Source: Phycisphaeraceae bacterium (GTDB lineage: Bacteria > Planctomycetota > Phycisphaerae > Phycisphaerales > Phycisphaeraceae). From it: a stretch of 64,000 nucleotides of DNA. This document shows, one piece after another, positions 1-64,000 of this stretch. How positions within the stretch are numbered: the stretch's first letter is position 1; every line of letters begins with the position of its first letter. Location: positions 1 through 64,000 of the forward strand of contig JAJDCU010000071.1 in assembly GCA_029260655.1 (NCBI GenBank), written 5' to 3'. The position numbers and the translations under genes are program-made. A model generated the notes under the pieces. The model made no database searches, was not told the DNA's origin, and worked only from the letters and a program-made list of their open reading frames with translations.

Positions 1-787
1 GGTCGCCTGCGAGCAGGTCGCCGAGGGTGACGTTTTGGTTCCAATTGCCCAGGACGAGGTTGAGGTCTTCGATCCCGACGAATCCGTCTGCGTTGAGGTC
101 GCCGAGCGGGGACGGTGTGAACGGGTTGAATGTGTCAACCGTGGCGAAGACTGCGCCGATTTCGTTGCCGGCCGCGTCGAACTCAAAACCCACAAGCAGC
201 GTGGTGGGCGCCGCCGGGAGGTTGTCGGGTATCAGGCTGCCGTCGGTGAACCAGTTGGCATCGCCGAATATTGCGAGCGTCCACTCTTCACCATCCGCGG
301 GCGAGAACTCGTCCGGGGCACACACGCCTCCGGGCATCAAACATATCGAGACGGTGGTTGAGCCGAGGATCTCGATCCAATCGTAGGTGCCGTCGGGGAG
401 TACGCCGCCGATTTCATCGGCGGTGAGCGGGAGGTTGTCATTGACGATCACGGCAAGGGGGACGGTGTTGGTGAAGAAGCCCGGTGCGGCGGTGGTGGAT
501 AGCGAGACGCCATACGGGGCGTTGGAAAACTCGTAGAAGGAGGAGAACTCGTGGCCGGGGTTGGCCGAGGGGGTGGTGATGGCGCCGGGGTCGGCGTTGG
601 CTTCGTAGGTGTCGTAGATAAACGAGCCCGAGAGGGTCTGTGCAACGGCGAAGCTCCCGACGAAGCTCCCCGAGACGTCAGCGATCGTGCTCGTGATATC
701 GATCCCTGTGGGAGCAGCATGAGTCGTCATTGCCGATCCAAGCGAGACTAATCCTACGATAAACACACCGGCAAGTCGCTTGTTCAT
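1..787 (-). CDS. Secreted dockerin-repeat protein, C-terminus cut by window edge
   Basis: Reads leftward from an ATG at 787 and is still open at base 1, so about 262 residues are visible and the C-terminus is missing. Residues 1-25 look like a Sec signal peptide (basic start, hydrophobic core, cleavage near THA/AP). The middle is rich in Thr, Asn and Gly and resembles no family I recognise. At the truncated end, about residues 228-253, is an EF-hand dockerin-like repeat (GDLNADGFVGIEDLN, then LGNWN), followed by what looks like the lead-in to a second repeat. The proteins at 909, 20091 and 50295 carry the same module as a pair just before a PEP-CTERM tail, so that tail is expected outside the window. 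GGGTGGAG at 793-800 is a good ribosome binding site. Inferred role: exported, probably surface-anchored protein of unknown function. Confidence 0.8.
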   Translation of the reverse strand, partial: MNKRLAGVFIVGLVSLGSAMTTHAAPTGIDITSTIADVSGSFVGSFAVAQTLSGSFIYDTYEANADPGAITTPSANPGHEFSSFYEFSNAPYGVSLSTTAAPGFFTNTVPLAVIVNDNLPLTADEIGGVLPDGTYDWIEILGSTTVSICLMPGGVCAPDEFSPADGEEWTLAIFGDANWFTDGSLIPDNLPAAPTTLLVGFEFDAAGNEIGAVFATVDTFNPFTPSPLGDLNADGFVGIEDLNLVLGNWNQNVTLGDLLAGD

Positions 788-908
788 TCTTTCTCCACCC
801 TTTGTGATGTACGGGAAGACCGCGATATTTCGTAGGCGCATTCAATTCCTGTGCGCAATGATACCTTGGGCCGCTGCGTTGTGGGCGGGCGGCCGCTGGG
901 TCAGATGG

Positions 909-2453
909 TTATCCGTGTTTTCTGCGCAGTGTGGCGAGTGATGCGAAGGCCATCAGCGCGAGTGTGCCGGGTTCGGGGACGAGAGCGAGGATGTCTTCGA
1001 CCGGGGGCGCGGGGAAGCCGGCGTTCCAATTGGTGAGGACGACGTTCAGATCGGTGATCCCGATAAAGCCGTCGCCGACGCCCCCGAGGTCGCCCTGTCG
1101 CCAGTCGCCGTTGGGCACGTTCTGGTTCCACTTGGACAAGATGATATTCAGGTCGGTGATCCCGACGAACCCGTCGACATCGATATCGCCTTCGAGGCGC
1201 GCCAGCGCGGCGTAGAAAGAGACGGCGACGTCCTTGCCCAGTTCTTCGTAGTAGTCGACCCCGCGTGAGGGGTGGAAGGCGGTCTCGAATGTTGAATCGA
1301 AGCCCGCGCCCAGTTCGATCTCGCCGAAGTTAGCGCTGGTGGGCCCGGTGCTGGTGGATTGCCACACGTCGACGGTGGAGGTTTCCGCCATGAAGTTGGT
1401 CCAGAACGGGTCGGTGGTGTGGCCCTTCTCCGGGTGCAGGAACATGAAGTCGTTTGCGTTGGCGCTGGTGGTGATGGTGGAGTGGTAGTCGATGAAGTAT
1501 TCGGCGTCGCCGCCGGTGGCGGTCTGCAGGTCTGCCATCATGGCTTCGCCTGAGAGCTTGAGGTCGGGCTTGTTCTGCCAGTTACTCGAGGCGGTGGGGC
1601 TCCAGCAGCAGTTGGGGTCCTGGTTGGGGTTCTGGATGGTGGCGCGGTTGTTGCCGGCGAACCGCCCGTCGGGGTTGAGCAAGGGGTAGACGAAGAACTC
1701 GGCCTTTTTGCGCAGCTCGACGGCGCGCGAGTCGTTGCTGACCAGGAAGTCGAGCGTGCCCTCGAGGGTGTGGGTACCCAGGACTTCGTTGGCGTGCAGT
1801 CCGCTGGTGAGGACGATCTGTGTCTTACCGGCACTTGGGACGGAGTTGTCGGTGAGCTTGAACCCCCACATATCCTTGGGCGTGACGGTTCGGCCAAGGT
1901 CGTCGATCCCGCCTGGGGATTGTCCGATGACCAGGTTCGCGTCGGAGCTGATGGTGGAACTGACGTAGGGGCTGAGCTTGTATTGAGCTACCTGGTCGGC
2001 CATCCGGCCGTAGGAGTAGGGCATGGAGTGTGCGACCCAGACTTCGTCCTGATTGAATGCGGCGTTGTTGGAGAAGTTGAACGTGCCGCCGGAGATCCCG
2101 TGGTTGTCGAAGGGTTGCCAGTTCTGGTTATCGAGGCTGTACCGGAAGTTGTGGCTGGCTATGGCACTCTGGCCGCCTGCGAAGTTGGTGGAGATCTTGA
2201 AGTTGGGGTTGACGCCGTTGACGCCTGAGGCCTTGAAGTAGACCCATCGCCACTGGTTGCCCCCGTAGAAGTTGTCGCGTCCGACGAGGTTGACGTTGCT
2301 GCCTCCTGAGAGGGAGAAGGATTGCAGCGAGCCGTGGTCGAAGTCGGCGTCGAGGCTGATGACGGCCATGGCGTGCTGGCTGGGCAGGACGACACCGATC
2401 ATGGCGAACAGGGCTGCGCAGATAGCGCCTAGGGAGCGGCAAGGACGGGTCAT
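909..2453 (-). CDS. Secreted M14 (cytosolic carboxypeptidase-like) metallopeptidase with dockerin repeats and PEP-CTERM anchor
   Basis: 514 residues. Signal peptide about 1-30. Residues 35-150 resemble the beta-sandwich N-domain of cytosolic carboxypeptidases of M14 (WVYFKASGVNG, then SMPYSYGRM). The catalytic domain follows: zinc ligands H220 and E223 (HANE), NPDGR at 260-264, third ligand H324 (DYHS), and a probable catalytic Glu at 390 (TFETAFH). Two EF-hand dockerin-like repeats lie at about 422-445 and 454-477, and the PEP-CTERM tail begins VPEPGTLAL at 492, with a hydrophobic stretch and basic end RRKHG. Expected to remove C-terminal residues from peptides outside the cytoplasm, held at the envelope by exosortase-type sorting. 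All metal ligands are present, so it is probably active; substrate unknown. GGAGGAG lies upstream of the ATG. Confidence 0.85.
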   Translation of the reverse strand: MTRPCRSLGAICAALFAMIGVVLPSQHAMAVISLDADFDHGSLQSFSLSGGSNVNLVGRDNFYGGNQWRWVYFKASGVNGVNPNFKISTNFAGGQSAIASHNFRYSLDNQNWQPFDNHGISGGTFNFSNNAAFNQDEVWVAHSMPYSYGRMADQVAQYKLSPYVSSTISSDANLVIGQSPGGIDDLGRTVTPKDMWGFKLTDNSVPSAGKTQIVLTSGLHANEVLGTHTLEGTLDFLVSNDSRAVELRKKAEFFVYPLLNPDGRFAGNNRATIQNPNQDPNCCWSPTASSNWQNKPDLKLSGEAMMADLQTATGGDAEYFIDYHSTITTSANANDFMFLHPEKGHTTDPFWTNFMAETSTVDVWQSTSTGPTSANFGEIELGAGFDSTFETAFHPSRGVDYYEELGKDVAVSFYAALARLEGDIDVDGFVGITDLNIILSKWNQNVPNGDWRQGDLGGVGDGFIGITDLNVVLTNWNAGFPAPPVEDILALVPEPGTLALMAFASLATLRRKHG

Positions 2454-2802
2454 GGCTGATTTCTCCTCCCCGGAAGTGTGGGTTTAACTCGGCGCGACGG
2501 CGGTGGACTGCATTGATCCGATCCGCCAAGCTGCCGGTGAACTTCTCCCTTACATCATAACACAAAAAAGTCGGCCTGATGGCTAATTATGTAAGATTGG
2601 CTCATGGTAGTTCGTGGAAGGGGGGATCGAGGGGGTCAGGTGGCGTTTTCGGCTGTTTGACACTGATCTAACGCACCTTTAGGCTATCTGCCCCACCTGG
2701 GAACCGTTCGCGAGGCCGTGAGCCCGGCTACGTAGGCGTAAATTGCTGTTAAAAGAACAGTTAAGCACGTTAACCTCGGGTGGTCGGCCAAGGAGGCCGG
2801 CG
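2454..2802. other. Divergent intergenic region, peptidase gene / ATP synthase operon
   Basis: 349 bases without a gene. They hold the putative atp promoter (2657-2685), a small inverted repeat CTGTT-AAAAG-AACAG at 2746-2760, and the ribosome binding site AAGGAGG (2790-2796) of the first atp gene. On the minus strand TATGAT (2554-2559) could be a -10 for the peptidase gene, but I see no convincing -35. Confidence 0.5.
2657..2685 (+). promoter_or_regulatory. Putative sigma70-type promoter of the atp operon
   Basis: A perfect -35 hexamer TTGACA (2657-2662) and TAGGCT (2680-2685) are separated by 17 bases. The -10 is weak (3 of 6 consensus bases). Lies about 120 bases before the first atp start codon. 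Prediction by eye only. Confidence 0.4.
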
Positions 2803-3075
2803 ATGGCAAAAAGTGGGCCGCAAACCCCGTACGGCTACAGCCCCAGCGCGTGGCGGATGATCGGGCGCGGGATGGAGTTAGGAGCGATCATCGGTGGGTT
2901 GACGTTGCTGGGCCACTGGGGCGATCAGCGGTTTGACACCGGGCCCTGGCTGATGCTCACCGGGGCCGTGTTGGCGACCCTCGGCGGGAGCTACAACCTC
3001 GCCAAAGACATGCTGTTCCCCGCCCAACGCAAGCGCCCCAAGGACGGGCCGACGACCGACCCGGATAACGATTAG
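2803..3075 (+). CDS. AtpZ/AtpI-like F0F1 ATP synthase accessory membrane protein
   Basis: 90 residues from the ATG at 2803, chosen because AAGGAGG (2790-2796) sits 6 bases before it; an upstream in-frame start at 2743 has no such site. Two membrane segments (about 24-39 and 48-66) are separated by a short GDQRFDTGP loop, the layout of the AtpZ (ATPase gene 1) family: GxxxGxxLDxxxxTxPWxxLxG-like spacing, then a basic tail. Such proteins sit ahead of atpB in many bacteria and are thought to help c-ring assembly or Mg2+/Ca2+ handling. First gene of the atp operon; the next gene follows after 71 bases. Confidence 0.8.
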   Translation: MAKSGPQTPYGYSPSAWRMIGRGMELGAIIGGLTLLGHWGDQRFDTGPWLMLTGAVLATLGGSYNLAKDMLFPAQRKRPKDGPTTDPDND

Positions 3076-3146
3076 TTTTGACTGACTTATAAGGTTTCAT
3101 TCCCAGCCCGCTTGATCGACCCCGCCGAAACACACGATACGCACGC

Positions 3147-3596
3147 ATGACACCCGACCCGACCCAAAGCCCGCTTGTCTTCCCGATCGTCAAGGCGTCG
3201 CTGATGCTGGCGACGGTGTTGCTGGTGGTGACCGCGGCGCTGTACGGGATCTTGGCGGGGCTGCTTGGGTGGCATGAGCAGGCCGGGCTGAGCCTGATTG
3301 GTGCGGCGACAAGTCTGCTGATCGGGCTGTCGGGGTTTGTCCCGGTGTGGCTGATGTCACGTAAATCTGCACATGGGGGCGCGCACGGGTTCATGGTGAG
3401 CATCCTGCTGCGGATCGTCGTGGGTATTGCGGCGGTGTCTTGGCTGCGTTGGGGGTCCGGGTTAGCTAACGCGGAGGATGCGCTGGTGTGGGTCGCCGGT
3501 TGGTACATGCTTGTGCTGGCGGTCGAAGTGAAATTGATTTCAACCCATGTCCTCGCGGCGACGCGTGGTGTGGTTCCGATGCCGGAGACGAATTAG
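3147..3596 (+). CDS. atpI: AtpI-like ATP synthase subunit I membrane protein
   Basis: 149 residues, four hydrophobic segments (about 10-33, 45-69, 84-105 and 113-132) with short loops, the size and topology of the AtpI (ATP synthase I chain) family. Sequence similarity in this family is weak, so the call rests mainly on topology and position: its TAG (3594-3596) directly abuts the ATG of atpB at 3597, which implies translational coupling. AtpI is generally considered a chaperone for c-ring assembly, not a structural subunit. With the preceding AtpZ-like gene it forms the usual two-gene head of a bacterial atp operon. Confidence 0.75.
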   Translation: MTPDPTQSPLVFPIVKASLMLATVLLVVTAALYGILAGLLGWHEQAGLSLIGAATSLLIGLSGFVPVWLMSRKSAHGGAHGFMVSILLRIVVGIAAVSWLRWGSGLANAEDALVWVAGWYMLVLAVEVKLISTHVLAATRGVVPMPETN

Positions 3597-4532
3597 ATGA
3601 CGCCGAGCCTATTGTTAGCTGCCGCCGGCGGGGCGCCGGACCCGATGACTCACGTCTTGCCGCATAACCTGTTCGGCAGCGACTGGTTCACAAATCACCA
3701 CTTCATGAGCTTGGCGGTGCTGATCATCGGTATCACGGTGCTGGCGGTGGTTGCCGCGAAGATGCCCTTGCGGTCGGACTCGGCCGAGGGCTACGTCACC
3801 AAGGGCCGGGTTACCCAGCTTTTCGAGGTCTTGTGCGTGTTTCTGCGTGAAGAGATGACCCGCCCGCTGCTGGGCGACCTGACCGACAAGTACATCAAAT
3901 ACATCTGGTCGACGTTCTTCTTCGTCCTGTTCGGGAACCTGTTTGGCCTGTTTCCGATCAGCGCTTTTTTTCACCTGATCGGTATGGAGAGCCTGTCGCA
4001 TGCCGGCGGGGCGATGACCGGGAACATTAATTTTACCGGCGGGCTGGCGCTGATCTCGCTGGTCATGATCGTGCTCATCGGCGTGAAGGAAAACGGATTC
4101 GGGTTCATCAGGCACATGTGGCCGGTCCCGTTCAAGCCGCTGCCCCTGCTGCCGATCATGCTGCCGGTGGGACTGCTGGTGTTTCTGTTGGAGTTCCTGG
4201 GTCTGTTCATCAAGAGCTTCGCTCTGTGCGTGCGTTTGTTTGCGAACATGGTCGCGGGGCACCTGGTGCTGGCGTCACTGATCGTCATGGCGACCACGGC
4301 CCCGCTGGTGGGCAAGGGCGCGAGCATGCTCGGGGCGACCGCGTTTAGCTTCCTGGAGTTGTTCGTGGCGTTCCTCCAGGCGTATATCTTCACCTTCCTG
4401 ACGGTGATCTTCATCTCGCTGGGCGCGGTGAGCCACGACGAGCACGACGAGCACCACGGCGGGCTGGACGAGGGCGCGATGCCCGGGGATTCGATTGACG
4501 AACTGTTGACCGTCACGGGGGGCGGGCACTAG
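3597..4532 (+). CDS. atpB: F0F1 ATP synthase subunit a
   Basis: 311 residues. Polytopic inner-membrane subunit that forms the proton half-channels next to the c-ring. The hallmark helix is intact: essential Arg at 213 in FALCVRLFANMVAGH. Other conserved parts are FLREEMTRP near 82-90 and the last helix LFVAFLQAYIFTFLTVIFIS (255-274). The C-terminal tail after residue 279 is unusually His/Asp/Glu-rich (SHDEHDEHH). Starts one base after the upstream stop. A spacer of 84 bases precedes atpE. The N-terminal start with several hydrophobic residues is plausible but no strong ribosome binding site is visible, consistent with coupled translation. Confidence 0.96.
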   Translation: MTPSLLLAAAGGAPDPMTHVLPHNLFGSDWFTNHHFMSLAVLIIGITVLAVVAAKMPLRSDSAEGYVTKGRVTQLFEVLCVFLREEMTRPLLGDLTDKYIKYIWSTFFFVLFGNLFGLFPISAFFHLIGMESLSHAGGAMTGNINFTGGLALISLVMIVLIGVKENGFGFIRHMWPVPFKPLPLLPIMLPVGLLVFLLEFLGLFIKSFALCVRLFANMVAGHLVLASLIVMATTAPLVGKGASMLGATAFSFLELFVAFLQAYIFTFLTVIFISLGAVSHDEHDEHHGGLDEGAMPGDSIDELLTVTGGGH

Positions 4533-4616
4533 GAACCGAAAACGCTCGGGGACGCCGACGCCCGAGCACTTTAATCGTCGGCAAAACGATTCATACCTTA
4601 GCTGGGAGATACAGAC

Positions 4617-4898
4617 ATGATGGACATCCTTACTTTGGCAGCGGATATGGGGGCGTACGCCGGGATCGGCGCGGGCTTGGCGATCCTTGGCGCCGGCATC
4701 GGTATCGGCCTGCTGGGCGCCGGCGCCGGCCGTGGTATCGGCAACATCGGCGGCAACGCCACTCAGTCCGTGGCGCGTCAGCCCGAGGCCGCCGGGCAGA
4801 TCTTCGTGCAGATGATTATCTCCGCCGCCCTGATCGAAGGTTTTACCTTCTTCGGGATCATCTGGGCCGGGAACCTGGCCGCGGGCTTCTTCAACTAA
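4617..4898 (+). CDS. atpE: F0F1 ATP synthase subunit c
   Basis: 93 residues, a hairpin of two membrane helices that forms the rotor ring. Helix 1 is the usual glycine-rich stretch (GAGLAILGAGIGIGLLGAGA). The polar loop is RQPEAAG (54-60), and the ion-binding carboxylate in helix 2 is Glu74 (ALIEGFTFFG). The residues next to Glu74 (Gly, Phe) are not the Gln/Ser/Thr set of sodium-binding rings, so proton coupling is inferred. The start is ATG ATG; either Met may be used, with GGGAG (4604-4608) upstream. Flanked by atpB and atpF in the standard order. Confidence 0.96.
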   Translation: MMDILTLAADMGAYAGIGAGLAILGAGIGIGLLGAGAGRGIGNIGGNATQSVARQPEAAGQIFVQMIISAALIEGFTFFGIIWAGNLAAGFFN

Positions 4899-4980
4899 GA
4901 AACGTCTCACGCCCCGGCCTGACCGCCGCGGCGTGACTTCACCGGCCCGGGCGTTACGGGCCAACCAGGACACGAGAAAC

Positions 4981-5703
4981 ATGGGGCACACCCTGATGCG
5001 TTCAACCCATCTATTTCAGATCGCGATGGTCCTTGCCTGGCTGATGGCGGCCGGCCCGCTGTTGGCACAGGACACCGCGCACACGACCGACACGGCTCAC
5101 CCTGAATCAGTGCAGCAGGCGCACGACGCTGTCGACCAGCTCGCCGATCATGCCACGGACGCCGCCGATCAGACGGCCGGCCACGGCGGCGGGCACGAAG
5201 AGCGTGGCCTGACCACGGTGAAATGGCAGGAGGCGGTTTACACGATCGTCGTCTTCGGGATCTTCTTCGTGGTCCTGAGCATCTTTGTTTGGCCGAAGAT
5301 TCTCGCGTCGCTTCAGGTGCGTGAGGCGAAGGTCCGCGGCGATCTCCAGCAGGCCGAGCAGGCCGCCAAGCAGGCGAGCGCCACGCTGGCGGAATACAAG
5401 CAGCAGCTCGCCGACGCGCAGAAGCAGGCGCAGCAGATCGTGGACGAGAGCCGCGGCGCTGCGCAGCAGGTCGCGGCGCAGCTCAAGGACCAGGCCCAGT
5501 CGGAGATGACGCAGATACGTCAGCGTGCCGAGGCGGATATTGATGCCGCCAAGCAGCGTGCGGTGACGGAGATTTACGAGCAGACCGCGGTGCTGGCGAC
5601 GCAGGTTGCCGGGCAGATACTGCGTCGAGAGATCAACGTCCAGGACCAGGAAGCGTTAGTCAAGGAGTCGCTTGCACGGCTAGGCGACGCGGGACAGAAC
5701 TGA
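4981..5703 (+). CDS. atpF: F0F1 ATP synthase subunit b with cleavable-looking N-terminus
   Basis: 240 residues from the ATG at 4981; a GTG at 4933 would add 16 residues but lacks a ribosome binding site. The start resembles a signal peptide (LFQIAMVLAWLMAAGPLLAQ). It is followed by a polar, His/Asp-rich segment of about 50 residues with HGGGH, then the membrane helix (VVFGIFFVVLSIFVWPKIL), then a long Ala/Gln-rich coiled coil to the end, the normal peripheral-stalk part. Canonical b subunits are about 156-170 residues, so this one is longer mainly at the N-terminus. Sits between atpE and atpH as expected. Confidence 0.93.
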   Translation: MGHTLMRSTHLFQIAMVLAWLMAAGPLLAQDTAHTTDTAHPESVQQAHDAVDQLADHATDAADQTAGHGGGHEERGLTTVKWQEAVYTIVVFGIFFVVLSIFVWPKILASLQVREAKVRGDLQQAEQAAKQASATLAEYKQQLADAQKQAQQIVDESRGAAQQVAAQLKDQAQSEMTQIRQRAEADIDAAKQRAVTEIYEQTAVLATQVAGQILRREINVQDQEALVKESLARLGDAGQN

Positions 5704-5802
5704 TACACGATGGCCAACCGATTCAGCAAACTACTGGCGCTGTTCGGCAAGGCCTTCGGGGCCGGTGAGGGCGATTCGCCCCGCCAGGATGGAGGATTGC
5801 GG

Positions 5803-6399
5803 GTGTCCACAGACGCCGAATACAAGACCGACTCGGTCAGCCGGACCTACGCCCAGGCGCTGTATGAGCTGGGCCAGGCAAGCGATCAGGTCGACATACT
5901 GGCCGACCAGGCGCGGGACCTGCTCGGTTTGCTCGCCAGCGAGCCGGACCTGGAGAGGCTTCTCGCCAGCCGGGCGCTCAGTTCGGCGCAGCGCAGCAGT
6001 TCGATCGAACAACTGTTCAAGGGCAAGATCGCCGATGTGCTCTACAAGTTCATCCAGGTGGTCAACCGCAAGGATCGGCTGGGCTCGTTGACGGGGATCC
6101 TCGGTTCATACCTGGTCCTGGTTGCACAGGCCCGTGGCGAACTGGATGTGGATGTGTTTGTCGCCGAGCCGCTGTCTGATGACGCAGGCAGGGGGGTCGC
6201 CGAGTCGATCGGTTCGGCGCTGGACAAGCGCGTCCAGCTACGACAGCACGTCGACCCGGCACTGATCGGCGGGCTGAAGGTCCGTGTCGGCGACCGTCTG
6301 ATCGACGGCAGCGTCGCGACGCAGCTACGGATCATGAAGCGGAAACTGGTCGACGCCGGACGTGAACGTGCCCGGCAAGGCGGGCAGTTGGAAGGCTAA
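5803..6399 (+). CDS. atpH: F0F1 ATP synthase subunit delta
   Basis: 198 residues from a GTG at 5803, which has GGAGG (5791-5795) seven bases upstream and gives a normal delta start (VSRTYAQALYELG). An in-frame ATG at 5710 would add 31 residues unlike the family and has no ribosome binding site. The N-terminal helical domain contains LLASEPDLERLLASRALS, and the C-terminal part has the usual VAEPLSDD and DPALIGGLKVRVGDRLIDGSV motifs, which bind the top of the alpha3beta3 head and the b stalk. Positioned between atpF and atpA as in standard operons. About 110 bases without a gene separate it from atpA. Confidence 0.93.
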   Translation: MSTDAEYKTDSVSRTYAQALYELGQASDQVDILADQARDLLGLLASEPDLERLLASRALSSAQRSSSIEQLFKGKIADVLYKFIQVVNRKDRLGSLTGILGSYLVLVAQARGELDVDVFVAEPLSDDAGRGVAESIGSALDKRVQLRQHVDPALIGGLKVRVGDRLIDGSVATQLRIMKRKLVDAGRERARQGGQLEG

Positions 6400-6511
6400 A
6401 CGAAAAGACATGCGGGTTTGGGCGGGCGCAGGGCCACGCCACCGATGAAGACTCACAACAGCGGACAATACACAAAGCAGTCAACGGCCAAAGCCGTAAC
6501 CGGAGTCAGCG

Positions 6512-8059
6512 ATGAAGATCAAAACCGATGAAATCACCTCGGTCATCAAGCAGGAGGTCGAGCGTTTCTCGACCGAGTTGGAGGTCTCGCAGATCGGGAC
6601 CGTGGTCGAGGTCGGCGACGGGATCGCGCGGATCTACGGGCTTTCCGAGGCGATGGCCGGGGAGATGCTCGAGTTCCAGATCGGAGAGGGCAAGAGCGTG
6701 CGTGGCCAGGTCATGAACCTCGAACAGGACATCGTCGGGGCGGTGATCTTCGGCGACTACCTGGACATCAAGGAAGGCATGAGCGTCCGCTCGACCGGCG
6801 AGCTTCTGGCGGTCCCCTCCGGCGACGCGCTGCTGGGCCGGGTCGTCAACGCCCTGGGCGAGGCAATCGACGGGCAGGGCCCGATCCAGTCCGACCAGAT
6901 GCGTAAGGTCGACATCATCGCGCCGGGGATCGCCGAAAGGCAACCGGTGACCCAGCCGATGCAGACCGGGGTCAAGTCGGTGGATTCGATGATCCCGATC
7001 GGCAGGGGCCAGCGCGAGCTGATCATCGGCGACCGAAAGACCGGCAAGACCGCGGTGGCGATCGACACGATCATCAACCAGAAGAAGTTCCTCGGGACCG
7101 ACGAAGAGATGGTCTGCATCTACGTCGCGGTCGGGCAGAAGGACTCGACGGTCGCTTCGGTGGTCCAGACGCTGCGTGAAGCGGGCGCGATGGACTACAC
7201 CATCATCGTCAACGCCGGCGCCAGTGAGCCCGCCCCCATGCTGTATATCGCGCCGTACACCGGCTGCGCGATGGGCGAGCACTTCATGTGGCAGGGCAAG
7301 CACGTCCTGTGCATCTATGACGACCTCTCCAAGCAGGCCGCGTCGTACCGTCAGCTCTCGCTATTGCTGCGTCGGCCGCCCGGACGCGAGGCGTACCCCG
7401 GCGATGTGTTCTACCTGCACTCCCGTCTGCTCGAACGAGCCACCAAGCTCTCGGACGACAACGGCGGCGGGTCGCTGACCGCGCTTCCCATTATCGAGAC
7501 CCAGGAAGGCGACGTCTCGGCCTACATCCCGACCAACGTGATCTCGATCACCGACGGGCAGATCTACCTAGAGCCCGAACTGTTCTTTGCCGGTGTCCGC
7601 CCCGCGATTAACGTCGGCATCTCGGTGTCCCGTGTCGGGGGTAACGCCCAGATCAAGGCCATGAAACAGGTCGCCGGCTCGCTGCGGCTGGACCTCGCCG
7701 CCTTCCGCGAACTGGAAGCCTTCGCCCAGCTCGGCACCGACCTGGATAAGGCTACCCAGCACCAGCTGGACCGAGGGGCACGGATGGTCGAGCTGCTCAA
7801 GCAGCCTCAGTTCGTCCCGATGGACGTGGTCGACCAGGTGATCCAGATCTTCGCCGGCTCGACCGGGGCGCTGGACGACCTGAAACTGGAGCAGGTCCAG
7901 ACCTTTGGATCCGCCTTGATCGAGCACTTTGCCGGTCCGGGCAAGACGTTGCGCGACCAGCTCGCTTCGGCCAAGGCTTTTGATGACGAGCTGCGAGAGA
8001 AGATCAAGCAGGCGATCGCCGACTTCAAGTCCGGCTGGTCCGCCACCAACGAGAACTAA
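6512..8059 (+). CDS. atpA: F0F1 ATP synthase subunit alpha
   Basis: 515 residues, full length. N-terminal beta-barrel ([14 protein letters not shown], 32-44), nucleotide-binding domain with the P-loop GDRKTGKTA (173-181) and the family signature [14 protein letters not shown] near 365-375, then the helical C-terminal domain. Non-catalytic nucleotide-binding subunit of the F1 head. The usual next genes (gamma, beta, epsilon) are missing: after an 82-base gap the same strand carries citrate synthase. I see no frameshift, and no trace of atpG in the gap. Confidence 0.97.
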
Positions 8060-8141
8060 ACCGAGAACGAAGCCACGCTGGCCTTTAGGTCATAAGGTGG
8101 CTAAAATTGGGCTCTCAAACCTCACGCTAGGGGGCACAACC

Positions 8142-9446
8142 ATGACAGTAGATACCGCTATGAGCGACACATCGACCATTCAAGTCGGCGATACGAGCCT
8201 GGAACTGCCCGTAGTCGTCGGGACCGAGAACGAGCACGCGATCGATATTGGTACCTTGCGCGCCAAGACCGGGTACATCACACTCGACAGCGGGTACGGC
8301 AACACCGGCTCGTGCAAGTCATCGATCACCTATATCGACGGCGAGAAGGGCATCCTCCGCTACCGCGGATACCCGATCGAGGTCCTCGCCGAGCACAGCA
8401 CCTTCCTGGAGGTCGCCTGGCTGTTGATCTACGGGGAGCTGCCCAAGGCCGACGAGCTGAAGCGCTTCGAGGACGAGATCAAGAACCATGCGATGCTCCA
8501 CCAGGACATGCGCCACCACTTCGAGGGTTTCCCCGCGACCGCGCACCCGATGGCCGTGCTCAGTTCGATGATCAACGCCACCAGTTGCTACCACCCCGAG
8601 ATGCTGGAGATGGGCGCGATCGACGAATCCTTCCCCTCCCTGGTCGCGAAGCTGATCGCCAAGGTCGCCACGATCGCCGCCTTTAGCCACAAGAAATCGG
8701 TCGGCGAGCCGCAGCGATACCCCGACCCTTCCCTGGGGTACTGCGACAACTTCCTGCACGGCATGTTCTCCAGGCCCTACGGCCGATACACCGCCGAGCC
8801 CGAGGTCGTCAGGGCGCTGGACCAGTTCCTCATGCTCCACGCCGACCACGAACAGAACTGCTCGACCTCGACCGTCCGGATGGTCGGCTCGTCGCAGGCG
8901 AACCTTTTCGCGTCGATGGCCTCTGGGGTCTGCGCCCTCTGGGGGCCGCTGCACGGCGGGGCGAACCAGCGCTGCATCGAGATGCTCAAGATGATCCGAC
9001 GTGAGAAGCTGGATGTGAAGAAGGTCGTCGAGCGGGTTAAGCGCAAAGAGTTCAAGCTGATGGGGTTCGGGCACCGGGTCTATAAGAGCAGCGACCCCCG
9101 CGCCACGATCCTCAAGCAGGCCAGCGACGACCTGCTCAGCAAGCTGGGGGTCGACGATCCGTTACTGCCTATCGCCCAGGAACTGGAAGCGGTAGCCCGC
9201 AGCGACGACTACTTCCTCGAGCGGAACCTGTACCCCAACGTCGACTTCTACTCCGGGATCACCCTCCGGGCGATCGGGATCCCGGTTGAGATGTTCACGG
9301 TCATGTTCGCCATCGGCCGGATGCCCGGGTGGATCGCTCACTGGAAAGAACAGCACGAGAACCCTTCCGCCCGGATCTCCCGCCCCCGGCAGGTCTACAC
9401 CGGCGCGACCGAGCGAGACTACACCCCCATCGGCCAGCGAGCGTGA
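8142..9446 (+). CDS. gltA: Citrate synthase, type II (hexameric, GltA-like)
   Basis: 434 residues from the ATG at 8142 (preceded by AGGGGG); the reading frame is open further upstream into atpA, but that part is not citrate synthase. Condenses acetyl-CoA and oxaloacetate in the first step of the TCA cycle. Catalytic residues are in the expected places: H271 in GPLHGGAN, H311 in MGFGHRVYK and D368 in VDFYSG, six residues offset from E. coli GltA. The N-terminal small beta domain typical of type II enzymes (LRAKTGYITLDSGYGNTGSC) is present. Lies 82 bases after atpA and may be co-transcribed or have its own promoter; TAAAAT near 8102 is the only hint of one. Confidence 0.96.
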   Translation: MTVDTAMSDTSTIQVGDTSLELPVVVGTENEHAIDIGTLRAKTGYITLDSGYGNTGSCKSSITYIDGEKGILRYRGYPIEVLAEHSTFLEVAWLLIYGELPKADELKRFEDEIKNHAMLHQDMRHHFEGFPATAHPMAVLSSMINATSCYHPEMLEMGAIDESFPSLVAKLIAKVATIAAFSHKKSVGEPQRYPDPSLGYCDNFLHGMFSRPYGRYTAEPEVVRALDQFLMLHADHEQNCSTSTVRMVGSSQANLFASMASGVCALWGPLHGGANQRCIEMLKMIRREKLDVKKVVERVKRKEFKLMGFGHRVYKSSDPRATILKQASDDLLSKLGVDDPLLPIAQELEAVARSDDYFLERNLYPNVDFYSGITLRAIGIPVEMFTVMFAIGRMPGWIAHWKEQHENPSARISRPRQVYTGATERDYTPIGQRA

Positions 9447-9465
9447 TCGTCGCGGTCGTCTCTCG

Positions 9466-9593
9466 TTAGAGCACGCCCGGGTCAACTGTAGCGGCTACTA
9501 TCAGCCGCCATCTTACAGGTGGCGGACTCGCCGGCGGTAAACCGGCGGCTATGATGACCGCGACCCGCTGTGCTTGGATACAGCGTGCTCTAA
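9466..9593. repeat. Palindromic intergenic element with 11-bp terminal inverted repeats
   Basis: TTAGAGCACGC (9466-9476) is matched by its exact reverse complement at 9583-9593. Inside lie further small palindromes: GTAGCGGCTAC (9488-9498), CCGCCA...TGGCGG around 9508-9528, and a direct repeat of CCGGCGG. The left end shares TTAGAGC-N9-TCAACTGTA (9466-9490), with identical spacing, with 45016-45040, and the element resembles 10682-10748. It fits a non-coding mobile or REP-like family; it could also help terminate gltA transcription. Confidence 0.55.
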
Positions 9594-9677
9594 ACGACTT
9601 ACTAAGAATATCCAGGGCTTGCAGTCTCACCCACCGCATCCGATGGGCGAGGGCAAGGCGTGTGCGATTGGTGGGGC

Positions 9678-9712
9678 AAAAAAAACGACTGCCCGCGGTG
9701 AAGCGGACAGTC
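9678..9712 (-). terminator. Rho-independent terminator of the PEP-CTERM gene
   Basis: On the minus strand a 10-bp stem (GACTGTCCGC with GCGGGCAGTC, one G-U pair, six-base loop) is followed after two bases by a run of eight T. It sits 34 bases after the stop of the gene at 9746. Confidence 0.85.
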
Positions 9713-9745
9713 GCGATAGGTTTAACCTAACTGTTGCGTGTCGGT

Positions 9746-10429
9746 TTAGCGACGACGACGCAGGATGGCGAGGCCACCGAGACCCATCAGAGCCAGCGAA
9801 GCGGGCTCGGGGATGACACCTATGGTACCGTTGATGATGAGGATGTTGAACGTGTCCTTGGCGGCCTGGCCGGCGACGGTGATCGCCAGGGTCAGGGTGC
9901 CTTGGGCATCGCCCGAGAAGGTGAACTGACCCAGTGCGTTGGCGCCGATATCAGTGTTGATCGTACCATTTCCGTTCCAGGAAACGTCGATACCGGCCGC
10001 GTCAAACTGCTGGGGGCCAGGGCCACCGGCATCGCCGCCGGCGCCGGCGATCGCGATCACACCAATGCCGCCGCCACCGGCTGGGGCGTTACCGTCCAAA
10101 TAGGAGTCGTACTGGGACGAGGGCAGGCCGGGGAAACCCAGGGGGCTGGGGGCGGACAGGGTCGACCCGTTGCAGCCGAAGCCGCATTCCAGTTCCTGAT
10201 AGATCGTGCCGCTGGAGAGGTGGACAAACATCGCAGCCGCCGTCCAGTCGAGGGTGGTGTTGACGGTCAGCACGTTGGCAGCGAAGCCATCAAGGTTACC
10301 GACGCCGCCTGTGATCGCGACTCCGTTAGGAACCGCGACGCTGGCCCACGACATGGTGGTCGCCGCCGTCGCGGTGCTTGCGGCGAAGCCGGCTGCGATG
10401 ACAGGCAAAGCAAACTTCATTATCCTCAT
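9746..10429 (-). CDS. PEP-CTERM sorting domain protein
   Basis: 227 residues from the ATG at 10429 (AGGAG seven bases upstream; a TTG at 10435 is the alternative). Signal peptide about 1-23 (ends TATA). The mature part is small, Gly/Ala/Asn-rich and almost free of Lys and Arg, with one CGFGC motif that could form a disulphide. It ends with a clear PEP-CTERM tail: IPEPASLAL, a hydrophobic segment, then RRRR. Unlike other secreted proteins of this window it has no dockerin repeat. Such proteins are exported, processed by an exosortase and often associated with the exopolysaccharide matrix. No enzymatic domain recognised. It has its own promoter candidate and a strong terminator, so it is a single-gene unit. 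Confidence 0.8.
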   Translation of the reverse strand: MRIMKFALPVIAAGFAASTATAATTMSWASVAVPNGVAITGGVGNLDGFAANVLTVNTTLDWTAAAMFVHLSSGTIYQELECGFGCNGSTLSAPSPLGFPGLPSSQYDSYLDGNAPAGGGGIGVIAIAGAGGDAGGPGPQQFDAAGIDVSWNGNGTINTDIGANALGQFTFSGDAQGTLTLAITVAGQAAKDTFNILIINGTIGVIPEPASLALMGLGGLAILRRRR

Positions 10430-10520
10430 CTTCAATCTCCTAATAAGATCCCACCAAGGAAGTAACTCAAAGACTGAAAACGCCCCGAGGCCGTACGGGC
10501 CCCGTGGAACGCTTGCCCCT

Positions 10521-10548
10521 ATGATAGCACGTCACATCTTTGGGTAAA
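10521..10548 (-). promoter_or_regulatory. Putative promoter of the PEP-CTERM gene
   Basis: On the minus strand TTTACC (10543-10548) and TATCAT (10521-10526) are separated by 16 bases, 4/6 and 5/6 matches to sigma70 consensus. Predicts a leader of about 85 bases before the ATG at 10429. Confidence 0.4.
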
Positions 10549-10681
10549 CAATTTTCCTGGGCAGTCAGCATCATTTCTGGCCGTACCCACAGGCATTGAA
10601 GCAGTTCATGCATCCGCTTGGAGCCACCGCCGCGGGCGCCAGGGCGTGTCTCGTTCATCAATCAGATCGAATTACGGCCGT

Positions 10682-10748
10682 TTAGAGCTTTTTCAATCCA
10701 AGTCCAGCGGTGATCAATACCCGCTACAGTTGGGCTGCGAGCGCTCTT
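10682..10748. repeat. Second copy of the TTAGAGC palindromic element
   Basis: TTAGAGC (10682-10688), nine bases, then CCAAGTCCAGCGG (10698-10710), a ten-base loop, and CCGCTACAGTTGG (10721-10733), which reads CCAACTGTAGCGG on the other strand, the same core as in the element at 9466. GCTCTT at 10743-10748 is a degraded partner of TTAGAGC. The whole can fold as one hairpin. Confidence 0.5.
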
Positions 10749-10836
10749 GAGGCGGGTCGCTGACTAGCGTGTTGACCCGGGGGCCAAGACCTGCGATTGC
10801 CCGCTAAACAGACTTTCAGGAGATACGTGACACGGC

Positions 10837-12300
10837 CTAACCGTCGGAAGGCGGGGTTGGGGTGCAGCGTGGGTGTCTAAAGCCCAGGAGGCCGTGGAGG
10901 GTTTTGCAGAGGATCCACAGGTCCATCCGCCAACTGATATTTTCGACGTACTCGATGTCGTATCGGATCCATTCCTGGAAGTCCAGGCCGTCTTGCCTGC
11001 TGCGCATGACCTGCCAGAGCCCGGTGATGCCCGGCCGAACGCTCAGCCGTGCTTCGCGCCAGGGCGGGCAGTACTGGTTCTCGCTGTATGGGCTTGGCCG
11101 GGGCCCGACGACGGACATGTGCCCGACCAGGACGTTGAGGAATTGGGGCAGCTCGTCGATGTTGAACTTGCGCATGATCTGGCCGAACCGCGTGATGCGA
11201 GGGTCGTTTTCGATGAAGAACTGTGGGCCGTCGCACTTGTTTTTTTCGGCGAGCCCCTGCTTGAGCTTCTCGGCGTCGTTGCGCATCGTCCTGAACTTGA
11301 GGCAGGGGAACTCGCGTCCGCCGCGTGTCTCGCGTCGGTGGGGGAAGAAGAACGGCCGACCGTTTTCGAGGTAGATGATCAGCATGATCAGCGGGTACAG
11401 CGGCAGGGTCAGGGCCAGTCCTATCAGGGAGGCGACGATGTCGAAGGCGCGTTTGCCCGCCTTCTGGATCGGGTTGAGCCGCCGCGGGGTGGTGATGGGC
11501 AGAACCCCCTCGGCGGAGGTGTCGGAGGTGTCCCAGCGGATCGTATCGGCCAGCGGGCGCGCCTCGGGGTCGTCCCACAGCACCGCCGGGCCCACCACGG
11601 ATTCGACCCCGGTCAACAGCCGCCCGGTCCCGACCCAGACCGGTCCGATGAACCGCGTCGAGGGGTTGGTCGGCGTTTCCGTGTCGACCCACACATTCCC
11701 GTCGAGCATCTGCCGGGCGCGCCGGATCGCGGTGTTGGGCTTGCGCCAGATCGTCACCAGCTCACGGATGAACTGTACCCGATCGTTTTTTTGTTGGTGG
11801 TGGTAGATGCTGCCGTTGATGGAGACGGTGGTTCGGTGGACCTGGGCGGTGGTCTGGCGTAACAGCTTCCACCCGGCGCGGTTGTCCGGTGCTTTGCGCC
11901 ACAGGTCGGCGAGCTGGGGGTTAGAACTGACCGCGGCGCGGATAAGCCGGCAGTCCGACCCGCCGTACTCACGGTGGAATCGGATGAACCGGTCCTGGTC
12001 GTCTGTGATGATCCGCTCGCGGTAGCCGTGCTCTCGGTTATCGTGGACGCGGACGAACAACAGCTTGGGCTTGAGCCAACTGAGGGTGTCGATGATCTGG
12101 TCGAGGCGGAACAGGCAGAAGAACGCCGGTTCGATCATGAGGAATAATTCGGCGTCTTTGCCAACGGGTGTGTCGTCGCCCCGGCAGACGACTTGGACGC
12201 CCCGGGCGGCCCAGAAGCGAGCGTGCAGTTGCATCGCGTCCAGCCCCCACACGGTCTGTAAGGGTGTGGTGTCCACGTCCTGTGGGGTGTGGCGGATCAT
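10837..12300 (-). CDS. Initiating sugar-phosphate transferase (polyprenyl-phosphate hexose-1-phosphate transferase) with an extra N-terminal domain
   Basis: 487 residues. The C-terminal half (about 275-480) is a bacterial sugar transferase of the WcaJ/ExoY type: a membrane hairpin (IVASLIGLALTLPLYPLIML), then CLKFRTMRNDAE, FNIDELPQFLNVL, MSVVGPRPSP and RPGITGLWQV, all diagnostic. It moves a sugar 1-phosphate from a nucleotide sugar to undecaprenyl phosphate, starting the repeat unit. Residues 1-270 are not the usual CoA-binding-like domain; they are soluble, with a short hexapeptide-like stretch (FIGPVWVGTGRLL) that recalls nucleotidyltransferase C-domains. Last gene of the long minus-strand glycan locus; the co-polymerase gene ends 21 bases before it, so they are probably co-transcribed. 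Confidence 0.9.
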   Translation of the reverse strand: MIRHTPQDVDTTPLQTVWGLDAMQLHARFWAARGVQVVCRGDDTPVGKDAELFLMIEPAFFCLFRLDQIIDTLSWLKPKLLFVRVHDNREHGYRERIITDDQDRFIRFHREYGGSDCRLIRAAVSSNPQLADLWRKAPDNRAGWKLLRQTTAQVHRTTVSINGSIYHHQQKNDRVQFIRELVTIWRKPNTAIRRARQMLDGNVWVDTETPTNPSTRFIGPVWVGTGRLLTGVESVVGPAVLWDDPEARPLADTIRWDTSDTSAEGVLPITTPRRLNPIQKAGKRAFDIVASLIGLALTLPLYPLIMLIIYLENGRPFFFPHRRETRGGREFPCLKFRTMRNDAEKLKQGLAEKNKCDGPQFFIENDPRITRFGQIMRKFNIDELPQFLNVLVGHMSVVGPRPSPYSENQYCPPWREARLSVRPGITGLWQVMRSRQDGLDFQEWIRYDIEYVENISWRMDLWILCKTLHGLLGFRHPRCTPTPPSDG

Positions 12301-12321
12301 AAGGGGTGGAGGCCGATTGAG

Positions 12322-14571
12322 TTAGCTGTGTTCTTCGTCGCCGCTTGCTTTTCGTTGCCCGTAGGACGCCACCGCCGAGGCTAACGGCCCGTATCGGCTG
12401 GAGGTGTCCGGGTCGATCCAGTGTATGCCGTTGACTACTGTATCGTCCTCTCTGCGGCTTTGCGAGACGGTGACGCTTGCGTAGGTCGAGCGCTCGATAT
12501 CGATTTCGTCGGCGTGGTTGAAGACGATGCCTGCGATGCTGGCGCCGATGGATCGCAGGTGTTCCAAACTCTTGGAGACGATGGGTTTGCGGTCACCTCG
12601 GGAGACGATGACGATGGTCTTATCCGCCTGCGCCGAGGCCATGGAGGCTTCGAGGCTGCCCAGCACCGGCCCGGTATCGACCAGGATCGTGTCGTAGGCG
12701 CTGCGGGCCTTGGCCAGGAGTTTTTCGATGGCGGCGGGGGAGAGCACGCCCGCTTGCGACGGCAGGGCCGAGCCGATCGGCAGGATCGAGAGGTTCGGGA
12801 TGGAGGTCTTGACCACGCAGTCGTCGAACACCGTTCCGTTGCACGCCTCAAGAACCCCGGCGTCGTGGGCGGCCTGGTCCGCTTCGAGCATGTGGCGTGT
12901 CAGGCCCCCGCCGACGATGTCGCAGTCGATCATCAGCGTGTTCGAGCCGCTGGTCGCGAAGGACATCCCAAGGGCCATGGTCAGGCTGGTCTTGCCCGAC
13001 CCGGCGGCGGGCCCGGTGATGGTGAGGACAAAGCCATCCTGCCCGCGGTCGATCTGCAGGAGGGTGCGGATATGGTGGACGCAATGCGAGGCCATCATCG
13101 TCTGCTGGGGGTCGGTGAGGTTGTCGGGCAGTTCCGGGAGTACGCCGAGCATCCGGGTCTGGCCCAGACCGGTCTGTGCGTCCTCGAAGTGGCGCAGCTT
13201 GCGGTCCATCATCGCCAGGGCCAAGACCAGCGCAAACCCGGCGAAGAGCCCGCCCATGCCGCCCAGGGCCGCCAGTTGCTTGCGCTTGCCGGTGTTCGAT
13301 GGGTTGGTGGGCAAGCCGCCTTCGGTGATGATCTGGGCGCGTCCCTGAGCCTCGCCTTCGACGTGTAGCCCCTCGATCCGTGCGACCGTTTTCGCCAGGT
13401 CATCGTCGACACGCTTGGTGTCCACCGCGAGGTTTTGAATCTCGCTGTCGATCCGGCCCAGGTGCTGTGTCTGCGCCTGCGCGTCCTCGTAGAGTGCGGA
13501 TAATTCCTTCACACGCGCCTTGAGCACGAGGACGGGGGACACGACCTCACTGGCCTCCCCGTCGGTCGTCCACGACCCGTCGTAGGCATTACGCAGCGAG
13601 CGTGCCTGCTTCTCGATCTCGGCGTTGAGGGTATCCAGCGCCACGATCGCGGCGCGCAGGTCGCGGTGCTTTTCGCCCTGCCCGGACCCGCGTTTGTAAG
13701 CGATCGAACGCTCGAGTTGGGTCTTTTCCCGAAGCAGAGCCGCCAACTGTGGGTCCTGCGAGGCGAGCTGCTCGAGGGTGAACTGATCGGTGGCCTGTGG
13801 GTCGTCGCTGGTCGTCACGCCCATGTTGGCGAGCTTGAGCCTGGCCAACTGAAGCTCGCTCTTGAGGTCGTCGCGTGTCTTGGTCATCCGCTCCAGCACG
13901 CTGCCGATGGTTCTCTCATTATGTTCGGTGGTCAGTTCGCGCTTGTTGGCCTGGAGGACCTCCATCTCGTTCTCCAGCTTCAGGCGGTGGTTCTCCAGGA
14001 CACGCAGGGTCTGCGAGTCGCTTTGCACTTCGCTTTTCTGCAGTTCGGTTTTGTACGACTGGGTGATCGCGTTGACCGCGGCCTGCGCCAGCACGGGGTC
14101 GGGCGCTTCGTAGGAGATCTTGATGATTTGTTCGCCGCGTTTGCGTGAGAGAACCACGCCCTGTGCGAATATCACGGGGCTGGATTTGTACGCCCCGTAG
14201 GCGACGTCCTGCCAGGCGTCGCTTGCCATCGCGGGCTCAAGGACCCTGGGACTCCTGATCACGACCAGCTGCAGGGATACCCACGAATCGAAGAAGCGCG
14301 CGATCGAGTCGTCGCCGCGGCCGGTGAGGATCTGTTGCTGGATCGGTGAGAGTTGGACGTCGCTGGAGCTGAGGTAGACCTTGCCCTGGCTGAAGTATCC
14401 GGCGAACCCGCCGGCGATCGCCAGCAGCAGCCCCAGCCCAAGGGCCCAGTGATATCGGCCGCGCAGCAGGGCGTGCAGCTGCGCCGCGTGCAAACCCGGC
14501 CGGGGCGATTCGCTGGCGCCATCCAGGAACAGGTCGGCTTCGTCGGGATGATTCAAGTCGCTGGGGTTCAT
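12322..14571 (-). CDS. Wzz/BY-kinase-like polysaccharide co-polymerase (Wzc/ExoP type)
   Basis: 749 residues from the ATG at 14571 (GGAGAAG upstream); the frame is open to 14709 but that extension is Arg-rich and unconvincing. Order: short cytoplasmic start, TM1 (about 42-60), Wzz-like periplasmic part, coiled coil (about 180-410), TM2 (about 435-455), then a cytoplasmic P-loop ATPase with Walker A GPAAGSGKTS (520-529), Walker A' LMIDCDIVGGG (546-556) and Walker B ILVDTG (629-634). Controls chain length and export. The Walker A' differs from the usual DxDxR form and the C-terminal tail has only two or three Tyr instead of a Tyr cluster, so kinase activity is uncertain. Confidence 0.88.
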   Translation of the reverse strand: MNPSDLNHPDEADLFLDGASESPRPGLHAAQLHALLRGRYHWALGLGLLLAIAGGFAGYFSQGKVYLSSSDVQLSPIQQQILTGRGDDSIARFFDSWVSLQLVVIRSPRVLEPAMASDAWQDVAYGAYKSSPVIFAQGVVLSRKRGEQIIKISYEAPDPVLAQAAVNAITQSYKTELQKSEVQSDSQTLRVLENHRLKLENEMEVLQANKRELTTEHNERTIGSVLERMTKTRDDLKSELQLARLKLANMGVTTSDDPQATDQFTLEQLASQDPQLAALLREKTQLERSIAYKRGSGQGEKHRDLRAAIVALDTLNAEIEKQARSLRNAYDGSWTTDGEASEVVSPVLVLKARVKELSALYEDAQAQTQHLGRIDSEIQNLAVDTKRVDDDLAKTVARIEGLHVEGEAQGRAQIITEGGLPTNPSNTGKRKQLAALGGMGGLFAGFALVLALAMMDRKLRHFEDAQTGLGQTRMLGVLPELPDNLTDPQQTMMASHCVHHIRTLLQIDRGQDGFVLTITGPAAGSGKTSLTMALGMSFATSGSNTLMIDCDIVGGGLTRHMLEADQAAHDAGVLEACNGTVFDDCVVKTSIPNLSILPIGSALPSQAGVLSPAAIEKLLAKARSAYDTILVDTGPVLGSLEASMASAQADKTIVIVSRGDRKPIVSKSLEHLRSIGASIAGIVFNHADEIDIERSTYASVTVSQSRREDDTVVNGIHWIDPDTSSRYGPLASAVASYGQRKASGDEEHS

Positions 14572-14948
14572 CGGCCGTCTTCTCCGGGTCCGGGCTCGCG
14601 CTTTGCCACGGTCCGTGCGGGGTTCGGTTCCGTGCAACGCGATGGGCTCAACTTCGATGCCATCCTCGATCAGCGTCCACACATTGTATGCGGTCAAACG
14701 CCCAGGCACCGCCGGTCACGCCGGACGCGGTGGGGACACCTTGGAAACATCGGCAAGATCGGCCAGGCAATCGCGTGTCGGATGTGTGTACGCCTCTGAT
14801 CGTGGGTCGGTTCAGGCCCGGGTTGCGGCCGTCAAACGGCTGAGGCCGTGTCGGGCTTGTTTCTTGTTATCGGATCCTGGCTTGCCCGGTGGTGGATCGC
14901 TGTCCTGGGCAGGGCCATTGGCCGGGTCCGTCGGCCCGGGGCTTGCGT
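14572..14948. other. Intergenic stretch within the glycan locus
   Basis: 377 bases between two minus-strand genes. No convincing gene, terminator or promoter seen. The co-polymerase frame stays open over the first 138 bases, which leaves a longer N-terminus possible. Confidence 0.4.
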
Positions 14949-15956
14949 TCAGGTCTGCCAGAGCAGGGCCTGATCCCGGGCGGCGCCCTGGTGTGAGGCG
15001 GCGGTGCATTCCACGACCGACTCGCCGCCGCCGATCCGTCCCATCGGCCCGACGACCGATCGGACCAACACGGCGCCGGCTTCAACACGGCCGCCGGCGA
15101 GCACCACCGAGTCGTGTACGACCGCGGACGGGTCGACGCTGGCGCCCGGTTCGATGATGCTGAACGTGGCGCTCCAGTCCTCGGCGGGCAGGGCGTCGGT
15201 CAGCCGACGCCGGGGGTTTAGATGCCGGTGGTAGGTCCGCACCGCGTCGAGGTAGTTCTGACGGGTCCGGATCGCCATGCTCACGGTTTGTTCGTGTCGG
15301 CAGGCTTTGACCGTGTGACGCTTGGCAATCAGCGGCAGGGCCTGCTCGTTGAGGTCGATGAACCCGACTTGGGCGATGTCACGCAACGCGCCGCAGCGGA
15401 TCAGCATCAGCCCGTTTGGCCTGTGGTCCTTATCACACAGGAGGCTGACGTCTGCCTGCTGATCGGCCATGGCCTCGACCAGCCTAGGCAGGGGTGTGAG
15501 CAGGATCTGGGCGGCGTTGGCAACAATCAGGTACTCGTCGTCGGCGTAGGCCCGGGCCACATCGCTGACCAGCCCACCGGTCCCGCGGAACGCCAGGGGG
15601 TCCTGTTCGATCTGAACCTCCGTGGGGCCGGTGCGATGAGAAGACCTTTGCGCCGTGGCGCTGCGGTCGATCATGACACGGGCGGGCAGGTGCTGGATCC
15701 CCAACTCCAGCGCCAGGTCATCCAGTTGGTCGTGCCAGCAATCCAGGACGGTCTTCTGCGCGTCGACGGGCAGGTCCATGATGAAACGATCCGCCGCTTT
15801 GCGCAGGTTGGTCGCGCGCACGGAGCCGGCCAACAGCACCACCGCACGGACCTGTCCAAGCTGCTGCAACGCCTTATTGGGGCCGGGGGGGGCCTGGTGG
15901 ATCGCTGGGCCTTGCGGCACGCCTGTGGGGGGTTGGTTTCGGGTATCCAAAAACAT
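14949..15956 (-). CDS. Degenerate sugar-phosphate nucleotidyltransferase-like protein with hexapeptide C-domain
   Basis: 335 residues. The N-terminal two thirds have a nucleotidyltransferase-like layout (VRAVVLLAGSVR at about 37-48, later DDEYLIVANAAQILL and LMLIRCGALRDI), but the canonical G-x-G-T-R-L signature is replaced by GSVRATNLR. The C-terminal part has left-handed helix repeats (IIEPGASVDPSAVVHDSVVL, GAVLVRSVVGPMGRI). Probably an NDP-sugar binding or synthesising protein of the exopolysaccharide pathway; loss of the signature could mean that it is inactive or regulatory. GAGTGAGG precedes the ATG. Upstream of the co-polymerase gene on the same strand. Confidence 0.65.
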   Translation of the reverse strand: MFLDTRNQPPTGVPQGPAIHQAPPGPNKALQQLGQVRAVVLLAGSVRATNLRKAADRFIMDLPVDAQKTVLDCWHDQLDDLALELGIQHLPARVMIDRSATAQRSSHRTGPTEVQIEQDPLAFRGTGGLVSDVARAYADDEYLIVANAAQILLTPLPRLVEAMADQQADVSLLCDKDHRPNGLMLIRCGALRDIAQVGFIDLNEQALPLIAKRHTVKACRHEQTVSMAIRTRQNYLDAVRTYHRHLNPRRRLTDALPAEDWSATFSIIEPGASVDPSAVVHDSVVLAGGRVEAGAVLVRSVVGPMGRIGGGESVVECTAASHQGAARDQALLWQT

Positions 15957-16115
15957 CGAACGCGCCTCACTCTCTGCGCGGGTTATCGGCGGTGGTCGGC
16001 TTGGGTCGGCCTGCGGTACGGCGACAAGTTGTCACACATTCGGGCCGACACTGCTCTGACTTTCACCGATCATGAAAAAGTACTGTAACGTGTCATCCAA
16101 TGTCTGTCGTGCTGT

Positions 16116-16934
16116 CTATGTCCCGTGGGCATCCTGCTTACCGCTTAGGCGGGACACGAACGCTCCTAATAACAATCGGACCGCGAAGGGCAGGCCATGC
16201 ACCAAGTATCGCTTGGCAAGGCGACCCGGCTCTTGCAGCAGCCGGTGTAACCATTCCAAACCGAGTTTTTGTACCCACCGAGGCGCACGTCTGACATCTC
16301 CAGCAATGAAACTCAGACTGATTCCTACCCCTAGCCACCAGACATGAGGCGATCCACCACGGATCGACCGGATCAGCCGTTCCTGTTTCGGCGATCCCAA
16401 GCCAACATATACGATATCCGGCCTGGCCGCCAGCACTTTTTGCGTAACATCCGCCATCTTTTTCGGATCTTGATCGAATCCGACCGCCGGGCAGTCGGTC
16501 CCGGCGATACGAAGGTCCGGATAACGTTTATTCAGCACGTCTGCGGCCTTGTCCGCCGCCCCGGGATCACCGCCGAGCAGGTACAGCGATCGGCCCTGTT
16601 TTGCCGCCGACGCCGCTAAGGACCAGACAAGCGAGGACCCGGCCACCCGTTGAGGCAGGGGTGTGCCCGCCAGCCAGCTTGCCCAGATTAACGGCATGCC
16701 GTCCGCGACCACCAGATCAGCCTCACCCAGCATCCCGCGGAACGCGTCGTCTGAATCGGCGCGACGCATGTGGTCAAGGTTCGGCGTGATGACCCAACCG
16801 CCGCGCCCAGCGGACAACGCGCTCATCACGTGATCCACGCACCCCTTCTCGGTCAGCGCGTTCAGACGGACCCCACGCAAGATGACGTGATCGGTCTCGG
16901 CGTTGGTCCCTGGCTCGGTCATGGGTCGGTTCAC
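16116..16934 (-). CDS. WecG/TagA/CpsF family glycosyltransferase (GT26)
   Basis: 272 residues from a GTG at 16934; an ATG four codons later (16922) is equally possible. Family hallmarks: VRLNALTEKGCVDHV, VITPNLDHMRRAD, ADLVVADGMPLIWAS with the catalytic Asp of the motif (about residue 77), YLLGGDPGAADKAA, and DIVYVGLGSPKQERLI. These enzymes add N-acetylmannosaminuronic acid or a similar sugar to a lipid-linked acceptor as the second step of repeat-unit assembly. Sits among other assembly genes on the minus strand; a gap of about 160 bases separates it from the next gene. Confidence 0.92.
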   Translation of the reverse strand: MNRPMTEPGTNAETDHVILRGVRLNALTEKGCVDHVMSALSAGRGGWVITPNLDHMRRADSDDAFRGMLGEADLVVADGMPLIWASWLAGTPLPQRVAGSSLVWSLAASAAKQGRSLYLLGGDPGAADKAADVLNKRYPDLRIAGTDCPAVGFDQDPKKMADVTQKVLAARPDIVYVGLGSPKQERLIRSIRGGSPHVWWLGVGISLSFIAGDVRRAPRWVQKLGLEWLHRLLQEPGRLAKRYLVHGLPFAVRLLLGAFVSRLSGKQDAHGT

Positions 16935-16975
16935 GTGATTCCGCGGCCGGGTTGGGGTCCCCCGGGATGGTGGGA

Positions 16976-18463
16976 TTATCCGGGGTTCTGTGCCGACGTG
17001 CTATCGGGGAGGTAGTAGTACACGCGGACGGATGAGAACGGCTGGAGGACCCGCAGGTCGTAGTAGCGTTTCAGCACCGCCTCATCGTTCAGCCAGGGGA
17101 ACAGTTCGCCCCGTGTCGCCGAGACCGCCGGCAGCACCAGCCAGGTCGGCCGGTCCAGGGCCTGAAGTTTCTGGGGGCTGGTCGGGAATTCCGCGTAGGC
17201 CAGCACGTCATCGGTTTCTAGGTAGTACCGGGCGATCGGCGTGCCCTTGGACGAGAGCACCGCGACATCCTCCCCGGGCTGACGGTGCTGGGTGACGTAG
17301 GCGAAGGCGTCGTTCCAGCGACGGCGGTGGCCGTGGGTGTAGTAGCTGAGGTCTGCCCACAGGAGGGTGACGACCACCGCCGCGGTGGCCGAACCGGCCA
17401 GCCAAGCCCCGTGATGCCTGGACACCGACTCCCAGACCGCCGCCAGCCCCATCGCCGCCAGCGCCAGCCAGGCGTAGTGGACGACGAAGCAGTAGCGCTC
17501 GTGGACGTAGAAGCTGCCGCCCAGCGACAGGGCCATCAACGCCAGCACCGGCAGCGCCGCGCCCAACACCAGGTACAGCGTCAGCCTCGGCCTGGACCGG
17601 ATGAGCGCCAGCGCGCTCAGGGCCGCCACCGCCAGGACGACCGGGTGGTTGCGAAGAACCATGCTGGCGGCGATGACCTTCCAGCTATGGCCTTGCAGGT
17701 GCCCCCAGGCCTCCCAGTCCGCCGACGCATGCATCTTGTCGTAGAGCAATAGTCCCAGGCAGACAGCCACCGAGACCAGCCCCGCCGTCCAACCCGCTTT
17801 GCCCAGACCGATGGGCTTCCGACGGATCAGGCACAGCAGCACGTCCCCGGCCAACACCACGGACAACACCAGCGCCGGGGGTTGAGAAAGGTACGCCAGG
17901 AGCAGTGCCCCGCCGGCCAGCACCGCCAGCCTCGTTGACCGCATCTGGCAAGTGCGCAGGTACCAGATCAACGCCAGGTTGTAGAAAAGGAACTGGATCG
18001 TGTAGAACCGCGCGGCCTGGGACCAGAACACGTGCCAGGGAGAAACCGCCAGCAAGAGCGCCGCGATCAGCGCCGCGCGATCGCCCAGCAGCCGCCGGCT
18101 CGCCCAGCCAAGCAGCGTGATGCTCAAGATACCGACCAGGCACGGCCCGATCCGGGCGCCAAAAGCCTCAACACCCAGGGACCGCCACTGCGCCGTGTTA
18201 TCCGTCCGTACCTCGCCCAGGTCTACGCCCTGGGCCATCAGCCCCGCCGCCGTCGGCAACTGCCCAAACCGCTTGGAGAGCTGGACTTGACCCAGGTTCG
18301 ATGCCGAGCGCACGGAGAATAATTCGTCTTCCCAGAGGCTCCACTGCCCCACGTTGTACAGCCGCAATCCCCCGGCCAGGGCCGTGATCAGCAGCAGGTA
18401 CACCCAGAACAGCCTGATAGGTGTTGGGTTGTCAGGGGCCGGGGCGGTCATTGGGTGATTCAT
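16976..18463 (-). CDS. GT39-like polytopic membrane glycosyltransferase
   Basis: 495 residues with about ten or more hydrophobic helices. The first extracytoplasmic loop has W-S-L-W-E-D-E-L-F-S-V (about 47-57), the acidic D-E motif of the ArnT/PMT (GT-C) fold, and a second motif region SPWHVFWSQAARFYTIQFLF. Uses a polyprenyl-phosphate sugar as donor on the outer face of the membrane. The dedicated donor could be made by the ArnC-like GT2 at 23443. The acceptor cannot be told from sequence; lipid-linked glycan or protein are both possible. Spaced 41 bases from the WecG gene on the same strand. Confidence 0.82.
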   Translation of the reverse strand: MNHPMTAPAPDNPTPIRLFWVYLLLITALAGGLRLYNVGQWSLWEDELFSVRSASNLGQVQLSKRFGQLPTAAGLMAQGVDLGEVRTDNTAQWRSLGVEAFGARIGPCLVGILSITLLGWASRRLLGDRAALIAALLLAVSPWHVFWSQAARFYTIQFLFYNLALIWYLRTCQMRSTRLAVLAGGALLLAYLSQPPALVLSVVLAGDVLLCLIRRKPIGLGKAGWTAGLVSVAVCLGLLLYDKMHASADWEAWGHLQGHSWKVIAASMVLRNHPVVLAVAALSALALIRSRPRLTLYLVLGAALPVLALMALSLGGSFYVHERYCFVVHYAWLALAAMGLAAVWESVSRHHGAWLAGSATAAVVVTLLWADLSYYTHGHRRRWNDAFAYVTQHRQPGEDVAVLSSKGTPIARYYLETDDVLAYAEFPTSPQKLQALDRPTWLVLPAVSATRGELFPWLNDEAVLKRYYDLRVLQPFSSVRVYYYLPDSTSAQNPG

Positions 18464-18510
18464 CGGGTCCGCGGCGGGGGTCGGATGAATAGGGGGGCGC
18501 TGAGCCGTTT

Positions 18511-19944
18511 TCAGGGCTTTGACCGGGCGTGTTGATGATACCGCAGGAAAGTCTCCTGGTAGATATCGAGCATCCGCCGGCCCTTGGTGTCCCAGTCGAA
18601 GTGCTGTTGAATCTTAGCCCGGCCGGCCTCGCCCATCTGTCTGCGTAGCGGTGGGGAGCCGGCCAACTTGATCATCGCGTCGGCCAGGCCCTGCACGAAG
18701 TCCTGCTGTGAACTGGGCTCGACCATGATCCCGCAGGTGTCGTCGAGGTAGTCCACCGGGCCGCCCCAGCGCGTCGCGATCACCGGCATGCCCATCGCCA
18801 TCGCCTCGAGGACGACCGCGCCGCCACACTCCAGCAGGCTCGGGAGCACCAGGGTGTCCGCCTGTGCCAGCCGAGCGGCGCAGTGTTCCTGTGTGAGCCA
18901 GCCGGTGAAGCGTACGGCACAGCTCTCGGGCAGGTCCAGGGCCTTGGCCTGCGCCTCCAGGGCATCGCGGTCTTCGCCGTCGCCGATGATTTCCAGCACG
19001 GCGGGGGTCTGCCTGACGACGCGCTGAAAAGATTCGAGCAGGAGGTTGACGGCTTTCCAGTCGACGAGTCGGCCCAGGTATGCGAATCTTGCGGGGCGGT
19101 CGGGGTCGTCGATATCGTCGGGGCGTTTGGGGCTGCGCCACACCGACAGGTCCACGCCGTTTTCGACCAGTTCCAGCACCTTGCCCTTGAGGCAGGTCGG
19201 CAGCGCCAGGTTCGTGCGCTGGTTGGCGACCAGCAGGGTCTGCGCCTGCCGTTTGCCCGGGATCAGGCGGTTGAGCAGGTTGGAAAAGCGCCGACCGCAC
19301 CACATGCCCATGTTCACGGTCTTCTTCTGCATGTAGCGAAACGGTTCGGGGTAATCCATCCCGCCGTTCATCGGGCCGATCACCAGCGGTACGCCCAGCC
19401 CGAACAGGGCCGATGGCTCGCGGGGAGAGACGGGTGTGGGCTGGTGGACCAGATCGATCCGGTGCTTCTTGATGGTCGTCAGCACCAGTTTGCGTTGCTT
19501 GAGCTGTGTGATCATCCGCAGCAGCAGGCCGAAGGTGAAATGCCCTAGCCTGCCCGGCACGGCCTTGCGACAACGCCAGATCAGACGGTCCAGCCTGGAC
19601 TCCTGGGTGTAGTCGACCTTGTTCTGTGCGTGGGGGAAGAACTCATTTAATTCGCGCCGGCAGCGTTCGTGGACGATCAGCCGGCATGACATGTTCTGTC
19701 CGAGCATGAACCTGAAGTAGTGAAGCGGTAGGGCGGCCTCCCCGCCGAAGCGCAGCGACGCGCTGTCTGCGACGATCAGGATCCGCTGTGGCTGGTCGTG
19801 GCCGGTATCCGCCGGCGGGGGCGGTGATGAAGCATCCGATCGCTCGCCGTGCCGTCTGACGGGTGCCCCGCTGAGATCGGCGCTCCCACCGGGACGATGG
19901 GCTTTGGATGAATCGGAGGTTGTCTGGCCTTGAGTCACGATCAC
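18511..19944 (-). CDS. GT4 family glycosyltransferase
   Basis: 477 residues from a GTG; the first 55 are Ser/Pro/Arg-rich and probably disordered, so a later start is possible. The GT-B fold begins at RILIVADSASLRFGGEAAL, and the C-domain shows the retaining GT4 signature: FAYLGRLVDWKAVNLLLESF, then LLECGGAVVLEAMAMGMP with the E-x7-E donor-binding motif and WGGPVDYL. Adds a sugar from an NDP donor during repeat-unit assembly in the cytoplasm. Located 47 bases upstream of the GT39-like gene on the same strand. Confidence 0.88.
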   Translation of the reverse strand: MIVTQGQTTSDSSKAHRPGGSADLSGAPVRRHGERSDASSPPPPADTGHDQPQRILIVADSASLRFGGEAALPLHYFRFMLGQNMSCRLIVHERCRRELNEFFPHAQNKVDYTQESRLDRLIWRCRKAVPGRLGHFTFGLLLRMITQLKQRKLVLTTIKKHRIDLVHQPTPVSPREPSALFGLGVPLVIGPMNGGMDYPEPFRYMQKKTVNMGMWCGRRFSNLLNRLIPGKRQAQTLLVANQRTNLALPTCLKGKVLELVENGVDLSVWRSPKRPDDIDDPDRPARFAYLGRLVDWKAVNLLLESFQRVVRQTPAVLEIIGDGEDRDALEAQAKALDLPESCAVRFTGWLTQEHCAARLAQADTLVLPSLLECGGAVVLEAMAMGMPVIATRWGGPVDYLDDTCGIMVEPSSQQDFVQGLADAMIKLAGSPPLRRQMGEAGRAKIQQHFDWDTKGRRMLDIYQETFLRYHQHARSKP

Positions 19945-20090
19945 ACCCCACGACAGCCCGGCTTGGATGCCTGCGAGCCCGTTAATGTTACGCCTTTCTA
20001 AACCTCTGCCGATAAGGCACCGGATGGCCCCGGCCGATCCCTGCCCGGCTTTTTGCTGTATCGGCTGTTGCGGCCCCGGTCGTCAACTCA

Positions 20091-21431
20091 TCAAACGTCC
20101 GTTCGCCTCCGTGCTCGGCCAAGGGCCAGCAGCGACCCCGCCGCGGCCAGCGCCAGGCTGGTCGGCTCGGGGATGATGACCCCCGCCAGGGTCGTTGGCG
20201 GAGGTGGCAGGGCCCCGGCGTTCCAGTTGCCCAGCACGATGTTCAGGTCTTCCAGTCCGACGAAACCGTCATTGGTCAGATCACCCGACAGCACGTCTCC
20301 GGTGGTGACGTTCTGGTTCCAGTTGCTGAGGAGGACGTTCAGGTCGGTCAGCCCCACGAAACCATCGCTGTCGATGTCGCCGAGGATCAACTCCAACCCG
20401 CTGTTGAACCAGACCTGCGCCATGATGGCGTGGCCCAGGTCGTTAGGGTGGATCGTGTCGCCCGGGGCGAAGATCGCGCTGTTTACGCCGTCGGTCCCCG
20501 CGCCGAAGCTGTTGTTGACTTCGTCGTAGTTCATGACCCAGTCGACCCAGTCCGAGGCGTTGCCGTTGAGCAGGTCGTCTTCGGGGCTGAGGATGTCGCG
20601 CAACTCGGCGGGGGTGGTGATCCCAAGCGAAGCGCCGAACTCGATGAGCAGTAAGTCAAGGTTCAGCGTATCGACATCGATGCGGAACATGTCCACGAGC
20701 TTGATCCGGCCGATGTACTGAGCCCGGCTGGCTGCGATGGTGGTCAGGCCCTGGGCCCAGTTGAGGTTGGACGCCCCGCCGTAGTTGTAATCGAAGCTCG
20801 ACTTGACGCGTGCCTGGTGCTGGGTGAGGGCAGAGTACACCCCGCCGTCGGTGTTGGCGGACAGCGGGTTGCCGCCCTTGGGGAGGATGTGTGCGAGGAT
20901 GATCTCGTGGTTGCCGTCGGCGCCGATGTAGTGGGTGCTGGCGGGGCTGGTGGTGGTCAGCGCCCGCAGCAGCCGGTCCAGTTCCACGCCCGCGGGGTCG
21001 CCGCCGCCGCCGCCGTTGAAACTGTTGGTCCCGATGTGAAGCAGGATCTTGTCAGGCTCGTTGCCGGCCCCGATCAGGGTCGGGAAGACGCTGTTGATGT
21101 TCAGTTGGTCCCGCAGGCTCTTGTTGGGGTCGCCGAAGTCGTGGGCCTTGATCCCGGAGATGCCGTAGTGGTCCGGGTCGATGTCGGGCGTGCCGTTCTG
21201 AAGCGTGCCGACCATGTCGTACCCGCCGGGCACCGCGTTGAGCAGGTCCTGGATCGGCCCGCGGTATCCGTTGCCGGTGCTCGAGCCCTGACCGAACGTG
21301 ATCGAGTCGCCCAGCGCCATGATCCGAAGCGCCGCGGCGTCTGTGGGCGCCGCGATGGCCATGGTCGCCGCGACCGCCGTCACGGCGAACAGCCGCTTGG
21401 TGCTTAGAGATATGCCCGCAGCCAACCCCAT
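20091..21431 (-). CDS. Secreted SGNH/GDSL esterase with dockerin repeats and PEP-CTERM anchor
   Basis: 446 residues from the ATG at 21431 (GGGGTGAG upstream). Signal peptide to about 32 (TDAAA). SGNH blocks: catalytic Ser in IMALGDSITFGQG, block III in LLHIGTN, and the Asp/His pair in DTIHPNDLGHA. Two EF-hand dockerin-like repeats follow (DSDGFVGLTDLN; TNDGFVGLEDLN, each ending NWN), then a PEP-CTERM variant (IPEPTSLAL, hydrophobic segment, RARRR). Probably removes acetyl or other acyl groups from a polysaccharide outside the cell; the glycan locus around it makes its own exopolysaccharide the likely substrate. Separate promoter candidate at 21573-21601. Confidence 0.88.
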   Translation of the reverse strand: MGLAAGISLSTKRLFAVTAVAATMAIAAPTDAAALRIMALGDSITFGQGSSTGNGYRGPIQDLLNAVPGGYDMVGTLQNGTPDIDPDHYGISGIKAHDFGDPNKSLRDQLNINSVFPTLIGAGNEPDKILLHIGTNSFNGGGGGDPAGVELDRLLRALTTTSPASTHYIGADGNHEIILAHILPKGGNPLSANTDGGVYSALTQHQARVKSSFDYNYGGASNLNWAQGLTTIAASRAQYIGRIKLVDMFRIDVDTLNLDLLLIEFGASLGITTPAELRDILSPEDDLLNGNASDWVDWVMNYDEVNNSFGAGTDGVNSAIFAPGDTIHPNDLGHAIMAQVWFNSGLELILGDIDSDGFVGLTDLNVLLSNWNQNVTTGDVLSGDLTNDGFVGLEDLNIVLGNWNAGALPPPPTTLAGVIIPEPTSLALAAAGSLLALGRARRRTDV

Positions 21432-21572
21432 AGACTCACCCCATGACGTGTAATGTGCTCTCGTGTTGCTTTCCAGAGCCTGATAATTACCTGACGGCCC
21501 GGGTCGGCTGGAAACGAGTTGATACACACAGCCCACAACGTATCAGCCCGATCTCGGGCCATAGATAAGTCT

Positions 21573-21601
21573 ATTCTAGTCGAATTTGCAGCATTGGTAA
21601 A
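21573..21601 (-). promoter_or_regulatory. Putative promoter of the GDSL esterase gene
   Basis: On the minus strand TTTACC (21596-21601) and TAGAAT (21573-21578) with 17 bases between them. The -35 is the same TTTACC as in the promoter candidate at 10543. Predicts a leader of about 135 bases. Confidence 0.35.
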
Positions 21602-21717
21602 GGGGAAACCGGGGTTTACCTGCGAGAATGGGGGTATCCGAATCGTCATAACCGTTTCAGGTGTGCTCGGTCACGGGGTCGGATCTACGCCCGCATTCGT
21701 CCGATGTTGGCCCAGCT

Positions 21718-23436
21718 CTATCGGTCATCGGCGGCCAGGCCGCGTCGTTGGTAAGCCAGGCGGACTAGGTCGAGTTGGCTTTGTGTGTGGGCGTCGTCCC
21801 AGCCCAGCTCCTGTGCCAGCAGTTCCGCACAGCGTTTCACACACGCATCGCCGGGATAGCCCCGGAACCCGATGTCGGTCCGGTGGAACAGCACGTCCAG
21901 CAGTGTCATCGCCATCTCGGAACGGGCGGCGTAGGCGATTTGAGCGAGGATCGTCCGGCTGCCCGGTTGCACCGGTTCACGCAGTTTCGGCTCGGCCTCG
22001 GCAAGCGCGAGCACGGCTGCGTAACTGGTGCCGTAGAGAGCGCATAAATCGACGATGAGTGGTTCGTTGGCCCAGCCCGGCCTGGCGTAGAACGCCTCGG
22101 CTACTTGGTCACCGGGATCGCCTTTAGGTGCGCCATGGATCCGCGTCACGGCGGTCAGGCAGGGGGGCGAGCTCTTGGCTAACTTGCCCGAAACCAGCGA
22201 GACCGCCTCCTGGGCTACCCCCCGGGCCGTGGTCCACTTCACACCGAGCACGGTGACCAGGCCTTCGATTTCGTCATCCTTGGCGTGATCGATTAGCCGG
22301 TAACATTTCTCGGCGACAGGTTCGCCGACCGTGTTGCCGGGGGCCTTGGGTTGCAAACCCACGAAGGTAAAACGCACATCCTCGTAGGCCAGCTCCGCCG
22401 CCGGGTAGGTCTGGTTAAACTCGTCGATGAAGCCGCGCACTTCATCGGGGCTGACGGATACGTCGTCGGGGTCGCCGGTGTAGTCGGTGTAGAACGTACC
22501 TACCACGGACAGGCCGTTCCATGAGGTCACGAAGAGGTTGCGGAAGCCTTTGCTGATGAGCTCCTTCTTGTCCTTGTGCACTTTCCGTGACGGCACGGCC
22601 AGCCCCATCCCCTCGAAGAGGTCACGGGTCACCAACGCGACGGCGCGGAGGTTGTCGTACCGCTTGGGGATGGACGACGGCGTAGTCACACCTCGACCGG
22701 TCCAAGGCCCGGCGCAACCCAGCGTTACCTTGGCTGTGATCTCTAGTGTCTTGCCGGTCAGCCGGTCCTCCGCTGTTACCCCGGTCACACGATTGCCGTC
22801 GCGCAGCAGGCCTGTCACACGCATGTGATTGGCTGCCTGAGCACCGGCTTTTGCGGCCGACCGCACGACCGCCAGCGCGAGCCTTTCGGAGTTGTTGACC
22901 TGCGCATCGTGGAACACCGCTGCGCCAGTCAGCCCCGCCTGATCGAGGCCGGGGACGACTTCGAGGGCTTGATCGATCCCGATGAGCCGGCCTTTCGGGA
23001 TACGCCTCATCGTGGAGAGGTGCCGGTTGCGGTCGGCGCTGACAAGATCGTTGAGCTTCATCGCCGCGAACATGGCGGGCCGGCCGCGAAGCCCCAGGCC
23101 GTAGGTCGGCACGAGGAAGGGCATGGGTTCGACCAGATGTCCCGCGACGCGCAGCAGGGTGCTGCGCTCACGGATTGACTCGCGCATCCGTTTGAGGTCG
23201 CCGTGCTGCAAGTAACGAAGCCCGCCGTGGACCACGCGCTGGCTGTTGGCGCTGGCGCCCGAGCCGAAGTCGTTTTGTTCAAGTAGCGCAACCTTCATCC
23301 CGCGCTGCGCCGCGTCCAGCGCCGCCCAGACGCCGTAGATCCCCCCGCCGACGACCACGACATCGAACCGGGTCGAGGCCAGCCGGTCGGGGTCGCGCTG
23401 TAACGGCGGGGCGTGGTCGGGTGCGGGATCGGGCAT
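21718..23436 (-). CDS. glpD: Glycerol-3-phosphate dehydrogenase, FAD-dependent (GlpD-like)
   Basis: 572 residues. FAD-binding Rossmann motif VVVGGGIYG (about 27-35), GASANSQRVVHGGLRYLQHGD characteristic of GlpD, TLGCAGPWT, and a C-terminal helical domain (after about 410) with the GlpD C-domain pattern ending YQRRGLAADDR. Oxidises sn-glycerol-3-phosphate to dihydroxyacetone phosphate and passes electrons to the quinone pool at the membrane. Begins only six bases after the stop of the GT2 gene upstream on the same strand, without a ribosome binding site of its own, so translation is probably coupled. A metabolic enzyme in the middle of a glycan locus is unexpected. No glpF, glpK or glpR nearby. 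Confidence 0.93.
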   Translation of the reverse strand: MPDPAPDHAPPLQRDPDRLASTRFDVVVVGGGIYGVWAALDAAQRGMKVALLEQNDFGSGASANSQRVVHGGLRYLQHGDLKRMRESIRERSTLLRVAGHLVEPMPFLVPTYGLGLRGRPAMFAAMKLNDLVSADRNRHLSTMRRIPKGRLIGIDQALEVVPGLDQAGLTGAAVFHDAQVNNSERLALAVVRSAAKAGAQAANHMRVTGLLRDGNRVTGVTAEDRLTGKTLEITAKVTLGCAGPWTGRGVTTPSSIPKRYDNLRAVALVTRDLFEGMGLAVPSRKVHKDKKELISKGFRNLFVTSWNGLSVVGTFYTDYTGDPDDVSVSPDEVRGFIDEFNQTYPAAELAYEDVRFTFVGLQPKAPGNTVGEPVAEKCYRLIDHAKDDEIEGLVTVLGVKWTTARGVAQEAVSLVSGKLAKSSPPCLTAVTRIHGAPKGDPGDQVAEAFYARPGWANEPLIVDLCALYGTSYAAVLALAEAEPKLREPVQPGSRTILAQIAYAARSEMAMTLLDVLFHRTDIGFRGYPGDACVKRCAELLAQELGWDDAHTQSQLDLVRLAYQRRGLAADDR

Positions 23437-23442
23437 GGCTGC

Positions 23443-24525
23443 TCAGGCGGCGTTTGTCTCGTCCCGGTCCGCGCCGCGGTACACCCGGCGGACCTTGTAG
23501 GGCTTGCGGTCCTGGCTCTCGTGATAGATCCGGGCCATCAACTCCGCGAGCACCCCGATCATCAGGAACATCACGCACATCAGGAATGTCATCATCGCAA
23601 ACAGGACAAGGACGTTGTTGTTGAGCATCACCGGCTGGCCGTGCTCGGTCAGGTACCCGTACTTCTGGATGATCGCCCAGGTCAGGCTCAGGAACGAGAC
23701 CGCCATCGCCATCATCGCGACCTTCCCGAAGAAGTAGATCGGCTTGGCCAGGTAATCGCCGAGGAACTTGACGGTCAGCAGGTCCAAAAGCACCTTGAAT
23801 GTGCGCTTCAGCCCGTATTTGCTTTCGCCGGCGACGCGCGCGCGGTGGTTGACGACCTGCTCGGTGATCCGCGCGCCGCGCCACTTGCAGATCGCCGGGA
23901 GGAACCGGTGCATCTCCCCGTAAAGCCGGACGTCTTCGATGACTTCCTGGCGGTACGCCTTCATCGAGCAGCCGAAGTCGTGGATCTCCGTCGTCCAGGT
24001 CAGCCGTTTGATCAACCGGTTGGCCATGATCGACGGCAGACGCCGGCTCAGGAGCTTGTCCTGACGGTTCTTTCGCCACCCGCTGACGATGTCCCACCCC
24101 GGCGGATCGTCGAGCTTGGCGACCAGGGACGGGATGTCGTTCGGGTCGTTCTGAAGGTCCCCGTCCATCGGCACCACCACCGAGCCGCGGGCATGTCTGA
24201 ACCCCGCCGCCAGCGACGCCGTCTGCCCGAAGTTCTTCGTGAACTCAAGCAGTGTCACACGCCGGTCATCGCCCATCGCCTCGCGCATCCGCGGCACGGT
24301 CTGGTCACGGCTGCCGTCGTCGATGAAGATCACTTCATACGTAAGCGATTGGGCATCGATCATTTCCGCGATCTGCTGGTACAACGGCCCGACGTTGTCC
24401 TCCTCGTTGTGCAGGGGCACCACGATCGAGACGTCCACCGGGCTTTCGCTGGTCTTGTGTTGTTCCATCATCGGTGATTCCCCACGATCGTCCGGTAAGG
24501 CGGGCCGGCCCCGCCGATTGTTCAT
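23443..24525 (-). CDS. GT2 polyprenyl-phosphate glycosyltransferase (ArnC/DPMS-like)
   Basis: 360 residues. N-terminal GT2 domain: DVSIVVPLHNEEDNVGPLY, VIFIDDGSRDQT, RHARGSVVVPMDGDLQNDP (donor/metal-binding Asp residues), then two membrane helices at about 245-270 and 285-325 (KVAMMAMAVSFLSL; LVLFAMMTFLMCVMFLMIGV), typical of enzymes that make undecaprenyl-phosphate sugars. Its product could feed the GT39-like transferase at 16976. The C-terminus reads DETNAA. AAGGA precedes the ATG. The upstream GT2 gene ends nine bases before it, so both are in one transcript, followed by glpD. Confidence 0.9.
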   Translation of the reverse strand: MNNRRGRPALPDDRGESPMMEQHKTSESPVDVSIVVPLHNEEDNVGPLYQQIAEMIDAQSLTYEVIFIDDGSRDQTVPRMREAMGDDRRVTLLEFTKNFGQTASLAAGFRHARGSVVVPMDGDLQNDPNDIPSLVAKLDDPPGWDIVSGWRKNRQDKLLSRRLPSIMANRLIKRLTWTTEIHDFGCSMKAYRQEVIEDVRLYGEMHRFLPAICKWRGARITEQVVNHRARVAGESKYGLKRTFKVLLDLLTVKFLGDYLAKPIYFFGKVAMMAMAVSFLSLTWAIIQKYGYLTEHGQPVMLNNNVLVLFAMMTFLMCVMFLMIGVLAELMARIYHESQDRKPYKVRRVYRGADRDETNAA

Positions 24526-24534
24526 CGTCCGTCC

Positions 24535-25752
24535 TTACCTGTCACTTGTGCCGGTCGGCTGGTTCGGGCCGGAGTCTCGCCCGGTGCGGACCCAGGATTT
24601 TTCTCGGCCAAGCACGAACCGTATATAGATCGGCCATTTCCACAGAATGTACCCCGGGATCGCCGCCACCGCCCTGAGAGGGAGCGTCTTTCGGCCAAAC
24701 CGTGCCCAGGTCAGTCCAAGGGTCACCGCTGTCAGTGCCAGCGCCGTGCCGATCAGGCAGCCCGGGCCCGCCGCCTTGATCAGCCACCCCAGCCCCGCCG
24801 TCAGCGCCAGCGCCGCCAGCGCCCCCGATACCAGCAAGGATAGCGGCGGGACCGCCAGGTCCACCGCCGACGCGATCAGCGACGGCTTGAACCGAAATAC
24901 ACCGGTTAGCAGCAGCCCCGGCGTCCGTGTCAGCAGCGTCGACAGATACCCGTGCTCCCAGCGCGTCCGCTGGGTCACTGCCGCATCCGCTGCGCCCGGC
25001 AGCGAACCGGTGATCCGCGCCGGGTCGCACAGCACCGGGCCGTGGCCCTTACGGGTCAGGTCCAGCCCAAGGGCGAGGTCTTCGACGATGTTCCCCGACG
25101 CCAGGTCGGCATCTTTAAGTAGTGCGTAGGGGAAAGCCATCCCCGAACCGGTCAACGGCACGGGCAGGCCAAGCAGGTCCATCCCCCGCGGCCTTGCCTG
25201 GTTCTTAACCAGAAAAGCGAACGCCGACACCACCGACTTGGGGTCGCGTGTGTCCGGCACGTTAAGCAGGTAGACGCCCTGCGCCGGCCTGCCCGTCGAC
25301 TGCGCGGTCCGCGCCAGGTCGGTAAGCGTGTTCGGCGAGACCGTGCAGTCGGCATCAACGATCACCACCACGTCCGGCGCGTCATCTTCAAGCGACGCCA
25401 AACCCGTCGCCAGCGCATACCCCTTGCCCCGGTTGACCTCGTCGTGGCGCTCAACGACCGCCGCGCCGTGTGCCTTACAAACCGCGGCGGTGTTGTCAGT
25501 GCAGTTGTCCGCGACGACGATGATGCGCCCGGATTCGGGGAGGGCGCGTTTGAGTGAATCGAGTGTGACGATGATGACGGATTGCTCGTTGTGGGCCGGG
25601 ACCAGCACGGCGACCTTGGGCGCCGGGGCCGAATCATCGAACCGGCGCCTCGCCGGGAACAAGCCAAGCATGCACTGGACCGACAGCACCAGCAAGGGCG
25701 CGCTGACGATGCACGCCAGGGCCCAGAGCAGGATGTGGATCGTCGCGGTCAA
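24535..25752 (-). CDS. GT2 membrane glycosyltransferase (BcsA/NodC-like)
   Basis: 405 residues from a TTG at 25752, six bases after AGGA and just past the upstream stop; a GTG at 25824 would overlap the upstream gene by 56 bases and has no ribosome binding site. N-terminal membrane helix (ILLWALACIVSAPLLVLSV), GT2 domain with VAVLVPAHNEQS, IIVVADNCTDNT, VVIVDADCTV and the acceptor motif QRTRWEHGYLST (the Q-x-x-R-W pattern of processive enzymes), then several C-terminal helices. Transfers sugars at the membrane, possibly more than one per event. Part of a closely spaced group with the neighbouring GTs. Confidence 0.85.
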   Translation of the reverse strand: MTATIHILLWALACIVSAPLLVLSVQCMLGLFPARRRFDDSAPAPKVAVLVPAHNEQSVIIVTLDSLKRALPESGRIIVVADNCTDNTAAVCKAHGAAVVERHDEVNRGKGYALATGLASLEDDAPDVVVIVDADCTVSPNTLTDLARTAQSTGRPAQGVYLLNVPDTRDPKSVVSAFAFLVKNQARPRGMDLLGLPVPLTGSGMAFPYALLKDADLASGNIVEDLALGLDLTRKGHGPVLCDPARITGSLPGAADAAVTQRTRWEHGYLSTLLTRTPGLLLTGVFRFKPSLIASAVDLAVPPLSLLVSGALAALALTAGLGWLIKAAGPGCLIGTALALTAVTLGLTWARFGRKTLPLRAVAAIPGYILWKWPIYIRFVLGREKSWVRTGRDSGPNQPTGTSDR

Positions 25753-25768
25753 TGTGATTCCTGATTCT

Positions 25769-27073
25769 CTAGGACGCGGCCCGGCCCGTGTGGTCGGCGT
25801 TGTCGTCAATGGCGGGCGTGTCACCGGGGCTTGCTATCTGCGATGATTCGTATCGGATGGGCTCGACCTTGCCAGCCAGCGCCGAGGTCATGATCTGCTG
25901 TAACCACGCCGACTCTCTGGCGATGTTGAACGCATCACCCACCTTGGCCCTGCCCGCATGCCCGAAGGCGGTGCGCTTTTCGTGATCGATCAGCAGGGCG
26001 TCGATCCCACGGGCTAGCGATTCGGCGTCACCCGGGGCAACCAGGTAGCCGCTTTGCCCGTCGTCGACCAGCTCCGCGACCCCGGCGATCCGGGTGGTCA
26101 CGACCGGCACGCCCGCCGCCATCGCCTCCATCAGCACGACCGGCACGCCTTCGGCGAAACTCGGCAGGACGAACACGTCCGTGGAGTTCAAGAAGTCGCG
26201 CACCTTCGACTGGGCCTGGTACCCGACGAACTTGACGCGCTCGCTAAGACCCAATTCCTCGGCGCGCCGTTCAAACGCCGCGCGCTCAGGGCCGTCGCCG
26301 ACCACGGTGAGGGTGATGTCCGGGTGAGTCGGCAGCAGTTGCTTGATCGCGTTCAGCAGCACGGGCACACCCTTGACCGACGCCATCCGCCCGACGGTCA
26401 GCAGCCGAGTGCCACGGCCGGTGTGGACGGCGGGGGTGAACATATCCGGGTCGACCCCGCAGTGGACGATGTGCAGGCGGTCCCACTTGTCAGGCGGGCA
26501 GAAGATCATCGCCTGGCTTCGGCAGAAGTGGCTGATGCACGAGACGAATAAGGCGCGCGTAAGTTTCTCATCTAATCGCCAGTGGTAAGGCTCGAAGAAG
26601 ATCCCCGGGCCGTGCAGGCTCAGGCTGAACGTGAACCCGCCGAGCTCGGCGGCGAGCATGGCGACCGTGCAGCTCGAATCGCCGAAGTGGTTGTGCAGGT
26701 GGGTGAGGTTGTCTTTGCGCATCTTGTCGGCGATGATGCCCGCTTCCATCAGGTAAAAGAGGCTATAAAACAGCCCCTTGAGCCCCGCTTGCCGGGTGCG
26801 CAGCGCCAAACGAAGCGCCCCCAGATACCGCAGCGGCGAGCCAAACTTCAGCCGGACCCCCGTGAGGATCAGGCCGACGAACGAAGGCGGGAGCACATAG
26901 ATCGTCCGTTCTCGTTCGGCGCGCTGCTCGGGCCCGACGTTCTCGTTCTCCGGCGGTTTGCGGATGGAAAACGTCTGGACGTGCACGTCCGATTCGCGCA
27001 GCGCCGACACCTCGCGCTGGATAAACGTGTCGGTCGCACGGGGGTATTGGCCTGTCAGGTAGGCTATACGCAT
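25769..27073 (-). CDS. GT4 family glycosyltransferase
   Basis: 434 residues. GT-B fold: start MRIAYLTGQYPRATDTFIQREV, C-domain with LLTVGRMASVKGVPVLLNAI, SFAEGVPVVLMEAMAAGVP (E-x7-E donor motif) and RIAGVAELVDDGQSGYLV. Retaining transferase of the colanic-acid/WcaL type by overall look; donor and acceptor unknown. GGAGG precedes the ATG, and the start overlaps the end of the epimerase gene by 10 bases, so the two are translationally coupled. The last 25 residues are polar and probably flexible. Confidence 0.9.
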   Translation of the reverse strand: MRIAYLTGQYPRATDTFIQREVSALRESDVHVQTFSIRKPPENENVGPEQRAERERTIYVLPPSFVGLILTGVRLKFGSPLRYLGALRLALRTRQAGLKGLFYSLFYLMEAGIIADKMRKDNLTHLHNHFGDSSCTVAMLAAELGGFTFSLSLHGPGIFFEPYHWRLDEKLTRALFVSCISHFCRSQAMIFCPPDKWDRLHIVHCGVDPDMFTPAVHTGRGTRLLTVGRMASVKGVPVLLNAIKQLLPTHPDITLTVVGDGPERAAFERRAEELGLSERVKFVGYQAQSKVRDFLNSTDVFVLPSFAEGVPVVLMEAMAAGVPVVTTRIAGVAELVDDGQSGYLVAPGDAESLARGIDALLIDHEKRTAFGHAGRAKVGDAFNIARESAWLQQIMTSALAGKVEPIRYESSQIASPGDTPAIDDNADHTGRAAS

Positions 27074-28143
27074 GTGCGGACCTCCTGATCTGTGTCGTGC
27101 TCGGTGTCGTCCTGAACCGGGTCCGACTCAGGCGCGAGCGCCGCGTGGTTGATGTCCTCAGCGCTCCGCGCGATCGCCTCTTCCATGCCGTAGTGCGGCG
27201 ACCAGCTAAGCGATTCTTTAACGAGCCGGTTGGTGTACTTCAGCGGTTTAGCGCGCGCGTGCAGAGCCGCGGGACGCAGGATCGACGGGACCTTCGCCCG
27301 TCGGCTCAGGAAGAGTTTGTTCACGCCCAGGGCCAGCGAGGCAAGGAACCGCATCACCAGCCAGGGCATGGGCAGCGACTTCATCCTCGGCTCCTGATGC
27401 CGGTTCAACGCACTCAGGTACTGTCGGTGCGTCGGCAGATCGTCGTCGATGATGTTGTACGTCTGCCCGACCGCCTGCTCTTTCTCGGCGGCGAGCACGA
27501 TCGCCTGGGCGCAGTTTTCGACGTAGGTGATCGGCAGGACCGTCCGGGGGCCGACGAGCAGGCAACGGTTTGTGCCCAGCTCCATGCCCAGCCGTGCGGT
27601 CCAGAGGTTGTCTTTCCCGTAGATCACACCGGGGCGGACGATCGTGACATGGCCTTCGTGCTCCTTGGCGAACTCGTGGGCAAGCTCCTCCTGCACCAGC
27701 TTGGTCTGGGCGTACTCATCCCGGTCTACGGGATCGTCGTCGAGCGGCGATTCCTCATCGAGTAACTCGCGGTCGCTCATCTTCAGGCAGTCGTACACCG
27801 AGAAGGTGCTCACGGCCACGAGGCGCTGGACATCGGCCTGCGCCATCGCATGGAGCAGGTTTTCGGTGGTGATGACCGTGCCGGCAAACTGGGTGTAGAA
27901 GTCCCCGGCCTTGCAGGCGGCGTTGCTGATGACCGCGTCGACACCTTGTACCAGTTCGGTAAGGCGCTCTTTGCTTCTCAGATCGGCGCGGACGATCTCG
28001 ATATCCGGCTGGCCCTCCCAGCGAAGCGCCTTGATGTCAGATGCCGGGCGGACCTGGGCGCGCACGTCGTGGCCGCGCTGCACCGCCTGGGCGACGATGT
28101 GCTTGCCGAGGAACCCCGATGCGCCGGTCACCAGCAGCTTCAT
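27064..28143 (-). CDS. NAD-dependent epimerase/dehydratase (extended SDR)
   Basis: 359 residues. Cofactor motif VTGASGFLGKHI (5-16), DAVISNAACKAGDF in place of the usual NxAA pattern, and active-site YAQTK (YxxxK, about residue 147-151), followed by RPGVIYGKDN. Resembles the 3-beta-HSD/dihydroflavonol reductase-like branch used in nucleotide-sugar or lipid-linked sugar modification; the exact substrate is not evident. Overlaps the Gfo/Idh gene upstream by four bases and the GT4 gene downstream by 10 bases, so all three are in one tight operon. GGAGG before the ATG. Confidence 0.85.
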   Translation of the reverse strand: MKLLVTGASGFLGKHIVAQAVQRGHDVRAQVRPASDIKALRWEGQPDIEIVRADLRSKERLTELVQGVDAVISNAACKAGDFYTQFAGTVITTENLLHAMAQADVQRLVAVSTFSVYDCLKMSDRELLDEESPLDDDPVDRDEYAQTKLVQEELAHEFAKEHEGHVTIVRPGVIYGKDNLWTARLGMELGTNRCLLVGPRTVLPITYVENCAQAIVLAAEKEQAVGQTYNIIDDDLPTHRQYLSALNRHQEPRMKSLPMPWLVMRFLASLALGVNKLFLSRRAKVPSILRPAALHARAKPLKYTNRLVKESLSWSPHYGMEEAIARSAEDINHAALAPESDPVQDDTEHDTDQEVRTCV

Positions 28144-29183
28144 ACTCGGTTGCCCTCCAAAAGCATCTGGTCGATCAGCCGGCTTGCGCGGTCCATGTCG
28201 TCAAACGTTACCGGCGGCTCGACGTCCTGTTGCAATGCTTCATATGTCCACGACAGGAACGTGTGCAGGCCCTCATACGGCGATCGCTGCATCAGCTTGT
28301 TACGCAGATTCCCAAACGACGCGCCGACCAGATTAAGCCCGTTGGCGAGTTGGTTGACGACCGGAGAGAGCTTGTCGCCGCCTTTGCGCGGCTTGATCAG
28401 GCGCATGAACGGGTGGAACAGGTCGGTCTGTACTTCGGCCCGTGTCCCGCGGACGGTCAGGGCGAAGCAGTCCGGGCCGGTGCGGCAGCTAAAGCGCAGC
28501 CGTGCGTGCTTTTCGCCTGCGACCAGGATCGCGTCCAGGTCGTCGTACTTGAAGAGGTCGTCGCCTTGGTGGTTGCTCCAGGCGGCGCTGACCTTGTCGG
28601 GGTCGGGGATAAACCTTAGCGCCAGGTAGCTTAGGTGGGTGATAAAGTCGTGGATCACCCCGGCGGGGAGCTTGTGCGCCGGGTTGGGCAGGTTTTCATC
28701 GGCGAAGCGTCCGCCATCTCGGATCGCAAGCGCCATGCGGACGTCGACTTCCATTACCTCGCCGAGCACGCCGTCGGCGATCAGCTTTTCGATTTTCAGC
28801 ACAGGGCGGTTGAACCGGTAGTTGTGGTCTTCGACCAGGGCTCTGCCTTTGTCCTTGGCGTGTGACCACAGCGAGGTGAACTGGTCGTGGCTCAGCGCGA
28901 CCGGCTTCTCGCAGATGACGTGCGCCCCGGCGTCGATACAGTCGGTCGCCAGTGCGACGTGGGTTGTTGGCGGGGTGAGGATGTGGACGACGTCGGGCTT
29001 GGCCTGGTCGAGCATCTGCTTGTAGTCGGTGTAGGACTTGATCGCACGGAAAGTCTTGGCGGCGTAACGCGCGGCGGCGCGTGAGAGGTCACACACGGCG
29101 ACGAGGTCCGCCGACTTGCTATCTGCGAGGAACTTGAGGTGCTCCGCGGAGATCTCGCCTGTCCCGATCACGGCCGACTTCAC
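28140..29183 (-). CDS. Gfo/Idh/MocA family oxidoreductase
   Basis: 347 residues from a GTG (AGGAG upstream). Rossmann start AVIGTGEISAEHLKFL, HILTPPTTHVALATDCIDAG, and the family motif VICEKPVALS with the catalytic Lys at about residue 95; the C-terminal alpha/beta domain carries the substrate site. NAD(P)-dependent oxidation or reduction of a sugar, probably on a nucleotide sugar given the neighbours. Begins directly after the GT2 stop at 29184 (TAA then GTG) and overlaps the epimerase start by four bases. Together with the epimerase it may make one unusual sugar of the repeat unit (inference). Confidence 0.88.
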   Translation of the reverse strand: MKSAVIGTGEISAEHLKFLADSKSADLVAVCDLSRAAARYAAKTFRAIKSYTDYKQMLDQAKPDVVHILTPPTTHVALATDCIDAGAHVICEKPVALSHDQFTSLWSHAKDKGRALVEDHNYRFNRPVLKIEKLIADGVLGEVMEVDVRMALAIRDGGRFADENLPNPAHKLPAGVIHDFITHLSYLALRFIPDPDKVSAAWSNHQGDDLFKYDDLDAILVAGEKHARLRFSCRTGPDCFALTVRGTRAEVQTDLFHPFMRLIKPRKGGDKLSPVVNQLANGLNLVGASFGNLRNKLMQRSPYEGLHTFLSWTYEALQQDVEPPVTFDDMDRASRLIDQMLLEGNRV

Positions 29184-30227
29184 TTACGCTTCTCCTGCCG
29201 GGGTGGTGTTGCCCGTGGGCTTGTACTCGATGATCGTCGCCTGCTTGCCGCGCAGGCGGGTGAGCCAGTACTGCGCCTGGCCGATCGCCTCGGGTAGCTT
29301 GGCGATGGTTGCCAGTTTGGCGTAGGCCCATGCGTGTTTCGGTTTGTCACCGTGGCGGAGGCGGTCGCCGCGGACCTTGATCGCGTGCCGGGCGTAGATC
29401 ACGGCCATCAGCGCCAGGCTGATCCCGTAGGTCACCCACCCCAGCCCGATCAGCGCTATCGGCAGGATCGCGCCGTAGAGCCAGGTATTTCGGGACTGTC
29501 GGACACAGTGTCGCTGCGGCGGTTTGCCGTGCATCGCGGCGCCCTGCGCATAAGCCCATCCGCCTCGGACCGAGCGCTTCCAGAACTGGCTGAACTTCGT
29601 CATTTTCGCGTCGTGCAGGGTCATCTCTTCGGCCAGACGCTGAATCATCCACCCGGCCTGGCGTATCCGCAGACACATCTCCGGCTCCTCGCCGCAGATC
29701 AGCGCGGGGTTATACCCGTTGACCTGTTTGAGCGCCTGCACGCGCATCATCGCGTCGCCGCCGCAGGCATTGGTTTCGCCGATGGGCGTGTCCCATTCCA
29801 TGTCGCAGTGGCGGTTGTATTTGGTGGCGTCGGGGAAACGCTCGCGCCGTCGGCCGCAGACCACGGCCAGCTTGTCGTTCCCGGGGGCGGTGATCGCGGC
29901 GTGTGCGGTCTCGAGCCAGTGTTCATCCACCTCGCAGTCCCCATCCACGAACTGTACGAACGAAAGCCCGGGCAGCTTCTCAAGCAATTTTTGAAACCCG
30001 GCGTTGCGCGCCCGCGCGGCGGTGAAGGGGACCGAGGTGTCCAGCTCCACGACCACGGTGCCTTGCTCCTTGGCGAACGCGACACTCCCGTCTCTGGAGC
30101 CGGAGTCGACGTAGATGACGGCGGCGACGCGCGGCGCGACGCTGTAGAGGCAGGCGTGCAGGGCCGCGCCCTCGTTTCGGCCGATCACCACAGCGCCGGT
30201 GTCTGATAGGGGGGCGGGGGGGCTCAC
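29184..30227 (-). CDS. GT2 family glycosyltransferase
   Basis: 347 residues from a GTG that overlaps the acyltransferase stop by four bases; GGGAGG lies upstream. GT2 motifs: GAVVIGRNEGAALHACL, VIYVDSGSRDGS, FVQFVDGDCEVDEHWL with the D-x-D equivalent DGD, then CGEEPEMCLRIRQAGW. A C-terminal hydrophobic pair (about 245-275) suggests membrane association. Adds one sugar during repeat-unit assembly; specificity unknown. Confidence 0.88.
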   Translation of the reverse strand: MSPPAPLSDTGAVVIGRNEGAALHACLYSVAPRVAAVIYVDSGSRDGSVAFAKEQGTVVVELDTSVPFTAARARNAGFQKLLEKLPGLSFVQFVDGDCEVDEHWLETAHAAITAPGNDKLAVVCGRRRERFPDATKYNRHCDMEWDTPIGETNACGGDAMMRVQALKQVNGYNPALICGEEPEMCLRIRQAGWMIQRLAEEMTLHDAKMTKFSQFWKRSVRGGWAYAQGAAMHGKPPQRHCVRQSRNTWLYGAILPIALIGLGWVTYGISLALMAVIYARHAIKVRGDRLRHGDKPKHAWAYAKLATIAKLPEAIGQAQYWLTRLRGKQATIIEYKPTGNTTPAGEA

Positions 30228-30775
30228 GGTCCGCTCACCTCCCGCGACTTGATGACAGCGGGCACACCGACGGCGAGCGCCCCGGCGGGGACGTCGGTCA
30301 ACACGACCGCGTTAGCGCCGATCACCGCGTCGTCGCCGATTGTCAGCTTCCCGAGTATCTTCGCGCCCGCGCCGACGTTGACGTTCTTGCCCAGGTTCGG
30401 GGCTTCCAGTGGCTTGTCCAGGCTTCGGTTGCCGATCGTTACGCCCTGGCGGATGATGCAGCCGTCGCCGATCTTCGCGTGGCCGTGGATCACGATCCCG
30501 TGCTGGTGCTCGAAGACGACGCCCCGGCCGAGCTGGACGCTGTAGGGCAGTTCGATCCCGTACTTGTTTCGGACACGCCGGTACATCGCGCGGTAGAGCA
30601 CGCTTAACGGGGCGCGCAGCAGCTTGGGGCCGACTCTCATGCGCCACACCCCGAAGCGCTGGACCGCAACCGCGCGGAACCCGGGCAGGGTCCAGTCCCT
30701 GCCGTGGGCGATCCAGTCCTCACGGACCTGTGCCCACAATCCGGGTCTGTCGGGTTGTTTATCCTGATCGTTCAA
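30224..30775 (-). CDS. Serine acetyltransferase-like hexapeptide acyltransferase
   Basis: 183 residues from a TTG that overlaps the upstream GT2 stop. Left-handed beta-helix repeats: GRGVVFEHQHGIVIHGHAKIG, GCIIRQGVTIGN, GAKILGKLTIGDDAVIGANAVVL. The helix contains the His-rich active-site loop of the CysE branch. In a glycan locus such enzymes usually O- or N-acetylate a sugar residue and not serine; I infer glycan acetylation. The secreted GDSL esterase at 20091 could reverse this modification. Four-base overlaps on both sides place it in the same operon as the two GT2 genes. Confidence 0.85.
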   Translation of the reverse strand: MNDQDKQPDRPGLWAQVREDWIAHGRDWTLPGFRAVAVQRFGVWRMRVGPKLLRAPLSVLYRAMYRRVRNKYGIELPYSVQLGRGVVFEHQHGIVIHGHAKIGDGCIIRQGVTIGNRSLDKPLEAPNLGKNVNVGAGAKILGKLTIGDDAVIGANAVVLTDVPAGALAVGVPAVIKSREVSGP

Positions 30776-31734
30776 ACCTTGGCGCCTCTGAAAAACACGC
30801 TGTGCCGGAGGAAATCATAAAGCAGTTTGGGCGGGTCCGTATCGGGCTTACGCTGGAGCCTCTGGCGGAGGCGGTATGTGGCGAAGCCAAGGGCCCAGGC
30901 GGCGTCCGCCAGGGCGGCGTAGATCAGGCCGTGGCTCTTGACGAAATACCGCCTGCGCGAGTCGAACCAGTAGTCGGGCCTGCGTTTGGGCGTGGCCTTG
31001 GTATCGGTGACGCCGGAAGCCTGCCCGACCAGGTGGACGACCCGGCTTTCGGGTACATACCAACAGGGCCAGCCCGCTCGCCGGGCGCGGAGGCAAAAGT
31101 CAACCTCCTCGAAATACATGAAGTAGCTTTCGTCCATCAGCCCGGCATCGAGGAAGACCTCCCTGCGGATGATCATCGAAGCGCCGGCGACCCAATCCGT
31201 CTGGTGCGCATCGTCCCGGACCGGCGGGGCGATGCTGGCGCTGGCCAACAGCCGGGAGACAACGCCCAGCCGAAGCCCGCCGTCGAGCTCCGATCGGATC
31301 GTCGGGAATCGGAACGCCGAGCGCTGCGGCGCGGCGTCGGGGTCTTCCAGGCGGCTGCCTGCGATCCCGGCTTTGGGGTGGGCGCGCATGAACTCGATCA
31401 GCTTGGCCACCGCGCCTCTGCGGACGACGGTGTCGGGGTTTAACAGCAGCACGAAATCGGGCGGGGTGTCGCTTTCAATCGCCGGCCGGATCGCCTGGTT
31501 GTTGCCGTAGGCGAACCCGCCGTTGCGCTCAAGCGGCATGAGCGTGGCCCATGTGTCCCAGTTGTTGTCTTCGATCGCCTGGCGGATCTGCGCGGGCGAG
31601 TCGTCGCCGGAGGCGTTGTCGGTCACGACGACACGTACATCGGGGAGGCTATGGATCTCGTCATCGAGCGAGCGCAGGCAATCGACGGTGAGGTCGGCCG
31701 TGCGGTAGTTCACGATGACGATGAGGGTGCTCAT
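30772..31734 (-). CDS. GT2 family glycosyltransferase (rhamnosyltransferase-like)
   Basis: 320 residues from the ATG at 31734; a GTG at 31755 would add seven residues, and neither has a clear ribosome binding site. Motifs: TLIVIVNYRTADLTVDCL, VVVTDNASGDDS, NGGFAYGNNQAI, FVLLLNPDTVV (D-x-D position) and YFMYFEEVDFCLRARRAGW, the pattern of WbbL/RfbN-like rhamnosyltransferases. Adds a deoxysugar or related residue to the growing unit (inference). Begins 32 bases after the Wzy-like gene and overlaps the acyltransferase by four bases. Confidence 0.9.
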   Translation of the reverse strand: MSTLIVIVNYRTADLTVDCLRSLDDEIHSLPDVRVVVTDNASGDDSPAQIRQAIEDNNWDTWATLMPLERNGGFAYGNNQAIRPAIESDTPPDFVLLLNPDTVVRRGAVAKLIEFMRAHPKAGIAGSRLEDPDAAPQRSAFRFPTIRSELDGGLRLGVVSRLLASASIAPPVRDDAHQTDWVAGASMIIRREVFLDAGLMDESYFMYFEEVDFCLRARRAGWPCWYVPESRVVHLVGQASGVTDTKATPKRRPDYWFDSRRRYFVKSHGLIYAALADAAWALGFATYRLRQRLQRKPDTDPPKLLYDFLRHSVFFRGAKV

Positions 31735-31766
31735 GCGTGGTGCTTTGGGGTCCACCGAGTCAGGGT

Positions 31767-33191
31767 TCAGTGCGCTTGGGCGGCGGCGTGGCCGGGGTGT
31801 GTCTTTCGTCGGCTCGTGTTACGGGAGGCGGCTCGACGTGCCCGTCGGCGCGCCGCGGCTGCGCCGATGGCCGGGGCACTCTGACCCGCCAGGGCCCCGG
31901 CGACAAGCATGAAGACCGGGTTGATCATGGCGTTGAGCAGGTTGTCGATCATGTAGAGGATCAGGACGACGGCCAACACCGCCGCGGCCGCGACCTGCGG
32001 GTGGGTCCAGACCCTGACCGGGAAACGCTTGAGTGTCAGCCACACAGGCAGCAGGATCGTCAGCGTCAGGCATGTCAGTCCGACCAGGCCGTTCTTGCCC
32101 AGCGCGATGACCCATTGCCCGTCGGTGATCGAGATGTCCTTGCCGTGTCGGTCGTACACACGCGAGCGGCCCCACCCGGCCCAGCCGAAGACCGGACGCT
32201 CGAACGCCTTTTCCGTCAGCAGGTTTTCATTGCTGAAGCGGGTATACAGCGACTGGGCGCGCTTCTCTCCGACGGTGCCCTCGGCGAGGTTGACCAGGTT
32301 CATCCCGTCCCACGCCCCGGTCGCGCGCAGGCCCATGTACACCGGCGCGACGGTGATCATGAGGACGATCGGCCAGGCGATCTGTCGGCGTGCGGCGAAG
32401 AACAGCGCGCCTAGACCCATAAACAACAACAGCGCCGACGCTAACGACTTGCTGGCCAGCGCGACGAGGAATAATGGCGGCACCAGCCAGACCGGGTGGA
32501 TGCCCCGCAGCCGCCGCAGCGCGCCGGTGAACCACAGCCAGCCGCCGATCAGTGTGGCCGACGTCATCCACGACGCGACCATCAGCCCGTGCCCCATGAA
32601 GACGGTCGGGCGGAATCCTTCGCCGCGCATAGCCTGGCGGAAGTCCGCGTGCGGGTGCGATCCGTAGACCAGGTAGTGCAGTTGCGGGCTCATCTTCAAT
32701 TCGAACAGGCACAGGGGGATGTAGATCAGCCCGCCGATGAGGATGCCGATGGCCAGGTCGCGCAGGGCGGCGAGATTGGTGAAGTAGATCCGCCCGATCA
32801 GGTAGGCCAGTCCCCAGGTGACGGTCTGTTTGAGCGCCTCGGCCAGGCCGTCGTACAGCGGGTTGGTCGGGATGCCATCGCTGTTTGCCAGCGACGAGGC
32901 GATCGGGCACAGGCACCAGATAAGGATCGGCAGGTCGTACCACTTCGGGCGGAACGACAGCAGGCGGGCGTTATCGAAAACAAGCGTCCCCAGCAGCACG
33001 CCCAGGCAGGTGGCGGTCATCTTGTTGTAGGCCGGCAGCCCCTTCTCCGCCAGCACGTCTTCGTTGACCGGCAGGAACAGCCATGCCGCGATAAACGCCA
33101 GCACCACCGCTCGCCGAGGCGGCAGTATCAGGAACATCACGAGCACGATCGGGAGCCAACCGATCAGGCTGATGGGCACCAGTGCGGTCAT
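31767..33191 (-). CDS. O-antigen ligase/Wzy-like polysaccharide polymerase
   Basis: 474 residues, about 11 hydrophobic helices with a longer periplasmic loop around residues 300-360 that contains RFSNENLLTEKAFERP followed by the ligase/polymerase-type motif FGWAGWGRSRVYD. This is the layout of the O-antigen ligase family (PF04932), which includes Wzy and exopolysaccharide polymerases. In a locus with a flippase and a co-polymerase, the polymerase role is most likely. The C-terminal 30 residues are Ala/Arg-rich and cytoplasmic. Ahead of it is a gap of about 120 bases with AT-rich patches that might hold a promoter. Confidence 0.85.
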   Translation of the reverse strand: MTALVPISLIGWLPIVLVMFLILPPRRAVVLAFIAAWLFLPVNEDVLAEKGLPAYNKMTATCLGVLLGTLVFDNARLLSFRPKWYDLPILIWCLCPIASSLANSDGIPTNPLYDGLAEALKQTVTWGLAYLIGRIYFTNLAALRDLAIGILIGGLIYIPLCLFELKMSPQLHYLVYGSHPHADFRQAMRGEGFRPTVFMGHGLMVASWMTSATLIGGWLWFTGALRRLRGIHPVWLVPPLFLVALASKSLASALLLFMGLGALFFAARRQIAWPIVLMITVAPVYMGLRATGAWDGMNLVNLAEGTVGEKRAQSLYTRFSNENLLTEKAFERPVFGWAGWGRSRVYDRHGKDISITDGQWVIALGKNGLVGLTCLTLTILLPVWLTLKRFPVRVWTHPQVAAAAVLAVVLILYMIDNLLNAMINPVFMLVAGALAGQSAPAIGAAAARRRARRAASRNTSRRKTHPGHAAAQAH

Positions 33192-33310
33192 CGGGACGGT
33201 TTGCCTCGCAGGGTCATAGAATTATCGGCCCACCCACAGGCCACGACGGATAATACGTACATCGGCGATCGGGGTTTGCCGCTACGGGAATTAGACCCCG
33301 GAAATGTCTG

Positions 33311-34237
33311 TCAAGGCCTTGGCGTCCGGCCGCCGGGCGTTACCACTTGGACCGCCCGCTTAAGCCCCTCGACCAACGCCGCCGCGTACCGGCCCGTGTG
33401 CCAGTTGCCCTTGATGCCAGGCCCGGCCGAGCCCCACGGGTCATTGCGACGCCGAGCACGTTCGAGCATCGGGACATCCAGCCCGCCCTGCTCGGTCAGG
33501 TGCCGCATGAGGTGGTTGATCAACGTGTGTCGGTTGTGCAAGGCGCTGCGCGTTTCGTAGTGGAGGATCGCCGGCGTCTTGAGGTCACCGGGCCTGTCCC
33601 GGACCTTCTGGTTGTAGTCCTGCGGCAGGACCTTCACAGACACGCCGGTGTCCATCATCGCCCGGTGAAACGCAGGCTGATCCGTGTCCCCCATCACCTG
33701 ACGGGACGCCTGCCAGAACGTGTGCCACGCCTCTCCCATGCGTCGGCCGTCTGCGTTATCGCGCCAGAACACCACCCCGCTGTTGAGGTACGGCTCGATC
33801 GGCGCGGGCCATCCTAGCCGCTTGAATCCATCGAGCAGTTCGTCGCTGAAGTTGCCGCCGAGCGTGTTGTCGTCGTGTACGCCGCAGACCGCACAATCGT
33901 GCTCCCACAGCGGGCTGAGATCCCTCAACACAAGCGTGTCGATATCCAGGAACAACAGGTCACCGTCGAGGATGTCCCGCATCCGCGTTTTGAGATGCCT
34001 GGACGATGCCGGCCCGTCCTCGATGCCTGAATCCACCGTGACCAGGTCGCTCACCTCGTCGGGCAGTGCAGGGTATGCGCTTTGAATCAGCCGCTCGGTG
34101 GGTGCATCGACCATGAGGCTGACCTGCGCGTCGGCGTGGACATGCTTAAGCGTGAGGATCGCGACGTGCGCCATCACGAGCATCTGCGGATCGTCCCGGG
34201 TGGTTACGATGTAGCAGTACCGCGGACTACTGTACAT
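33311..34237 (-). CDS. GT8-like nucleotide-sugar transferase
   Basis: 308 residues; AAGGAG before the ATG. Near residue 100 is LLFLDIDTLVLRDLSPL, a D-x-D motif in the GT8/GT-A style (LDxDxxV), followed by NSGVVFWRDN, also GT8-like, and a C-terminal HYETRSALHN region. Length and motif order fit glycosyltransferases of the galactosyl/glucosyl GT8 group or a related nucleotide-diphospho-sugar family; I cannot name the sugar. Lies between the flippase and polymerase genes on the same strand. Confidence 0.75.
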   Translation of the reverse strand: MYSSPRYCYIVTTRDDPQMLVMAHVAILTLKHVHADAQVSLMVDAPTERLIQSAYPALPDEVSDLVTVDSGIEDGPASSRHLKTRMRDILDGDLLFLDIDTLVLRDLSPLWEHDCAVCGVHDDNTLGGNFSDELLDGFKRLGWPAPIEPYLNSGVVFWRDNADGRRMGEAWHTFWQASRQVMGDTDQPAFHRAMMDTGVSVKVLPQDYNQKVRDRPGDLKTPAILHYETRSALHNRHTLINHLMRHLTEQGGLDVPMLERARRRNDPWGSAGPGIKGNWHTGRYAAALVEGLKRAVQVVTPGGRTPRP

Positions 34238-34312
34238 GTTGCTGCTCCTTCATCGTTGCCGGGTGTTCATGTGTGATCTGACACCGTGCCCGGAGCCTGT
34301 TGTCTGTTGCCA

Positions 34313-35830
34313 TCACAACCATGATAGGGCGATGCGGACCAGCCAGCCGGCGCCCAGCCCCAGGCCGACGAAGACCGGCGCCAGGGCCTCGCGTCTAAGC
34401 GACAACAACCCGCGGCCCGCCATCCGCCACCACAGCACCGGCAGCGACCCTAGTTCCGATAACGCGATGACCCAGATCACCCCGACCAACTGGCCATAGT
34501 GCCATCCGACCGGGATCCCCACCAGCAGCATCACGGTCTTGCCGAGGTTCGAGGCGAAGACGCCCTTGGAGTCCCCGATCGCCAGCAGGCAGGACACCGT
34601 CGGTGGGAGGGTGCAGGCGAAAGCGACGCGGACCGCCAGGATCTGCAGCATCCAGCCGGCGTCGGCGTATCGGCCGGGGTACAGGAACTCGACGACCTGC
34701 GTCCCCAGGACCATCAGCCCGCCCGTGGCCGGCAGCGCCAGGGCATCGAGCCGAAGCCGGACACGGTAATAGTTGTCTTTGAGCGTTTCGGGGCTTTCGC
34801 GTGCGACCCGGCTGAACGCCGGGAGGAACACGCGTCTGGAGATCTGCCAGACAAGATTCGCTAGCGATTCACTGAGGAAGTAGGCGATGCTGTAGACGCC
34901 CAGCATCGCCTTGGTCAGGTACCCCGCCAGCAGCAGACGGTCGCCCTGCGCCGCGATGAAGAGCGTGGCGGTGCTCAGGAAGATCCACCTGCCGAAGCTG
35001 ATCAGGTCGTCAAAGGCCTCGCGCTCGAAGCACAGGCGGTTGGGCTCGCCCGGCAGCACGAGGTGGCTGAGGACCATCTTCAAATAAGCGGTGACCAGGC
35101 CCCCGCCGACCAGCGCCCAGACACTGTGGTAATACCAGGCCCAGCTACACAGAGCCAGGACACCGCACACCTGTACGCCCAGTTCAAGGACGATCAGGCG
35201 GCCGATCGCAAGCCGACGGCTGGCCGTGAAGAGCTTGGTGGAGTTGAATCCGCTGATCACGGCGGACAGCGCGGCGACACAGATCAACGGCATCAGCAGG
35301 GGGTCGGCGTAGACCGGTGGTTCGTCGGGTGATAGACGCAGCGCCAGTGGACCGACGACGAAATACAACAACGGCCCGATGACCAACGCGGCGACCAGCC
35401 CCAGGACCAGCCCGCGGACGATCTGGATCGTCCACGCCGTGTTCAAGAAGCCTGGCGATTCGCCGCGCTTGTGCTGGATGATGCTCGGGCCGATCCCGAT
35501 GTCGGAAAACATCTGCAGCCCGGTGAGCACCACGGCGACCAGCGCCATCAGCCCGAAGGCCTCGGGCAGCAGAAGACGGGTGAGGATCAGGTTGCTTGCC
35601 AGCCGGAGAAACTGCTGCGCCAGGTTCCCCGTCAGCGCCCATGCCGAACCGCGCACCGCCAGCGTCCGGACGGAAGCCCCGTTGGTGATCGACGCGTCCG
35701 GCGCCCTGGCGTAACGGTCAGCCGCATCGTCCCGATGCGGGTCCCGCCCGTCGGCCTGGGTGTCGTCGGCGCAAGCCTCATCCGGCACCACGCGACCGGG
35801 TGTGTTGTCGACGCTGTTGCCTGGATCCAA
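34313..35830 (-). CDS. Wzx-type polysaccharide flippase
   Basis: 505 residues from a TTG with GGAG six bases upstream; the first 55 residues are acidic and hydrophilic. From about 60 on there are 12-14 helices of the MATE/polysaccharide-transporter fold (LAVRGSAWALTGNLAQQFLRLASNLILTRLLLPEAFG is the usual start region). Moves lipid-linked repeat units across the inner membrane for polymerisation by the Wzy-like protein. Fourteen bases after the stop of the secreted hydrolase gene upstream, so probably in the same transcript. Confidence 0.92.
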   Translation of the reverse strand: MDPGNSVDNTPGRVVPDEACADDTQADGRDPHRDDAADRYARAPDASITNGASVRTLAVRGSAWALTGNLAQQFLRLASNLILTRLLLPEAFGLMALVAVVLTGLQMFSDIGIGPSIIQHKRGESPGFLNTAWTIQIVRGLVLGLVAALVIGPLLYFVVGPLALRLSPDEPPVYADPLLMPLICVAALSAVISGFNSTKLFTASRRLAIGRLIVLELGVQVCGVLALCSWAWYYHSVWALVGGGLVTAYLKMVLSHLVLPGEPNRLCFEREAFDDLISFGRWIFLSTATLFIAAQGDRLLLAGYLTKAMLGVYSIAYFLSESLANLVWQISRRVFLPAFSRVARESPETLKDNYYRVRLRLDALALPATGGLMVLGTQVVEFLYPGRYADAGWMLQILAVRVAFACTLPPTVSCLLAIGDSKGVFASNLGKTVMLLVGIPVGWHYGQLVGVIWVIALSELGSLPVLWWRMAGRGLLSLRREALAPVFVGLGLGAGWLVRIALSWL

Positions 35831-35843
35831 GTCTGCTCCGTGC

Positions 35844-38800
35844 TTAATCGAACGTCGTCAACTCCAACCTTTTCTGCGAGCCGGGGTAGTCCAGCATCGC
35901 CTTGAACTTCACCGAGCTGTTCGTGGGCTGGTCCTGGTACAGCAGGTGGCCCCACGACCCCCACTGGTCCCGCCGCCCGACATAGTTGAACATCACATTC
36001 GCCGAGCCGCCGGCCTTCTCGAACTCGAACATGTTCTGCAGGTACAGATCATACATCTTCGGGTGGTTCTGCGCCCCGATCAGGGCGTTCTTGTGCGGCT
36101 TGTTCTGCCCGCCGTCCGCCAGGTGCTGACCGCCCTCGTAGGCGATCAGTGTGATCGCCCTGCCCATGTCCGTGCTTAACCGACGCGCCAGCTCGCCGTG
36201 CTTGCTGTAATAACGTCGGTTATCCGTCACGATGTTCTCCGCCAGGATCGCGACGATCTCGTCCGGGCTGGTCGAGCTGGTCATCGCCCGCTCTTCGCGG
36301 GAGCTCAGGGCGAAATACGTCGAGCACGAGATCGAGTCAAACTGCCCGTTCAGGCGCTTGGTGAGTTGCTCGGTGGCGTAGACCAGCGCGGCCTGGCTGG
36401 CGGCGACACGCACCAGACGGTCGTCCCCGGCGAAGACCTGCGACCAGATCGCGAAGTCACGGCGGGCCTCGGCCGCCCACCTGTCGAAGAATGCCGACGA
36501 CAGCGACCGGCCGTCCGTCTCGGACTTGATCCACTTGTGGACCTCGAACTGCGTGTTCCAAACCTCGTTGGACCACTCGACGTACACCTTCCCGCCGGGG
36601 TGCAGGCGGTCCTTGACCAGCTGTGCAAACCGGCGCACGTAGTCGTCGTCGGCCTGGGCAGGCATGCACACCCAGGCGTCGGCCTTCAACTCGTTGGCCA
36701 ACTCGATCAGCAGTTCGATCGCCACGCCCTCGCGATCCGCATGCGTGAAGTTCGACGGGAGGTTTCGGTCAGACCAGCGGACCTGGCGTGTCGTGTTCGT
36801 CCGCTGCCAGTCCATGAACCGCAGGGTCTTGAACGGTTTGAGACGCTCAACGAACAGGGGGTGGAACGAGCTGGGGTGATCGACCAGGCTCTCGAGCACC
36901 AGCTTCACGTTGCGGACGTGGTTGCCCGCGGTGGTGTTTTCGATCCGCATGTAGATGCCGCTGTTGCTGGGTGTGACGTCGACCTCGATCCGCCCGGGGC
37001 TGCGGCTGGCGACCTTGGCGTCGAAGTCGAACAGGATGTCGCCCTCGCCGTCGTAGGTGCAGATGTACCGCCCACCGGGGTAGTGGCCATCGGTGGCGTT
37101 GTAGACCAGCGTCGCCGCCGCCTGGCCGGGTTCAAGGATCGGCCAGCCATTGGCATCGGTCGCGACCTGACCGCCGTTGTCCCAGGGCTGACCGCCTGTG
37201 TTCGTGGACATCCAGCCCTTGGCCTGACGAAGTACGTTGGTGAAGACCCACTCACGTGTCCAGTAGGTTACGAAAGACAGGTTCATCCCCAGGACCGGCT
37301 GCTGGCCCTCGACGAGGATGTCCCCGGCCTGCGCCGGGATGTCGCCGGGGGTTGTGCCGTCGGCTGTCGATTCATTGGTCGTGGACACGCTGGAAGACCC
37401 ACCGCCGGAGGTCGTCCCACCGTCGGCCGTGGTGGTGGTGTCGTCGGCGACCGTACCATTCGAGCCGGTGTCGCCGGGCGTGGTGGCGTCACCGTTGTCG
37501 ACGATCGGATCGGCCGGGGTCGGCTCGGTCACCGGCTCGGCGCCGTAGGCCGGGAGGATCTCAAGATCGTGCGTGCGCTTGTAGACAGTTTTGTCGTCAA
37601 CGCGGTAGAGCAATTGTAGTTGTGCCCGGCCTGGGGGCAGCAGTTCCAGCTTCTGCGCCTCGATCCGCCACGGCCCGGCGCTGTTGTAGTGCGCAAACTC
37701 ATCGACCATCGCCCAGGTTGCCGCCGACCACGCCAGCACCAGCACGGTCCCATTGTCCGGCAGGTCCCGGTCCAGCTCGAAGGGGATCGCCCGGCCCGAG
37801 CCCAGGCGGTACGTGTCGGGGGAGTCCGACGGGAACGAGACGACCGGGTCGGGCACGGTCACCGCGTTGTCGATCGTGAAGTTGATCGTGCGCGCGTCGG
37901 TCTGCTCACCGTTGACCAGCGAGGTGATGGTCATCTGGTACGCGCCGTTGGGATGCTTGGAGGTGTCCCATGTGCCGTTATCGCTGATGAAGGCGTAGGG
38001 CGGGTTTGCGTCGATGTAGATCGCTTCGCTTGCGCCGGTGAGGCTGAAGATGACTTCGTCGGGGGTATCCCCTTCGACCGAGGCGCTTATCTGTACGACC
38101 CCGGTGAGGGTGGTGCCTGCGCCAAGCCCGGTGACCGCGGTGATCTTCGGGGGGTTGACGGTGGTGACGCTGCCGCCTCCAAGGTCCGTCGACCCGGCCG
38201 GGGTCACGACATCGACCCAGCGCATCTTCTTGTATTGAACGACCGAGCGCTCGCGGTAAAGAAGCTGCAATTGGATATGCCCGTCCGGCAGCAGTTCCAG
38301 CTTGTCGGCGGTGATCATCGGGTTGCCGCTATTTAGAACGTGGGCGAACCGGTCAACCATCTGCTTGCGGGTGTCGTCCCATGCGAGCACGAGCACGTCG
38401 GATTGATCGGTCATCGTCCCGCTGATTTTCACCGCGACCGTCTCGCCGGAGCCTCGCTCGTAGGTATCGGGGGTGTCCGCCGCGAAGGTGACGACGGGCT
38501 GGGAGGATTGATTGGCGTTGTTTGACGTGCCCCCGGAACCCGTGTCCCCGGTCGTTGTGTCCGTGCCCGTCTGACCGGAGTTGACGGTTCGGGCACGCTG
38601 CTTGCGCGGCAGGGCGTCTTGCTTGACCGCTTTGTGGTCGATCGTAAACTTCACAGCCATTGAATCGACGACCCGGCCGTCCTTGATGGCCTTGACGCGC
38701 ATCGTGTAAGCGCCTTGGGGCGCGTTGGCGGTGTTCCAGTAACGGGGGTTGCCCGCCTTGTTGCTCAGGAAGAAGTAGGGGGATGTTTTCCGGGAGGTGG

Positions 38801-39047
38801 TCCGTGAGATCGGGCCGGTGAGGTTAAAGATCACGCGGTCCGAGGTCCCGCCGATCCGTGCGTTGATATTGATCTTCCCGTTGATCCGGGCGTCCTGATC
38901 GACGCCCAGGACCTGGCGGACCACCGGCTCGACGGCCTGTGCTGAGCCGGCGAAGAGGAAGATCACGGTCATGGCCAGCACCATCAGGCCTGTCGGCCGG
39001 GTGAGCGACCGGATGATCAGCGATCTGCGTGGGGTGTGAATACTCAT
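35844..39047 (-). CDS. Large secreted clan GH-A-like glycoside hydrolase with tandem Ig-like modules
   Basis: 1067 residues from the ATG at 39047 (AGGAAGTG upstream; the open frame further up is not protein-like). Signal peptide to about 38 (GSAQA). Two domain types alternate: A (42-137), B (184-280), A (301-393), B (401-498). A Thr/Ser/Gly/Asp-rich linker follows (500-572), then a catalytic part with a TIM-barrel look: VEWSNEVWN with the probable acid/base E828, and LIAYEGGQHL with the probable nucleophile E971. No PEP-CTERM or dockerin module. Probably cleaves or trims the exopolysaccharide outside the cell. Its family number cannot be assigned by eye. Confidence 0.8.
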   Translation of the reverse strand: MSIHTPRRSLIIRSLTRPTGLMVLAMTVIFLFAGSAQAVEPVVRQVLGVDQDARINGKININARIGGTSDRVIFNLTGPISRTTSRKTSPYFFLSNKAGNPRYWNTANAPQGAYTMRVKAIKDGRVVDSMAVKFTIDHKAVKQDALPRKQRARTVNSGQTGTDTTTGDTGSGGTSNNANQSSQPVVTFAADTPDTYERGSGETVAVKISGTMTDQSDVLVLAWDDTRKQMVDRFAHVLNSGNPMITADKLELLPDGHIQLQLLYRERSVVQYKKMRWVDVVTPAGSTDLGGGSVTTVNPPKITAVTGLGAGTTLTGVVQISASVEGDTPDEVIFSLTGASEAIYIDANPPYAFISDNGTWDTSKHPNGAYQMTITSLVNGEQTDARTINFTIDNAVTVPDPVVSFPSDSPDTYRLGSGRAIPFELDRDLPDNGTVLVLAWSAATWAMVDEFAHYNSAGPWRIEAQKLELLPPGRAQLQLLYRVDDKTVYKRTHDLEILPAYGAEPVTEPTPADPIVDNGDATTPGDTGSNGTVADDTTTTADGGTTSGGGSSSVSTTNESTADGTTPGDIPAQAGDILVEGQQPVLGMNLSFVTYWTREWVFTNVLRQAKGWMSTNTGGQPWDNGGQVATDANGWPILEPGQAAATLVYNATDGHYPGGRYICTYDGEGDILFDFDAKVASRSPGRIEVDVTPSNSGIYMRIENTTAGNHVRNVKLVLESLVDHPSSFHPLFVERLKPFKTLRFMDWQRTNTTRQVRWSDRNLPSNFTHADREGVAIELLIELANELKADAWVCMPAQADDDYVRRFAQLVKDRLHPGGKVYVEWSNEVWNTQFEVHKWIKSETDGRSLSSAFFDRWAAEARRDFAIWSQVFAGDDRLVRVAASQAALVYATEQLTKRLNGQFDSISCSTYFALSSREERAMTSSTSPDEIVAILAENIVTDNRRYYSKHGELARRLSTDMGRAITLIAYEGGQHLADGGQNKPHKNALIGAQNHPKMYDLYLQNMFEFEKAGGSANVMFNYVGRRDQWGSWGHLLYQDQPTNSSVKFKAMLDYPGSQKRLELTTFD

Positions 39048-39156
39048 AAGGTCACTTCCTGCACTGCTTGGGTACGGACCGGGCCTGCGTTCAGGGCCCG
39101 GGCCCACCGGTCCGGGGATGCCGGGGCCGGGGGAACCCAGCAATTGACCAATCCAC

Positions 39157-39189
39157 GACCTTGGGGGGCAACCCGCACCCCCCAAGGTC
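39157..39189. repeat. Perfect 12-bp inverted repeat (hairpin)
   Basis: GACCTTGGGGGG (39157-39168) and CCCCCCAAGGTC (39178-39189) with a nine-base loop. No T run follows on the minus strand, the direction of the neighbouring genes; on the plus strand CCATTTTGTTT follows. Could be a structured leader, a terminator of an antisense transcript, or a protein site. Confidence 0.5.
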
Positions 39190-39353
39190 GCCATTTTGTT
39201 TGCTCCCCGCCGCTTGCCTGTCCGGTATGCGCGTCAGGACCGCCACAGCCGGGCAGCGGCGCATCAATAGTTATTGGACTTTGATTTCCCCAAAGGCTTG
39301 CAAGCTGAATGTAATACGCATCACACTTTCAAACTGCGTGTGGATTCGTCCCT

Positions 39354-39419
39354 CAGCCCCCGGCTCTGCCGGGGGTTTCGGTAGAGCATGAGGCGGTCCC
39401 CCCGCAGAGCCGGGGGCTG
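39354..39419. repeat. REP-like double palindrome
   Basis: Two 22-base arms, 39354-39375 and 39398-39419, are reverse complements with one mismatch. The left arm also contains a hairpin of its own, CCCCCGGC-TCT-GCCGGGGG. Two palindromes in opposite orientation around a spacer are the layout of bacterial REP/BIME elements. Not related in sequence to the TTAGAGC elements. Confidence 0.5.
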
Positions 39420-39624
39420 TGGGGACATGCCATTTCAAAGTGGGATCCGTATAGATCGTTTTCAAACCAAGAGCAGCGCGTCAGACGCACGCTACAGCCG
39501 GTCCACTTCGTCCGTACGATGTGCCAACAGGTTGGCCCGGGTGGCTACGTCCGGCGTACGCCGTGTGGCCGCGGCGGTGCGGATGTGGGAAGACGCTACA
39601 GATGGATTGAGATGCAATGAAACA

Positions 39625-40659
39625 CTAGGACGCGGGGTCTGTTGCGTTGGGTGGTTCCTGGGTCGTGGAGATGATCAAGAGGATCTGCACCGGTGTGCCT
39701 GCTCGGGTCCCGGCGAGCAAGGCTTTACCCAGGTGGTTTGGGATCGGCGGGGGTTTGCGATCGGTTTGGGCCGGCTTGGATGAACCGCCATCGTCTGAGG
39801 TATTTGAAGCGTCGGCTTGCGGTGTCTGCGTGCCCGGCTGGAGGTCGCTCCCGGTCGTCTGGTCCGCCAAGGGAGTTTCCTCCGGCGTCGATGGCTCAGT
39901 CGGCTCATCTTCAATAGCCACGGGCCACGGCCGGTACAGGCAGACGACCACAGCCCTGTCCGGGGGCAGGGGCAATCGGGCCATCAGGCTTTCATACACC
40001 TGACCGTCCAGCTCCTTTTCCAGCGGGCTGCGCGGCAGCAGCGTCGCGCCCTTGGGCTTGTAATGATGCGGCGTGAGTTCCAGGAAAGCGGTCCCGTTTT
40101 CATCACGCCCGATCTTGGCCAGCAGTTGCAGCCGGCCGCCGCGGGCCTGGATAACCTGCGGGCTCCTAGGCGGGTCGGTCAGGTCGACCTCGACCGGGCG
40201 GCGGAGCCTGGGGGTGGTGCGGATCGTCGATGGGTAGGGCGAGCCCAGCAGTTTCGCCCGGGATTCACCTAACACGCTCGGCAAGGCGGCGACGAAGTCC
40301 GGGGCGTGTTCGGCGTGCAGGAATCCAATCCGGATCCCATTGGTCCGCCACATCCCGAGCGTGCGCAGCGGGACGGCTTGTTCGTCGACCAGGTCCCAAA
40401 GCGCATCGGTCGGTACATCCAGCGGCACATCGATCCGGTGGATCAACGCGATCACCCGTTTGTTGGCGTTGGGTTGGTCGTCGGCTGAGCCGTCTTCCCC
40501 GCCATCGGTCGGGCTGGGGCGTATGTCCAACAGCGTGGGCAAGGGCTCGGTAGGAGGGGGCATCTCGCAGGACATCAAAACAATCGCCGAGGTGATCGCC
40601 GCCGCCAGCGAAGCCGCCGACCGCCAGGTCCAACGCCGTGTTGCGGTGTTAGCCATCAT
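39625..40659 (-). CDS. Lipoprotein of unknown function
   Basis: 344 residues starting MM. Signal peptide with lipobox LMSC, so Cys31 is the predicted lipidation site. The mature part starts Pro-rich, then has a region of mixed structure (RVIALIHRIDVPLDVPTDALWDL; GIRIGFLHAEHAPDFVAAL) and ends in a Pro/Thr/Asp-rich tail. I recognise no enzymatic domain. The ATG overlaps the argD stop by four bases (ATGA), so it is translationally coupled to an arginine-biosynthesis enzyme for no obvious reason. Confidence 0.75.
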   Translation of the reverse strand: MMANTATRRWTWRSAASLAAAITSAIVLMSCEMPPPTEPLPTLLDIRPSPTDGGEDGSADDQPNANKRVIALIHRIDVPLDVPTDALWDLVDEQAVPLRTLGMWRTNGIRIGFLHAEHAPDFVAALPSVLGESRAKLLGSPYPSTIRTTPRLRRPVEVDLTDPPRSPQVIQARGGRLQLLAKIGRDENGTAFLELTPHHYKPKGATLLPRSPLEKELDGQVYESLMARLPLPPDRAVVVCLYRPWPVAIEDEPTEPSTPEETPLADQTTGSDLQPGTQTPQADASNTSDDGGSSKPAQTDRKPPPIPNHLGKALLAGTRAGTPVQILLIISTTQEPPNATDPAS

Positions 40660-41909
40660 CCCGCGAGTACTTCCTCAAGCACGTCAAGTCCCCGGCCCAG
40701 TTCGTCTTGTTCGATCACCAGCGCCGGCGCGATCCGAAGCACGTTGCCTTGCACCGCGTTGATCAGCACGCCCCGGTCCATGCAGGCCTTGACCACATCG
40801 CCGCCGGTCTTGAACCGGTCACCGAGGGCAGCCAGGTCCAGTTCGATCCCCAGGTACAGGCCCATGCCCCGCACGTCCGTGATGACCGGTTGGGCCTTGG
40901 CGAAGGCGCGAAGCCGGTCGATGATGCCGTTGCCCAGCGTGTGTGCGCGCTCAACCAGCTTGTCTCGGTGCAGGACATCAAAAATCGTGGCGGTGACGGC
41001 CATCGCCAGGCAGTTGCCGCCGAGGGTCGATGCGTGGACGGCGTGGCCGTGGGTTCGCCAGTCAAAAAGCTCGGCGAACCTGGGGCTGATGTGGGCGACC
41101 CCGACCGGCAGCCCGCCGCCGACGCCCTTGGCCAGGGTCATGACGTCCGGGGTCACCTGCCAATGCTGATGCCCGAAGTATTTGCCGGTGTGTCCGATGC
41201 CCGTCCAGACCTCGTCGAAGATCAGCACCAGGTCGCGCTCGTCGCAAAGCTTACGCAGCCCGGAAAGATAAGTATCGTCCGGGACGTTGACACCGCCTTC
41301 GCCCTGGATCGGTTCAACCAGCACGGCGACTGTTTCGTCATCGATCGCCGATTCGACCGCGCCCAGGTCGTTGTATGGGACGTGTACGTACCCCGGGACC
41401 AGCGGGCCAAAGCCTTCGTAGACCTTGGGCTGGCCGGTCGCCTCCATCGCGCCGAACGATCGGCCGTGGAAGCTTCCCAAGGTGGAGATCACCTTGTAGC
41501 GTCCGTTGGAGGCCTTGCCCTTGTTTTTCTGTCCGTGCAGACGCGCCAGTTTCAGCGCCGCCACGTTCGCGTCGGCGCCGCTGTGGCAGAAGTAGCTGCG
41601 CCCGTCGAAGCCGAACTTACTGATCGCTTCGGCGGCGCGCGTCTGCGGGTCGGTGTGGAACAGGTTCCCCACGTGCCAGAGCTTGCGGGCCTGGTCGCTG
41701 ACCGTCTTGACCAGATCGGGATGGCAGTGGCCCAGCACGCCCGCGCCGAACCCGGCGAACAGGTCGAGGTACTGCTTGCCCAGCGCGTCGAACAGGGTTG
41801 AGCCCTTGCCGTGCATCATCGCGACGGGGTAGCGCCCGTAGTTGATCGACATCGTCCGGTCGTGTCGGTCGATGATCTGCTGGGTTTGGGTTGATTCGGT
41901 GGTCGCCAA
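40656..41909 (-). CDS. argD: Acetylornithine aminotransferase-like class III aminotransferase
   Basis: 417 residues from a TTG with GGAGG eight bases upstream. PLP fold-type I, class III: FCHSGADANVAALKLAR, GSFHGRSFGAMEATGQ, LVLIFDEVWTGIGHTGKYFG (PLP-binding Asp in DEV), and the Schiff-base Lys261 in LAKGVGGGLPVG. Length and motifs fit ArgD (N-acetylornithine to N-acetylglutamate semialdehyde); ornithine or other omega-aminotransferases of the same class cannot be excluded, since no other arg gene is near. A terminator (42035-42072) separates it from the HU-like gene upstream. Confidence 0.85.
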   Translation of the reverse strand: MATTESTQTQQIIDRHDRTMSINYGRYPVAMMHGKGSTLFDALGKQYLDLFAGFGAGVLGHCHPDLVKTVSDQARKLWHVGNLFHTDPQTRAAEAISKFGFDGRSYFCHSGADANVAALKLARLHGQKNKGKASNGRYKVISTLGSFHGRSFGAMEATGQPKVYEGFGPLVPGYVHVPYNDLGAVESAIDDETVAVLVEPIQGEGGVNVPDDTYLSGLRKLCDERDLVLIFDEVWTGIGHTGKYFGHQHWQVTPDVMTLAKGVGGGLPVGVAHISPRFAELFDWRTHGHAVHASTLGGNCLAMAVTATIFDVLHRDKLVERAHTLGNGIIDRLRAFAKAQPVITDVRGMGLYLGIELDLAALGDRFKTGGDVVKACMDRGVLINAVQGNVLRIAPALVIEQDELGRGLDVLEEVLAG

Positions 41910-42034
41910 GTCCGGTGCCTCCGCATGGATGTTTCGACGCGCATCCTATCAGAGCGGGGGTCGCCATCAAAGGATCGCCTCGGCACCGGCCGGGGTTTTT
42001 TGCAGCGTGTGTTCGCGGTTGGCCCGCCAGGCGC

Positions 42035-42072
42035 AAAAGAGAACCCCCGGCGTCGGAGCGCGCCGGGGGTTC
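42035..42072 (-). terminator. Terminator of the HU-like gene
   Basis: Perfect 12-bp stem GAACCCCCGGCG/CGCCGGGGGTTC with an eight-base loop; on the minus strand it is followed by CTCTTTT. Lies 75 bases after the HU-like stop. Confidence 0.8.
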
Positions 42073-42146
42073 GGTCTTATCACGGTAAAACCATCAAACG
42101 GGGGCGGCGCCGATCGGGCCGGCCTACCGCCCACGGCTTTACGCCG

Positions 42147-42485
42147 TCAGACCATTTCCTTGAGGTTCTTCAGCGGGCGGATGCGTACGGCCTTGCTGGC
42201 GGGCTTGGCCTTGAACATCATCTCTTCGCCGGTGAACGGGTTGGTGCCCTTGCGCGCCTTGGTGGCGGGCTTCTTCTTCACGACCATCTTGCACAGCCCG
42301 GGCATTGTGAACATGCCGTTGCTCTTGAGGCTCTTCTTGATGATCGGCTGCAATTCGTCGAAGACGGCGGCGACGTCGCGCTTGGCCAACTCGGTCTTTG
42401 TAGCGATCGTGCTGAAGATCTCGCTCTTGGTCGGTGCCTTCTTGGTGGGGGTTGCTTTCTTGCGTGTGGTTTTTCGCTTTGCCAT
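42147..42485 (-). CDS. HU/IHF family DNA-binding protein with basic N-terminal tail
   Basis: 112 residues; AGGAG seven bases before the ATG. The first 20 residues are a Lys/Arg/Thr/Pro-rich tail (KRKTTRKKATPTKK), followed by an HU-like core: helical dimer part (EIFSTIATKTELAKRDVAAVF), then the beta-arm region, with NPFTGEEMMFKAKPASKAVRIRPLKNLK at the end matching the HU signature (GRNPxTGExxxIxAxxxxxFxxGxxLK). The usual arm-tip RNPQT is changed to KGTNPFT. Nucleoid protein that bends or compacts DNA; the basic tail recalls histone-H1-like extensions. Monocistronic by promoter and terminator. Confidence 0.9.
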   Translation of the reverse strand: MAKRKTTRKKATPTKKAPTKSEIFSTIATKTELAKRDVAAVFDELQPIIKKSLKSNGMFTMPGLCKMVVKKKPATKARKGTNPFTGEEMMFKAKPASKAVRIRPLKNLKEMV

Positions 42486-42577
42486 GGTGCTCTCCTAGCG
42501 GTTTGGGGCCGGCCGATCCGTGATTGGCCCGGCCCGTGGTAACTTTCACCCCTGCGGGGTAGAACGGAATATCGCGT

Positions 42578-42605
42578 TTTGTACGCTATTTTCTGTACTT
42601 TTCAA
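42578..42605 (-). promoter_or_regulatory. Putative promoter of the HU-like gene
   Basis: On the minus strand TTGAAA (42600-42605) and TACAAA (42578-42583) with 16 bases between, 5/6 and 4/6 consensus matches; leader about 85 bases. Confidence 0.4.
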
Positions 42606-42744
42606 CTCTGCCCGCGCCGATGTGGGTAATTTTTCCCTTATTTTCAGGCGGTTGGCGCGCAGTTTAAGGGGCGATTGTGCACGCGCGCCGGTCCGATGAG
42701 GGGCCCGGCCGGCGGGTTTGGGGGGTCCCGTCAGGCCCGGAGAT

Positions 42745-42757
42745 TGCCAAATTGGCA
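42745..42757. promoter_or_regulatory. 13-base palindrome, possible operator
   Basis: TGCCAAATTGGCA is a perfect palindrome around a central A/T, between the divergent HU-like and dnaK genes. Could bind a dimeric regulator; no other copy was noticed in the window. Confidence 0.3.
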
Positions 42758-42982
42758 GGCCGATTTGTGATCATCATCGCCATGGCAGGCCGGGTCTTTG
42801 GTCAGGCGTTGCCAGGCCTTCCCAGGGTGGTTTACCACTGGCACCAGGTTTGCAAATCAAGGGGTGACGTTAGATGATGCGCCGGTTTCAGGGCCTTGCC
42901 AAGCATGCTCTGTCGGCCTTCATCGGTAATAAAAGCCTGAATTAACAGTAGATACAGCATCCGACACAGCGAGACCCTCACC

Positions 42983-44893
42983 ATGTCCAAAATCATCGGC
43001 ATCGACCTGGGCACGACCAACTCCGTTGTCGCCATCATGGAAGCCGGCCAGCCCAAGGTCCTGATTAACAGCTCGGGCAACCGCGTGACCCCCTCAATCG
43101 TCGCCTTTACTGACAAGGGCGAGCGGCTGGTCGGTCAGCCCGCCAAGCACCAGCAGGTGACCAATCCCAAGAACACGATCTTCTCGATCAAGCGGTTTAT
43201 GGGCCGGCGGCACAACGAAGTTCAGTCGGAAGAAAAATTAGTTCCCTACGGCGTGATCGGGGGGGCGGACGAATTGGTCAAGGTCCACGCCCGGGACAAG
43301 GACTACACCCCCCAGGAGATCAGCGCGATGGTCCTCGGGGACCTCAAGAAGACGGCCGAGGACTACCTCGGCGAGAAGGTCGACCGGGCCGTCATCACCG
43401 TCCCGGCATACTTCAACGACTCGCAGCGGACCGCCACAAAGGAGGCCGGGGAGATCGCCGGGCTCAAGGTGGACCGGATCATCAACGAACCGACGGCCGC
43501 CGCGCTGGCGTATGGGCTTGACAAGAAGGCCAACGAAAAGATCGCCGTGTTCGACTTAGGCGGTGGTACGTTCGACGTGTCGATCCTCGATATCGGCGAG
43601 GGCGTGTTCGAGGTCCTCGCTTCCAACGGCGACGGGCACCTCGGCGGCGACGACTGGGACCAGTGCCTGATCGACTTCCTCGCCGACGAGTTCAAGAAAA
43701 TCGAAAGCATCGACCTGCGCCAGGACGCGATGGCGCTTCAGCGGCTCAAGGAGGCCGCCGAGAAGGCCAAGCAGGAACTGAGCACCGCGCAGGAAACCAC
43801 CGTCAACCTCCCGTTCATCACCGCCACGCAGGACGGGCCCAAGCACCTTCAGATCACGATCACCCGGGCGAAGTTCGAGCAGGTCAGCAGCGACTTGTTC
43901 GGCCGGATCGCCGGCCCGGTCAAGCAGGCGATTCAGGACGCCAAGCTCTCGGCTTCCGATATCCAGGAGGTCGTGCTGGTCGGCGGGTCCACACGCATGC
44001 CCAAGGTCCAGGAGATCGCCAAGGAGATCTTTGGCAAAGACCCCAACAAGAGCATCAACCCCGACGAAGTTGTCGCCATCGGCGCCGCGATCCAGGGCGC
44101 CGTCCTCCAGGGCGACGTCAAGGACATCCTCCTGCTGGACGTTACACCACTTAGCCTGGGCATCGAGACGATGGGCAGCGTCAACACCAAGCTCATCGAG
44201 AAGAACACCACGATCCCGACGAGTAAGAAGGAGACCTTCTCCACCGCCAGTGACAACCAGACCGAGGTGACGATCCATGTCCTTCAAGGCGAGCGCGAGT
44301 TCGCATCGGACAACCGCACCCTCGGCCGGTTCAACCTTGCCGACATCCCCCCGGCACCGCGCGGCGTGCCGCAGATTGAGGTCGAGTTCAACATCGACGC
44401 CAACGGCATCCTCAACGTCACCGCCACCGACAAGGCCACCAGCAAGAGCCAGAACATCGAGATCAAGGGCTCTTCGGGCCTGTCCGACACCGAGATCGAG
44501 CAGATGAAGAAGGACGCCGAGGCCCACGCCGACGACGACCGCCAGCGCCGCGAGTTGATCGACGCACGCAACGAGGCCGACAACGCCGTCTACCAGACCC
44601 GCAAGCAGCTCGAGGAGCACGGCGACAAGGTCGGCCCGGAGATCCGTGGCAACATCGAGTCGGCCGTTAGCAACCTGGAAGACAAGCTCAAGGGCGAAGA
44701 GGCCGCGGCGATCAAGGCGGCGCTGGAGGAGCTAAGCAAACAGGCCCAGGAGCTGGGCAAGGCGATCTATGAAGCCGCCGCGAAGGCCGGCGAAGCGCCC
44801 GACAGCGGTGCCGAAGGCGATCCTGCCGCCGGTGCTACTTCGGACTCATCCAACGACGATGTCATCGACGCCGAGTACGAGGTCAAGGAATAA
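42983..44893 (+). CDS. dnaK: Molecular chaperone DnaK (Hsp70)
   Basis: 636 residues, full length. ATPase domain with [15 protein letters not shown] (5-19), [35 protein letters not shown] and [13 protein letters not shown]; linker [18 protein letters not shown]; beta-sandwich substrate domain; helical lid; C-terminal end [11 protein letters not shown], close to the usual DVIDAEFEEV co-chaperone-contact tail. Cytosolic ATP-dependent folding of nascent and stressed proteins with DnaJ and GrpE, neither of which is encoded nearby. The ribosome binding site is weak (GCGAGA). A strong terminator follows directly. Confidence 0.98.
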
Positions 44894-44940
44894 GCCCGTC
44901 CTTGGCCAGTGAAACAGGCCAACAACACTCTCCGACCCCG

Positions 44941-44970
44941 AGCCCGGCACGACCATGCCGGGCTTTTTTA
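44941..44970 (+). terminator. Rho-independent terminator of dnaK
   Basis: Perfect 9-bp stem AGCCCGGCA/TGCCGGGCT with loop CGACCA, followed by six T. Forty-eight bases after the dnaK stop. Confidence 0.9.
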
Positions 44971-45015
44971 TGGGCACAACATGCCTTCCTTTTTACGTGT
45001 TGAAACGGATCACTC

Positions 45016-45040
45016 TTAGAGCGGTTTTGGTTCAACTGTA
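45016..45040. repeat. Third copy of the TTAGAGC-N9-TCAACTGTA core
   Basis: TTAGAGC (45016-45022), nine bases, TCAACTGTA (45032-45040): 16 of 16 anchor bases and the exact spacing match 9466-9490. Followed by weakly similar sequence (AGCTGCCGTGAC versus AGCCGCCATCTT) and by the inverted pair AACGCGTG/CACGCGGT, so the element probably extends to about 45110. Confidence 0.5.
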
Positions 45041-45309
45041 ACGCGTGATGTTTAGCTGCCGTGACCACGCGGTGGGCTCCGGGCGTCGCTGCCGGGCTAA
45101 CCCACTGGCGTAGCTGAATCTCAAATATGAGAATCCCCGCCTCGGACCTCTCCGAGTTCTGACCACGGAGTACAGCGGAGAGATGCTAAGGCGTGTTTGG
45201 TTGGCTATTGTGGTGGCACCGAGTTTGCGAGAACCGGTGCAACGGCTGCCGCGACGGTAGAGTATCCGTGCGCTTGCATGGGCCATCGTTACGATCAAGG
45301 AGGCATTTG

Positions 45310-48300
45310 ATGACAGCCAGCACTATGGTCACCGTCGACGGCAACGAGGCTGTCGCGTCTGTTGCTCACAGGCTCACCGAGGTGGCTGCGATCTACCCGA
45401 TCACCCCGTCGTCGACGATGGGTGAGTTGGCGTCGGACTGGTCCACGGCCGGTCGGGAGAACCTCTGGGGCACGGTCCCCAGCGTCGTTGAGATGCAATC
45501 CGAGGGTGGGGCGGTCGGGACGGTCCACGGGGCGCTGCAGGCCGGGGCGCTGGCGACGACGTTTACCGCGTCGCAGGGCCTGCTGCTGATGATCCCCAAC
45601 ATGTACAAGATCGCCGGCGAGCTTAACGCCTTTTGCATGCACGTCGCGGCACGCACGGTGGCGACGCACGCGCTGTCGATCTTCGGCGACCACTCGGACG
45701 TGATGGCGTGCCGGCAGACCGGGTTCGGGATGTTAGCGTCGGGATCGGTGCAGGAGGCCCAGGACCACGCCGCGATCTCCCACGCCTCGACACTCGCCAG
45801 CCGGATCCCGTTCCTGCACTTCTTCGACGGGTTTCGGACATCGCACGAGGTGGCGAAGATCCACCCGCTGTCGGATGACGTGCTGCGCAAGCTGATCAAG
45901 GCCGAGTGGATCGCCGCACACCGCGAGCGAGCGCTGACCCCCGATGCGCCCAAGATCCGAGGCACCGCCCAGAACCCCGACACGTTCTTCCAGGCCCGCG
46001 AGGCGTGCAACCCGTTCTACGACGCCTGCCCGCAGATCGTGCAGGAGCAGATGGACCGGTTCGCCGAGATGACCGGCCGGCAATACCGGCTGTTTGACTA
46101 CATCGGGCACCCCGAGGCGGAACTGGTGATCGTGATGATGGGCTCGGGCGCGGAGACGGCGCACAAGACGATCAGCGAGCTTGTTCATCTCGGCGAGAAG
46201 GTCGGGCTGATCAAGGTCCGGCTGTACAGGCCGTTCTCGGTCGAACATTTCATCGCGGCGATGCCGCACACCGCGAAGCGGGTCGCGGTGCTGGACCGGA
46301 CCAAGGAGCCCGGGGCGATCGGCGAGCCGCTGTACCTGGACATCGTCGCCGCAGACTACGACTCACAGCGCGACCCGTTCCCGGCGATCGTCGGGGGCCG
46401 GTACGGGCTGTCCTCCAAGGAGTTCACGCCCGCGCATGTCCGGGCGGTGCTGGACAACCTGGCTTCGGACAAACCCCGCAACCACTTCACGGTCGGGATC
46501 ACCGACGACGTGACCCGCCTGTCGCTGCCGGTGGATGACGACGTCGTCGTTGTGCCCCACGGCGTGACACGGGCCGTGTTCTACGGGATGGGCGCCGACG
46601 GCACGGTCGGGGCGAACAAGAACTCGATCAAGATCATCGGCGAGTCGACCGACTACTACGCGCAGGGCTTTTTCGTCTATGACTCGAAGAAGTCCGGGGC
46701 GATGACGGTGTCTCACCTGCGTTTTGGGTCCGAGCCGATCCGGGCCACCTACCTGATCCAGTCGGCGGGGTTTGTCGCGTGTCACCAGTTCACGCTTTTG
46801 GAAGACGTGGACGTGCTGCGGACCGCCGAGCAAGGCGCGGTGTTCCTGCTCAACGCGCACTACGGCCCGGACGAGGTGTGGGACCACCTGCCCCGGGAGG
46901 TGCAAGAGCAGATCATCGAGAAGGGGCTGAAGTTTTACGTCATCGACGGGTACGCCGTCGCCGCCAAGGCCGGGATGGGCCGGCGGATCAACACCGTGAT
47001 GCAGACGTGCTTCTTCGCGATCTCCGGCGTGCTTCCGCGCGACGAGGCGATCGAGAAGATCAAGGCCGCGATCCAGAAGACCTACGCCAAACGGGGCGAA
47101 GAGGTGGTCCAGCGCAACTTCGCCGCCGTCGATCAGTCCCTTGAGCACCTGCACGAGGTCAAGGTCCCCGACGTTGTCACCGCTACGATAACACGCCCGC
47201 CGATTGTCTCGGACGACGCCCCCGATTTCGTCAAGCGTGTGACGGCGGCGATGTTAGCCGGGTACGGCGATGGCTTGCCGGTCAGCGCGTTTCCCCCCGA
47301 CGGCACCTGGCCGAGTTCTACCACCCAATACGAGAAGCGCAACATCGCGCCGGAGGTCCCCCAGTGGGACCCGGAGGTCTGCATCCAGTGCAATAAGTGC
47401 GCCCTGGTCTGCCCCCACGCCGCGATCCGATGCAAGGTCTACGAACCGGATGAACTCAAGGACGCCCCCGACTCGTTCCACTCCCAAGACTACAAGGCCC
47501 CGGATTTCAAGGGCCTGAAATACACCCTCCAGGTCGCGACCGAGGACTGCACCGGCTGCACGCTGTGTGTGAGCGTCTGCCCCGCCAAGAACAAGGCCGT
47601 CCCCAAGCGCAGGGCTATCAACATGGCCGAGCGCGACGGCAGTGAGCAGCTTAATCGCGAGCGCGAAGCCTACGACTTCTTCCTGGGCCTGCCCGAGGTC
47701 GACCGCACTAAGATCAAGCGGCTGGACGTCAAGGGCTCTCAGCTCCTGCTGCCGCTGTTCGAGTATTCCGGCGCCTGCGCCGGGTGTGGCGAGACGCCCT
47801 ATATCAAGCTGCTGACCCAGCTCTACGGCGACCGGTTGCTGATCGCCAACGCCACCGGCTGCTCGTCGATCTACGGCGGGAACCTGCCGTCCACCCCGTA
47901 CTGCACCAACGCAGAAGGGCGGGGCCCGGCCTGGTCCAACTCGTTGTTCGAGGACAACGCCGAGTTTGGCTTTGGTTTCCGTGTCGCCATCGACCAGCAC
48001 CAGCAACAGGCCCACGACCTGCTGGCTGAATTGGGTACGCAACTGGATCGTGACCTTGTCCGCGAGTTGCTCAGCGCCAATCAGGACGACGACGCCGGCC
48101 TCTTGGAGCAGCGCCGCAGGGTCGTTCGGCTGCGTGAAATGCTGGCGGGGATGGACTCGCCGCCAGCGCGTCGGCTCGATCAGATGGCCGACTACCTGGT
48201 CAAGAAGGCGGTTTGGCTTGTCGGCGGCGACGGCTGGGCCTACGACATCGGCTACGGCGGGCTGGACCACGTCGTGTCCATGCGCCGCGACGTCAGCATC

Positions 48301-48912
48301 CTCGTGCTGGATACCGAGGTCTACTCGAACACCGGCGGCCAGCAGTCCAAGGCGACCCCGCTGGGCGCGGCCGCCAAGTTCGCCGCCGACGGCAAGAGCG
48401 TGCACAAGAAAGACCTGGGCCTGATGGCGATGAGCTACGGGCATGTCTACGTCGCCAGTATCGCGCTGGGCGCCAACGACGCCCACACCGTCAAGGTCCT
48501 GCAGGAGGCAGGCTCCTTCCCGGGCCCGTCTTTGATCATCGCCTACAGCCACTGCATCGCGCACGGGTACGACCTGTCTCACGGGCTCGATCAGCAGCAG
48601 CGCGCCGTCAACTGCGGCATCTGGCCGTTGTACCGGTTCGACCCAAGGCGGGTCGCGCAGGGCCTGCCGGCGTTGCAAATCGATTCCAAGCCGCCATCGA
48701 TCCCGGTCGGTGAATACATGAGCCAGGAGACGCGCTTCCGCATGGTCGAGAAGCTGGACCCCGAGCGGTTCCGCCGTCTGTCCAAGGCCGCGCAGCGCCA
48801 TGCCCTTCAACGTGTCCAGCTCTACCAGCACCTGGCGGCGTTGAGCCTGGAGGATGTCAAGAACAACGGCCAATCCGGCAAGACCCAGCCCGCCGGGCAA
48901 GCGACGAATTGA
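45310..48912 (+). CDS. nifJ: Pyruvate:ferredoxin (flavodoxin) oxidoreductase, single-chain NifJ type
   Basis: 1200 residues from the ATG at 45310 (AAGGAGG upstream). All domains of the homodimeric enzyme are fused in order: pyrimidine-binding domain (AAIYPITPSSTMGE), gamma domain (ending SHLRFGSEPIRATYLI), linker, two [4Fe-4S] ferredoxin motifs at C691/694/697/701 and C747/750/753/757, a further Cys in YSGACAGCGETPY, and the TPP domain with the GDGWAYDIGYGGLDHV diphosphate-binding motif and NTGGQQSKATP. Converts pyruvate and CoA to acetyl-CoA, CO2 and reduced ferredoxin; oxygen-sensitive in most organisms. Its last codons overlap the ribosome binding region of the DHOD-like gene, which starts 14 bases later. 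Confidence 0.96.
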   Translation: MTASTMVTVDGNEAVASVAHRLTEVAAIYPITPSSTMGELASDWSTAGRENLWGTVPSVVEMQSEGGAVGTVHGALQAGALATTFTASQGLLLMIPNMYKIAGELNAFCMHVAARTVATHALSIFGDHSDVMACRQTGFGMLASGSVQEAQDHAAISHASTLASRIPFLHFFDGFRTSHEVAKIHPLSDDVLRKLIKAEWIAAHRERALTPDAPKIRGTAQNPDTFFQAREACNPFYDACPQIVQEQMDRFAEMTGRQYRLFDYIGHPEAELVIVMMGSGAETAHKTISELVHLGEKVGLIKVRLYRPFSVEHFIAAMPHTAKRVAVLDRTKEPGAIGEPLYLDIVAADYDSQRDPFPAIVGGRYGLSSKEFTPAHVRAVLDNLASDKPRNHFTVGITDDVTRLSLPVDDDVVVVPHGVTRAVFYGMGADGTVGANKNSIKIIGESTDYYAQGFFVYDSKKSGAMTVSHLRFGSEPIRATYLIQSAGFVACHQFTLLEDVDVLRTAEQGAVFLLNAHYGPDEVWDHLPREVQEQIIEKGLKFYVIDGYAVAAKAGMGRRINTVMQTCFFAISGVLPRDEAIEKIKAAIQKTYAKRGEEVVQRNFAAVDQSLEHLHEVKVPDVVTATITRPPIVSDDAPDFVKRVTAAMLAGYGDGLPVSAFPPDGTWPSSTTQYEKRNIAPEVPQWDPEVCIQCNKCALVCPHAAIRCKVYEPDELKDAPDSFHSQDYKAPDFKGLKYTLQVATEDCTGCTLCVSVCPAKNKAVPKRRAINMAERDGSEQLNREREAYDFFLGLPEVDRTKIKRLDVKGSQLLLPLFEYSGACAGCGETPYIKLLTQLYGDRLLIANATGCSSIYGGNLPSTPYCTNAEGRGPAWSNSLFEDNAEFGFGFRVAIDQHQQQAHDLLAELGTQLDRDLVRELLSANQDDDAGLLEQRRRVVRLREMLAGMDSPPARRLDQMADYLVKKAVWLVGGDGWAYDIGYGGLDHVVSMRRDVSILVLDTEVYSNTGGQQSKATPLGAAAKFAADGKSVHKKDLGLMAMSYGHVYVASIALGANDAHTVKVLQEAGSFPGPSLIIAYSHCIAHGYDLSHGLDQQQRAVNCGIWPLYRFDPRRVAQGLPALQIDSKPPSIPVGEYMSQETRFRMVEKLDPERFRRLSKAAQRHALQRVQLYQHLAALSLEDVKNNGQSGKTQPAGQATN

Positions 48913-48926
48913 CCAGGAGCAGTACG

Positions 48927-49916
48927 ATGGATCTTTCGACCACCTACCTGGGGATAGAACTTCCCCACCCCTTGATGCCGGGCGCATCGCCGATGGCCTA
49001 CGACCTGGGCTCGGTCAAACGCCTGGAAGACGCCGGCGCAGCTGCGATCACCATGCCCTCACTCTTCGAGGAGCAGATCGTCCGTGAACAACTGGCCGTC
49101 CACGACAGCCTGGTCGCCCAAACCGAGTCTTTCGCCGAGGCCTTGGACTACTTCCCCCGCAACGAGGACTTCAAGCTCGGGCCCCACGAATACCTGGAGA
49201 AAGTCCAGGCCGTCAAGCGCTGCACCGACCTGCCGGTGATCGCGTCGCTGAACGGGATGTCCGGCGGGCGCTGGCTGGACTACGCCAAGCTCATCGAAGA
49301 AGCCGGCGCAGACGCCTTGGAGCTCAACGCCTACTACGTCGCGATGGACCCCGCCGAGACAGGACGTGATCAGGAAGAGCGCGTCATCGAGATGGTCAAA
49401 ACGATCAAGCAGTCGACGCAGTTCCCGGTCGCGGTCAAGCTCTCGCCGTTTTATTCCTCGATGGTTCACTTCGCAGACCAGTTAGTCACCGCCGGCGCGG
49501 ACGGGCTGGTGATCTTTAATCGTTTCTACCAGCCCGATATCGACATAGAAGAGCTGGAGGTCACACGGATCAACCTGTCGAGCCCATCGGAGCTTCTGCT
49601 TCGTCTGCGCTGGCTGGCGATCTTGTCTTGCCGGGTCAGCTCGTCGCTGGCGGTGACCGGTGGGGTGCATAGCGAGATCGATGCGGTCAAATCCCTCATG
49701 GCGGGCGCGCATGCCGTGCAGATGGTCTCGGCGCTGCTCGAGCACGGGCCCGAGCACCTGCTGACCGTGCGCGAGAATCTGGAGCGATGGCTCTGCGAGC
49801 ACGAATACGACTCGCTGCGCCAGCTCCAGGGCAGCATGAACCTGGAGAACTGCCCAAACCCCACCGCCTACGAGCGCGCCAACTACGTCCAGGTTTTGCA
49901 GAGCTGGAAGTACTGA
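48927..49916 (+). CDS. Dihydroorotate dehydrogenase-like flavoprotein, PFOR partner
   Basis: 329 residues from the ATG at 48927 (AGGAG seven bases upstream). FMN-binding TIM barrel of the DHOD type: LGIELPHPLMPGASPMAYDL, PVIASLNGMSGGRWLDYAKLIEEAGADALELN, FPVAVKLSPF with a conserved Lys, DGLVIFNRFY, VTGGVHSEIDAVKSLMAGA with the phosphate-binding GG. The motif around the catalytic base differs from PyrD, and the gene directly follows the PFOR gene, an arrangement seen in many anaerobes and planctomycetes; the function there is not settled. Use as an electron carrier or in pyrimidine synthesis are both possible; I favour a role with PFOR. Confidence 0.82.
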   Translation: MDLSTTYLGIELPHPLMPGASPMAYDLGSVKRLEDAGAAAITMPSLFEEQIVREQLAVHDSLVAQTESFAEALDYFPRNEDFKLGPHEYLEKVQAVKRCTDLPVIASLNGMSGGRWLDYAKLIEEAGADALELNAYYVAMDPAETGRDQEERVIEMVKTIKQSTQFPVAVKLSPFYSSMVHFADQLVTAGADGLVIFNRFYQPDIDIEELEVTRINLSSPSELLLRLRWLAILSCRVSSSLAVTGGVHSEIDAVKSLMAGAHAVQMVSALLEHGPEHLLTVRENLERWLCEHEYDSLRQLQGSMNLENCPNPTAYERANYVQVLQSWKY

Positions 49917-50294
49917 TCCGCTCGGGCCAAGGTCTGAAAAATTCACGCGAGGAAGGTCGCGAAGAACCTTATTGGGGTTGACTTACGGCTGCCCCCGCCA
50001 TATAAAGACAATATGATCTTTTGGTTGGCATCTGGGTCTGAGGCGTCACTTTGGTTTGGACGCGCGTGCTGAGCATCCGCTTCCAGCGCGCCACATCACA
50101 GCCATAGGGGGGTGTGCTTATGGATTGAAACCGACGAGTAAGTGCCGCATGCGATGCCGACTCCGCGCGGCGAGATAGACGGGGCTTGATGTGACGGGAC
50201 GGGGCTCCGGTTGGCAGTGAAGTGAGTCTTATGGGTTTGTGTATCAAACCCTTACATGTCACGACTACAACGGACACACCCGAGGAGGGTGATC
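49917..50294. other. Intergenic region with promoter and long leader
   Basis: 378 bases between two plus-strand genes. A strong promoter candidate (49978-50006) implies a leader of about 280 bases. It contains a perfect hairpin GGGTTTG-TGTAT-CAAACCC (50233-50251) about 44 bases before the start codon. No convincing small gene; a minus-strand frame (49969-50277) is rejected. Confidence 0.5.
49978..50006 (+). promoter_or_regulatory. Strong sigma70-type promoter candidate
   Basis: TTGACT (49978-49983), 17-base spacer, TATAAA (50001-50006): 5/6 and 5/6 matches at the optimal spacing. Best promoter-like sequence in the window; expected to drive the PEP-CTERM gene at 50295. Confidence 0.6.
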
Positions 50295-51698
50295 ATGAAC
50301 AAGCTTTTACTTACAGCCCTTGGCGGCTCGGTCGTCGCCGTTCTTTCACTCCCTGCCTATGCGAACGAGCCCCCGCCGTTCCAGGCCGACCCGATTTCGC
50401 TGACCCGTACATCACCCAGCGTCATCGGGTTTGGGAATACGCCCGGCGATATCTACGGCGAGGCTTCCTTCCTGGCTCCCCCCGGCGGCTGGGATGTCGG
50501 CGGCCCCGGGCCGATCATGCATGTGATGGAACCCAATTACGGCCTGAGCCCAATGGTGGACAACAACGATGGGCACTCCAACGGCGAGATCGACCCCGGG
50601 GCGCCGCTGGTGATCTACTTCTCCGGCGACGTTGCCTCGGTCGGCATGCCCGGAACTGACTACGACCATCAGGCCCAGCGTATTCAGGCCGCAGGTGATC
50701 GGTTCGTCTCCAACGGCTTCGCTATCGCGCCGCCCATCGCAGTGATGCAGACCGGTTTGCCCACTTTCATCAACGGGCCGATGGTGCCCGGGTCGTCTGG
50801 CACGTTCCCGCTGAATATCCTCAGTGCTAACCAGACCCGCTACAACGAGATCCCGACACTCCCGCCCATGAATTTCAACAGCTACGTACCGCCCGCGGGT
50901 GCGACGCGGATGGATGACATGGACGCGGTCGAACTGCTGCCGTTTGATCTCAACGGCGACCTGGTCCACGACACGCCGATCTACTTTAGCCTTGATGCTC
51001 AGAGCCCGGGCTTAATGGGGGGCAGCCCCGCGGATATCTTCGTGTCGCCGCCTCTCGTGCCGGCATATAGCCTGTTTGCCCCTGCGCCTTCGATGGGGTT
51101 ATTCCATGTCGATGAGGTCGATGCGCTGGCGGTATGGGACGTAAACGGCGACCTGCAGGCGGACCTGCAGAACCCGCTGACCGACTTCGCCTTGTTCTCG
51201 CTGGCACCGGGTTCGGCGACGCTTGCCGGACCGGATGGCGGCTGGGGCACGCCCGACGATTTTTCTCCGGCAGACATCTTCGTCACCGACTTCTCCGGCG
51301 CCCACGTGCTGTTCCTGTCGGCTCAGGCGCTGGGCATGCAGTTCGCTGACAACATCGATGCCCTGGACGTGGAGATCTTTCAGGATGAGTTCAGCATCGA
51401 GTTCTTCGAGGAGATATGGGAACTGCCGGCGGTCGAGGGTGACCTGGATGTGGACGGGTTCGTCGGGATCACGGACCTGAACCTGGTCCTGACCTTCTGG
51501 AACCAGCTTGTACCGCCGGCCAACCCTTGGGCGGACCCCACCGGCGACGGTTTCGTGGGCATCGAGGATCTGAACGTCGTGCTTGGGAACTGGAACGCGG
51601 GCGTTCTGCCGCCACCGGGCGCCGCGGTGCCGGAGCCCAGCGCCGCGTTGTTGCTGATGTTGGCAGGCCTCGCGAGCCTGCAGCGACGTGGCCGCTGA
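50295..51698 (+). CDS. Secreted dockerin-repeat PEP-CTERM protein with internal repeats
   Basis: 467 residues from the ATG at 50295 (GGAGG eight bases upstream). Signal peptide to about 24 (AYANE). The body contains degenerate repeats of about 75-80 residues: DDMDAVELLPFDLNGDL (208-), DEVDALAVWDVNGDL (273-) and DNIDALDVEIF (352-), each with following YFSL/LFSL and SPADIFV elements (244-250, 324-330). Two dockerin-like EF-hand repeats follow (about 382-403 and 414-434), then PEP-CTERM from VPEPSAALL (445) to RRGR. No catalytic motif recognised. Probably a surface or matrix protein. Monocistronic with its own strong promoter; a bidirectional inverted repeat lies after the stop. Confidence 0.85.
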   Translation: MNKLLLTALGGSVVAVLSLPAYANEPPPFQADPISLTRTSPSVIGFGNTPGDIYGEASFLAPPGGWDVGGPGPIMHVMEPNYGLSPMVDNNDGHSNGEIDPGAPLVIYFSGDVASVGMPGTDYDHQAQRIQAAGDRFVSNGFAIAPPIAVMQTGLPTFINGPMVPGSSGTFPLNILSANQTRYNEIPTLPPMNFNSYVPPAGATRMDDMDAVELLPFDLNGDLVHDTPIYFSLDAQSPGLMGGSPADIFVSPPLVPAYSLFAPAPSMGLFHVDEVDALAVWDVNGDLQADLQNPLTDFALFSLAPGSATLAGPDGGWGTPDDFSPADIFVTDFSGAHVLFLSAQALGMQFADNIDALDVEIFQDEFSIEFFEEIWELPAVEGDLDVDGFVGITDLNLVLTFWNQLVPPANPWADPTGDGFVGIEDLNVVLGNWNAGVLPPPGAAVPEPSAALLLMLAGLASLQRRGR

Positions 51699-51725
51699 CG
51701 GCTGGGGAGCAATCATTAGGGTTCC

Positions 51726-51780
51726 CGGTGGGGCGGACGGACACGGTGACTATGCCCACCGACAGCCGTTCGCCCCACCG
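51726..51780. terminator. Inverted repeat between convergent genes, probable bidirectional terminator
   Basis: CGGTGGGGCGGACGG (51726-51740) and CCGTTCGCCCCACCG (51766-51780) pair over 15 bases with one mismatch; the 25-base loop contains further pairing. It lies between the converging PEP-CTERM and radical SAM genes but has no T run on either side, so termination is inferred from position. Confidence 0.4.
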
Positions 51781-51838
51781 ACGAATTGATCACGCCCCTC
51801 TACCTGTGGGGCTTGCACTTGTAAGCTACGCAGGTTGG

Positions 51839-52774
51839 TTACGCGCAGCCGCCGAACACCTCGATGGTGACATCTTCACCATCGGGCACGCATCCGAGCC
51901 GGCGGCTCAGGCGCTGGGACCATTCTGTTAGCTGCACATCGGATAGCGCCGATACGTACGGCTCCAGCGGCTTGCGGGCCACGGTGTAGAGTTGAACGAG
52001 CTTGATGCGGCAGCCCGCCTCGATCAACTCGGCGACGCGGTCGGCGTAAGCGTCGAACTCTCCGTCCGACAGCGGTTCGCCGTGTAATGCCATGAACAGC
52101 GATTGGATCACCAGCGCCCGGCGCTTGCCGCAGGCAAGGATGTTGCTGAGCACCCGCCGCAAAGGGATCGTCGATCGATCGATTAGTTTGTAATAATCGT
52201 CCGTCCCGGCGTCCAGCTTCGCCCAGACCTCGCCTTGGTTGTTGTCCATCACCTTCAGCGCCGCTTCGACGCCGGGCCGGTCCAGCAGGGTTGCGTTGGT
52301 GATCAGGATGATCTTCACACCGCTTAGGCCGTACGCCTGCTTCAGCTCCGCCGCGATATCCACCGCCTGGGCAAACCCCTTAGCGGAAGTCGGCTCGCCG
52401 TCGCCTGAAAACGCGATGTCGTTGATCCGTTTCAGCGATGCGTCGACCGAGGCAAATCGCTCGTATTTCCAGAGCGCCCCGGAAACCGCTGCTTCGAGCA
52501 TCGCCCCCAGTTCTGCGCGCAGCACATCCAGGTCCACCTGTATCGGCCTTGGGCTTTCCTGCTTCTGGACCTGGCAGTACACGCAATCAAAATTGCAGAT
52601 CGTGTCCGGGTTCAGGTTCACCCCGATCGACAGCCCCCGGCTGCGCCGGCTCACCACCGGGTAGACGTACTTAAATGACTCCCACCGCCGGCTGTGCTCG
52701 GCAAACGCGCGCCGCGCTCCTTCGCCGGGCGTCGAGATCTGTCCGTCGGTCCTGCCACGCATGTATCGCATCAT
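51839..52774 (-). CDS. Radical SAM protein
   Basis: 311 residues. The [4Fe-4S]/SAM motif C60-x3-C64-x2-C67 (CNFDCVYCQVQ) lies early, followed by a TIM-barrel pattern: DIAFSGDGEPTSAKGFAQ (the GEP-type SAM-binding motif), VKIILITNATLLDRP, VWAKLDAG. This is the layout of the MoaA/wyosine-related or YfkB-like group that acts without an extra C-terminal iron-sulphur cluster; no further Cys cluster is seen except a C near the end (GGCA). Substrate unknown. The start is uncertain between ATG codons at 52774, 52771 and 52762. The gene upstream on the same strand begins 45 bases earlier but looks unrelated. Confidence 0.82.
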   Translation of the reverse strand: MMRYMRGRTDGQISTPGEGARRAFAEHSRRWESFKYVYPVVSRRSRGLSIGVNLNPDTICNFDCVYCQVQKQESPRPIQVDLDVLRAELGAMLEAAVSGALWKYERFASVDASLKRINDIAFSGDGEPTSAKGFAQAVDIAAELKQAYGLSGVKIILITNATLLDRPGVEAALKVMDNNQGEVWAKLDAGTDDYYKLIDRSTIPLRRVLSNILACGKRRALVIQSLFMALHGEPLSDGEFDAYADRVAELIEAGCRIKLVQLYTVARKPLEPYVSALSDVQLTEWSQRLSRRLGCVPDGEDVTIEVFGGCA

Positions 52775-52819
52775 AGCAGGCCGCCGGGACCCTCGACCAC
52801 GCCCCGCGATTCAAAATGC

Positions 52820-53401
52820 TTATGGATCGTCGCTTGTGGTTGTCTGTGCTCCCGGCAATGTCAGCGGCCTCATCCCCATCGTCCGGAGCAGCTCCAGCGA
52901 TTGGTCTGGGTTTGCCTCGGCGAGTTGTGAAAATATCGCGTCCCCGCGCGACAGGATCGTGTCCTCGTCTTCGTAGTAGGGGTACAGGTGGTTCGGGTCG
53001 TTGTCTTTGTAGGTGACGGTCCGCCTGGGCCAGCTCCGGCCGTTCTCGAAGTCGTGGAGGATGACGATGCGGTTGGGGGCCGAGGCCTGCGCGACCCCGA
53101 CGAGGCCGCCGTCGATGTCTGAGTGCAGGACGAATCCCGGCGGGGGCGAGGTCCTGGGCAGGGTGCCGAAGAAGGCGTGATCGATCTTAGGTTCGTCGTT
53201 GACGGTGATGTGGTAGTGCAGGGAGAGGGTGCCCTGGGAGTTGGGCTCGACGGTCATACGGATAGCCCGGCCTTCGCCGAGGTCCATGGTGGTGAGGGCG
53301 ACGGGCTGGGGCTTGGCGCCTTTTCTCAGGCGCAGCACCAGCGGCACGAGGGCCACCGTCACGAGCACAAAAATCATCACCGCGATGAGCCGGGGGTTCA
53401 T
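52820..53401 (-). CDS. Small membrane-anchored protein of unknown function
   Basis: 193 residues from the ATG at 53401; the open frame upstream (to 53593) overlaps the terminator and glycosyltransferase end and is not protein-like. One N-terminal membrane helix (IAVMIFVLVTVALVPLVL) then a basic residue stretch, so the rest is probably periplasmic. The soluble part is a mixed alpha/beta sequence (LGEGRAIRMTVEPNSQG; LHYHITVNDEP; NRIVILHDFENGRSWPRR; YYEDEDTILSRGDAIFSQL). I do not recognise a family. No clear ribosome binding site. Lies between the glycosyltransferase terminator and the radical SAM gene. Confidence 0.65.
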   Translation of the reverse strand: MNPRLIAVMIFVLVTVALVPLVLRLRKGAKPQPVALTTMDLGEGRAIRMTVEPNSQGTLSLHYHITVNDEPKIDHAFFGTLPRTSPPPGFVLHSDIDGGLVGVAQASAPNRIVILHDFENGRSWPRRTVTYKDNDPNHLYPYYEDEDTILSRGDAIFSQLAEANPDQSLELLRTMGMRPLTLPGAQTTTSDDP

Positions 53402-53421
53402 ACGGTAAGGATAGCGGATTG

Positions 53422-53452
53422 AAAAAGAAAAAGAGCCCCATCCATGAGGCTC
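53422..53452 (-). terminator. Terminator of the GT2 gene at 53488
   Basis: On the minus strand stem GAGCCTCA/TGGGGCTC (one G-U pair) with loop TGGA, followed by TTTTTCTTTTTC. Thirty-five bases after the stop. Confidence 0.85.
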
Positions 53453-53487
53453 CTCTTCAAGTGCAAAAGATTGTGTTCGCCGGCGGG

Positions 53488-54429
53488 CTAGGCGGCGTGC
53501 CTGACCGGGGCGGCGCTGGGCTTGGCCCCTGTGTCCGATGGGTGTGCGACGCCACGGAGCAGGGTTTGGCGGTAGTGGCTGTTGCCCAGCCACCAGGGCC
53601 TACGAAGCAGTTGCTGCCAGAGGAAGCTGCGGGAGCGGTTGGCGTGTGATTCCGTCTCGGCCAGGGCGTAGATCCTGCGTCGCTCGTCGATATTCTCCCA
53701 CAGGGCATGGCGGCGCTCATAGGGGAGCCGATCGGCGTAACGTGCCGCGGCGTCGATGAACTCCTGGCCGTTGCGCAGGATATTCGTGGCGGTGTGGCTG
53801 TGGGGGTGCTCCCTGTGTGCGGAAAGCACGGCGGGGAGGATGGCCGGGACGAGGCCCTGGGCGATCAGTCGGCAATTCACTTCGTAGTGCCAGGCCGAGT
53901 CCATCTGCGGGTCGAACATCCCGTAGGCGTCGAAGACGCCGCGCCGGTAGAAGGTCGACGCGGTGGGAAGCAAGCCCGAGTCGTGCATCAGGAACGCATC
54001 GAGGTTTTTCGGCGATGAAGCGGTCAGTTGCCCCAGCCGTTCGTCCATCTCACCGATCCGCAGGCTGTGGCCGACGATCCACACGGGGGCGTCGGGCCGG
54101 GTCATGCGCTTGGCGACCTGTTCGAGCGTGCCGGGCAGGAGCAGGTCGTCGGCGTTGACGATCGCGATAATCTCGCCGGTGGCGCGGTTGATCGCCTGAT
54201 TGACCGCGTCGGCGGGGCCGCCGTCGGGTTGGCTCTGCCAGTAGGTCAGGTCGTCTTCGTACTGGCGGATCAGGTCCACGCTCTGGTCGGTCGAGCCCCC
54301 GTCGACCACGATGTATTCAAGGTCCGGGTACCCCTGGTCCAAGACGCTGCAGATCGCGCGCTCCAGGAAATCGGCCTGGTTGAGGCTGGGGGTGATGACC
54401 GTGATGCGCGGCGTTGCTTTCAGGGGCAT
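53488..54429 (-). CDS. GT2 family glycosyltransferase (C-terminal RHAA)
   Basis: 313 residues from the ATG at 54429 (AGGA six bases upstream). GT2 motifs: TVITPSLNQADFLERAICSV, YIVVDGGSTDQSVDLI, AVNQAINRATGEIIAIVNADDLLLPG (D-x-D position NADD). A paralogue of the protein at 55501: both have the SLNQAD/SFNQAD start and a C-terminal RRPWWL. The last residues read VRHAA. Own terminator downstream; divergent from the FkbM gene at 54623 with an inverted repeat between them. Acceptor unknown. Confidence 0.9.
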   Translation of the reverse strand: MPLKATPRITVITPSLNQADFLERAICSVLDQGYPDLEYIVVDGGSTDQSVDLIRQYEDDLTYWQSQPDGGPADAVNQAINRATGEIIAIVNADDLLLPGTLEQVAKRMTRPDAPVWIVGHSLRIGEMDERLGQLTASSPKNLDAFLMHDSGLLPTASTFYRRGVFDAYGMFDPQMDSAWHYEVNCRLIAQGLVPAILPAVLSAHREHPHSHTATNILRNGQEFIDAAARYADRLPYERRHALWENIDERRRIYALAETESHANRSRSFLWQQLLRRPWWLGNSHYRQTLLRGVAHPSDTGAKPSAAPVRHAA

Positions 54430-54509
54430 GGCAGGTCCTTGCTGGGAGCCGGTTCTATCCCGCAGATCGTCCCGGCCGGGGGGCGACTTAACCATACAGA
54501 CAGAAAAAC

Positions 54510-54572
54510 CGTCACAAACGGAATATTTTCACATCCACCGGGGGTGGCTGAAGCGTGGTGCGGTTTGTGACG
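54510..54572. promoter_or_regulatory. Inverted repeat between divergent genes, possible operator
   Basis: CGTCACAAAC (54510-54519) and GTTTGTGACG (54563-54572) are exact reverse complements 43 bases apart, between the divergent GT2 (54429) and FkbM (54623) starts. TATAAG at about 54579-54584 could be a -10 for the FkbM gene. Confidence 0.4.
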
Positions 54573-54622
54573 ATGATGACGTTTATAAGGGCGCGCCCGG
54601 CGTGCGCCAGGACAGGTGAGCG

Positions 54623-55462
54623 ATGCCGATAAGAACGACATTCAAACGCGCCGCATCCCGGTTGCTGTTCCGAGCCGGGCAATTCGCCCATCGCGCCCGC
54701 TGGTCGGCGGACCTGGCGACTTTGGCGCAGTTTTATCGGCCCGGGTCAGGGCAAGGCCAGGTCCGCGCCAGGTTTGCCGGGCGTGTTCACCGCCTGCACG
54801 TCCGCCGGGGTACTCTCGACGCCGCCATCTTCGAGCAGGTCCTCTGTGAAGGCTCCGAATACCGCCTGCCCGTGGATATCCAGCCGAGCGTGATCTTCGA
54901 CATCGGGGCAAATATCGGCGCCGCCGCGGTGTACTTCGCGGCCCGCTACCCCCAGGCGAAGATCTATTGCTTCGAGCCGCTGCCGGAGAACATCGAACTG
55001 TTGCGTAAGAACGTCGAGGCGTTTGGCGATCGGGTGACCGTCGTGCCGTTTGGGCTCGGCGAGACCGAGGGTACGTTCGTCTATCGGCCGTCAAATGACC
55101 CGGCAAATTTCGGCGGCGGGACGTTCCACAACGTGGGTTGTGCGGATGGTGGGACGATGCGATTGCCTGTGACGACGCTCGAGAAGTTTTGCCGGGCGAA
55201 CCGGATCCATCAGATCGACGCGATGAAGATCGACACCGAGGGGGCCGAGTGGTCGGTGTTGTCGGGCATGCCCTCGGCGAAGCTGGCTCGGGTGGGTGTG
55301 GTGCTGGGTGAACTGCACAGCGTCAATGATGGGTTGATTTTTGAAAAACTCTCCACGACGCACGACCTGGCCTACGACAAACCGCTGGGCCGAAGCTGCT
55401 ACCCGTTCTGGGCGGTGAAGAAGGCGCCGGGGCAGCCGGCGGCCGCGCGTCTCGCGGCATAA
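54623..55462 (+). CDS. FkbM family methyltransferase (C-terminal RLAA)
   Basis: 279 residues; AGGTGAG before the ATG. SAM-binding motif VIFDIGANIGAAAVYFAARYP (90-), YCFEPLPENIELLRKNV (FkbM motif II/post-I), MKIDTEGAEWSVLSGM (FkbM signature, DxEGxE). O-methyltransferase, probably acting on a glycan hydroxyl group. The only plus-strand gene of this locus. A second FkbM protein is encoded at 57257. The C-terminus reads RLAA. Starts 193 bases from the divergent GT2. Confidence 0.92.
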   Translation: MPIRTTFKRAASRLLFRAGQFAHRARWSADLATLAQFYRPGSGQGQVRARFAGRVHRLHVRRGTLDAAIFEQVLCEGSEYRLPVDIQPSVIFDIGANIGAAAVYFAARYPQAKIYCFEPLPENIELLRKNVEAFGDRVTVVPFGLGETEGTFVYRPSNDPANFGGGTFHNVGCADGGTMRLPVTTLEKFCRANRIHQIDAMKIDTEGAEWSVLSGMPSAKLARVGVVLGELHSVNDGLIFEKLSTTHDLAYDKPLGRSCYPFWAVKKAPGQPAAARLAA

Positions 55463-55500
55463 ATCGTATTGACAAGAATAGTGTTGCGAGGCGCCCGTCG

Positions 55501-56379
55501 TCAGGCGGCGGCGCGGTGGGGGTGTAATAGCGCCTCACGGACCTGGTGTGACAGCAGCCACCACGGCCTGCGAGCGATCGCGCCCCAGGGACGGCCGGCA
55601 ACCGCGTGGATCGCGCAGTTTCGGTGCATGTACCCCAATCGACGCTGGACCTTCAGCCGCTGTACAAGCGGCAGCGACCGCGCGAAACCGCCTTCGACTC
55701 GGATGTGCTCGCGGGTGAACCCCTGGGGGGCGGCGCAGCTCTTGCTCGTCTCATGCAGGCGGTAGGTCGAGAGCTCTGCGTCGATCAGCGTGGGGCGTCG
55801 GCCGGACCGGATCAGACGCAGCCAGAAGTCGAAGTCCATGCAGTAGTGCAGCGACTCATCAAGCAGGCCTAATTCGTTATGCAGCGAGCGCCGCCAGAAC
55901 ACGCCGGGCTGGGGGAGGCTAAAGGGTTGCTCGTCGCTTCGCAGCAAGACACCGGCGAGGGTGAACTCGCCGCCGGGATGCACGGCATCCGTGGGCTTGC
56001 CCGCAGGGTCGATCACACGGCAACTCCCAGCGATCCAATCATCCTTAGGGTGCTGGGCGAAGTGTTGGCCGATCGTGTGTAGCGCCCCCGGGAGCAGCGT
56101 GTCGTCCGAGCACAGCCAACCGACGATCTCCCCGTCCGCCCTGTTGATGCCTTTGTTGATCGCTTCGGTCTGGCCGCCGTCTTTTTCGATGACGGCGAAG
56201 TCGAGCCTGTCGCGGTAGCGTTCGATGATCTCAGTTGAGCCATCGGTGGAGCCGCCGTCGATCACGCCGTACTGGAGGTTGGGATAGCTCTGGGCCAGGA
56301 CGCTCTGGATGGTTTCCTCCAGGTAGTCGGCTTGGTTGAAGCTGGGGGTGATGAGGGTGATGCGTGGGAGCGCGCTCAT
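55501..56379 (-). CDS. GT2 family glycosyltransferase (C-terminal RAAA)
   Basis: 292 residues. LITPSFNQADYLEETIQSVL, YGVIDGGSTDGSTEII, INKGINRADGEIVGWLCSDDTLLPG; later DESLHYCMDFDFWLRLIRSG, the acceptor-side motif of the GT2 WfgS-like group. Paralogue of the GT2 at 53488 (same motifs and RRPWWLL near the end). The ATG overlaps the stop of the gene at 56376 by four bases. Last gene of a minus-strand operon that extends at least to 59009; the C-terminus is HRAAA. Convergent with the FkbM gene, 38 bases apart; no clear terminator was seen in this short gap. Confidence 0.9.
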   Translation of the reverse strand: MSALPRITLITPSFNQADYLEETIQSVLAQSYPNLQYGVIDGGSTDGSTEIIERYRDRLDFAVIEKDGGQTEAINKGINRADGEIVGWLCSDDTLLPGALHTIGQHFAQHPKDDWIAGSCRVIDPAGKPTDAVHPGGEFTLAGVLLRSDEQPFSLPQPGVFWRRSLHNELGLLDESLHYCMDFDFWLRLIRSGRRPTLIDAELSTYRLHETSKSCAAPQGFTREHIRVEGGFARSLPLVQRLKVQRRLGYMHRNCAIHAVAGRPWGAIARRPWWLLSHQVREALLHPHRAAA

Positions 56380-57260
56380 GCCGCCATCCTCCGTGTCGGG
56401 TTGGTTTGTGTGATCTCAGTGAGCGTGGGCAGTTCGTGGTCGGCCGGGTGCTCGGCAGGAGCGCCGCGCCACTGGTAATAGAGCGTGAGCCAGTTGCTCG
56501 CCAGGGTATAGCCGAAGTAGATCCCGCTAAGCGCCCAGCCGCGGAAGCCGATGCGCCAGCCGTCGAAGTCCTTGAGCGTCTTCTTGAGTTCAATCAGTGG
56601 GGCGATGAACCCCAGGCGGAAGCTGAAGCGTTTGCCTTGGGCGACCATCGCGGCGGCCTCGGTGTGCGCGTAGCGTACGAAGTGCTTGTGCAGCAGATCG
56701 GTGTACGAGTCGGACCAGAAGTGCCGCATGTGGTTTTCGCCATCATGGGGGATACGTACGTCGCGCTCACCGGGCTTGAGCTGGCTGATGCGGTTGCACA
56801 GGGGGAGTAAATCGCATCGCTGGCGGTGGATCAGTCGCTGCTTGTGGGTCAGCGTGCCCCAAACCGTTCCGGTGAGCCGCTTGTTCTTGAAGTAGAACCA
56901 CATCGGCAGGCTGATCGCGCCGGCGTCGGGGTGCTGGGCGAGTGCTTGGCAGATGTCGTCACTTAAAGCCGAAGGGATTTCTTCATCCGGGTCGACCAGC
57001 AGCACCCAGTCGTTACGCGCCAGCTTTGCGGCGGCGACGCGCGTCGGCTCGGCGATCGGGCAGACGGGCACGCGCAACACACGGTCTGCCAGATTGTGGG
57101 CGATCTGTAACGAACCGTCGCTGGATTCCATATCAACCGCGATGACCTCGCTGCACCACAACAACGCGCGCAGGCACCGCCCGATGTGCTTCCGTTCGTT
57201 TCGGAAGATCACGATCGCGGTCACCGGTGGGTGAGTCGGTGTCTTGGGCCGATCGGTCAT
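56376..57260 (-). CDS. GT2 glycosyltransferase, WaaE/KdtX-like (C-terminal RMAA)
   Basis: 294 residues. VTAIVIFRNERKHIGRCLRALL, VIAVDMESSDGSLQIA, VLLVDPDEEIPSAL (DPDE motif), HPDAGAISLPMWFYFKNKRLTGTVWG: the pattern of the WaaE (KdtX) beta-glucosyltransferase group that acts on lipopolysaccharide or glycan cores. The middle contains a Cys/His pair (RCDLLPLC) of unknown meaning. Four-base overlaps with both neighbouring genes. The C-terminus reads RRMAA; the downstream ribosome binding site CGGAGG lies within these last codons. Confidence 0.9.
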   Translation of the reverse strand: MTDRPKTPTHPPVTAIVIFRNERKHIGRCLRALLWCSEVIAVDMESSDGSLQIAHNLADRVLRVPVCPIAEPTRVAAAKLARNDWVLLVDPDEEIPSALSDDICQALAQHPDAGAISLPMWFYFKNKRLTGTVWGTLTHKQRLIHRQRCDLLPLCNRISQLKPGERDVRIPHDGENHMRHFWSDSYTDLLHKHFVRYAHTEAAAMVAQGKRFSFRLGFIAPLIELKKTLKDFDGWRIGFRGWALSGIYFGYTLASNWLTLYYQWRGAPAEHPADHELPTLTEITQTNPTRRMAA

Positions 57261-58033
57261 GCGGCTTTCCTGTGCGCCTGTAAGGCGGCGGCTGGATCTG
57301 GGACGTACAGCGCGTCGCCCGACCCAATGTGTCCACCCGGCAGGTGTGTGCAGACGTTGTAGAGGTTGAACAGCTTGTAGCCGCGGCTACGCATGAAGAC
57401 GTCGATCTCCCCGAAAGTCGCGGAGCCCTCATAGAACGGGACGAAATTGACTTCGGCGTAGATGCACGACACCCCGCGACGCAGCAGCCGGTCCGCGCCA
57501 CGCAGCGCCTCCAGCTCGTAGCCCTGCAGGTCGAGTTTGAGGATGTCTACGCGGTCCAGGCCCGAGCTGTCGAACCAGTCGTCGAGCGACGTTGCCTTGA
57601 GCTCGCGGACCTCTTTGATCCGTGTGACGGCATCGAAGTAGCGCTCGCTGTTCTCGTTGCGGGGCAGGACCGAACTGGTCATCGGCGAGTCGTTGATGAA
57701 CATCTTTAGAGTCTGCGTTTGGCTGGAGAGCGCCAGTTGATGGCATGTACCAGCGACATCAGCGAGGTTGCTCTTTAGTCGTGGGAACAGGTCGGCATTG
57801 GGCTCGAAGGCGTGGGCCTGGAGGCTCGGGAACCGTTGCAAAAACCGTTTAGCCATCTGGCCGTCGTGCGCTCCACCGTCGACGTAGATCACCTCATCGC
57901 GATCTGTTGGCAGGTTTTCCGCGATCGCGTCCATCCACGGATGCGGTGAGTAGCTGGTGCTGACCGGATCGCGCCAGCGGTTCCAGGCCGTTAGCGCTTT
58001 CCAATACTGCTGCTTGATCATAGTCAGGTTCAT
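57257..58033 (-). CDS. FkbM family methyltransferase (C-terminal RKAA)
   Basis: 258 residues from the ATG at 58033 (AAGGA upstream); the longer open frame would overlap the upstream gene. SAM-binding region EVIYVDGGAHDGQMAKRFLQ, AHAFEPNADLFPRLKSNL, LDDWFDSSGLDRVDILKLDLQGYELEALRG (DLQGYE is the FkbM signature), then CIYAEVNFVPFYEGSATFGE. Probably an O-methyltransferase for a sugar. Paralogous to the product of 54623 only at family level. The last residues are HRKAA, with AGGAA overlapping as the binding site for the next gene. Confidence 0.9.
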   Translation of the reverse strand: MNLTMIKQQYWKALTAWNRWRDPVSTSYSPHPWMDAIAENLPTDRDEVIYVDGGAHDGQMAKRFLQRFPSLQAHAFEPNADLFPRLKSNLADVAGTCHQLALSSQTQTLKMFINDSPMTSSVLPRNENSERYFDAVTRIKEVRELKATSLDDWFDSSGLDRVDILKLDLQGYELEALRGADRLLRRGVSCIYAEVNFVPFYEGSATFGEIDVFMRSRGYKLFNLYNVCTHLPGGHIGSGDALYVPDPAAALQAHRKAA

Positions 58034-58049
58034 CGTTGTCCTTAGCTGG

Positions 58050-59009
58050 TCAGGCGGCAAGCGCCCAGTAAACAACCTTCCAGGTGCGGGGTGAGAGCGG
58101 GGCGTGGCGGAGCGCATCGGCCGCGTGCTTACGGGCCAGGGGCTTGTTCCCGGCGTGGATCGCGTAGCAGGCCCAGTTGCGGTAGTGCTCGGCCGCGGAC
58201 TGCCTGGGAGCCAGATCGGTCCGTATCACGGTGTCGTTGTACTGATCCAGGATGCCGCGTCGATCGTAGGCCTCTCGCAGCACCTCTTTGAGACGCCTGC
58301 ACATCAGCTCGTAGTTTCGGAAGCAGACGCTCTGGACATGTCGGCGGTAGGTGTAGAGGTGGGCCGGCAGGTTGGCGACGTTCCCGTGCTCGGTCAGGCG
58401 AAGGAACAGGTCCAGGTCTTCGACCCAGTCGGTGCCGAGGCGCCAACCGCCGATGGTGCGCAGCGCGTCGCCGCGCATCATCAAGGTGGCGTGGACTAAG
58501 ACAGAGGCGTCGCCTGCGAGCAGGCCCCGGTCGATCGCGGTGTGGTCGGTAGGTGGCTCTTGCAGACCTGCGGGCGAGCCGAGCGGGTCGGTCCGCTGGA
58601 CCCAGGTGCCCAGCGCGGCGCAGCCCGGGTGTGCATCCAGATACGAAACCTGCCGTTCGAAGCGATCCTCTGCGCACCAGTCGTCGGCGTCCATCCTTGC
58701 GATGTATTCACCCCGTGCGGCAGCCAGCGCATCGTTGAGCGCGCCGACGATCCCGGTGTTCGGCCGGGTGATCACGCGGACACAGGCGAACCGTGAGGCA
58801 TAGGACCGAAGGATCGTCAGCGAAGCATCGGTCGATCCGTCGTCCACGCAGATCAATTCCCAGTCGTCAAACGTCTGCGCGAGGATGCAGTCGATTGCCT
58901 CGGCGAGGTAAGCCTCGGCGTTGTAGACCGGCATCAGGACCGATACGCGCGGCGCGGCGTCTGGGTTGTCGCCCTGGGGCGCTGCCGTGCTGTGAATCCG
59001 TGTGCTCAC
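58050..59009 (-). CDS. GT2 family glycosyltransferase (C-terminal ALAA)
   Basis: 319 residues from a GTG at 59009, which overlaps the upstream TGA by four bases and has GGGAGG five bases ahead; an upstream start at 59066 would run into the preceding gene. VSVLMPVYNAEAYLAEAIDCIL, LICVDDGSTDASLTIL, YIARMDADDWCAEDRFERQV (DADD), then a C-terminal helical region (YRNWACYAIHAGNKPLARKHAADALRH) that looks like a short TPR-type helical repeat. Acceptor unknown. The C-terminus is YWALAA, the only member of the set without Arg at the fourth position from the end. Confidence 0.9.
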   Translation of the reverse strand: MSTRIHSTAAPQGDNPDAAPRVSVLMPVYNAEAYLAEAIDCILAQTFDDWELICVDDGSTDASLTILRSYASRFACVRVITRPNTGIVGALNDALAAARGEYIARMDADDWCAEDRFERQVSYLDAHPGCAALGTWVQRTDPLGSPAGLQEPPTDHTAIDRGLLAGDASVLVHATLMMRGDALRTIGGWRLGTDWVEDLDLFLRLTEHGNVANLPAHLYTYRRHVQSVCFRNYELMCRRLKEVLREAYDRRGILDQYNDTVIRTDLAPRQSAAEHYRNWACYAIHAGNKPLARKHAADALRHAPLSPRTWKVVYWALAA

Positions 59010-59902
59010 GCGGCCTCCCGATTCAGGCCGGCGGCGCGGCCAATCCGGGCCAGGGCGCGCTTCCACTTGGGTCGATCAAGTGACGCCAGCCAGCGTTCGG
59101 CTTCACGGAACTTCGCCGGCGGCGTCGTGTCTCGCGACGGGTCCAAACCCTGGAACGGCAGCGTAGACAGCGTACGGCCGCGCCAACTGATCACGTCCAG
59201 CTGCGGTGTGTAATGCGGCGTGACCTCCCCGGTCATGTCGTGCCAGGGGTGCATCAGCCTGACGTTTGGGTTCCACCTGACCATCAGCCCCAGGTTGCAC
59301 AGCCGGGCGTACACGTCCTTGTCGTTGGCGTGGAAACCGGTGGCGAAGATCGGGCTCTGTTCGTAGCCGTTGATCCGGGTCAGCCACTTCTTCCGCACAG
59401 CCAGGCATGCCCCGTGGTTGGTCGGGTTGGTCAACTCACAGACTTTACGCAGGTGCTCCAGGGTCACTTCGCCGGCGTGCTGCTCCTTCGGCTCGTTGTG
59501 ACGGTGGTAGTAGGTCACCAGTTCATCGCTTGCCTGGTGGTCTCGCCAGACCGTTTGGAGGAAGTCAGGCTCGGCGATCACATCGGCGTCGGGGATCACG
59601 ACCAACTCACCGCGAGCCTCATCGATCCCGCGGTTAAAGCAATAGGATGCGTGATACGTTCCGCTGCGACCAAGCGCGATCGCGCGGAAGTCCCGGGACC
59701 CGGCCTGGGCGTCCATCCGACGTTTCAGATCCGGGTGGATCTTGTCGTAGTACTCGACCCAGATCAGCTCGTAGTCCCCGGACGGGAAGTCCTGCCTGGC
59801 CATGAAGTCGATCGAGTCGTACCTTTCGCGGAACGAGCCGTCGACCATGACGACACTGATCTTCGGGTTGGAGGCGGGGTTGTATGTGATGTTGGTGCTC
59901 AT
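59006..59902 (-). CDS. GT2-like glycosyltransferase (C-terminal REAA)
   Basis: 298 residues. PKISVVMVDGSFRERYDSIDFM replaces the usual GT2 start; later LIWVEYYDK, GELVVIPDADVIAEPDFL (DADV at the metal site), NHGACLAVRKKWLTRINGYEQSP and GFHANDKDVYARLCNLG, a GT-A pattern of the chondroitin-synthase-like branch. The four C-terminal residues are REAA, and their codons contain the GGGAGG site for the next gene. Lies 12 bases after the stop of the GT4 gene. Confidence 0.82.
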   Translation of the reverse strand: MSTNITYNPASNPKISVVMVDGSFRERYDSIDFMARQDFPSGDYELIWVEYYDKIHPDLKRRMDAQAGSRDFRAIALGRSGTYHASYCFNRGIDEARGELVVIPDADVIAEPDFLQTVWRDHQASDELVTYYHRHNEPKEQHAGEVTLEHLRKVCELTNPTNHGACLAVRKKWLTRINGYEQSPIFATGFHANDKDVYARLCNLGLMVRWNPNVRLMHPWHDMTGEVTPHYTPQLDVISWRGRTLSTLPFQGLDPSRDTTPPAKFREAERWLASLDRPKWKRALARIGRAAGLNREAA

Positions 59903-59914
59903 GTCTGCTCTGGC

Positions 59915-61288
59915 CTATGCGGCCTGTCGTGTTCCTTGTGAGCGCACGTTACGGACGACCTGGCCGTACCACGCAAGGTATCGGTCGGTCTGGGTATCGA
60001 GGTCGAACTTCTTTGCGGCGGTTTCGACGGCCTGCTCGGCGAACGCTTCACGCAGGCCCTTGTTTTTCAGAAGCATCGCCAGGTACGCCCCGAATAGCTG
60101 GGCATCGCCGGCACCGGTGAGCAGTCCGGTCTGGCCGTGGTCGACCTGCTCGGGGATGCCGCCGACATCCGACGCAACGACCGGCGTCCCACAGGCCATC
60201 GCCTCGAGGATCGTGGTCGGGAAGGTGTCCTCCTTGGCGGCGTGTGCGTAGACATCGGCTGCGCGGTAGTAATCCGCGACGGTGCTGGGGTCGGCTTGTG
60301 GGGCGATGAACCGCACCTTCGCTCGCCCGATCTGCTGCGTCTCACCTGCCTCGCCCAAGGCTACACATATCACCGGCCGATCTGTCACCGACTCGCCGAC
60401 CACGCGGACGGCCTCACGCAGCGTTTCGAAGTCCTTGAAGTCGGATTGGCGGATGCCGTTGGCGGCGAAGAGGACGATGTGTGCGTTCTCGGGCAGAGCC
60501 AGGTGATGGCGGGCCAGCGCCTGATCGCCCGGGTTGAAGACCGACCGGTCCACACCGTTTGGGATCACACGTGAATCAAGAACGGCCGGGGCGAGGATCG
60601 ACCGCTTGACCTTGTCCATCAGCCACTTAGAGGGTGCGACGAGGTAGACCCGGCTGTGTGCGTAGATATCACGCTTGCGCCGCCAGTTCCGTCCGGTCGC
60701 ATCGCGGCGCACGGCGGGGTAGGTCCCAAGCGAGGGGCAACTGCCGCAGCCGGACTGCCAGCGGTCGCAGCCAAGGGAGTGGGCACAGTGCCCGGCGAGC
60801 ATCCACGCGTCGTGCAAGGTGACGAACACCGGGGCTTGCCGAGAGAGCCGTGGCAGTTGACGCAGGTTGAAGTAGCCGCCGTGGAGATTGTGCAGGTGGA
60901 TCAGATCGGGTGGGTGCTTGGGCAGGGATGTAAGCGAGGCCGCGCCGGGGTAACCGTAGTGCTCTCGGCCAAGTTGCGCGTCAAGCCATGCGTTGGGCCG
61001 TGCGATCGCGTCGGTGACGGTACGCAGTCGGCGCGTGCTGCCCAGCCGGTGTTCGTGGGTGTGCAGTTGGTAAGAGACCCCCGCCCAGAAGCGGGACCAT
61101 CGGTTTCGAGACGCATCGTTAGGGATCAGGGCGACCGCGTCGTCGTCCCCTGTCTTGCGTCCCACAGCCAGGGTCGCTTGATGGCCCCGCGATTGGAACC
61201 GCCGGTGGAGATTCATCGCGATGCGCTCTGCGCCGCCGCCATGGTCCGCTGTGCTGACCTGCAGGATGCTTAGGCCCGGTCGTGTCAT
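59915..61288 (-). CDS. GT4 family glycosyltransferase (C-terminal RQAA)
   Basis: 457 residues. ILQVSTADHGGGAERIAMNLHRRF at the start and LIHLHNLHGGYFN with HDAWMLAGHCAHSLGCDRWQ plus CGSCPSLGTYP, a Cys-rich insert typical of the WcaC-like branch. The C-domain has DTFPTTILEAMACGTPVVAS (E-x7-E) and VGGIPEQVDHGQTGLL. Cytosolic GT-B enzyme; donor and acceptor unknown. Overlaps the deacetylase gene upstream by four bases. The C-terminus reads GTRQAA. Confidence 0.92.
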   Translation of the reverse strand: MTRPGLSILQVSTADHGGGAERIAMNLHRRFQSRGHQATLAVGRKTGDDDAVALIPNDASRNRWSRFWAGVSYQLHTHEHRLGSTRRLRTVTDAIARPNAWLDAQLGREHYGYPGAASLTSLPKHPPDLIHLHNLHGGYFNLRQLPRLSRQAPVFVTLHDAWMLAGHCAHSLGCDRWQSGCGSCPSLGTYPAVRRDATGRNWRRKRDIYAHSRVYLVAPSKWLMDKVKRSILAPAVLDSRVIPNGVDRSVFNPGDQALARHHLALPENAHIVLFAANGIRQSDFKDFETLREAVRVVGESVTDRPVICVALGEAGETQQIGRAKVRFIAPQADPSTVADYYRAADVYAHAAKEDTFPTTILEAMACGTPVVASDVGGIPEQVDHGQTGLLTGAGDAQLFGAYLAMLLKNKGLREAFAEQAVETAAKKFDLDTQTDRYLAWYGQVVRNVRSQGTRQAA

Positions 61289-62310
61289 GCCGCGGCCCTC
61301 CCGACTTCCTGTAGCAGCCGATCCCCAGCCCAGTCTCGCACCAGTACACGCGGGAGCTGGAACGGGTCTGTGCCCCGGCGACCCTTGCCCGGGAAGTTTG
61401 AGCAGGCACAGTCGAACCCCGCATCCCGCACAGCGGCGACCGTGTCAAGGGTGTATGAGCTGCGTGTGCCGTAGGGGTAGGAGAAACTCTGGACGGGCTG
61501 GTCGATGATCCTCTCGAGGTCGTCCTTGCACTGGCGGATCTGTCGGCGCTGTTCGCTATCCGTTAGTTTCGCGAGGATCGGGTGGTCGATCGTGTGGGCG
61601 CCGACCTCGATTAATCCACCGTCAACGAGCTGACGCAACTGCTCGGCGGTCATTGCACGATGGGTCGGGCGTGCGGACGGGCTGGCGCTGGCCCATTGGC
61701 ACAATTCATTGATCAACGGCTGCTGGCGATCGTAAGGCAGCGGCCGAAGCTTATCGCAAAGCGACACGTAGGCGGCCTGACGCCGGGTCGTGGTGGGGGA
61801 GAGGGCGCTCCATCCGGCATTGTGATAGCCGTCCGTCTCGCCGGCAAAGCTCCATCGGTATTGCTCTTGGCCGATGGTGATGTTGAGCTCTTCCGGCAGC
61901 ATGCGATCCGACAGGAAGATGTCTTCGAGCTTGTCCCAGTAGAACGCGCGGTCACCGCCGACAGATCCGCTAGCGACAAATACGGTCGCGGGGATGCCGT
62001 GCCTTTCGAGGATCGGCTTGGCGATCGTCAGGTTGTCTTCGTATCCATCGTCGAAGGTCACAACCACGGCACGGTGGGGGACATCGCCCCGGCGGACGCA
62101 CGCCCAGAGATACCGCAGGCTGATGGGCTGGTACGAGCGAGCGATCAGTTGCATCTGCTCGTCGAACCGTTTGGGACTGACCGACAGCAACTGCGGGTCG
62201 CACGTCAGGTCGGTTACACGGTGATATAGCAGCACCCTCGCGCCCGGGCTTGTTTGGCGTAAGAGCCCAAGGGCTTTGCTGCGCAGGTTGTCCAGTGTGA
62301 GGGTGAGCAT
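61285..62310 (-). CDS. Polysaccharide deacetylase, NodB homology (C-terminal RAAA)
   Basis: 341 residues from the ATG at 62310, which follows the upstream TAA after one base; a GTG at 62334 would overlap. NodB motifs: VVVTFDDGYEDN with two Asp (about 87-88), HTIDHPILAK (metal-binding H-x3-H), FSYPYGTRSSY, then CACSN near the end. No signal peptide, so it acts in the cytoplasm or after an unusual export. Removes N- or O-acetyl groups from a glycan or lipid-linked sugar. The C-terminus is GRAAA, and GGGAGG in these codons serves the downstream GT4. Confidence 0.9.
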   Translation of the reverse strand: MLTLTLDNLRSKALGLLRQTSPGARVLLYHRVTDLTCDPQLLSVSPKRFDEQMQLIARSYQPISLRYLWACVRRGDVPHRAVVVTFDDGYEDNLTIAKPILERHGIPATVFVASGSVGGDRAFYWDKLEDIFLSDRMLPEELNITIGQEQYRWSFAGETDGYHNAGWSALSPTTTRRQAAYVSLCDKLRPLPYDRQQPLINELCQWASASPSARPTHRAMTAEQLRQLVDGGLIEVGAHTIDHPILAKLTDSEQRRQIRQCKDDLERIIDQPVQSFSYPYGTRSSYTLDTVAAVRDAGFDCACSNFPGKGRRGTDPFQLPRVLVRDWAGDRLLQEVGRAAA

Positions 62311-62311
62311 C

Positions 62312-63076
62312 TTATTGCAGGGGCTTGCGAGCACGGACAGTAACGATGACCGGGTAGTCCGGGTCGTGGTAATCGATCTCTTGTTCGGTGAGCTCTTCGA
62401 GTGAAAGTCCGTGGAGGAACGCGGTGGCGGTCAGGACGTTGCCACAGGAAGCCACCTCCACACAATCCCCGGGCAGGTGCTCCTCGAACAGCCGTCGGGT
62501 TACTTGCGGGGTCAGTCGCCAGTAGTCGCCCCAGAGGTCGGCGTCGTACCGGCTGACCTGTCCCAGGCCGAGGTTGGTTGCCAGCACGACCCCGCCGGGC
62601 CTCAGCGCGGCGCAGGTGTGAGCGACCGCGGCGTGGATGTCGAAGATGTGCTGGAGCACCTGTGTGAGGATGATGCAGTCGTAGGTATCCGTCGAGACGC
62701 CCTGGCCGGTCGCGAGGTCGCCTACCACCGTTGCCTGCGGGTTGCCGGGCTCGGCGTGGAGGACATCTGATTGCGTGACACGGTCGCCGCCGAACGCTTT
62801 CGTAACGTGGTTGTCACCGATCTCCAGCACGCGGCCGCGGATGTCATCGGCGTGGGCAGCGACGAATCGGTTGACGTAGTGTCGGCCGATCCGTGTCCCG
62901 CCTCTCCCGTAGCCAAACGACTCGGCGATCGGTGTGGTCCGGCGGAAGGACCCAAACCGCACGGAGCCCATCGGGGGTGTGCCCCCAGCCGACTCGGCGG
63001 TCCGCTTGATCATCTCGCGGCTTGCTCGCAGGAGCTGCGCGGCGCGTGACTCGATCTGTTGCTTCATCTGGCTCAT
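62312..63076 (-). CDS. SAM-dependent methyltransferase (C-terminal KPLQ)
   Basis: 254 residues. A long N-terminal helical part, then the class I SAM fold: RGRVLEIGDNHVTKAFGG (motif I), VVGDLATGQGVSTDTYDCIILTQVLQHIFD (motif II), LRPGGVVLATNLGLGQVS (motif III), and VEVASCGNVLTATAFLHGL at the end. Methylates a small molecule or sugar; cannot be narrowed. The ATG overlaps the stop of the pyruvyl transferase gene by four bases. It is the only protein in this locus that does not end in Ala-Ala. Confidence 0.85.
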   Translation of the reverse strand: MSQMKQQIESRAAQLLRASREMIKRTAESAGGTPPMGSVRFGSFRRTTPIAESFGYGRGGTRIGRHYVNRFVAAHADDIRGRVLEIGDNHVTKAFGGDRVTQSDVLHAEPGNPQATVVGDLATGQGVSTDTYDCIILTQVLQHIFDIHAAVAHTCAALRPGGVVLATNLGLGQVSRYDADLWGDYWRLTPQVTRRLFEEHLPGDCVEVASCGNVLTATAFLHGLSLEELTEQEIDYHDPDYPVIVTVRARKPLQ

Positions 63077-64000
63077 GCGGCGGCTCGTGCGCTAGGGGTC
63101 AGCGGCGTGGGTGGATTCAGGCGAGTCCGATCCGGGACTGTGACGCCGAACGATTTCTCATAGGTTGTTTCTAAGTCCGCGACCAACTCGGCTGTCCTGG
63201 CCTTGAGATAGCGTGAGCGCTGACGGCGTTGGCCAATTAGGTCGTTCAACTGCTTACTGGCATGCTCGGGGTCAAGTTCCTGCCAGCGCTGAGACCATTG
63301 GCCGTATCCGACCCGCCTGACCAGTGCCGCAACCTTGCCGTCTTCGCCGGTGTAGTCGATCGAAAGCATCGGCACCCCCAGGGCCATGCAGAACAGGTGC
63401 CCGTGGTAGCGCATCGCCACCGCGGCATCGGCCCCTGCGAGCCGCTCAAGTAGATCGTTGAGGCTCAGATACCCACGTTCAACCCGAGCCCGCGTGTGAT
63501 CGGTAAACGCCTCCGCGATCTGGCGGTTGAATAGCCGATCGTCCCCGCCCAGCCACAGCGCGTGCATCGCAAGCAGCTCAACGGTCGTGTTGTGCTGCTT
63601 GGCGGCTGATTCGAAGACGCGGGCCAGTTGCCGGGTAGAGTCTTGATTACGTACTTCCAGTTCGTCTCGGGTTATATCAGCGACGTATTCACAGGTGTTG
63701 GCCCGGACCAGTCCGATCAGGCGGGGCGTGGTGTGTTCACGCGCGATCGAGGCCTCCTGATTTCGCCCCCAGCGGTAGAGATACCGTAGAGCCGGGTCGC
63801 ATCCGATGCCTAGCTTGTGTGGCGCACCCAGTTGCACCGCGTAGTCGTAGCTTTCACGGTCCCGAACGAAGCCTGCGGTGGTCATTTTCAGGATCGCGGC
63901 CGCTTGAGATTTGACGCGTTGGTTATGGAAGGGTCCAACGCCGCACCCGAAGATCACACGGGCTTTCCAGCAATCGTTTGCCCTGCAAAAGAGGCGGTAG
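63073..64000 (-). CDS. Polysaccharide pyruvyl transferase family protein, N-terminus cut by window edge (C-terminal RAAA)
   Basis: The frame stays open past a possible GTG at 63957 up to the window end (residues before it read ...CWKAR), so the N-terminus is missing; about 309 residues are visible. The family pattern is clear: VIFGCGVGPFHNQRVKSQA, AGFVRDRESYDYAVQLGA, GCDPALRYL, VAMRYHGHLFCMALGVPMLSIDY (the H-x-x-I/F-A-like conserved block of CsaB/PssM proteins) and GEDGKVAALVRRVG. Transfers pyruvate from phosphoenolpyruvate to a sugar as a ketal. The C-terminus is SARAAA. First visible gene of the operon, which continues to the right. Confidence 0.88.
   Translation of the reverse strand, partial: YRLFCRANDCWKARVIFGCGVGPFHNQRVKSQAAAILKMTTAGFVRDRESYDYAVQLGAPHKLGIGCDPALRYLYRWGRNQEASIAREHTTPRLIGLVRANTCEYVADITRDELEVRNQDSTRQLARVFESAAKQHNTTVELLAMHALWLGGDDRLFNRQIAEAFTDHTRARVERGYLSLNDLLERLAGADAAVAMRYHGHLFCMALGVPMLSIDYTGEDGKVAALVRRVGYGQWSQRWQELDPEHASKQLNDLIGQRRQRSRYLKARTAELVADLETTYEKSFGVTVPDRTRLNPPTPLTPSARAAA

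Follow-up and report, generated by a model that had tools for sequence, protein, structure and literature searches.

This locus raises the question of whether two similar palindromes, which flank a PEP-CTERM gene downstream of gltA in a Phycisphaeraceae bacterium, are chance intergenic repeats or bound a small mobile cassette in which the gene travels. The window (the whole stretch of 64,000 nucleotides that we analysed) is part of contig C71 in an 83-contig draft genome of 3.5 Mb (G000), and we compared it with five other genomes of the same genus (G001–G005). The features of the window that bear on the question are the following.

9466..9593, unstranded: element 1, a putative full-length palindromic MITE copy with arms of about 28 bp; 118.7 bits as a member of the covariance model
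9499..9556, unstranded: REP-like hairpin pair (9504-9525, GCCGCCATCTTACAGGTGGCGG; 9529-9548, CGCCGGCGGTAAACCGGCGG) that forms the core of element 1, plus TATCAGCC / GGCTATGATG feet
9685..9714, minus strand: at the PEP-CTERM gene's 3' end, a hairpin and T run resembling an intrinsic terminator (one found, against a shuffle mean of 1.4, which alone is not significant)
9746..10429, minus strand: PEP-CTERM protein gene, ATG at 10429; PF07589 E 4.4e-6, TIGR02595 E 5.4e-5
10521..10548, minus strand: promoter-like site upstream of the PEP-CTERM gene, a consensus match only (2 such sites in the region, against a shuffle mean of 0.4)
10682..10748, unstranded: element 2, with similar outer arms and without the hairpin core; 34.1 bits, E 1.9e-4, outside the model
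39453..39624, unstranded: possible third, decayed copy of about 170 bp; left arm TAGATCGTTTTCAAACCAAGAGCAGCG, right arm CGCTACAGATGGATTGAGATGCAATGA
45016..45043, plus strand: possible solitary left arm, TTAGAGCGGTTTTGGTTCAACTGTAACG; right arm not clear

As the earlier note on this DNA had claimed, element 1 has exact 11-bp terminal inverted repeats (TTAGAGCACGC / GCGTGCTCTAA), which close a palindrome of 128 bp that begins 19 bp past the gltA stop. TA is present at both of its ends (9467-9468 and 9591-9592), and its arms, both of which outscore all 3000 random sequences, are identical to the arm consensus at 19 and 20 of 27 positions. Folded as a single strand, it is more stable than any of 200 shuffles (z -4.62). 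Element 2 has the PEP-CTERM gene on one side and, on the other, the 3' end of the sugar transferase gene (PF02397), and 23 of 27 positions in its left arm agree with the arm consensus; it has TA at 10683-10684, but TT at 10747-10748, where TA would be expected. The TTAGAGC and nine-base spacing that had been claimed for it are both seen at 10682-10748, and the further claim that a core motif forms both arms of a hairpin there holds for the right arm, the one place where CAACTGTAGCGG is exact (10721-10732, minus strand), and approximately for the left, CAAGTCCAGCGG, which matches CAACTGTAGCGG at 9 of 12 positions. The fold of element 2 is unexceptional (52 of 200 shuffles were equally good), and a stable RNA structure is unsupported at its z of -0.61. 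Element 2 is a true homologue of element 1, and a covariance model built without it recovers it (match 10682-10749) at 34 bits. It runs GGTGATC directly into AATACCC, and copy C28 has GGTGATC-(core)-ATCAATACCC; the simplest reading of these sequences is that element 2 would have lost its core by deletion between two ATC triplets.

The two elements belong to a family with conserved ends that is found at no fewer than 17 places in the genome. The literal search proposed in the earlier note, run as TTAGAGC-N{3,15}-TCAACTGTA, matches the genome only at 9466 and 45016, and we set it aside as a misleading test of the family because spacer and core vary; further copies do emerge from homology searches. 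With whole-element DNA as the query, there are four clear further copies (E 4e-14 to 1.3e-7) plus weaker matches in the window genome. A covariance model, made from an alignment of eleven copies with the ends trimmed in two rows, gives 29 matches that correspond to at least 17 distinct places, six of which are in the model; 17 is a lower bound, as 150 of the 1513 first-look candidates were scored, and match counts exceed place counts because palindromes match on both strands. All six genus genomes match this model at E 0.01 (G004 weakly, at 0.001 or weaker), with 51, 38, 20, 15 and 3 matches over both strands in G003, G002, G005, G001 and G004, respectively, from 150 first-look candidates scored per genome. 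With a consensus query at E 0.001, six of 61 genomes were matched, namely the window's own, four of the five others of the genus, and one from another family of the same order, which matched through the arm only.

Most full copies span about 125 bp, counted from one TA to the other; their arms, each of some 28 bp (TAGAGCATTCTCAATCCAAgTGTAGCGG and its inverse; end consensus TAGAGCATTCTCAATCCAAgTGTAGCG), enclose a core of two hairpins. Ten copies excised by eye at their ends are 125-134 bp long, seven of them 125-127 bp, lengths that in most cases count one flanking base per side. The core consists of two inverted hairpins with the foot ATAGC or near it, stems that vary along with their partners and a middle that is mostly TAC, and loops differ at other family places. 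There are 26 distinct core hairpins, among which pairing was preselected, since the script demanded CT-NNN-AG and at least 5/6 pairs; in the covariance model, 16 pairs make up the two hairpins, both sides have changed in three of the 16, and the covariation term is weak (-0.15). At 10 of the 17 places in the window genome an arm scores above all 3000 random sequences, and at the other seven there is a core and no clear arm. The core may accordingly be able to spread on its own as well. Arms and core need separate searches, and a literal motif hides the family.

Elsewhere in the window, the arms at 39453..39624 match at 21 and 18 of 28 positions (ten shuffled windows each gave 4-10 matches at 17 or more), and neither this candidate nor 45016..45043 is among the covariance-model matches. 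An inverted CCCCCGGCTCTGCCGGGGG-type hairpin pair, by eye of a different REP-like class, lies at 39340-39430, just ahead of the 39453 candidate. Two stretches of G003 (L106, 3130-3253, and L098, 363-486) have family arms and a different core (AGCCCCCAGCGGAAGCTGGGGG); the right-arm match in L106 is exact, so family activity in G003 may be more recent. In L090 and L100 (bacterium Gpa_12), family arms enclose a two-hairpin core of other sequence.

The arms lead to a probable parent. The arm pattern TAGAGCRNTNTCAATYCAA is found in seven of 301 genomes of the order (three of the six of the genus and four others), with no match for the reversed-pattern control; this stricter pattern has no match in the window genome, whose copies are more decayed. 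Among 23 stretches matching the arm, 13 carry a planctomycete or Phycisphaer- title, and nine have the partner arm within 600 bp (a count made without a shuffle control); eight, with Bacteroidota-type, actinobacterial and cyanobacterial titles, lack the partner arm and were taken as chance. A few genomes outside the genus and within the order have a similar arm and different cores. At locus L108 the arm forms the terminal part of a reading frame that encodes a DDE_3 domain (PF13358, E 3.2e-7 for the L108 fragment), preceded by sequence that by sight resembles other transposase genes. Using this fragment as a protein query, we were able to identify 30 loci in 11 of 51 genomes of the family, and 15 of these loci hold the arm at no more than 5 mismatches in 19 (14 without L112, which is the seed itself), as compared to 0-2 loci in ten shuffles. 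Two loci, L134 and L138, in a genome of another genus of the family (G035), are complete elements of 1041 and 1042 bp; each is bounded on both sides by TAGAGCATTTTTCATTCA, TA is included at either end, and their flanks differ; the reading frame of L134 is DDE_3 (PF13358, E 3.7e-37). The ends of these elements are identical to the family arm consensus at 21-25 of 27 positions. No complete two-ended copy was seen at five other loci tested, several of which reach contig ends. As for the target-site duplications that the earlier note had wanted checked, TA stands at both sides of element 1, L134 and L138, and the right side of element 2 has TT.

The DDE_3 domain is that of the transposases of IS630/Tc1-mariner elements. 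Since the arms resemble the ends of DDE_3 elements, we read the repeats as IS630-type MITEs: the window repeats are very probably worn, non-autonomous MITEs with the ends of an IS630-type, TA-targeting transposon. An IS630-type transposase would have moved them in trans by cut-and-paste and would later have been lost from the lineage, or be missing from the draft assembly. A full MITE would consist of the two arms and two inverted REP-like hairpins, with element 2 having dropped the core. A DDE_3 search of the draft assemblies found three matches in G003, a single weak one in G005 and none in the window genome, G001, G002 or G004, so that, as far as the draft shows, the MITE family appears to be orphaned in the window genome; this absence is weak evidence, because draft assemblies often lose multi-copy elements. 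On this reading the planctomycete family is added to those bacterial MITEs whose IS630-type parent can be traced, and is another instance of a MITE with REP-like hairpins inside. A literature search, for which most subscription journals were out of reach, found no description of this MITE family.

The core by itself recalls another kind of repeat, and we considered whether a RAYT (Y1) transposase spread the copies as REP/BIME or REPIN sequences, with the arms incidental. An inverted hairpin pair with a conserved foot and varying stems would suit such an origin, as would the seven of 17 places where the core has no clear arm, and Y1 transposases occur in all six genus genomes. However, of 21 Y1-transposase matches, 20 loci were examined, and the core motif (at most 3 substitutions) is absent at 19 of them; the remaining one, L070, has two loose core matches with unpaired stems. 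A paired core is thus seen at none of the 20 loci (some flanks being cut at contig ends), and a RAYT origin of the core is disfavoured. Two of nine Y1 loci scanned for hairpins (L073 and L076) are flanked by hairpins of their own, IS630-type elements end in the family arms, and element 2 has no core, all of which makes the RAYT account improbable. L073 and L076 are RAYT-like, with hairpins to either side (CCGCGTCG..., CCCGCGATACCATCGCGGG), so RAYT/REP systems probably exist beside the MITEs in the genus.

It is more improbable still that the repeats are host regulatory structures, i.e., terminators or RNA structures in whose spread transposition had no part. Element 1 folds very stably and occupies the position of the hairpin that follows gltA in relatives (T-tailed in four of five, without a T run in G002), which favours such a role. 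But the places are scattered, the ends are shared with transposons, and element 2 folds no better than shuffles; terminator prediction listed none inside either element, and the five Rfam matches were at chance level, none of them above the gathering score.

With the MITE reading preferred for the repeats, the question becomes how the gene between them arrived. The PEP-CTERM gene does lie between the two elements, as the earlier note had it (9746-10429; PF07589 E 4.4e-6). Its best relatives are 64% (G001:C39) and 62% (G005:C80) identical and occupy other loci, beside a gene whose product has about 600 aa and a PEP-CTERM match just under the curated cut-off. By eye, the 64% relative (L159) has a similar hairpin after its stop and a similar start region. 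None of the best relatives in the five genus genomes (L159-L163) has an arm at 17 or more of 28 positions within the stretches examined, of which L159 ends 80 bp after the gene. The 600-aa neighbour in G001 and G005 has no full-length match in the window genome, and the donor site is not traceable because its listed matches, at 106 places, are confined to residues 460-629. This C-terminal module (residues 460-629) of the G001 PEP-CTERM-type protein is very common in G000, with several matches clustered.

According to a search with a 232-aa gltA query, gltA is found in all six genus genomes, and in the other five the sugar transferase gene follows it after about 190-450 bp (the G004 sequence ends within the transferase gene). 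At none of these five junctions is there a PEP-CTERM gene, nor TAGAGC or TTAGAGC on either strand, so that, among six genomes of the genus, the window genome alone has the whole PEP-CTERM transcription unit at this junction. A hairpin follows gltA in all five relatives, with a T run in four and none in G002, and the T-tailed gltA terminator of the relatives is missing from the window genome, where element 1 could serve gltA as a 3' hairpin. The G002 junction (L148) has a palindrome with GTGTAGCG / CGCTAC arms, a best arm match of 18/28 and no PEP-CTERM gene; it is likely to be a decayed relative of the family. The ends of this L148 palindrome read GGTGTAGCGATAGCC / GTCGCTACGGTTGATCGGAAGCTGATCTA.

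Nucleotide similarity between the window and the relatives stops at the end of gltA and resumes in the transferase gene, with a weak 26-bp stretch added in G003. In local alignments, 30 comparisons in all, ancestral sequence is found at 10756-10809 against G003 (0/200 shuffles as good) and, over a shorter part, against G005 (1/200), whereas the right flank gives no signal against G001, G002 and G004 (70, 188 and 88 of 200 shuffles as good). Ancestral DNA thus resumes 7 bp past element 2 in one or two of five comparisons, and only this right edge could be placed. None of the relatives aligns with the 19 bp that separate gltA from element 1, for which 91-197 of 200 shuffles did equally well, and part of 9594-9745 matches G003 at 1/200 shuffles, but out of order. 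The attempt to define a clean empty site was given up, the intergenic DNA of these species being barely alignable. About 100 bp of ancestral sequence including the gltA terminator is missing as compared to G003; with the terminator gone and the left edge unplaceable, the junction is a replacement and not a clean insertion.

Under a composite cassette, a transposase would have used the outer ends of elements 1 and 2 and carried the transcription unit between them, an account that we consider unlikely. The edges speak for it: ancestral sequence resumes at 10756, close beyond element 2, and 19 bp separate the gltA stop from element 1. Gene and TTAGAGC ends are absent at the junction of all five same-genus genomes, and the nearest relatives of the gene in G001 and G005 occupy another locus. 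On the other hand, the outer ends do not agree (the left one has TA, at 9467-9468, and the right one TT, at 10747-10748), the loss of the gltA terminator speaks of replacement, the left edge is not placed and the right flank is silent in three comparisons. The two elements have also diverged and differ in form, one with and one without a core, and no arms accompany the relatives of the gene in L159-L163. Two further family members, G000:C20:6034 and 8247, enclose a housekeeping-type, pterin-binding (folP-like) gene (PF00809 E 1.3e-82), neither of them with a clear arm, and a density argument for the element pair was set aside since this other close pair exists. A look-alike palindrome in G002, at this junction but with no PEP-CTERM gene beside it, also speaks against a cassette.

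What we hold to be the probable account is that the two MITEs inserted independently and that the gene came by another route (recombination or duplication). The two copies are unlike in structure and in degree of decay, the G002 junction holds a family-like palindrome and no PEP-CTERM gene, and a family at no fewer than 17 places in 3.5 Mb has at least one other close pair. Two distances are not predicted by independent insertion: at most 7 bp from the right edge of the non-ancestral segment to element 2's outer end, and at most 19 bp from gltA to element 1. Transposition of the pair is less likely than separate insertion of the elements and arrival of the gene by recombination. The alternatives in the earlier note, chance repeats or a mobile cassette, are partly supported: the repeats have turned out to be, very probably, non-autonomous transposable elements with conserved ends, and a cassette is possible but unlikely. 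The boldest version, in which a MITE-bounded cassette moved the whole unit, the inserted element took over the 3' end of the gltA transcript and MITE pairs contribute to reshuffling surface-protein genes, we regard as improbable; if true, it would apply to the very large repertoire of such genes with exosortase-sorted products in these planctomycetes. Whichever route the gene took, the gltA/sugar-transferase junction is a concrete site where comparing strains can date the acquisition of a surface-protein gene.

The planctomycete family is new, but it belongs to a known, ordinary kind of element. RUP of Streptococcus pneumoniae is a 107-bp non-coding intergenic element with TA ends, and with ends like those of IS630-Spn1; it is A+T-rich, has 108 copies, is proposed to move in trans, and the IS is common in the same species (PMC2229807, PMC3049150). 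The elements described here share with RUP the small size, the TA ends and the resemblance of the ends to IS630, whereas their copies are fewer and worn, the core is G+C-rich and the assembly has no DDE_3 match. The Correia/NEMIS elements of Neisseria come in two size classes, set apart by the presence or absence of an internal part of about 50 bp, and have TA at the ends and inverted repeats of about 24-26 bp (PMC2229807, PMC3049150). Two sizes are found here as well (128 bp in element 1 and 67 bp in element 2), but the sequences are unrelated, and the internal part, which in Neisseria holds an IHF site and putative promoters, is here a hairpin pair.

QMITE2 of Coxiella burnetii is a MITE with a REP palindrome found mainly in 3' untranslated or intergenic sequence, and a block of genes lies between two of its copies (PMC5896051, PMC10969869). 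REP-like hairpins inside a MITE and a gene between two copies are common to both cases; QMITE2 differs in its 7-11 nt direct repeats and GTAG-type REP, where the planctomycete copies have TA ends and another hairpin core. In Acinetobacter, integrons lie between two MITEs that are identical and recur around different cargoes (PMC10969869); there too a gene is placed between two MITE copies, but ours have diverged and the unit is seen once. The inverted hairpin pair and conserved foot are like those of REP/BIME and REPIN sequences (PMC3733652; see also PMC3116915), although here a RAYT link was not found at the Y1 loci examined, and the core of full copies lies inside IS630-type ends. RUP/IS630-Spn1, Correia and QMITE2 together cover each feature of the planctomycete family.

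Follow-up and report, generated by a model that had tools for sequence, protein, structure and literature searches.

The window analysed here, the whole stretch of 64,000 nucleotides, carries near its right end a run of eleven consecutive genes (53488-63957) coding for proteins of a glycan locus. As shown in Table 1, ten of the eleven products end in Ala-Ala and nine of these in Arg-x-Ala-Ala; from 53488 to 63073 the C-termini read RHAA, RLAA, RAAA, RMAA, RKAA, ALAA, REAA, RQAA, RAAA, KPLQ and RAAA. All eleven ends, with their codons and stop codons, were found in the sequence exactly as an earlier note on this DNA had listed them. Its statement that the carriers belong to at least five unrelated families was supported by Pfam matches to GT2 (PF00535) and GT4 (PF00534/PF13439) glycosyltransferases, FkbM methyltransferases (PF05050), a polysaccharide deacetylase (PF01522) and a pyruvyl transferase (PF04230). 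The FkbM gene at 54623..55462 is the only one of the run on the plus strand. For the gene listed at 58050-59066 the likelier start is a GTG at 59009, which overlaps the stop codon of the 59006-59902 gene; members of the family of this ALAA protein end in WALAA, WAMAA or WALCA. The frame of the last gene is still open at the window edge, and its start possibly lies outside.

Table 1. Genes of the run, with C-terminal ends and positions of the tail codons (stop included)
Product and C-terminal end	Coordinates	Strand	Remarks
GT2 glycosyltransferase, RHAA	53488..54495	-	PF00535; tail 53488-53502, AGG CAC GCC GCC TAG
FkbM methyltransferase, RLAA	54623..55462	+	PF05050; tail 55448-55462, CGT CTC GCG GCA TAA
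GT2 glycosyltransferase, RAAA	55501..56379	-	PF00535; tail 55501-55515
GT2-like glycosyltransferase, RMAA	56376..57260	-	tail 56376-56390; AF2 end of low confidence
FkbM methyltransferase, RKAA	57257..58117	-	tail 57257-57271; start likely 58033; AF2 model made
GT2 glycosyltransferase, ALAA	58050..59009	-	tail 58050-58064; likely GTG start 59009
GT2/GT21-like glycosyltransferase, REAA	59006..59902	-	tail 59006-59020; relatives end RKAA or KKAA
GT4 glycosyltransferase, RQAA	59915..61288	-	PF00534, PF13439; tail 59915-59929
NodB-type polysaccharide deacetylase, RAAA	61285..62310	-	PF01522; tail 61285-61299
Methyltransferase without tail, KPLQ	62312..63076	-	similar protein of genome G005 also tail-free (RPVDS)
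Polysaccharide pyruvyl transferase, RAAA	63073..63999	-	PF04230; tail 63073-63087

The tailed run continues beyond the window (contig C71 from base 64001, here L001) with two methyltransferases ending in RVAA and AAAA and a Wzt ATPase carrying a Wzt_C domain and ending in HNAA, with Arg at position -5. It stops at the membrane subunit, the Wzm permease (C-terminus FADVV), and a PMT-like membrane protein is also encoded there. A PF01061 permease adjoining an ABC ATPase (PF00005 and PF14524) among GT2/GT4 genes meets the criteria for a Wzm/Wzt pair, and judged by these domains the locus is an O-antigen-type glycan locus with a predicted Wzm/Wzt ABC exporter. The left border is abrupt, the neighbours at 52820 and 51839 ending in DDP and GCA. 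Our own gene calls also agree with the earlier note that no protein of the locus at 10837-39047 has an RxAA end (the GT2 protein at 23443 ends in NAA). Adjoining the Wzm/Wzt locus, L001:8397-9497 encodes a 366-aa protein without a Pfam or NCBIfam match, whose counterparts in congeners have similar ends. Two further proteins, encoded at L001:10017-11060 and at 9746-10420 of the window, end in a PEP-CTERM-like stretch with LRRRR, and the first of them matches PF07589.

To place these ends against the rest of the genome, C-termini were counted with a home-made dicodon gene caller run on the window and 1.42 Mb more, giving a sample of 1.48 of the 3.52 Mb. C-termini are set by frame and stop alone, and wrong starts are harmless to the counts. 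The locus sample comprised 15 proteins, eleven from the window and four from L001. Ten of the 15 end in [RK]xAA vs. nine of 1158 other proteins (Fisher p = 2e-16), and 13 of 15 vs. 34 of 1158 (about 3%) end in Ala-Ala (p = 1e-17); for RxAA alone the figures are 10/15 and 5/1158. An RxAA end equally common across the proteome would have refuted the earlier note; in this sample it is uncommon outside the locus. Chance as the origin of the tails was ruled out by the enrichment of locus over rest, and a genome-wide C-terminal bias by the rarity of [RK]xAA elsewhere in the sample.

Some carriers do occur elsewhere. A phosphofructokinase (RAAA, L029:3-965) and an integrase-core transposase (RRAA, L027:8803-9870) are among the rare [RK]xAA proteins, and at L057:3652-5429 a GT4-type glycosyltransferase ending in KHAA is followed by a hexapeptide transferase ending in SFAA. 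A second tailed cluster lies on contig C26 (L039:4323-13120), where TRAA, RRAA, KAAA, KKAA and RLAA ends surround an O-antigen-ligase-like protein (Wzy_C); two of the carriers there are predicted to be membrane proteins. The glycosyltransferase preceding the ligase ends in KKAA in the genus and in RQAS, RMAG, RRAG or RKAG in several other Phycisphaeraceae genomes.

For the comparison with other bacteria we used 20-kb stretches at Wzt/FkbM matches in relatives and 80 named Wzm loci from a species collection; the named tailed loci are labelled mostly Phycisphaeraceae, the rest Phycisphaera or only Planctomycetota. Nearly all compared loci come from metagenome-assembled genomes, though of many independent projects, and their gene calls were home-made. 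With flanking genes counted in, 146 of 368 genes in Phycisphaeraceae Wzm-locus stretches end in Ala-Ala and 76 of 368 in [RK]xAA. The corresponding counts were 4/230 and 0/230 in other planctomycete loci and 2/739 and 0/739 in loci of other phyla (pooled, 6 and 0 of 969 genes). The tail is characteristic of the family Phycisphaeraceae. A property of all Wzm/Wzt loci is ruled out by the absence of [RK]xAA among these 969 genes.

Within the family the tail is tied to the type of locus. Where the same genomes encode FkbM enzymes in loci of another type, these are mostly without it, by which a property of all Phycisphaeraceae glycan loci is excluded as well, and Wzt proteins adjoining another type of Wzm (FAEYA end) also lack it. 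Not all Wzm loci of the family are tailed; genome G013 has no tails in its locus and G010 only some. In the Phycisphaeraceae loci, Ala-Ala ends were found in 142 of 323 proteins with fewer than three predicted membrane stretches vs. 4 of 45 with three or more, so that the tail occurs almost only on predicted soluble proteins.

Loss of the tail in close relatives with the same locus would likewise have spoken against the earlier note; congeners with this locus still carry it. BLAST partners sharing 40-60% identity with an [RK]xAA-tailed protein end in Ala-Ala in 252 of 265 cases inside the family and in 0 of 178 outside it, although these pairs are not independent. When an FkbM tree was made with the last 12 residues removed, six changes were needed for the tailed group, at least four of them forced by supported branches; the tree is a quick one and weakly resolved, and it indicates that the tail was gained repeatedly. 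That the tails might be functionless relics of shared gene ancestry, or of the spread of one 3′ end, agrees with orthologues in closely related loci having them in common. Yet tailed pairs are only about 10-20% identical at positions -5 to -30 and nevertheless keep Ala-Ala in the proportion given above, and the FkbM changes, the many unrelated families that carry the tail and the lack of Ala-Ala in homologues outside Phycisphaeraceae leave this account hardly credible. The claim that common descent is insufficient was borne out on these same grounds. An inherited end of one gene family was rejected, with many families tailed and outside homologues tail-free.

At position -4 of Ala-Ala-ending proteins in the family's loci, Arg is 5.4-fold and Lys 2.1-fold more frequent than in the protein bodies, and at -3 Lys is enriched 5.3-fold, Gln 2.5-fold and Arg 2.0-fold, Leu just 1.2-fold. 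We considered whether translational coupling could impose Arg and Ala as a by-product, through an AGG Shine-Dalgarno sequence and a GCATGA start overlap. Among genes overlapping the next gene, the final Ala codon is indeed GCA in 25 of 30 and AGG accounts for 9 of 14 Arg codons. However, RxAA is equally frequent without a close downstream gene (16 of 26 Ala-Ala-ending genes with an opposite-strand neighbour, 11 of 29 with a gap of more than 100 bases), Ala codons at -2 are chosen as in the gene bodies, and Wzm-type loci of other bacteria are tail-free, which makes this explanation very unlikely. Start-stop overlap or a Shine-Dalgarno sequence as the sole cause was ruled out; overlap picks the codons only, and the protein is therefore the conserved thing. 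Selection at the protein level, as the earlier note had argued, thus holds because RxAA does not depend on a close downstream gene and the -2 Ala codons match body usage; all three stop codons are used as well.

The variants point to the residues that are kept. Untailed genes lying between tailed ones have near-miss ends in 6 of 18 cases (REVA, RKVA, KNVA twice, ALCA and SKAG), and HTRVA at L173 is another; in near-miss ends ([RK]xVA, KAG, ALCA) positions -1 and -2 are still small residues. Alignments show a hypervariable linker, then the tail. In two AF2 models built on shallow alignments the tail lies beyond the confidently modelled core, with pLDDT of 60, 60 and 49 in the last blocks of the glycosyltransferase and of 73 in the last block of the FkbM protein, where a short end helix follows the core. 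As far as these predicted structures go, the criterion of an accessible, flexible C-terminus is met.

A similar end was found in the tmRNA of the host (L058:982-1358), whose tag reads ANDNIAGRIGFAPARMAA and ends in RMAA, the same four residues as the glycosyltransferase at 56376..57260. Arg stands at position -4 in 26 of 28 parsed tags of Phycisphaeraceae and 4 of 5 of a sister family (f6), in 0 of 12 from the order's four remaining families (ANTQYALAA type) and in 2 of 27 elsewhere in the phylum. The tags of Phycisphaeraceae and f6 also stand out by their unusual length of 17-23 residues, and they contain a conserved GRIGF core (tmRNA loci L060-L098) in which IGF looks like the ClpX loop docking ClpP; the ANTQYALAA-type tags of the sister families have 9-10 residues. 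In the ClpX of the host the residues that recognise a terminal Ala-Ala are retained, corresponding to E. coli Y153, V154, T199, V202, R228 and H230 (GYVG, SITRDV, RKH), and ClpP is present in the genome. What ClpXP depends on most in the ssrA tag is Ala-Ala with its free carboxylate, and other proteins are targeted through related Ala-Ala degrons (PMC7652416), native examples being RseA(1-108) with a GVAA end and poly-Ala tails (PMC8138137).

The agreement of tails and tags is incomplete. Position -3 of the tags is nearly always Leu or Met, whereas the tails prefer Lys, Gln and Arg there. Family f6 has an RLAA tag but zero [RK]xAA tails in its three Wzt/FkbM loci, and genomes G011 and G021 have ALAA-ending tags yet [RK]xAA tails; a strict tail-tag agreement across genomes was not found. 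Nor did we find a special ClpX in the tailed genomes, the loops being identical with and without tails, and an SspB adaptor is absent.

We infer that the tails are genome-encoded C-degrons resembling the end of the host tmRNA (ssrA) tag, and put the probability of this reading at about 0.5; there are no degradation data, and degradation itself is inferred. ClpXP, or a different AAA+ protease able to recognise a terminal Ala-Ala, would then keep the tailed proteins, nearly all soluble enzymes and the Wzt ATPase of a Wzm/Wzt O-antigen-type pathway, short-lived, or alternatively would remove them jointly when surface-glycan synthesis is shut down. In exporter-type synthesis the chain is assembled on an undecaprenyl carrier in the cytoplasm. 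Because of this, clearing all cytoplasmic steps together may avoid dead-end intermediates, leaving no half-built chains stuck on the carrier. Recognition of the tail by a protease, the identity of that protease and the purpose this would serve are all inferred. A degron is the most likely meaning, and docking or sorting the second, because the tag ends in RMAA, Ala-Ala is read by ClpX, the ClpX residues are kept, ClpP is present and the carriers are almost all predicted to be soluble. Also in its favour are the rarity of Arg at -4 in tags elsewhere in the phylum, the small residues kept in near-miss ends, and the place of the tail behind a hypervariable linker and outside the modelled core. 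The -3 mismatch, the f6 tag without tails, G011 and G021, the unchanged ClpX and the roughly 3% of other proteins that end in Ala-Ala speak against it and keep our confidence near one half; a weaker or adaptor-dependent degron is not excluded.

The tails could instead be a docking or sorting signal, akin to the peroxisomal PTS1, by which an unidentified receptor for C-terminal peptides gathers the soluble enzymes and Wzt in a single assembly site at the exporter. Co-assembly predicts that nearly every soluble step is tailed and the exporter ATPase too, as observed; the tailed proteins of genome G028 also include a NeuB-like synthase and a HAD-like phosphatase, names that rest on the N-termini and not on a search. 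The basic preference at -3 and -4 exceeds what the tmRNA tag shows, and the tail tracks the locus, not the enzyme family, as the tail-free FkbM enzymes of other locus types illustrate. Against this, no receptor gene was identified, no PDZ or adaptor domain occurs in the neighbours examined, and it would leave unexplained why the tails match the tmRNA tag in its unusual Arg-x-Ala-Ala end. We regard docking or sorting as doubtful, though still open. The earlier note had named docking, sorting and a degron as candidate meanings; the degron has gained the RMAA tag end, but the choice among them is still inference, no peptide-binding partner having been found among the neighbours examined.

The C-terminus may have some other function specific to this locus, for instance as a target for processing or modification or by influencing translation termination or expression level, but we consider this rather improbable. 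Bacterial expression is generally influenced by C-terminal residues, but the general bias is for Lys or Arg at -1, not for Ala-Ala with basic -3 and -4 (PMC7246954), and a processing enzyme was not found. A broader proposal, which we offer only tentatively, is that [RK]-x-Ala-Ala is a pathway-defining code of this bacterial family, regained by soluble enzymes joining an ABC-exported locus and read either by a dedicated receptor that brings them together at the exporter, in the manner of a bacterial PTS1, or for their collective proteolysis. If the tails are degrons, a complete surface-glycan pathway would be under the control of genome-encoded imitations of the cell's own degradation tag, and the last four residues of a protein would show whether it belongs to the regulon; if they are a docking code, they would represent a new way of building a bacterial enzyme assembly. 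On either reading the tail is a sequence label for proteins working with the glycan pathway, and it bears on how genes joining the locus are fitted into host regulation.

Neither a described tag of this kind nor a pathway-wide bacterial C-terminal signal was found in our literature searches. The nearest known parallels include the ssrA tag and native ClpXP C-degrons (the GVAA end of RseA 1-108, the poly-Ala of RqcH), which have in common with the tails a short exposed Ala-Ala-carboxylate end, and the host's own tag also has Arg at -4. The tails differ from them in that the genome encodes them on almost every soluble protein of a single pathway, in a -3 residue that is mostly basic or polar and not Leu or Met (a hydrophobic Leu, Met or Val there is typical of such degrons, not strictly required), and in that no degradation has been shown for them; the upstream GRIGF part of the host tag was not seen in the tails inspected. 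The MuA-type ClpX C-degron RRKKAI (PMC8138137) similarly places a small residue after basic ones close to the C-terminus, but it ends in Ala-Ile and belongs to just one phage protein instead of a whole pathway. The C-terminal degron of LpxC (LAFKAPSAVLA, read by FtsH) in the lipopolysaccharide pathway is a precedent for a C-degron on an envelope-glycan enzyme, with the difference that it concerns one enzyme, other residues and another protease. Pathway-wide short C-terminal signals are known for eukaryotic organelles. The peroxisomal PTS1 tripeptide has another motif, and for the tails no receptor or compartment is known, but the likeness to it lies in the same principle, a tiny C-terminal motif carried by many enzymes that are unrelated yet act together.
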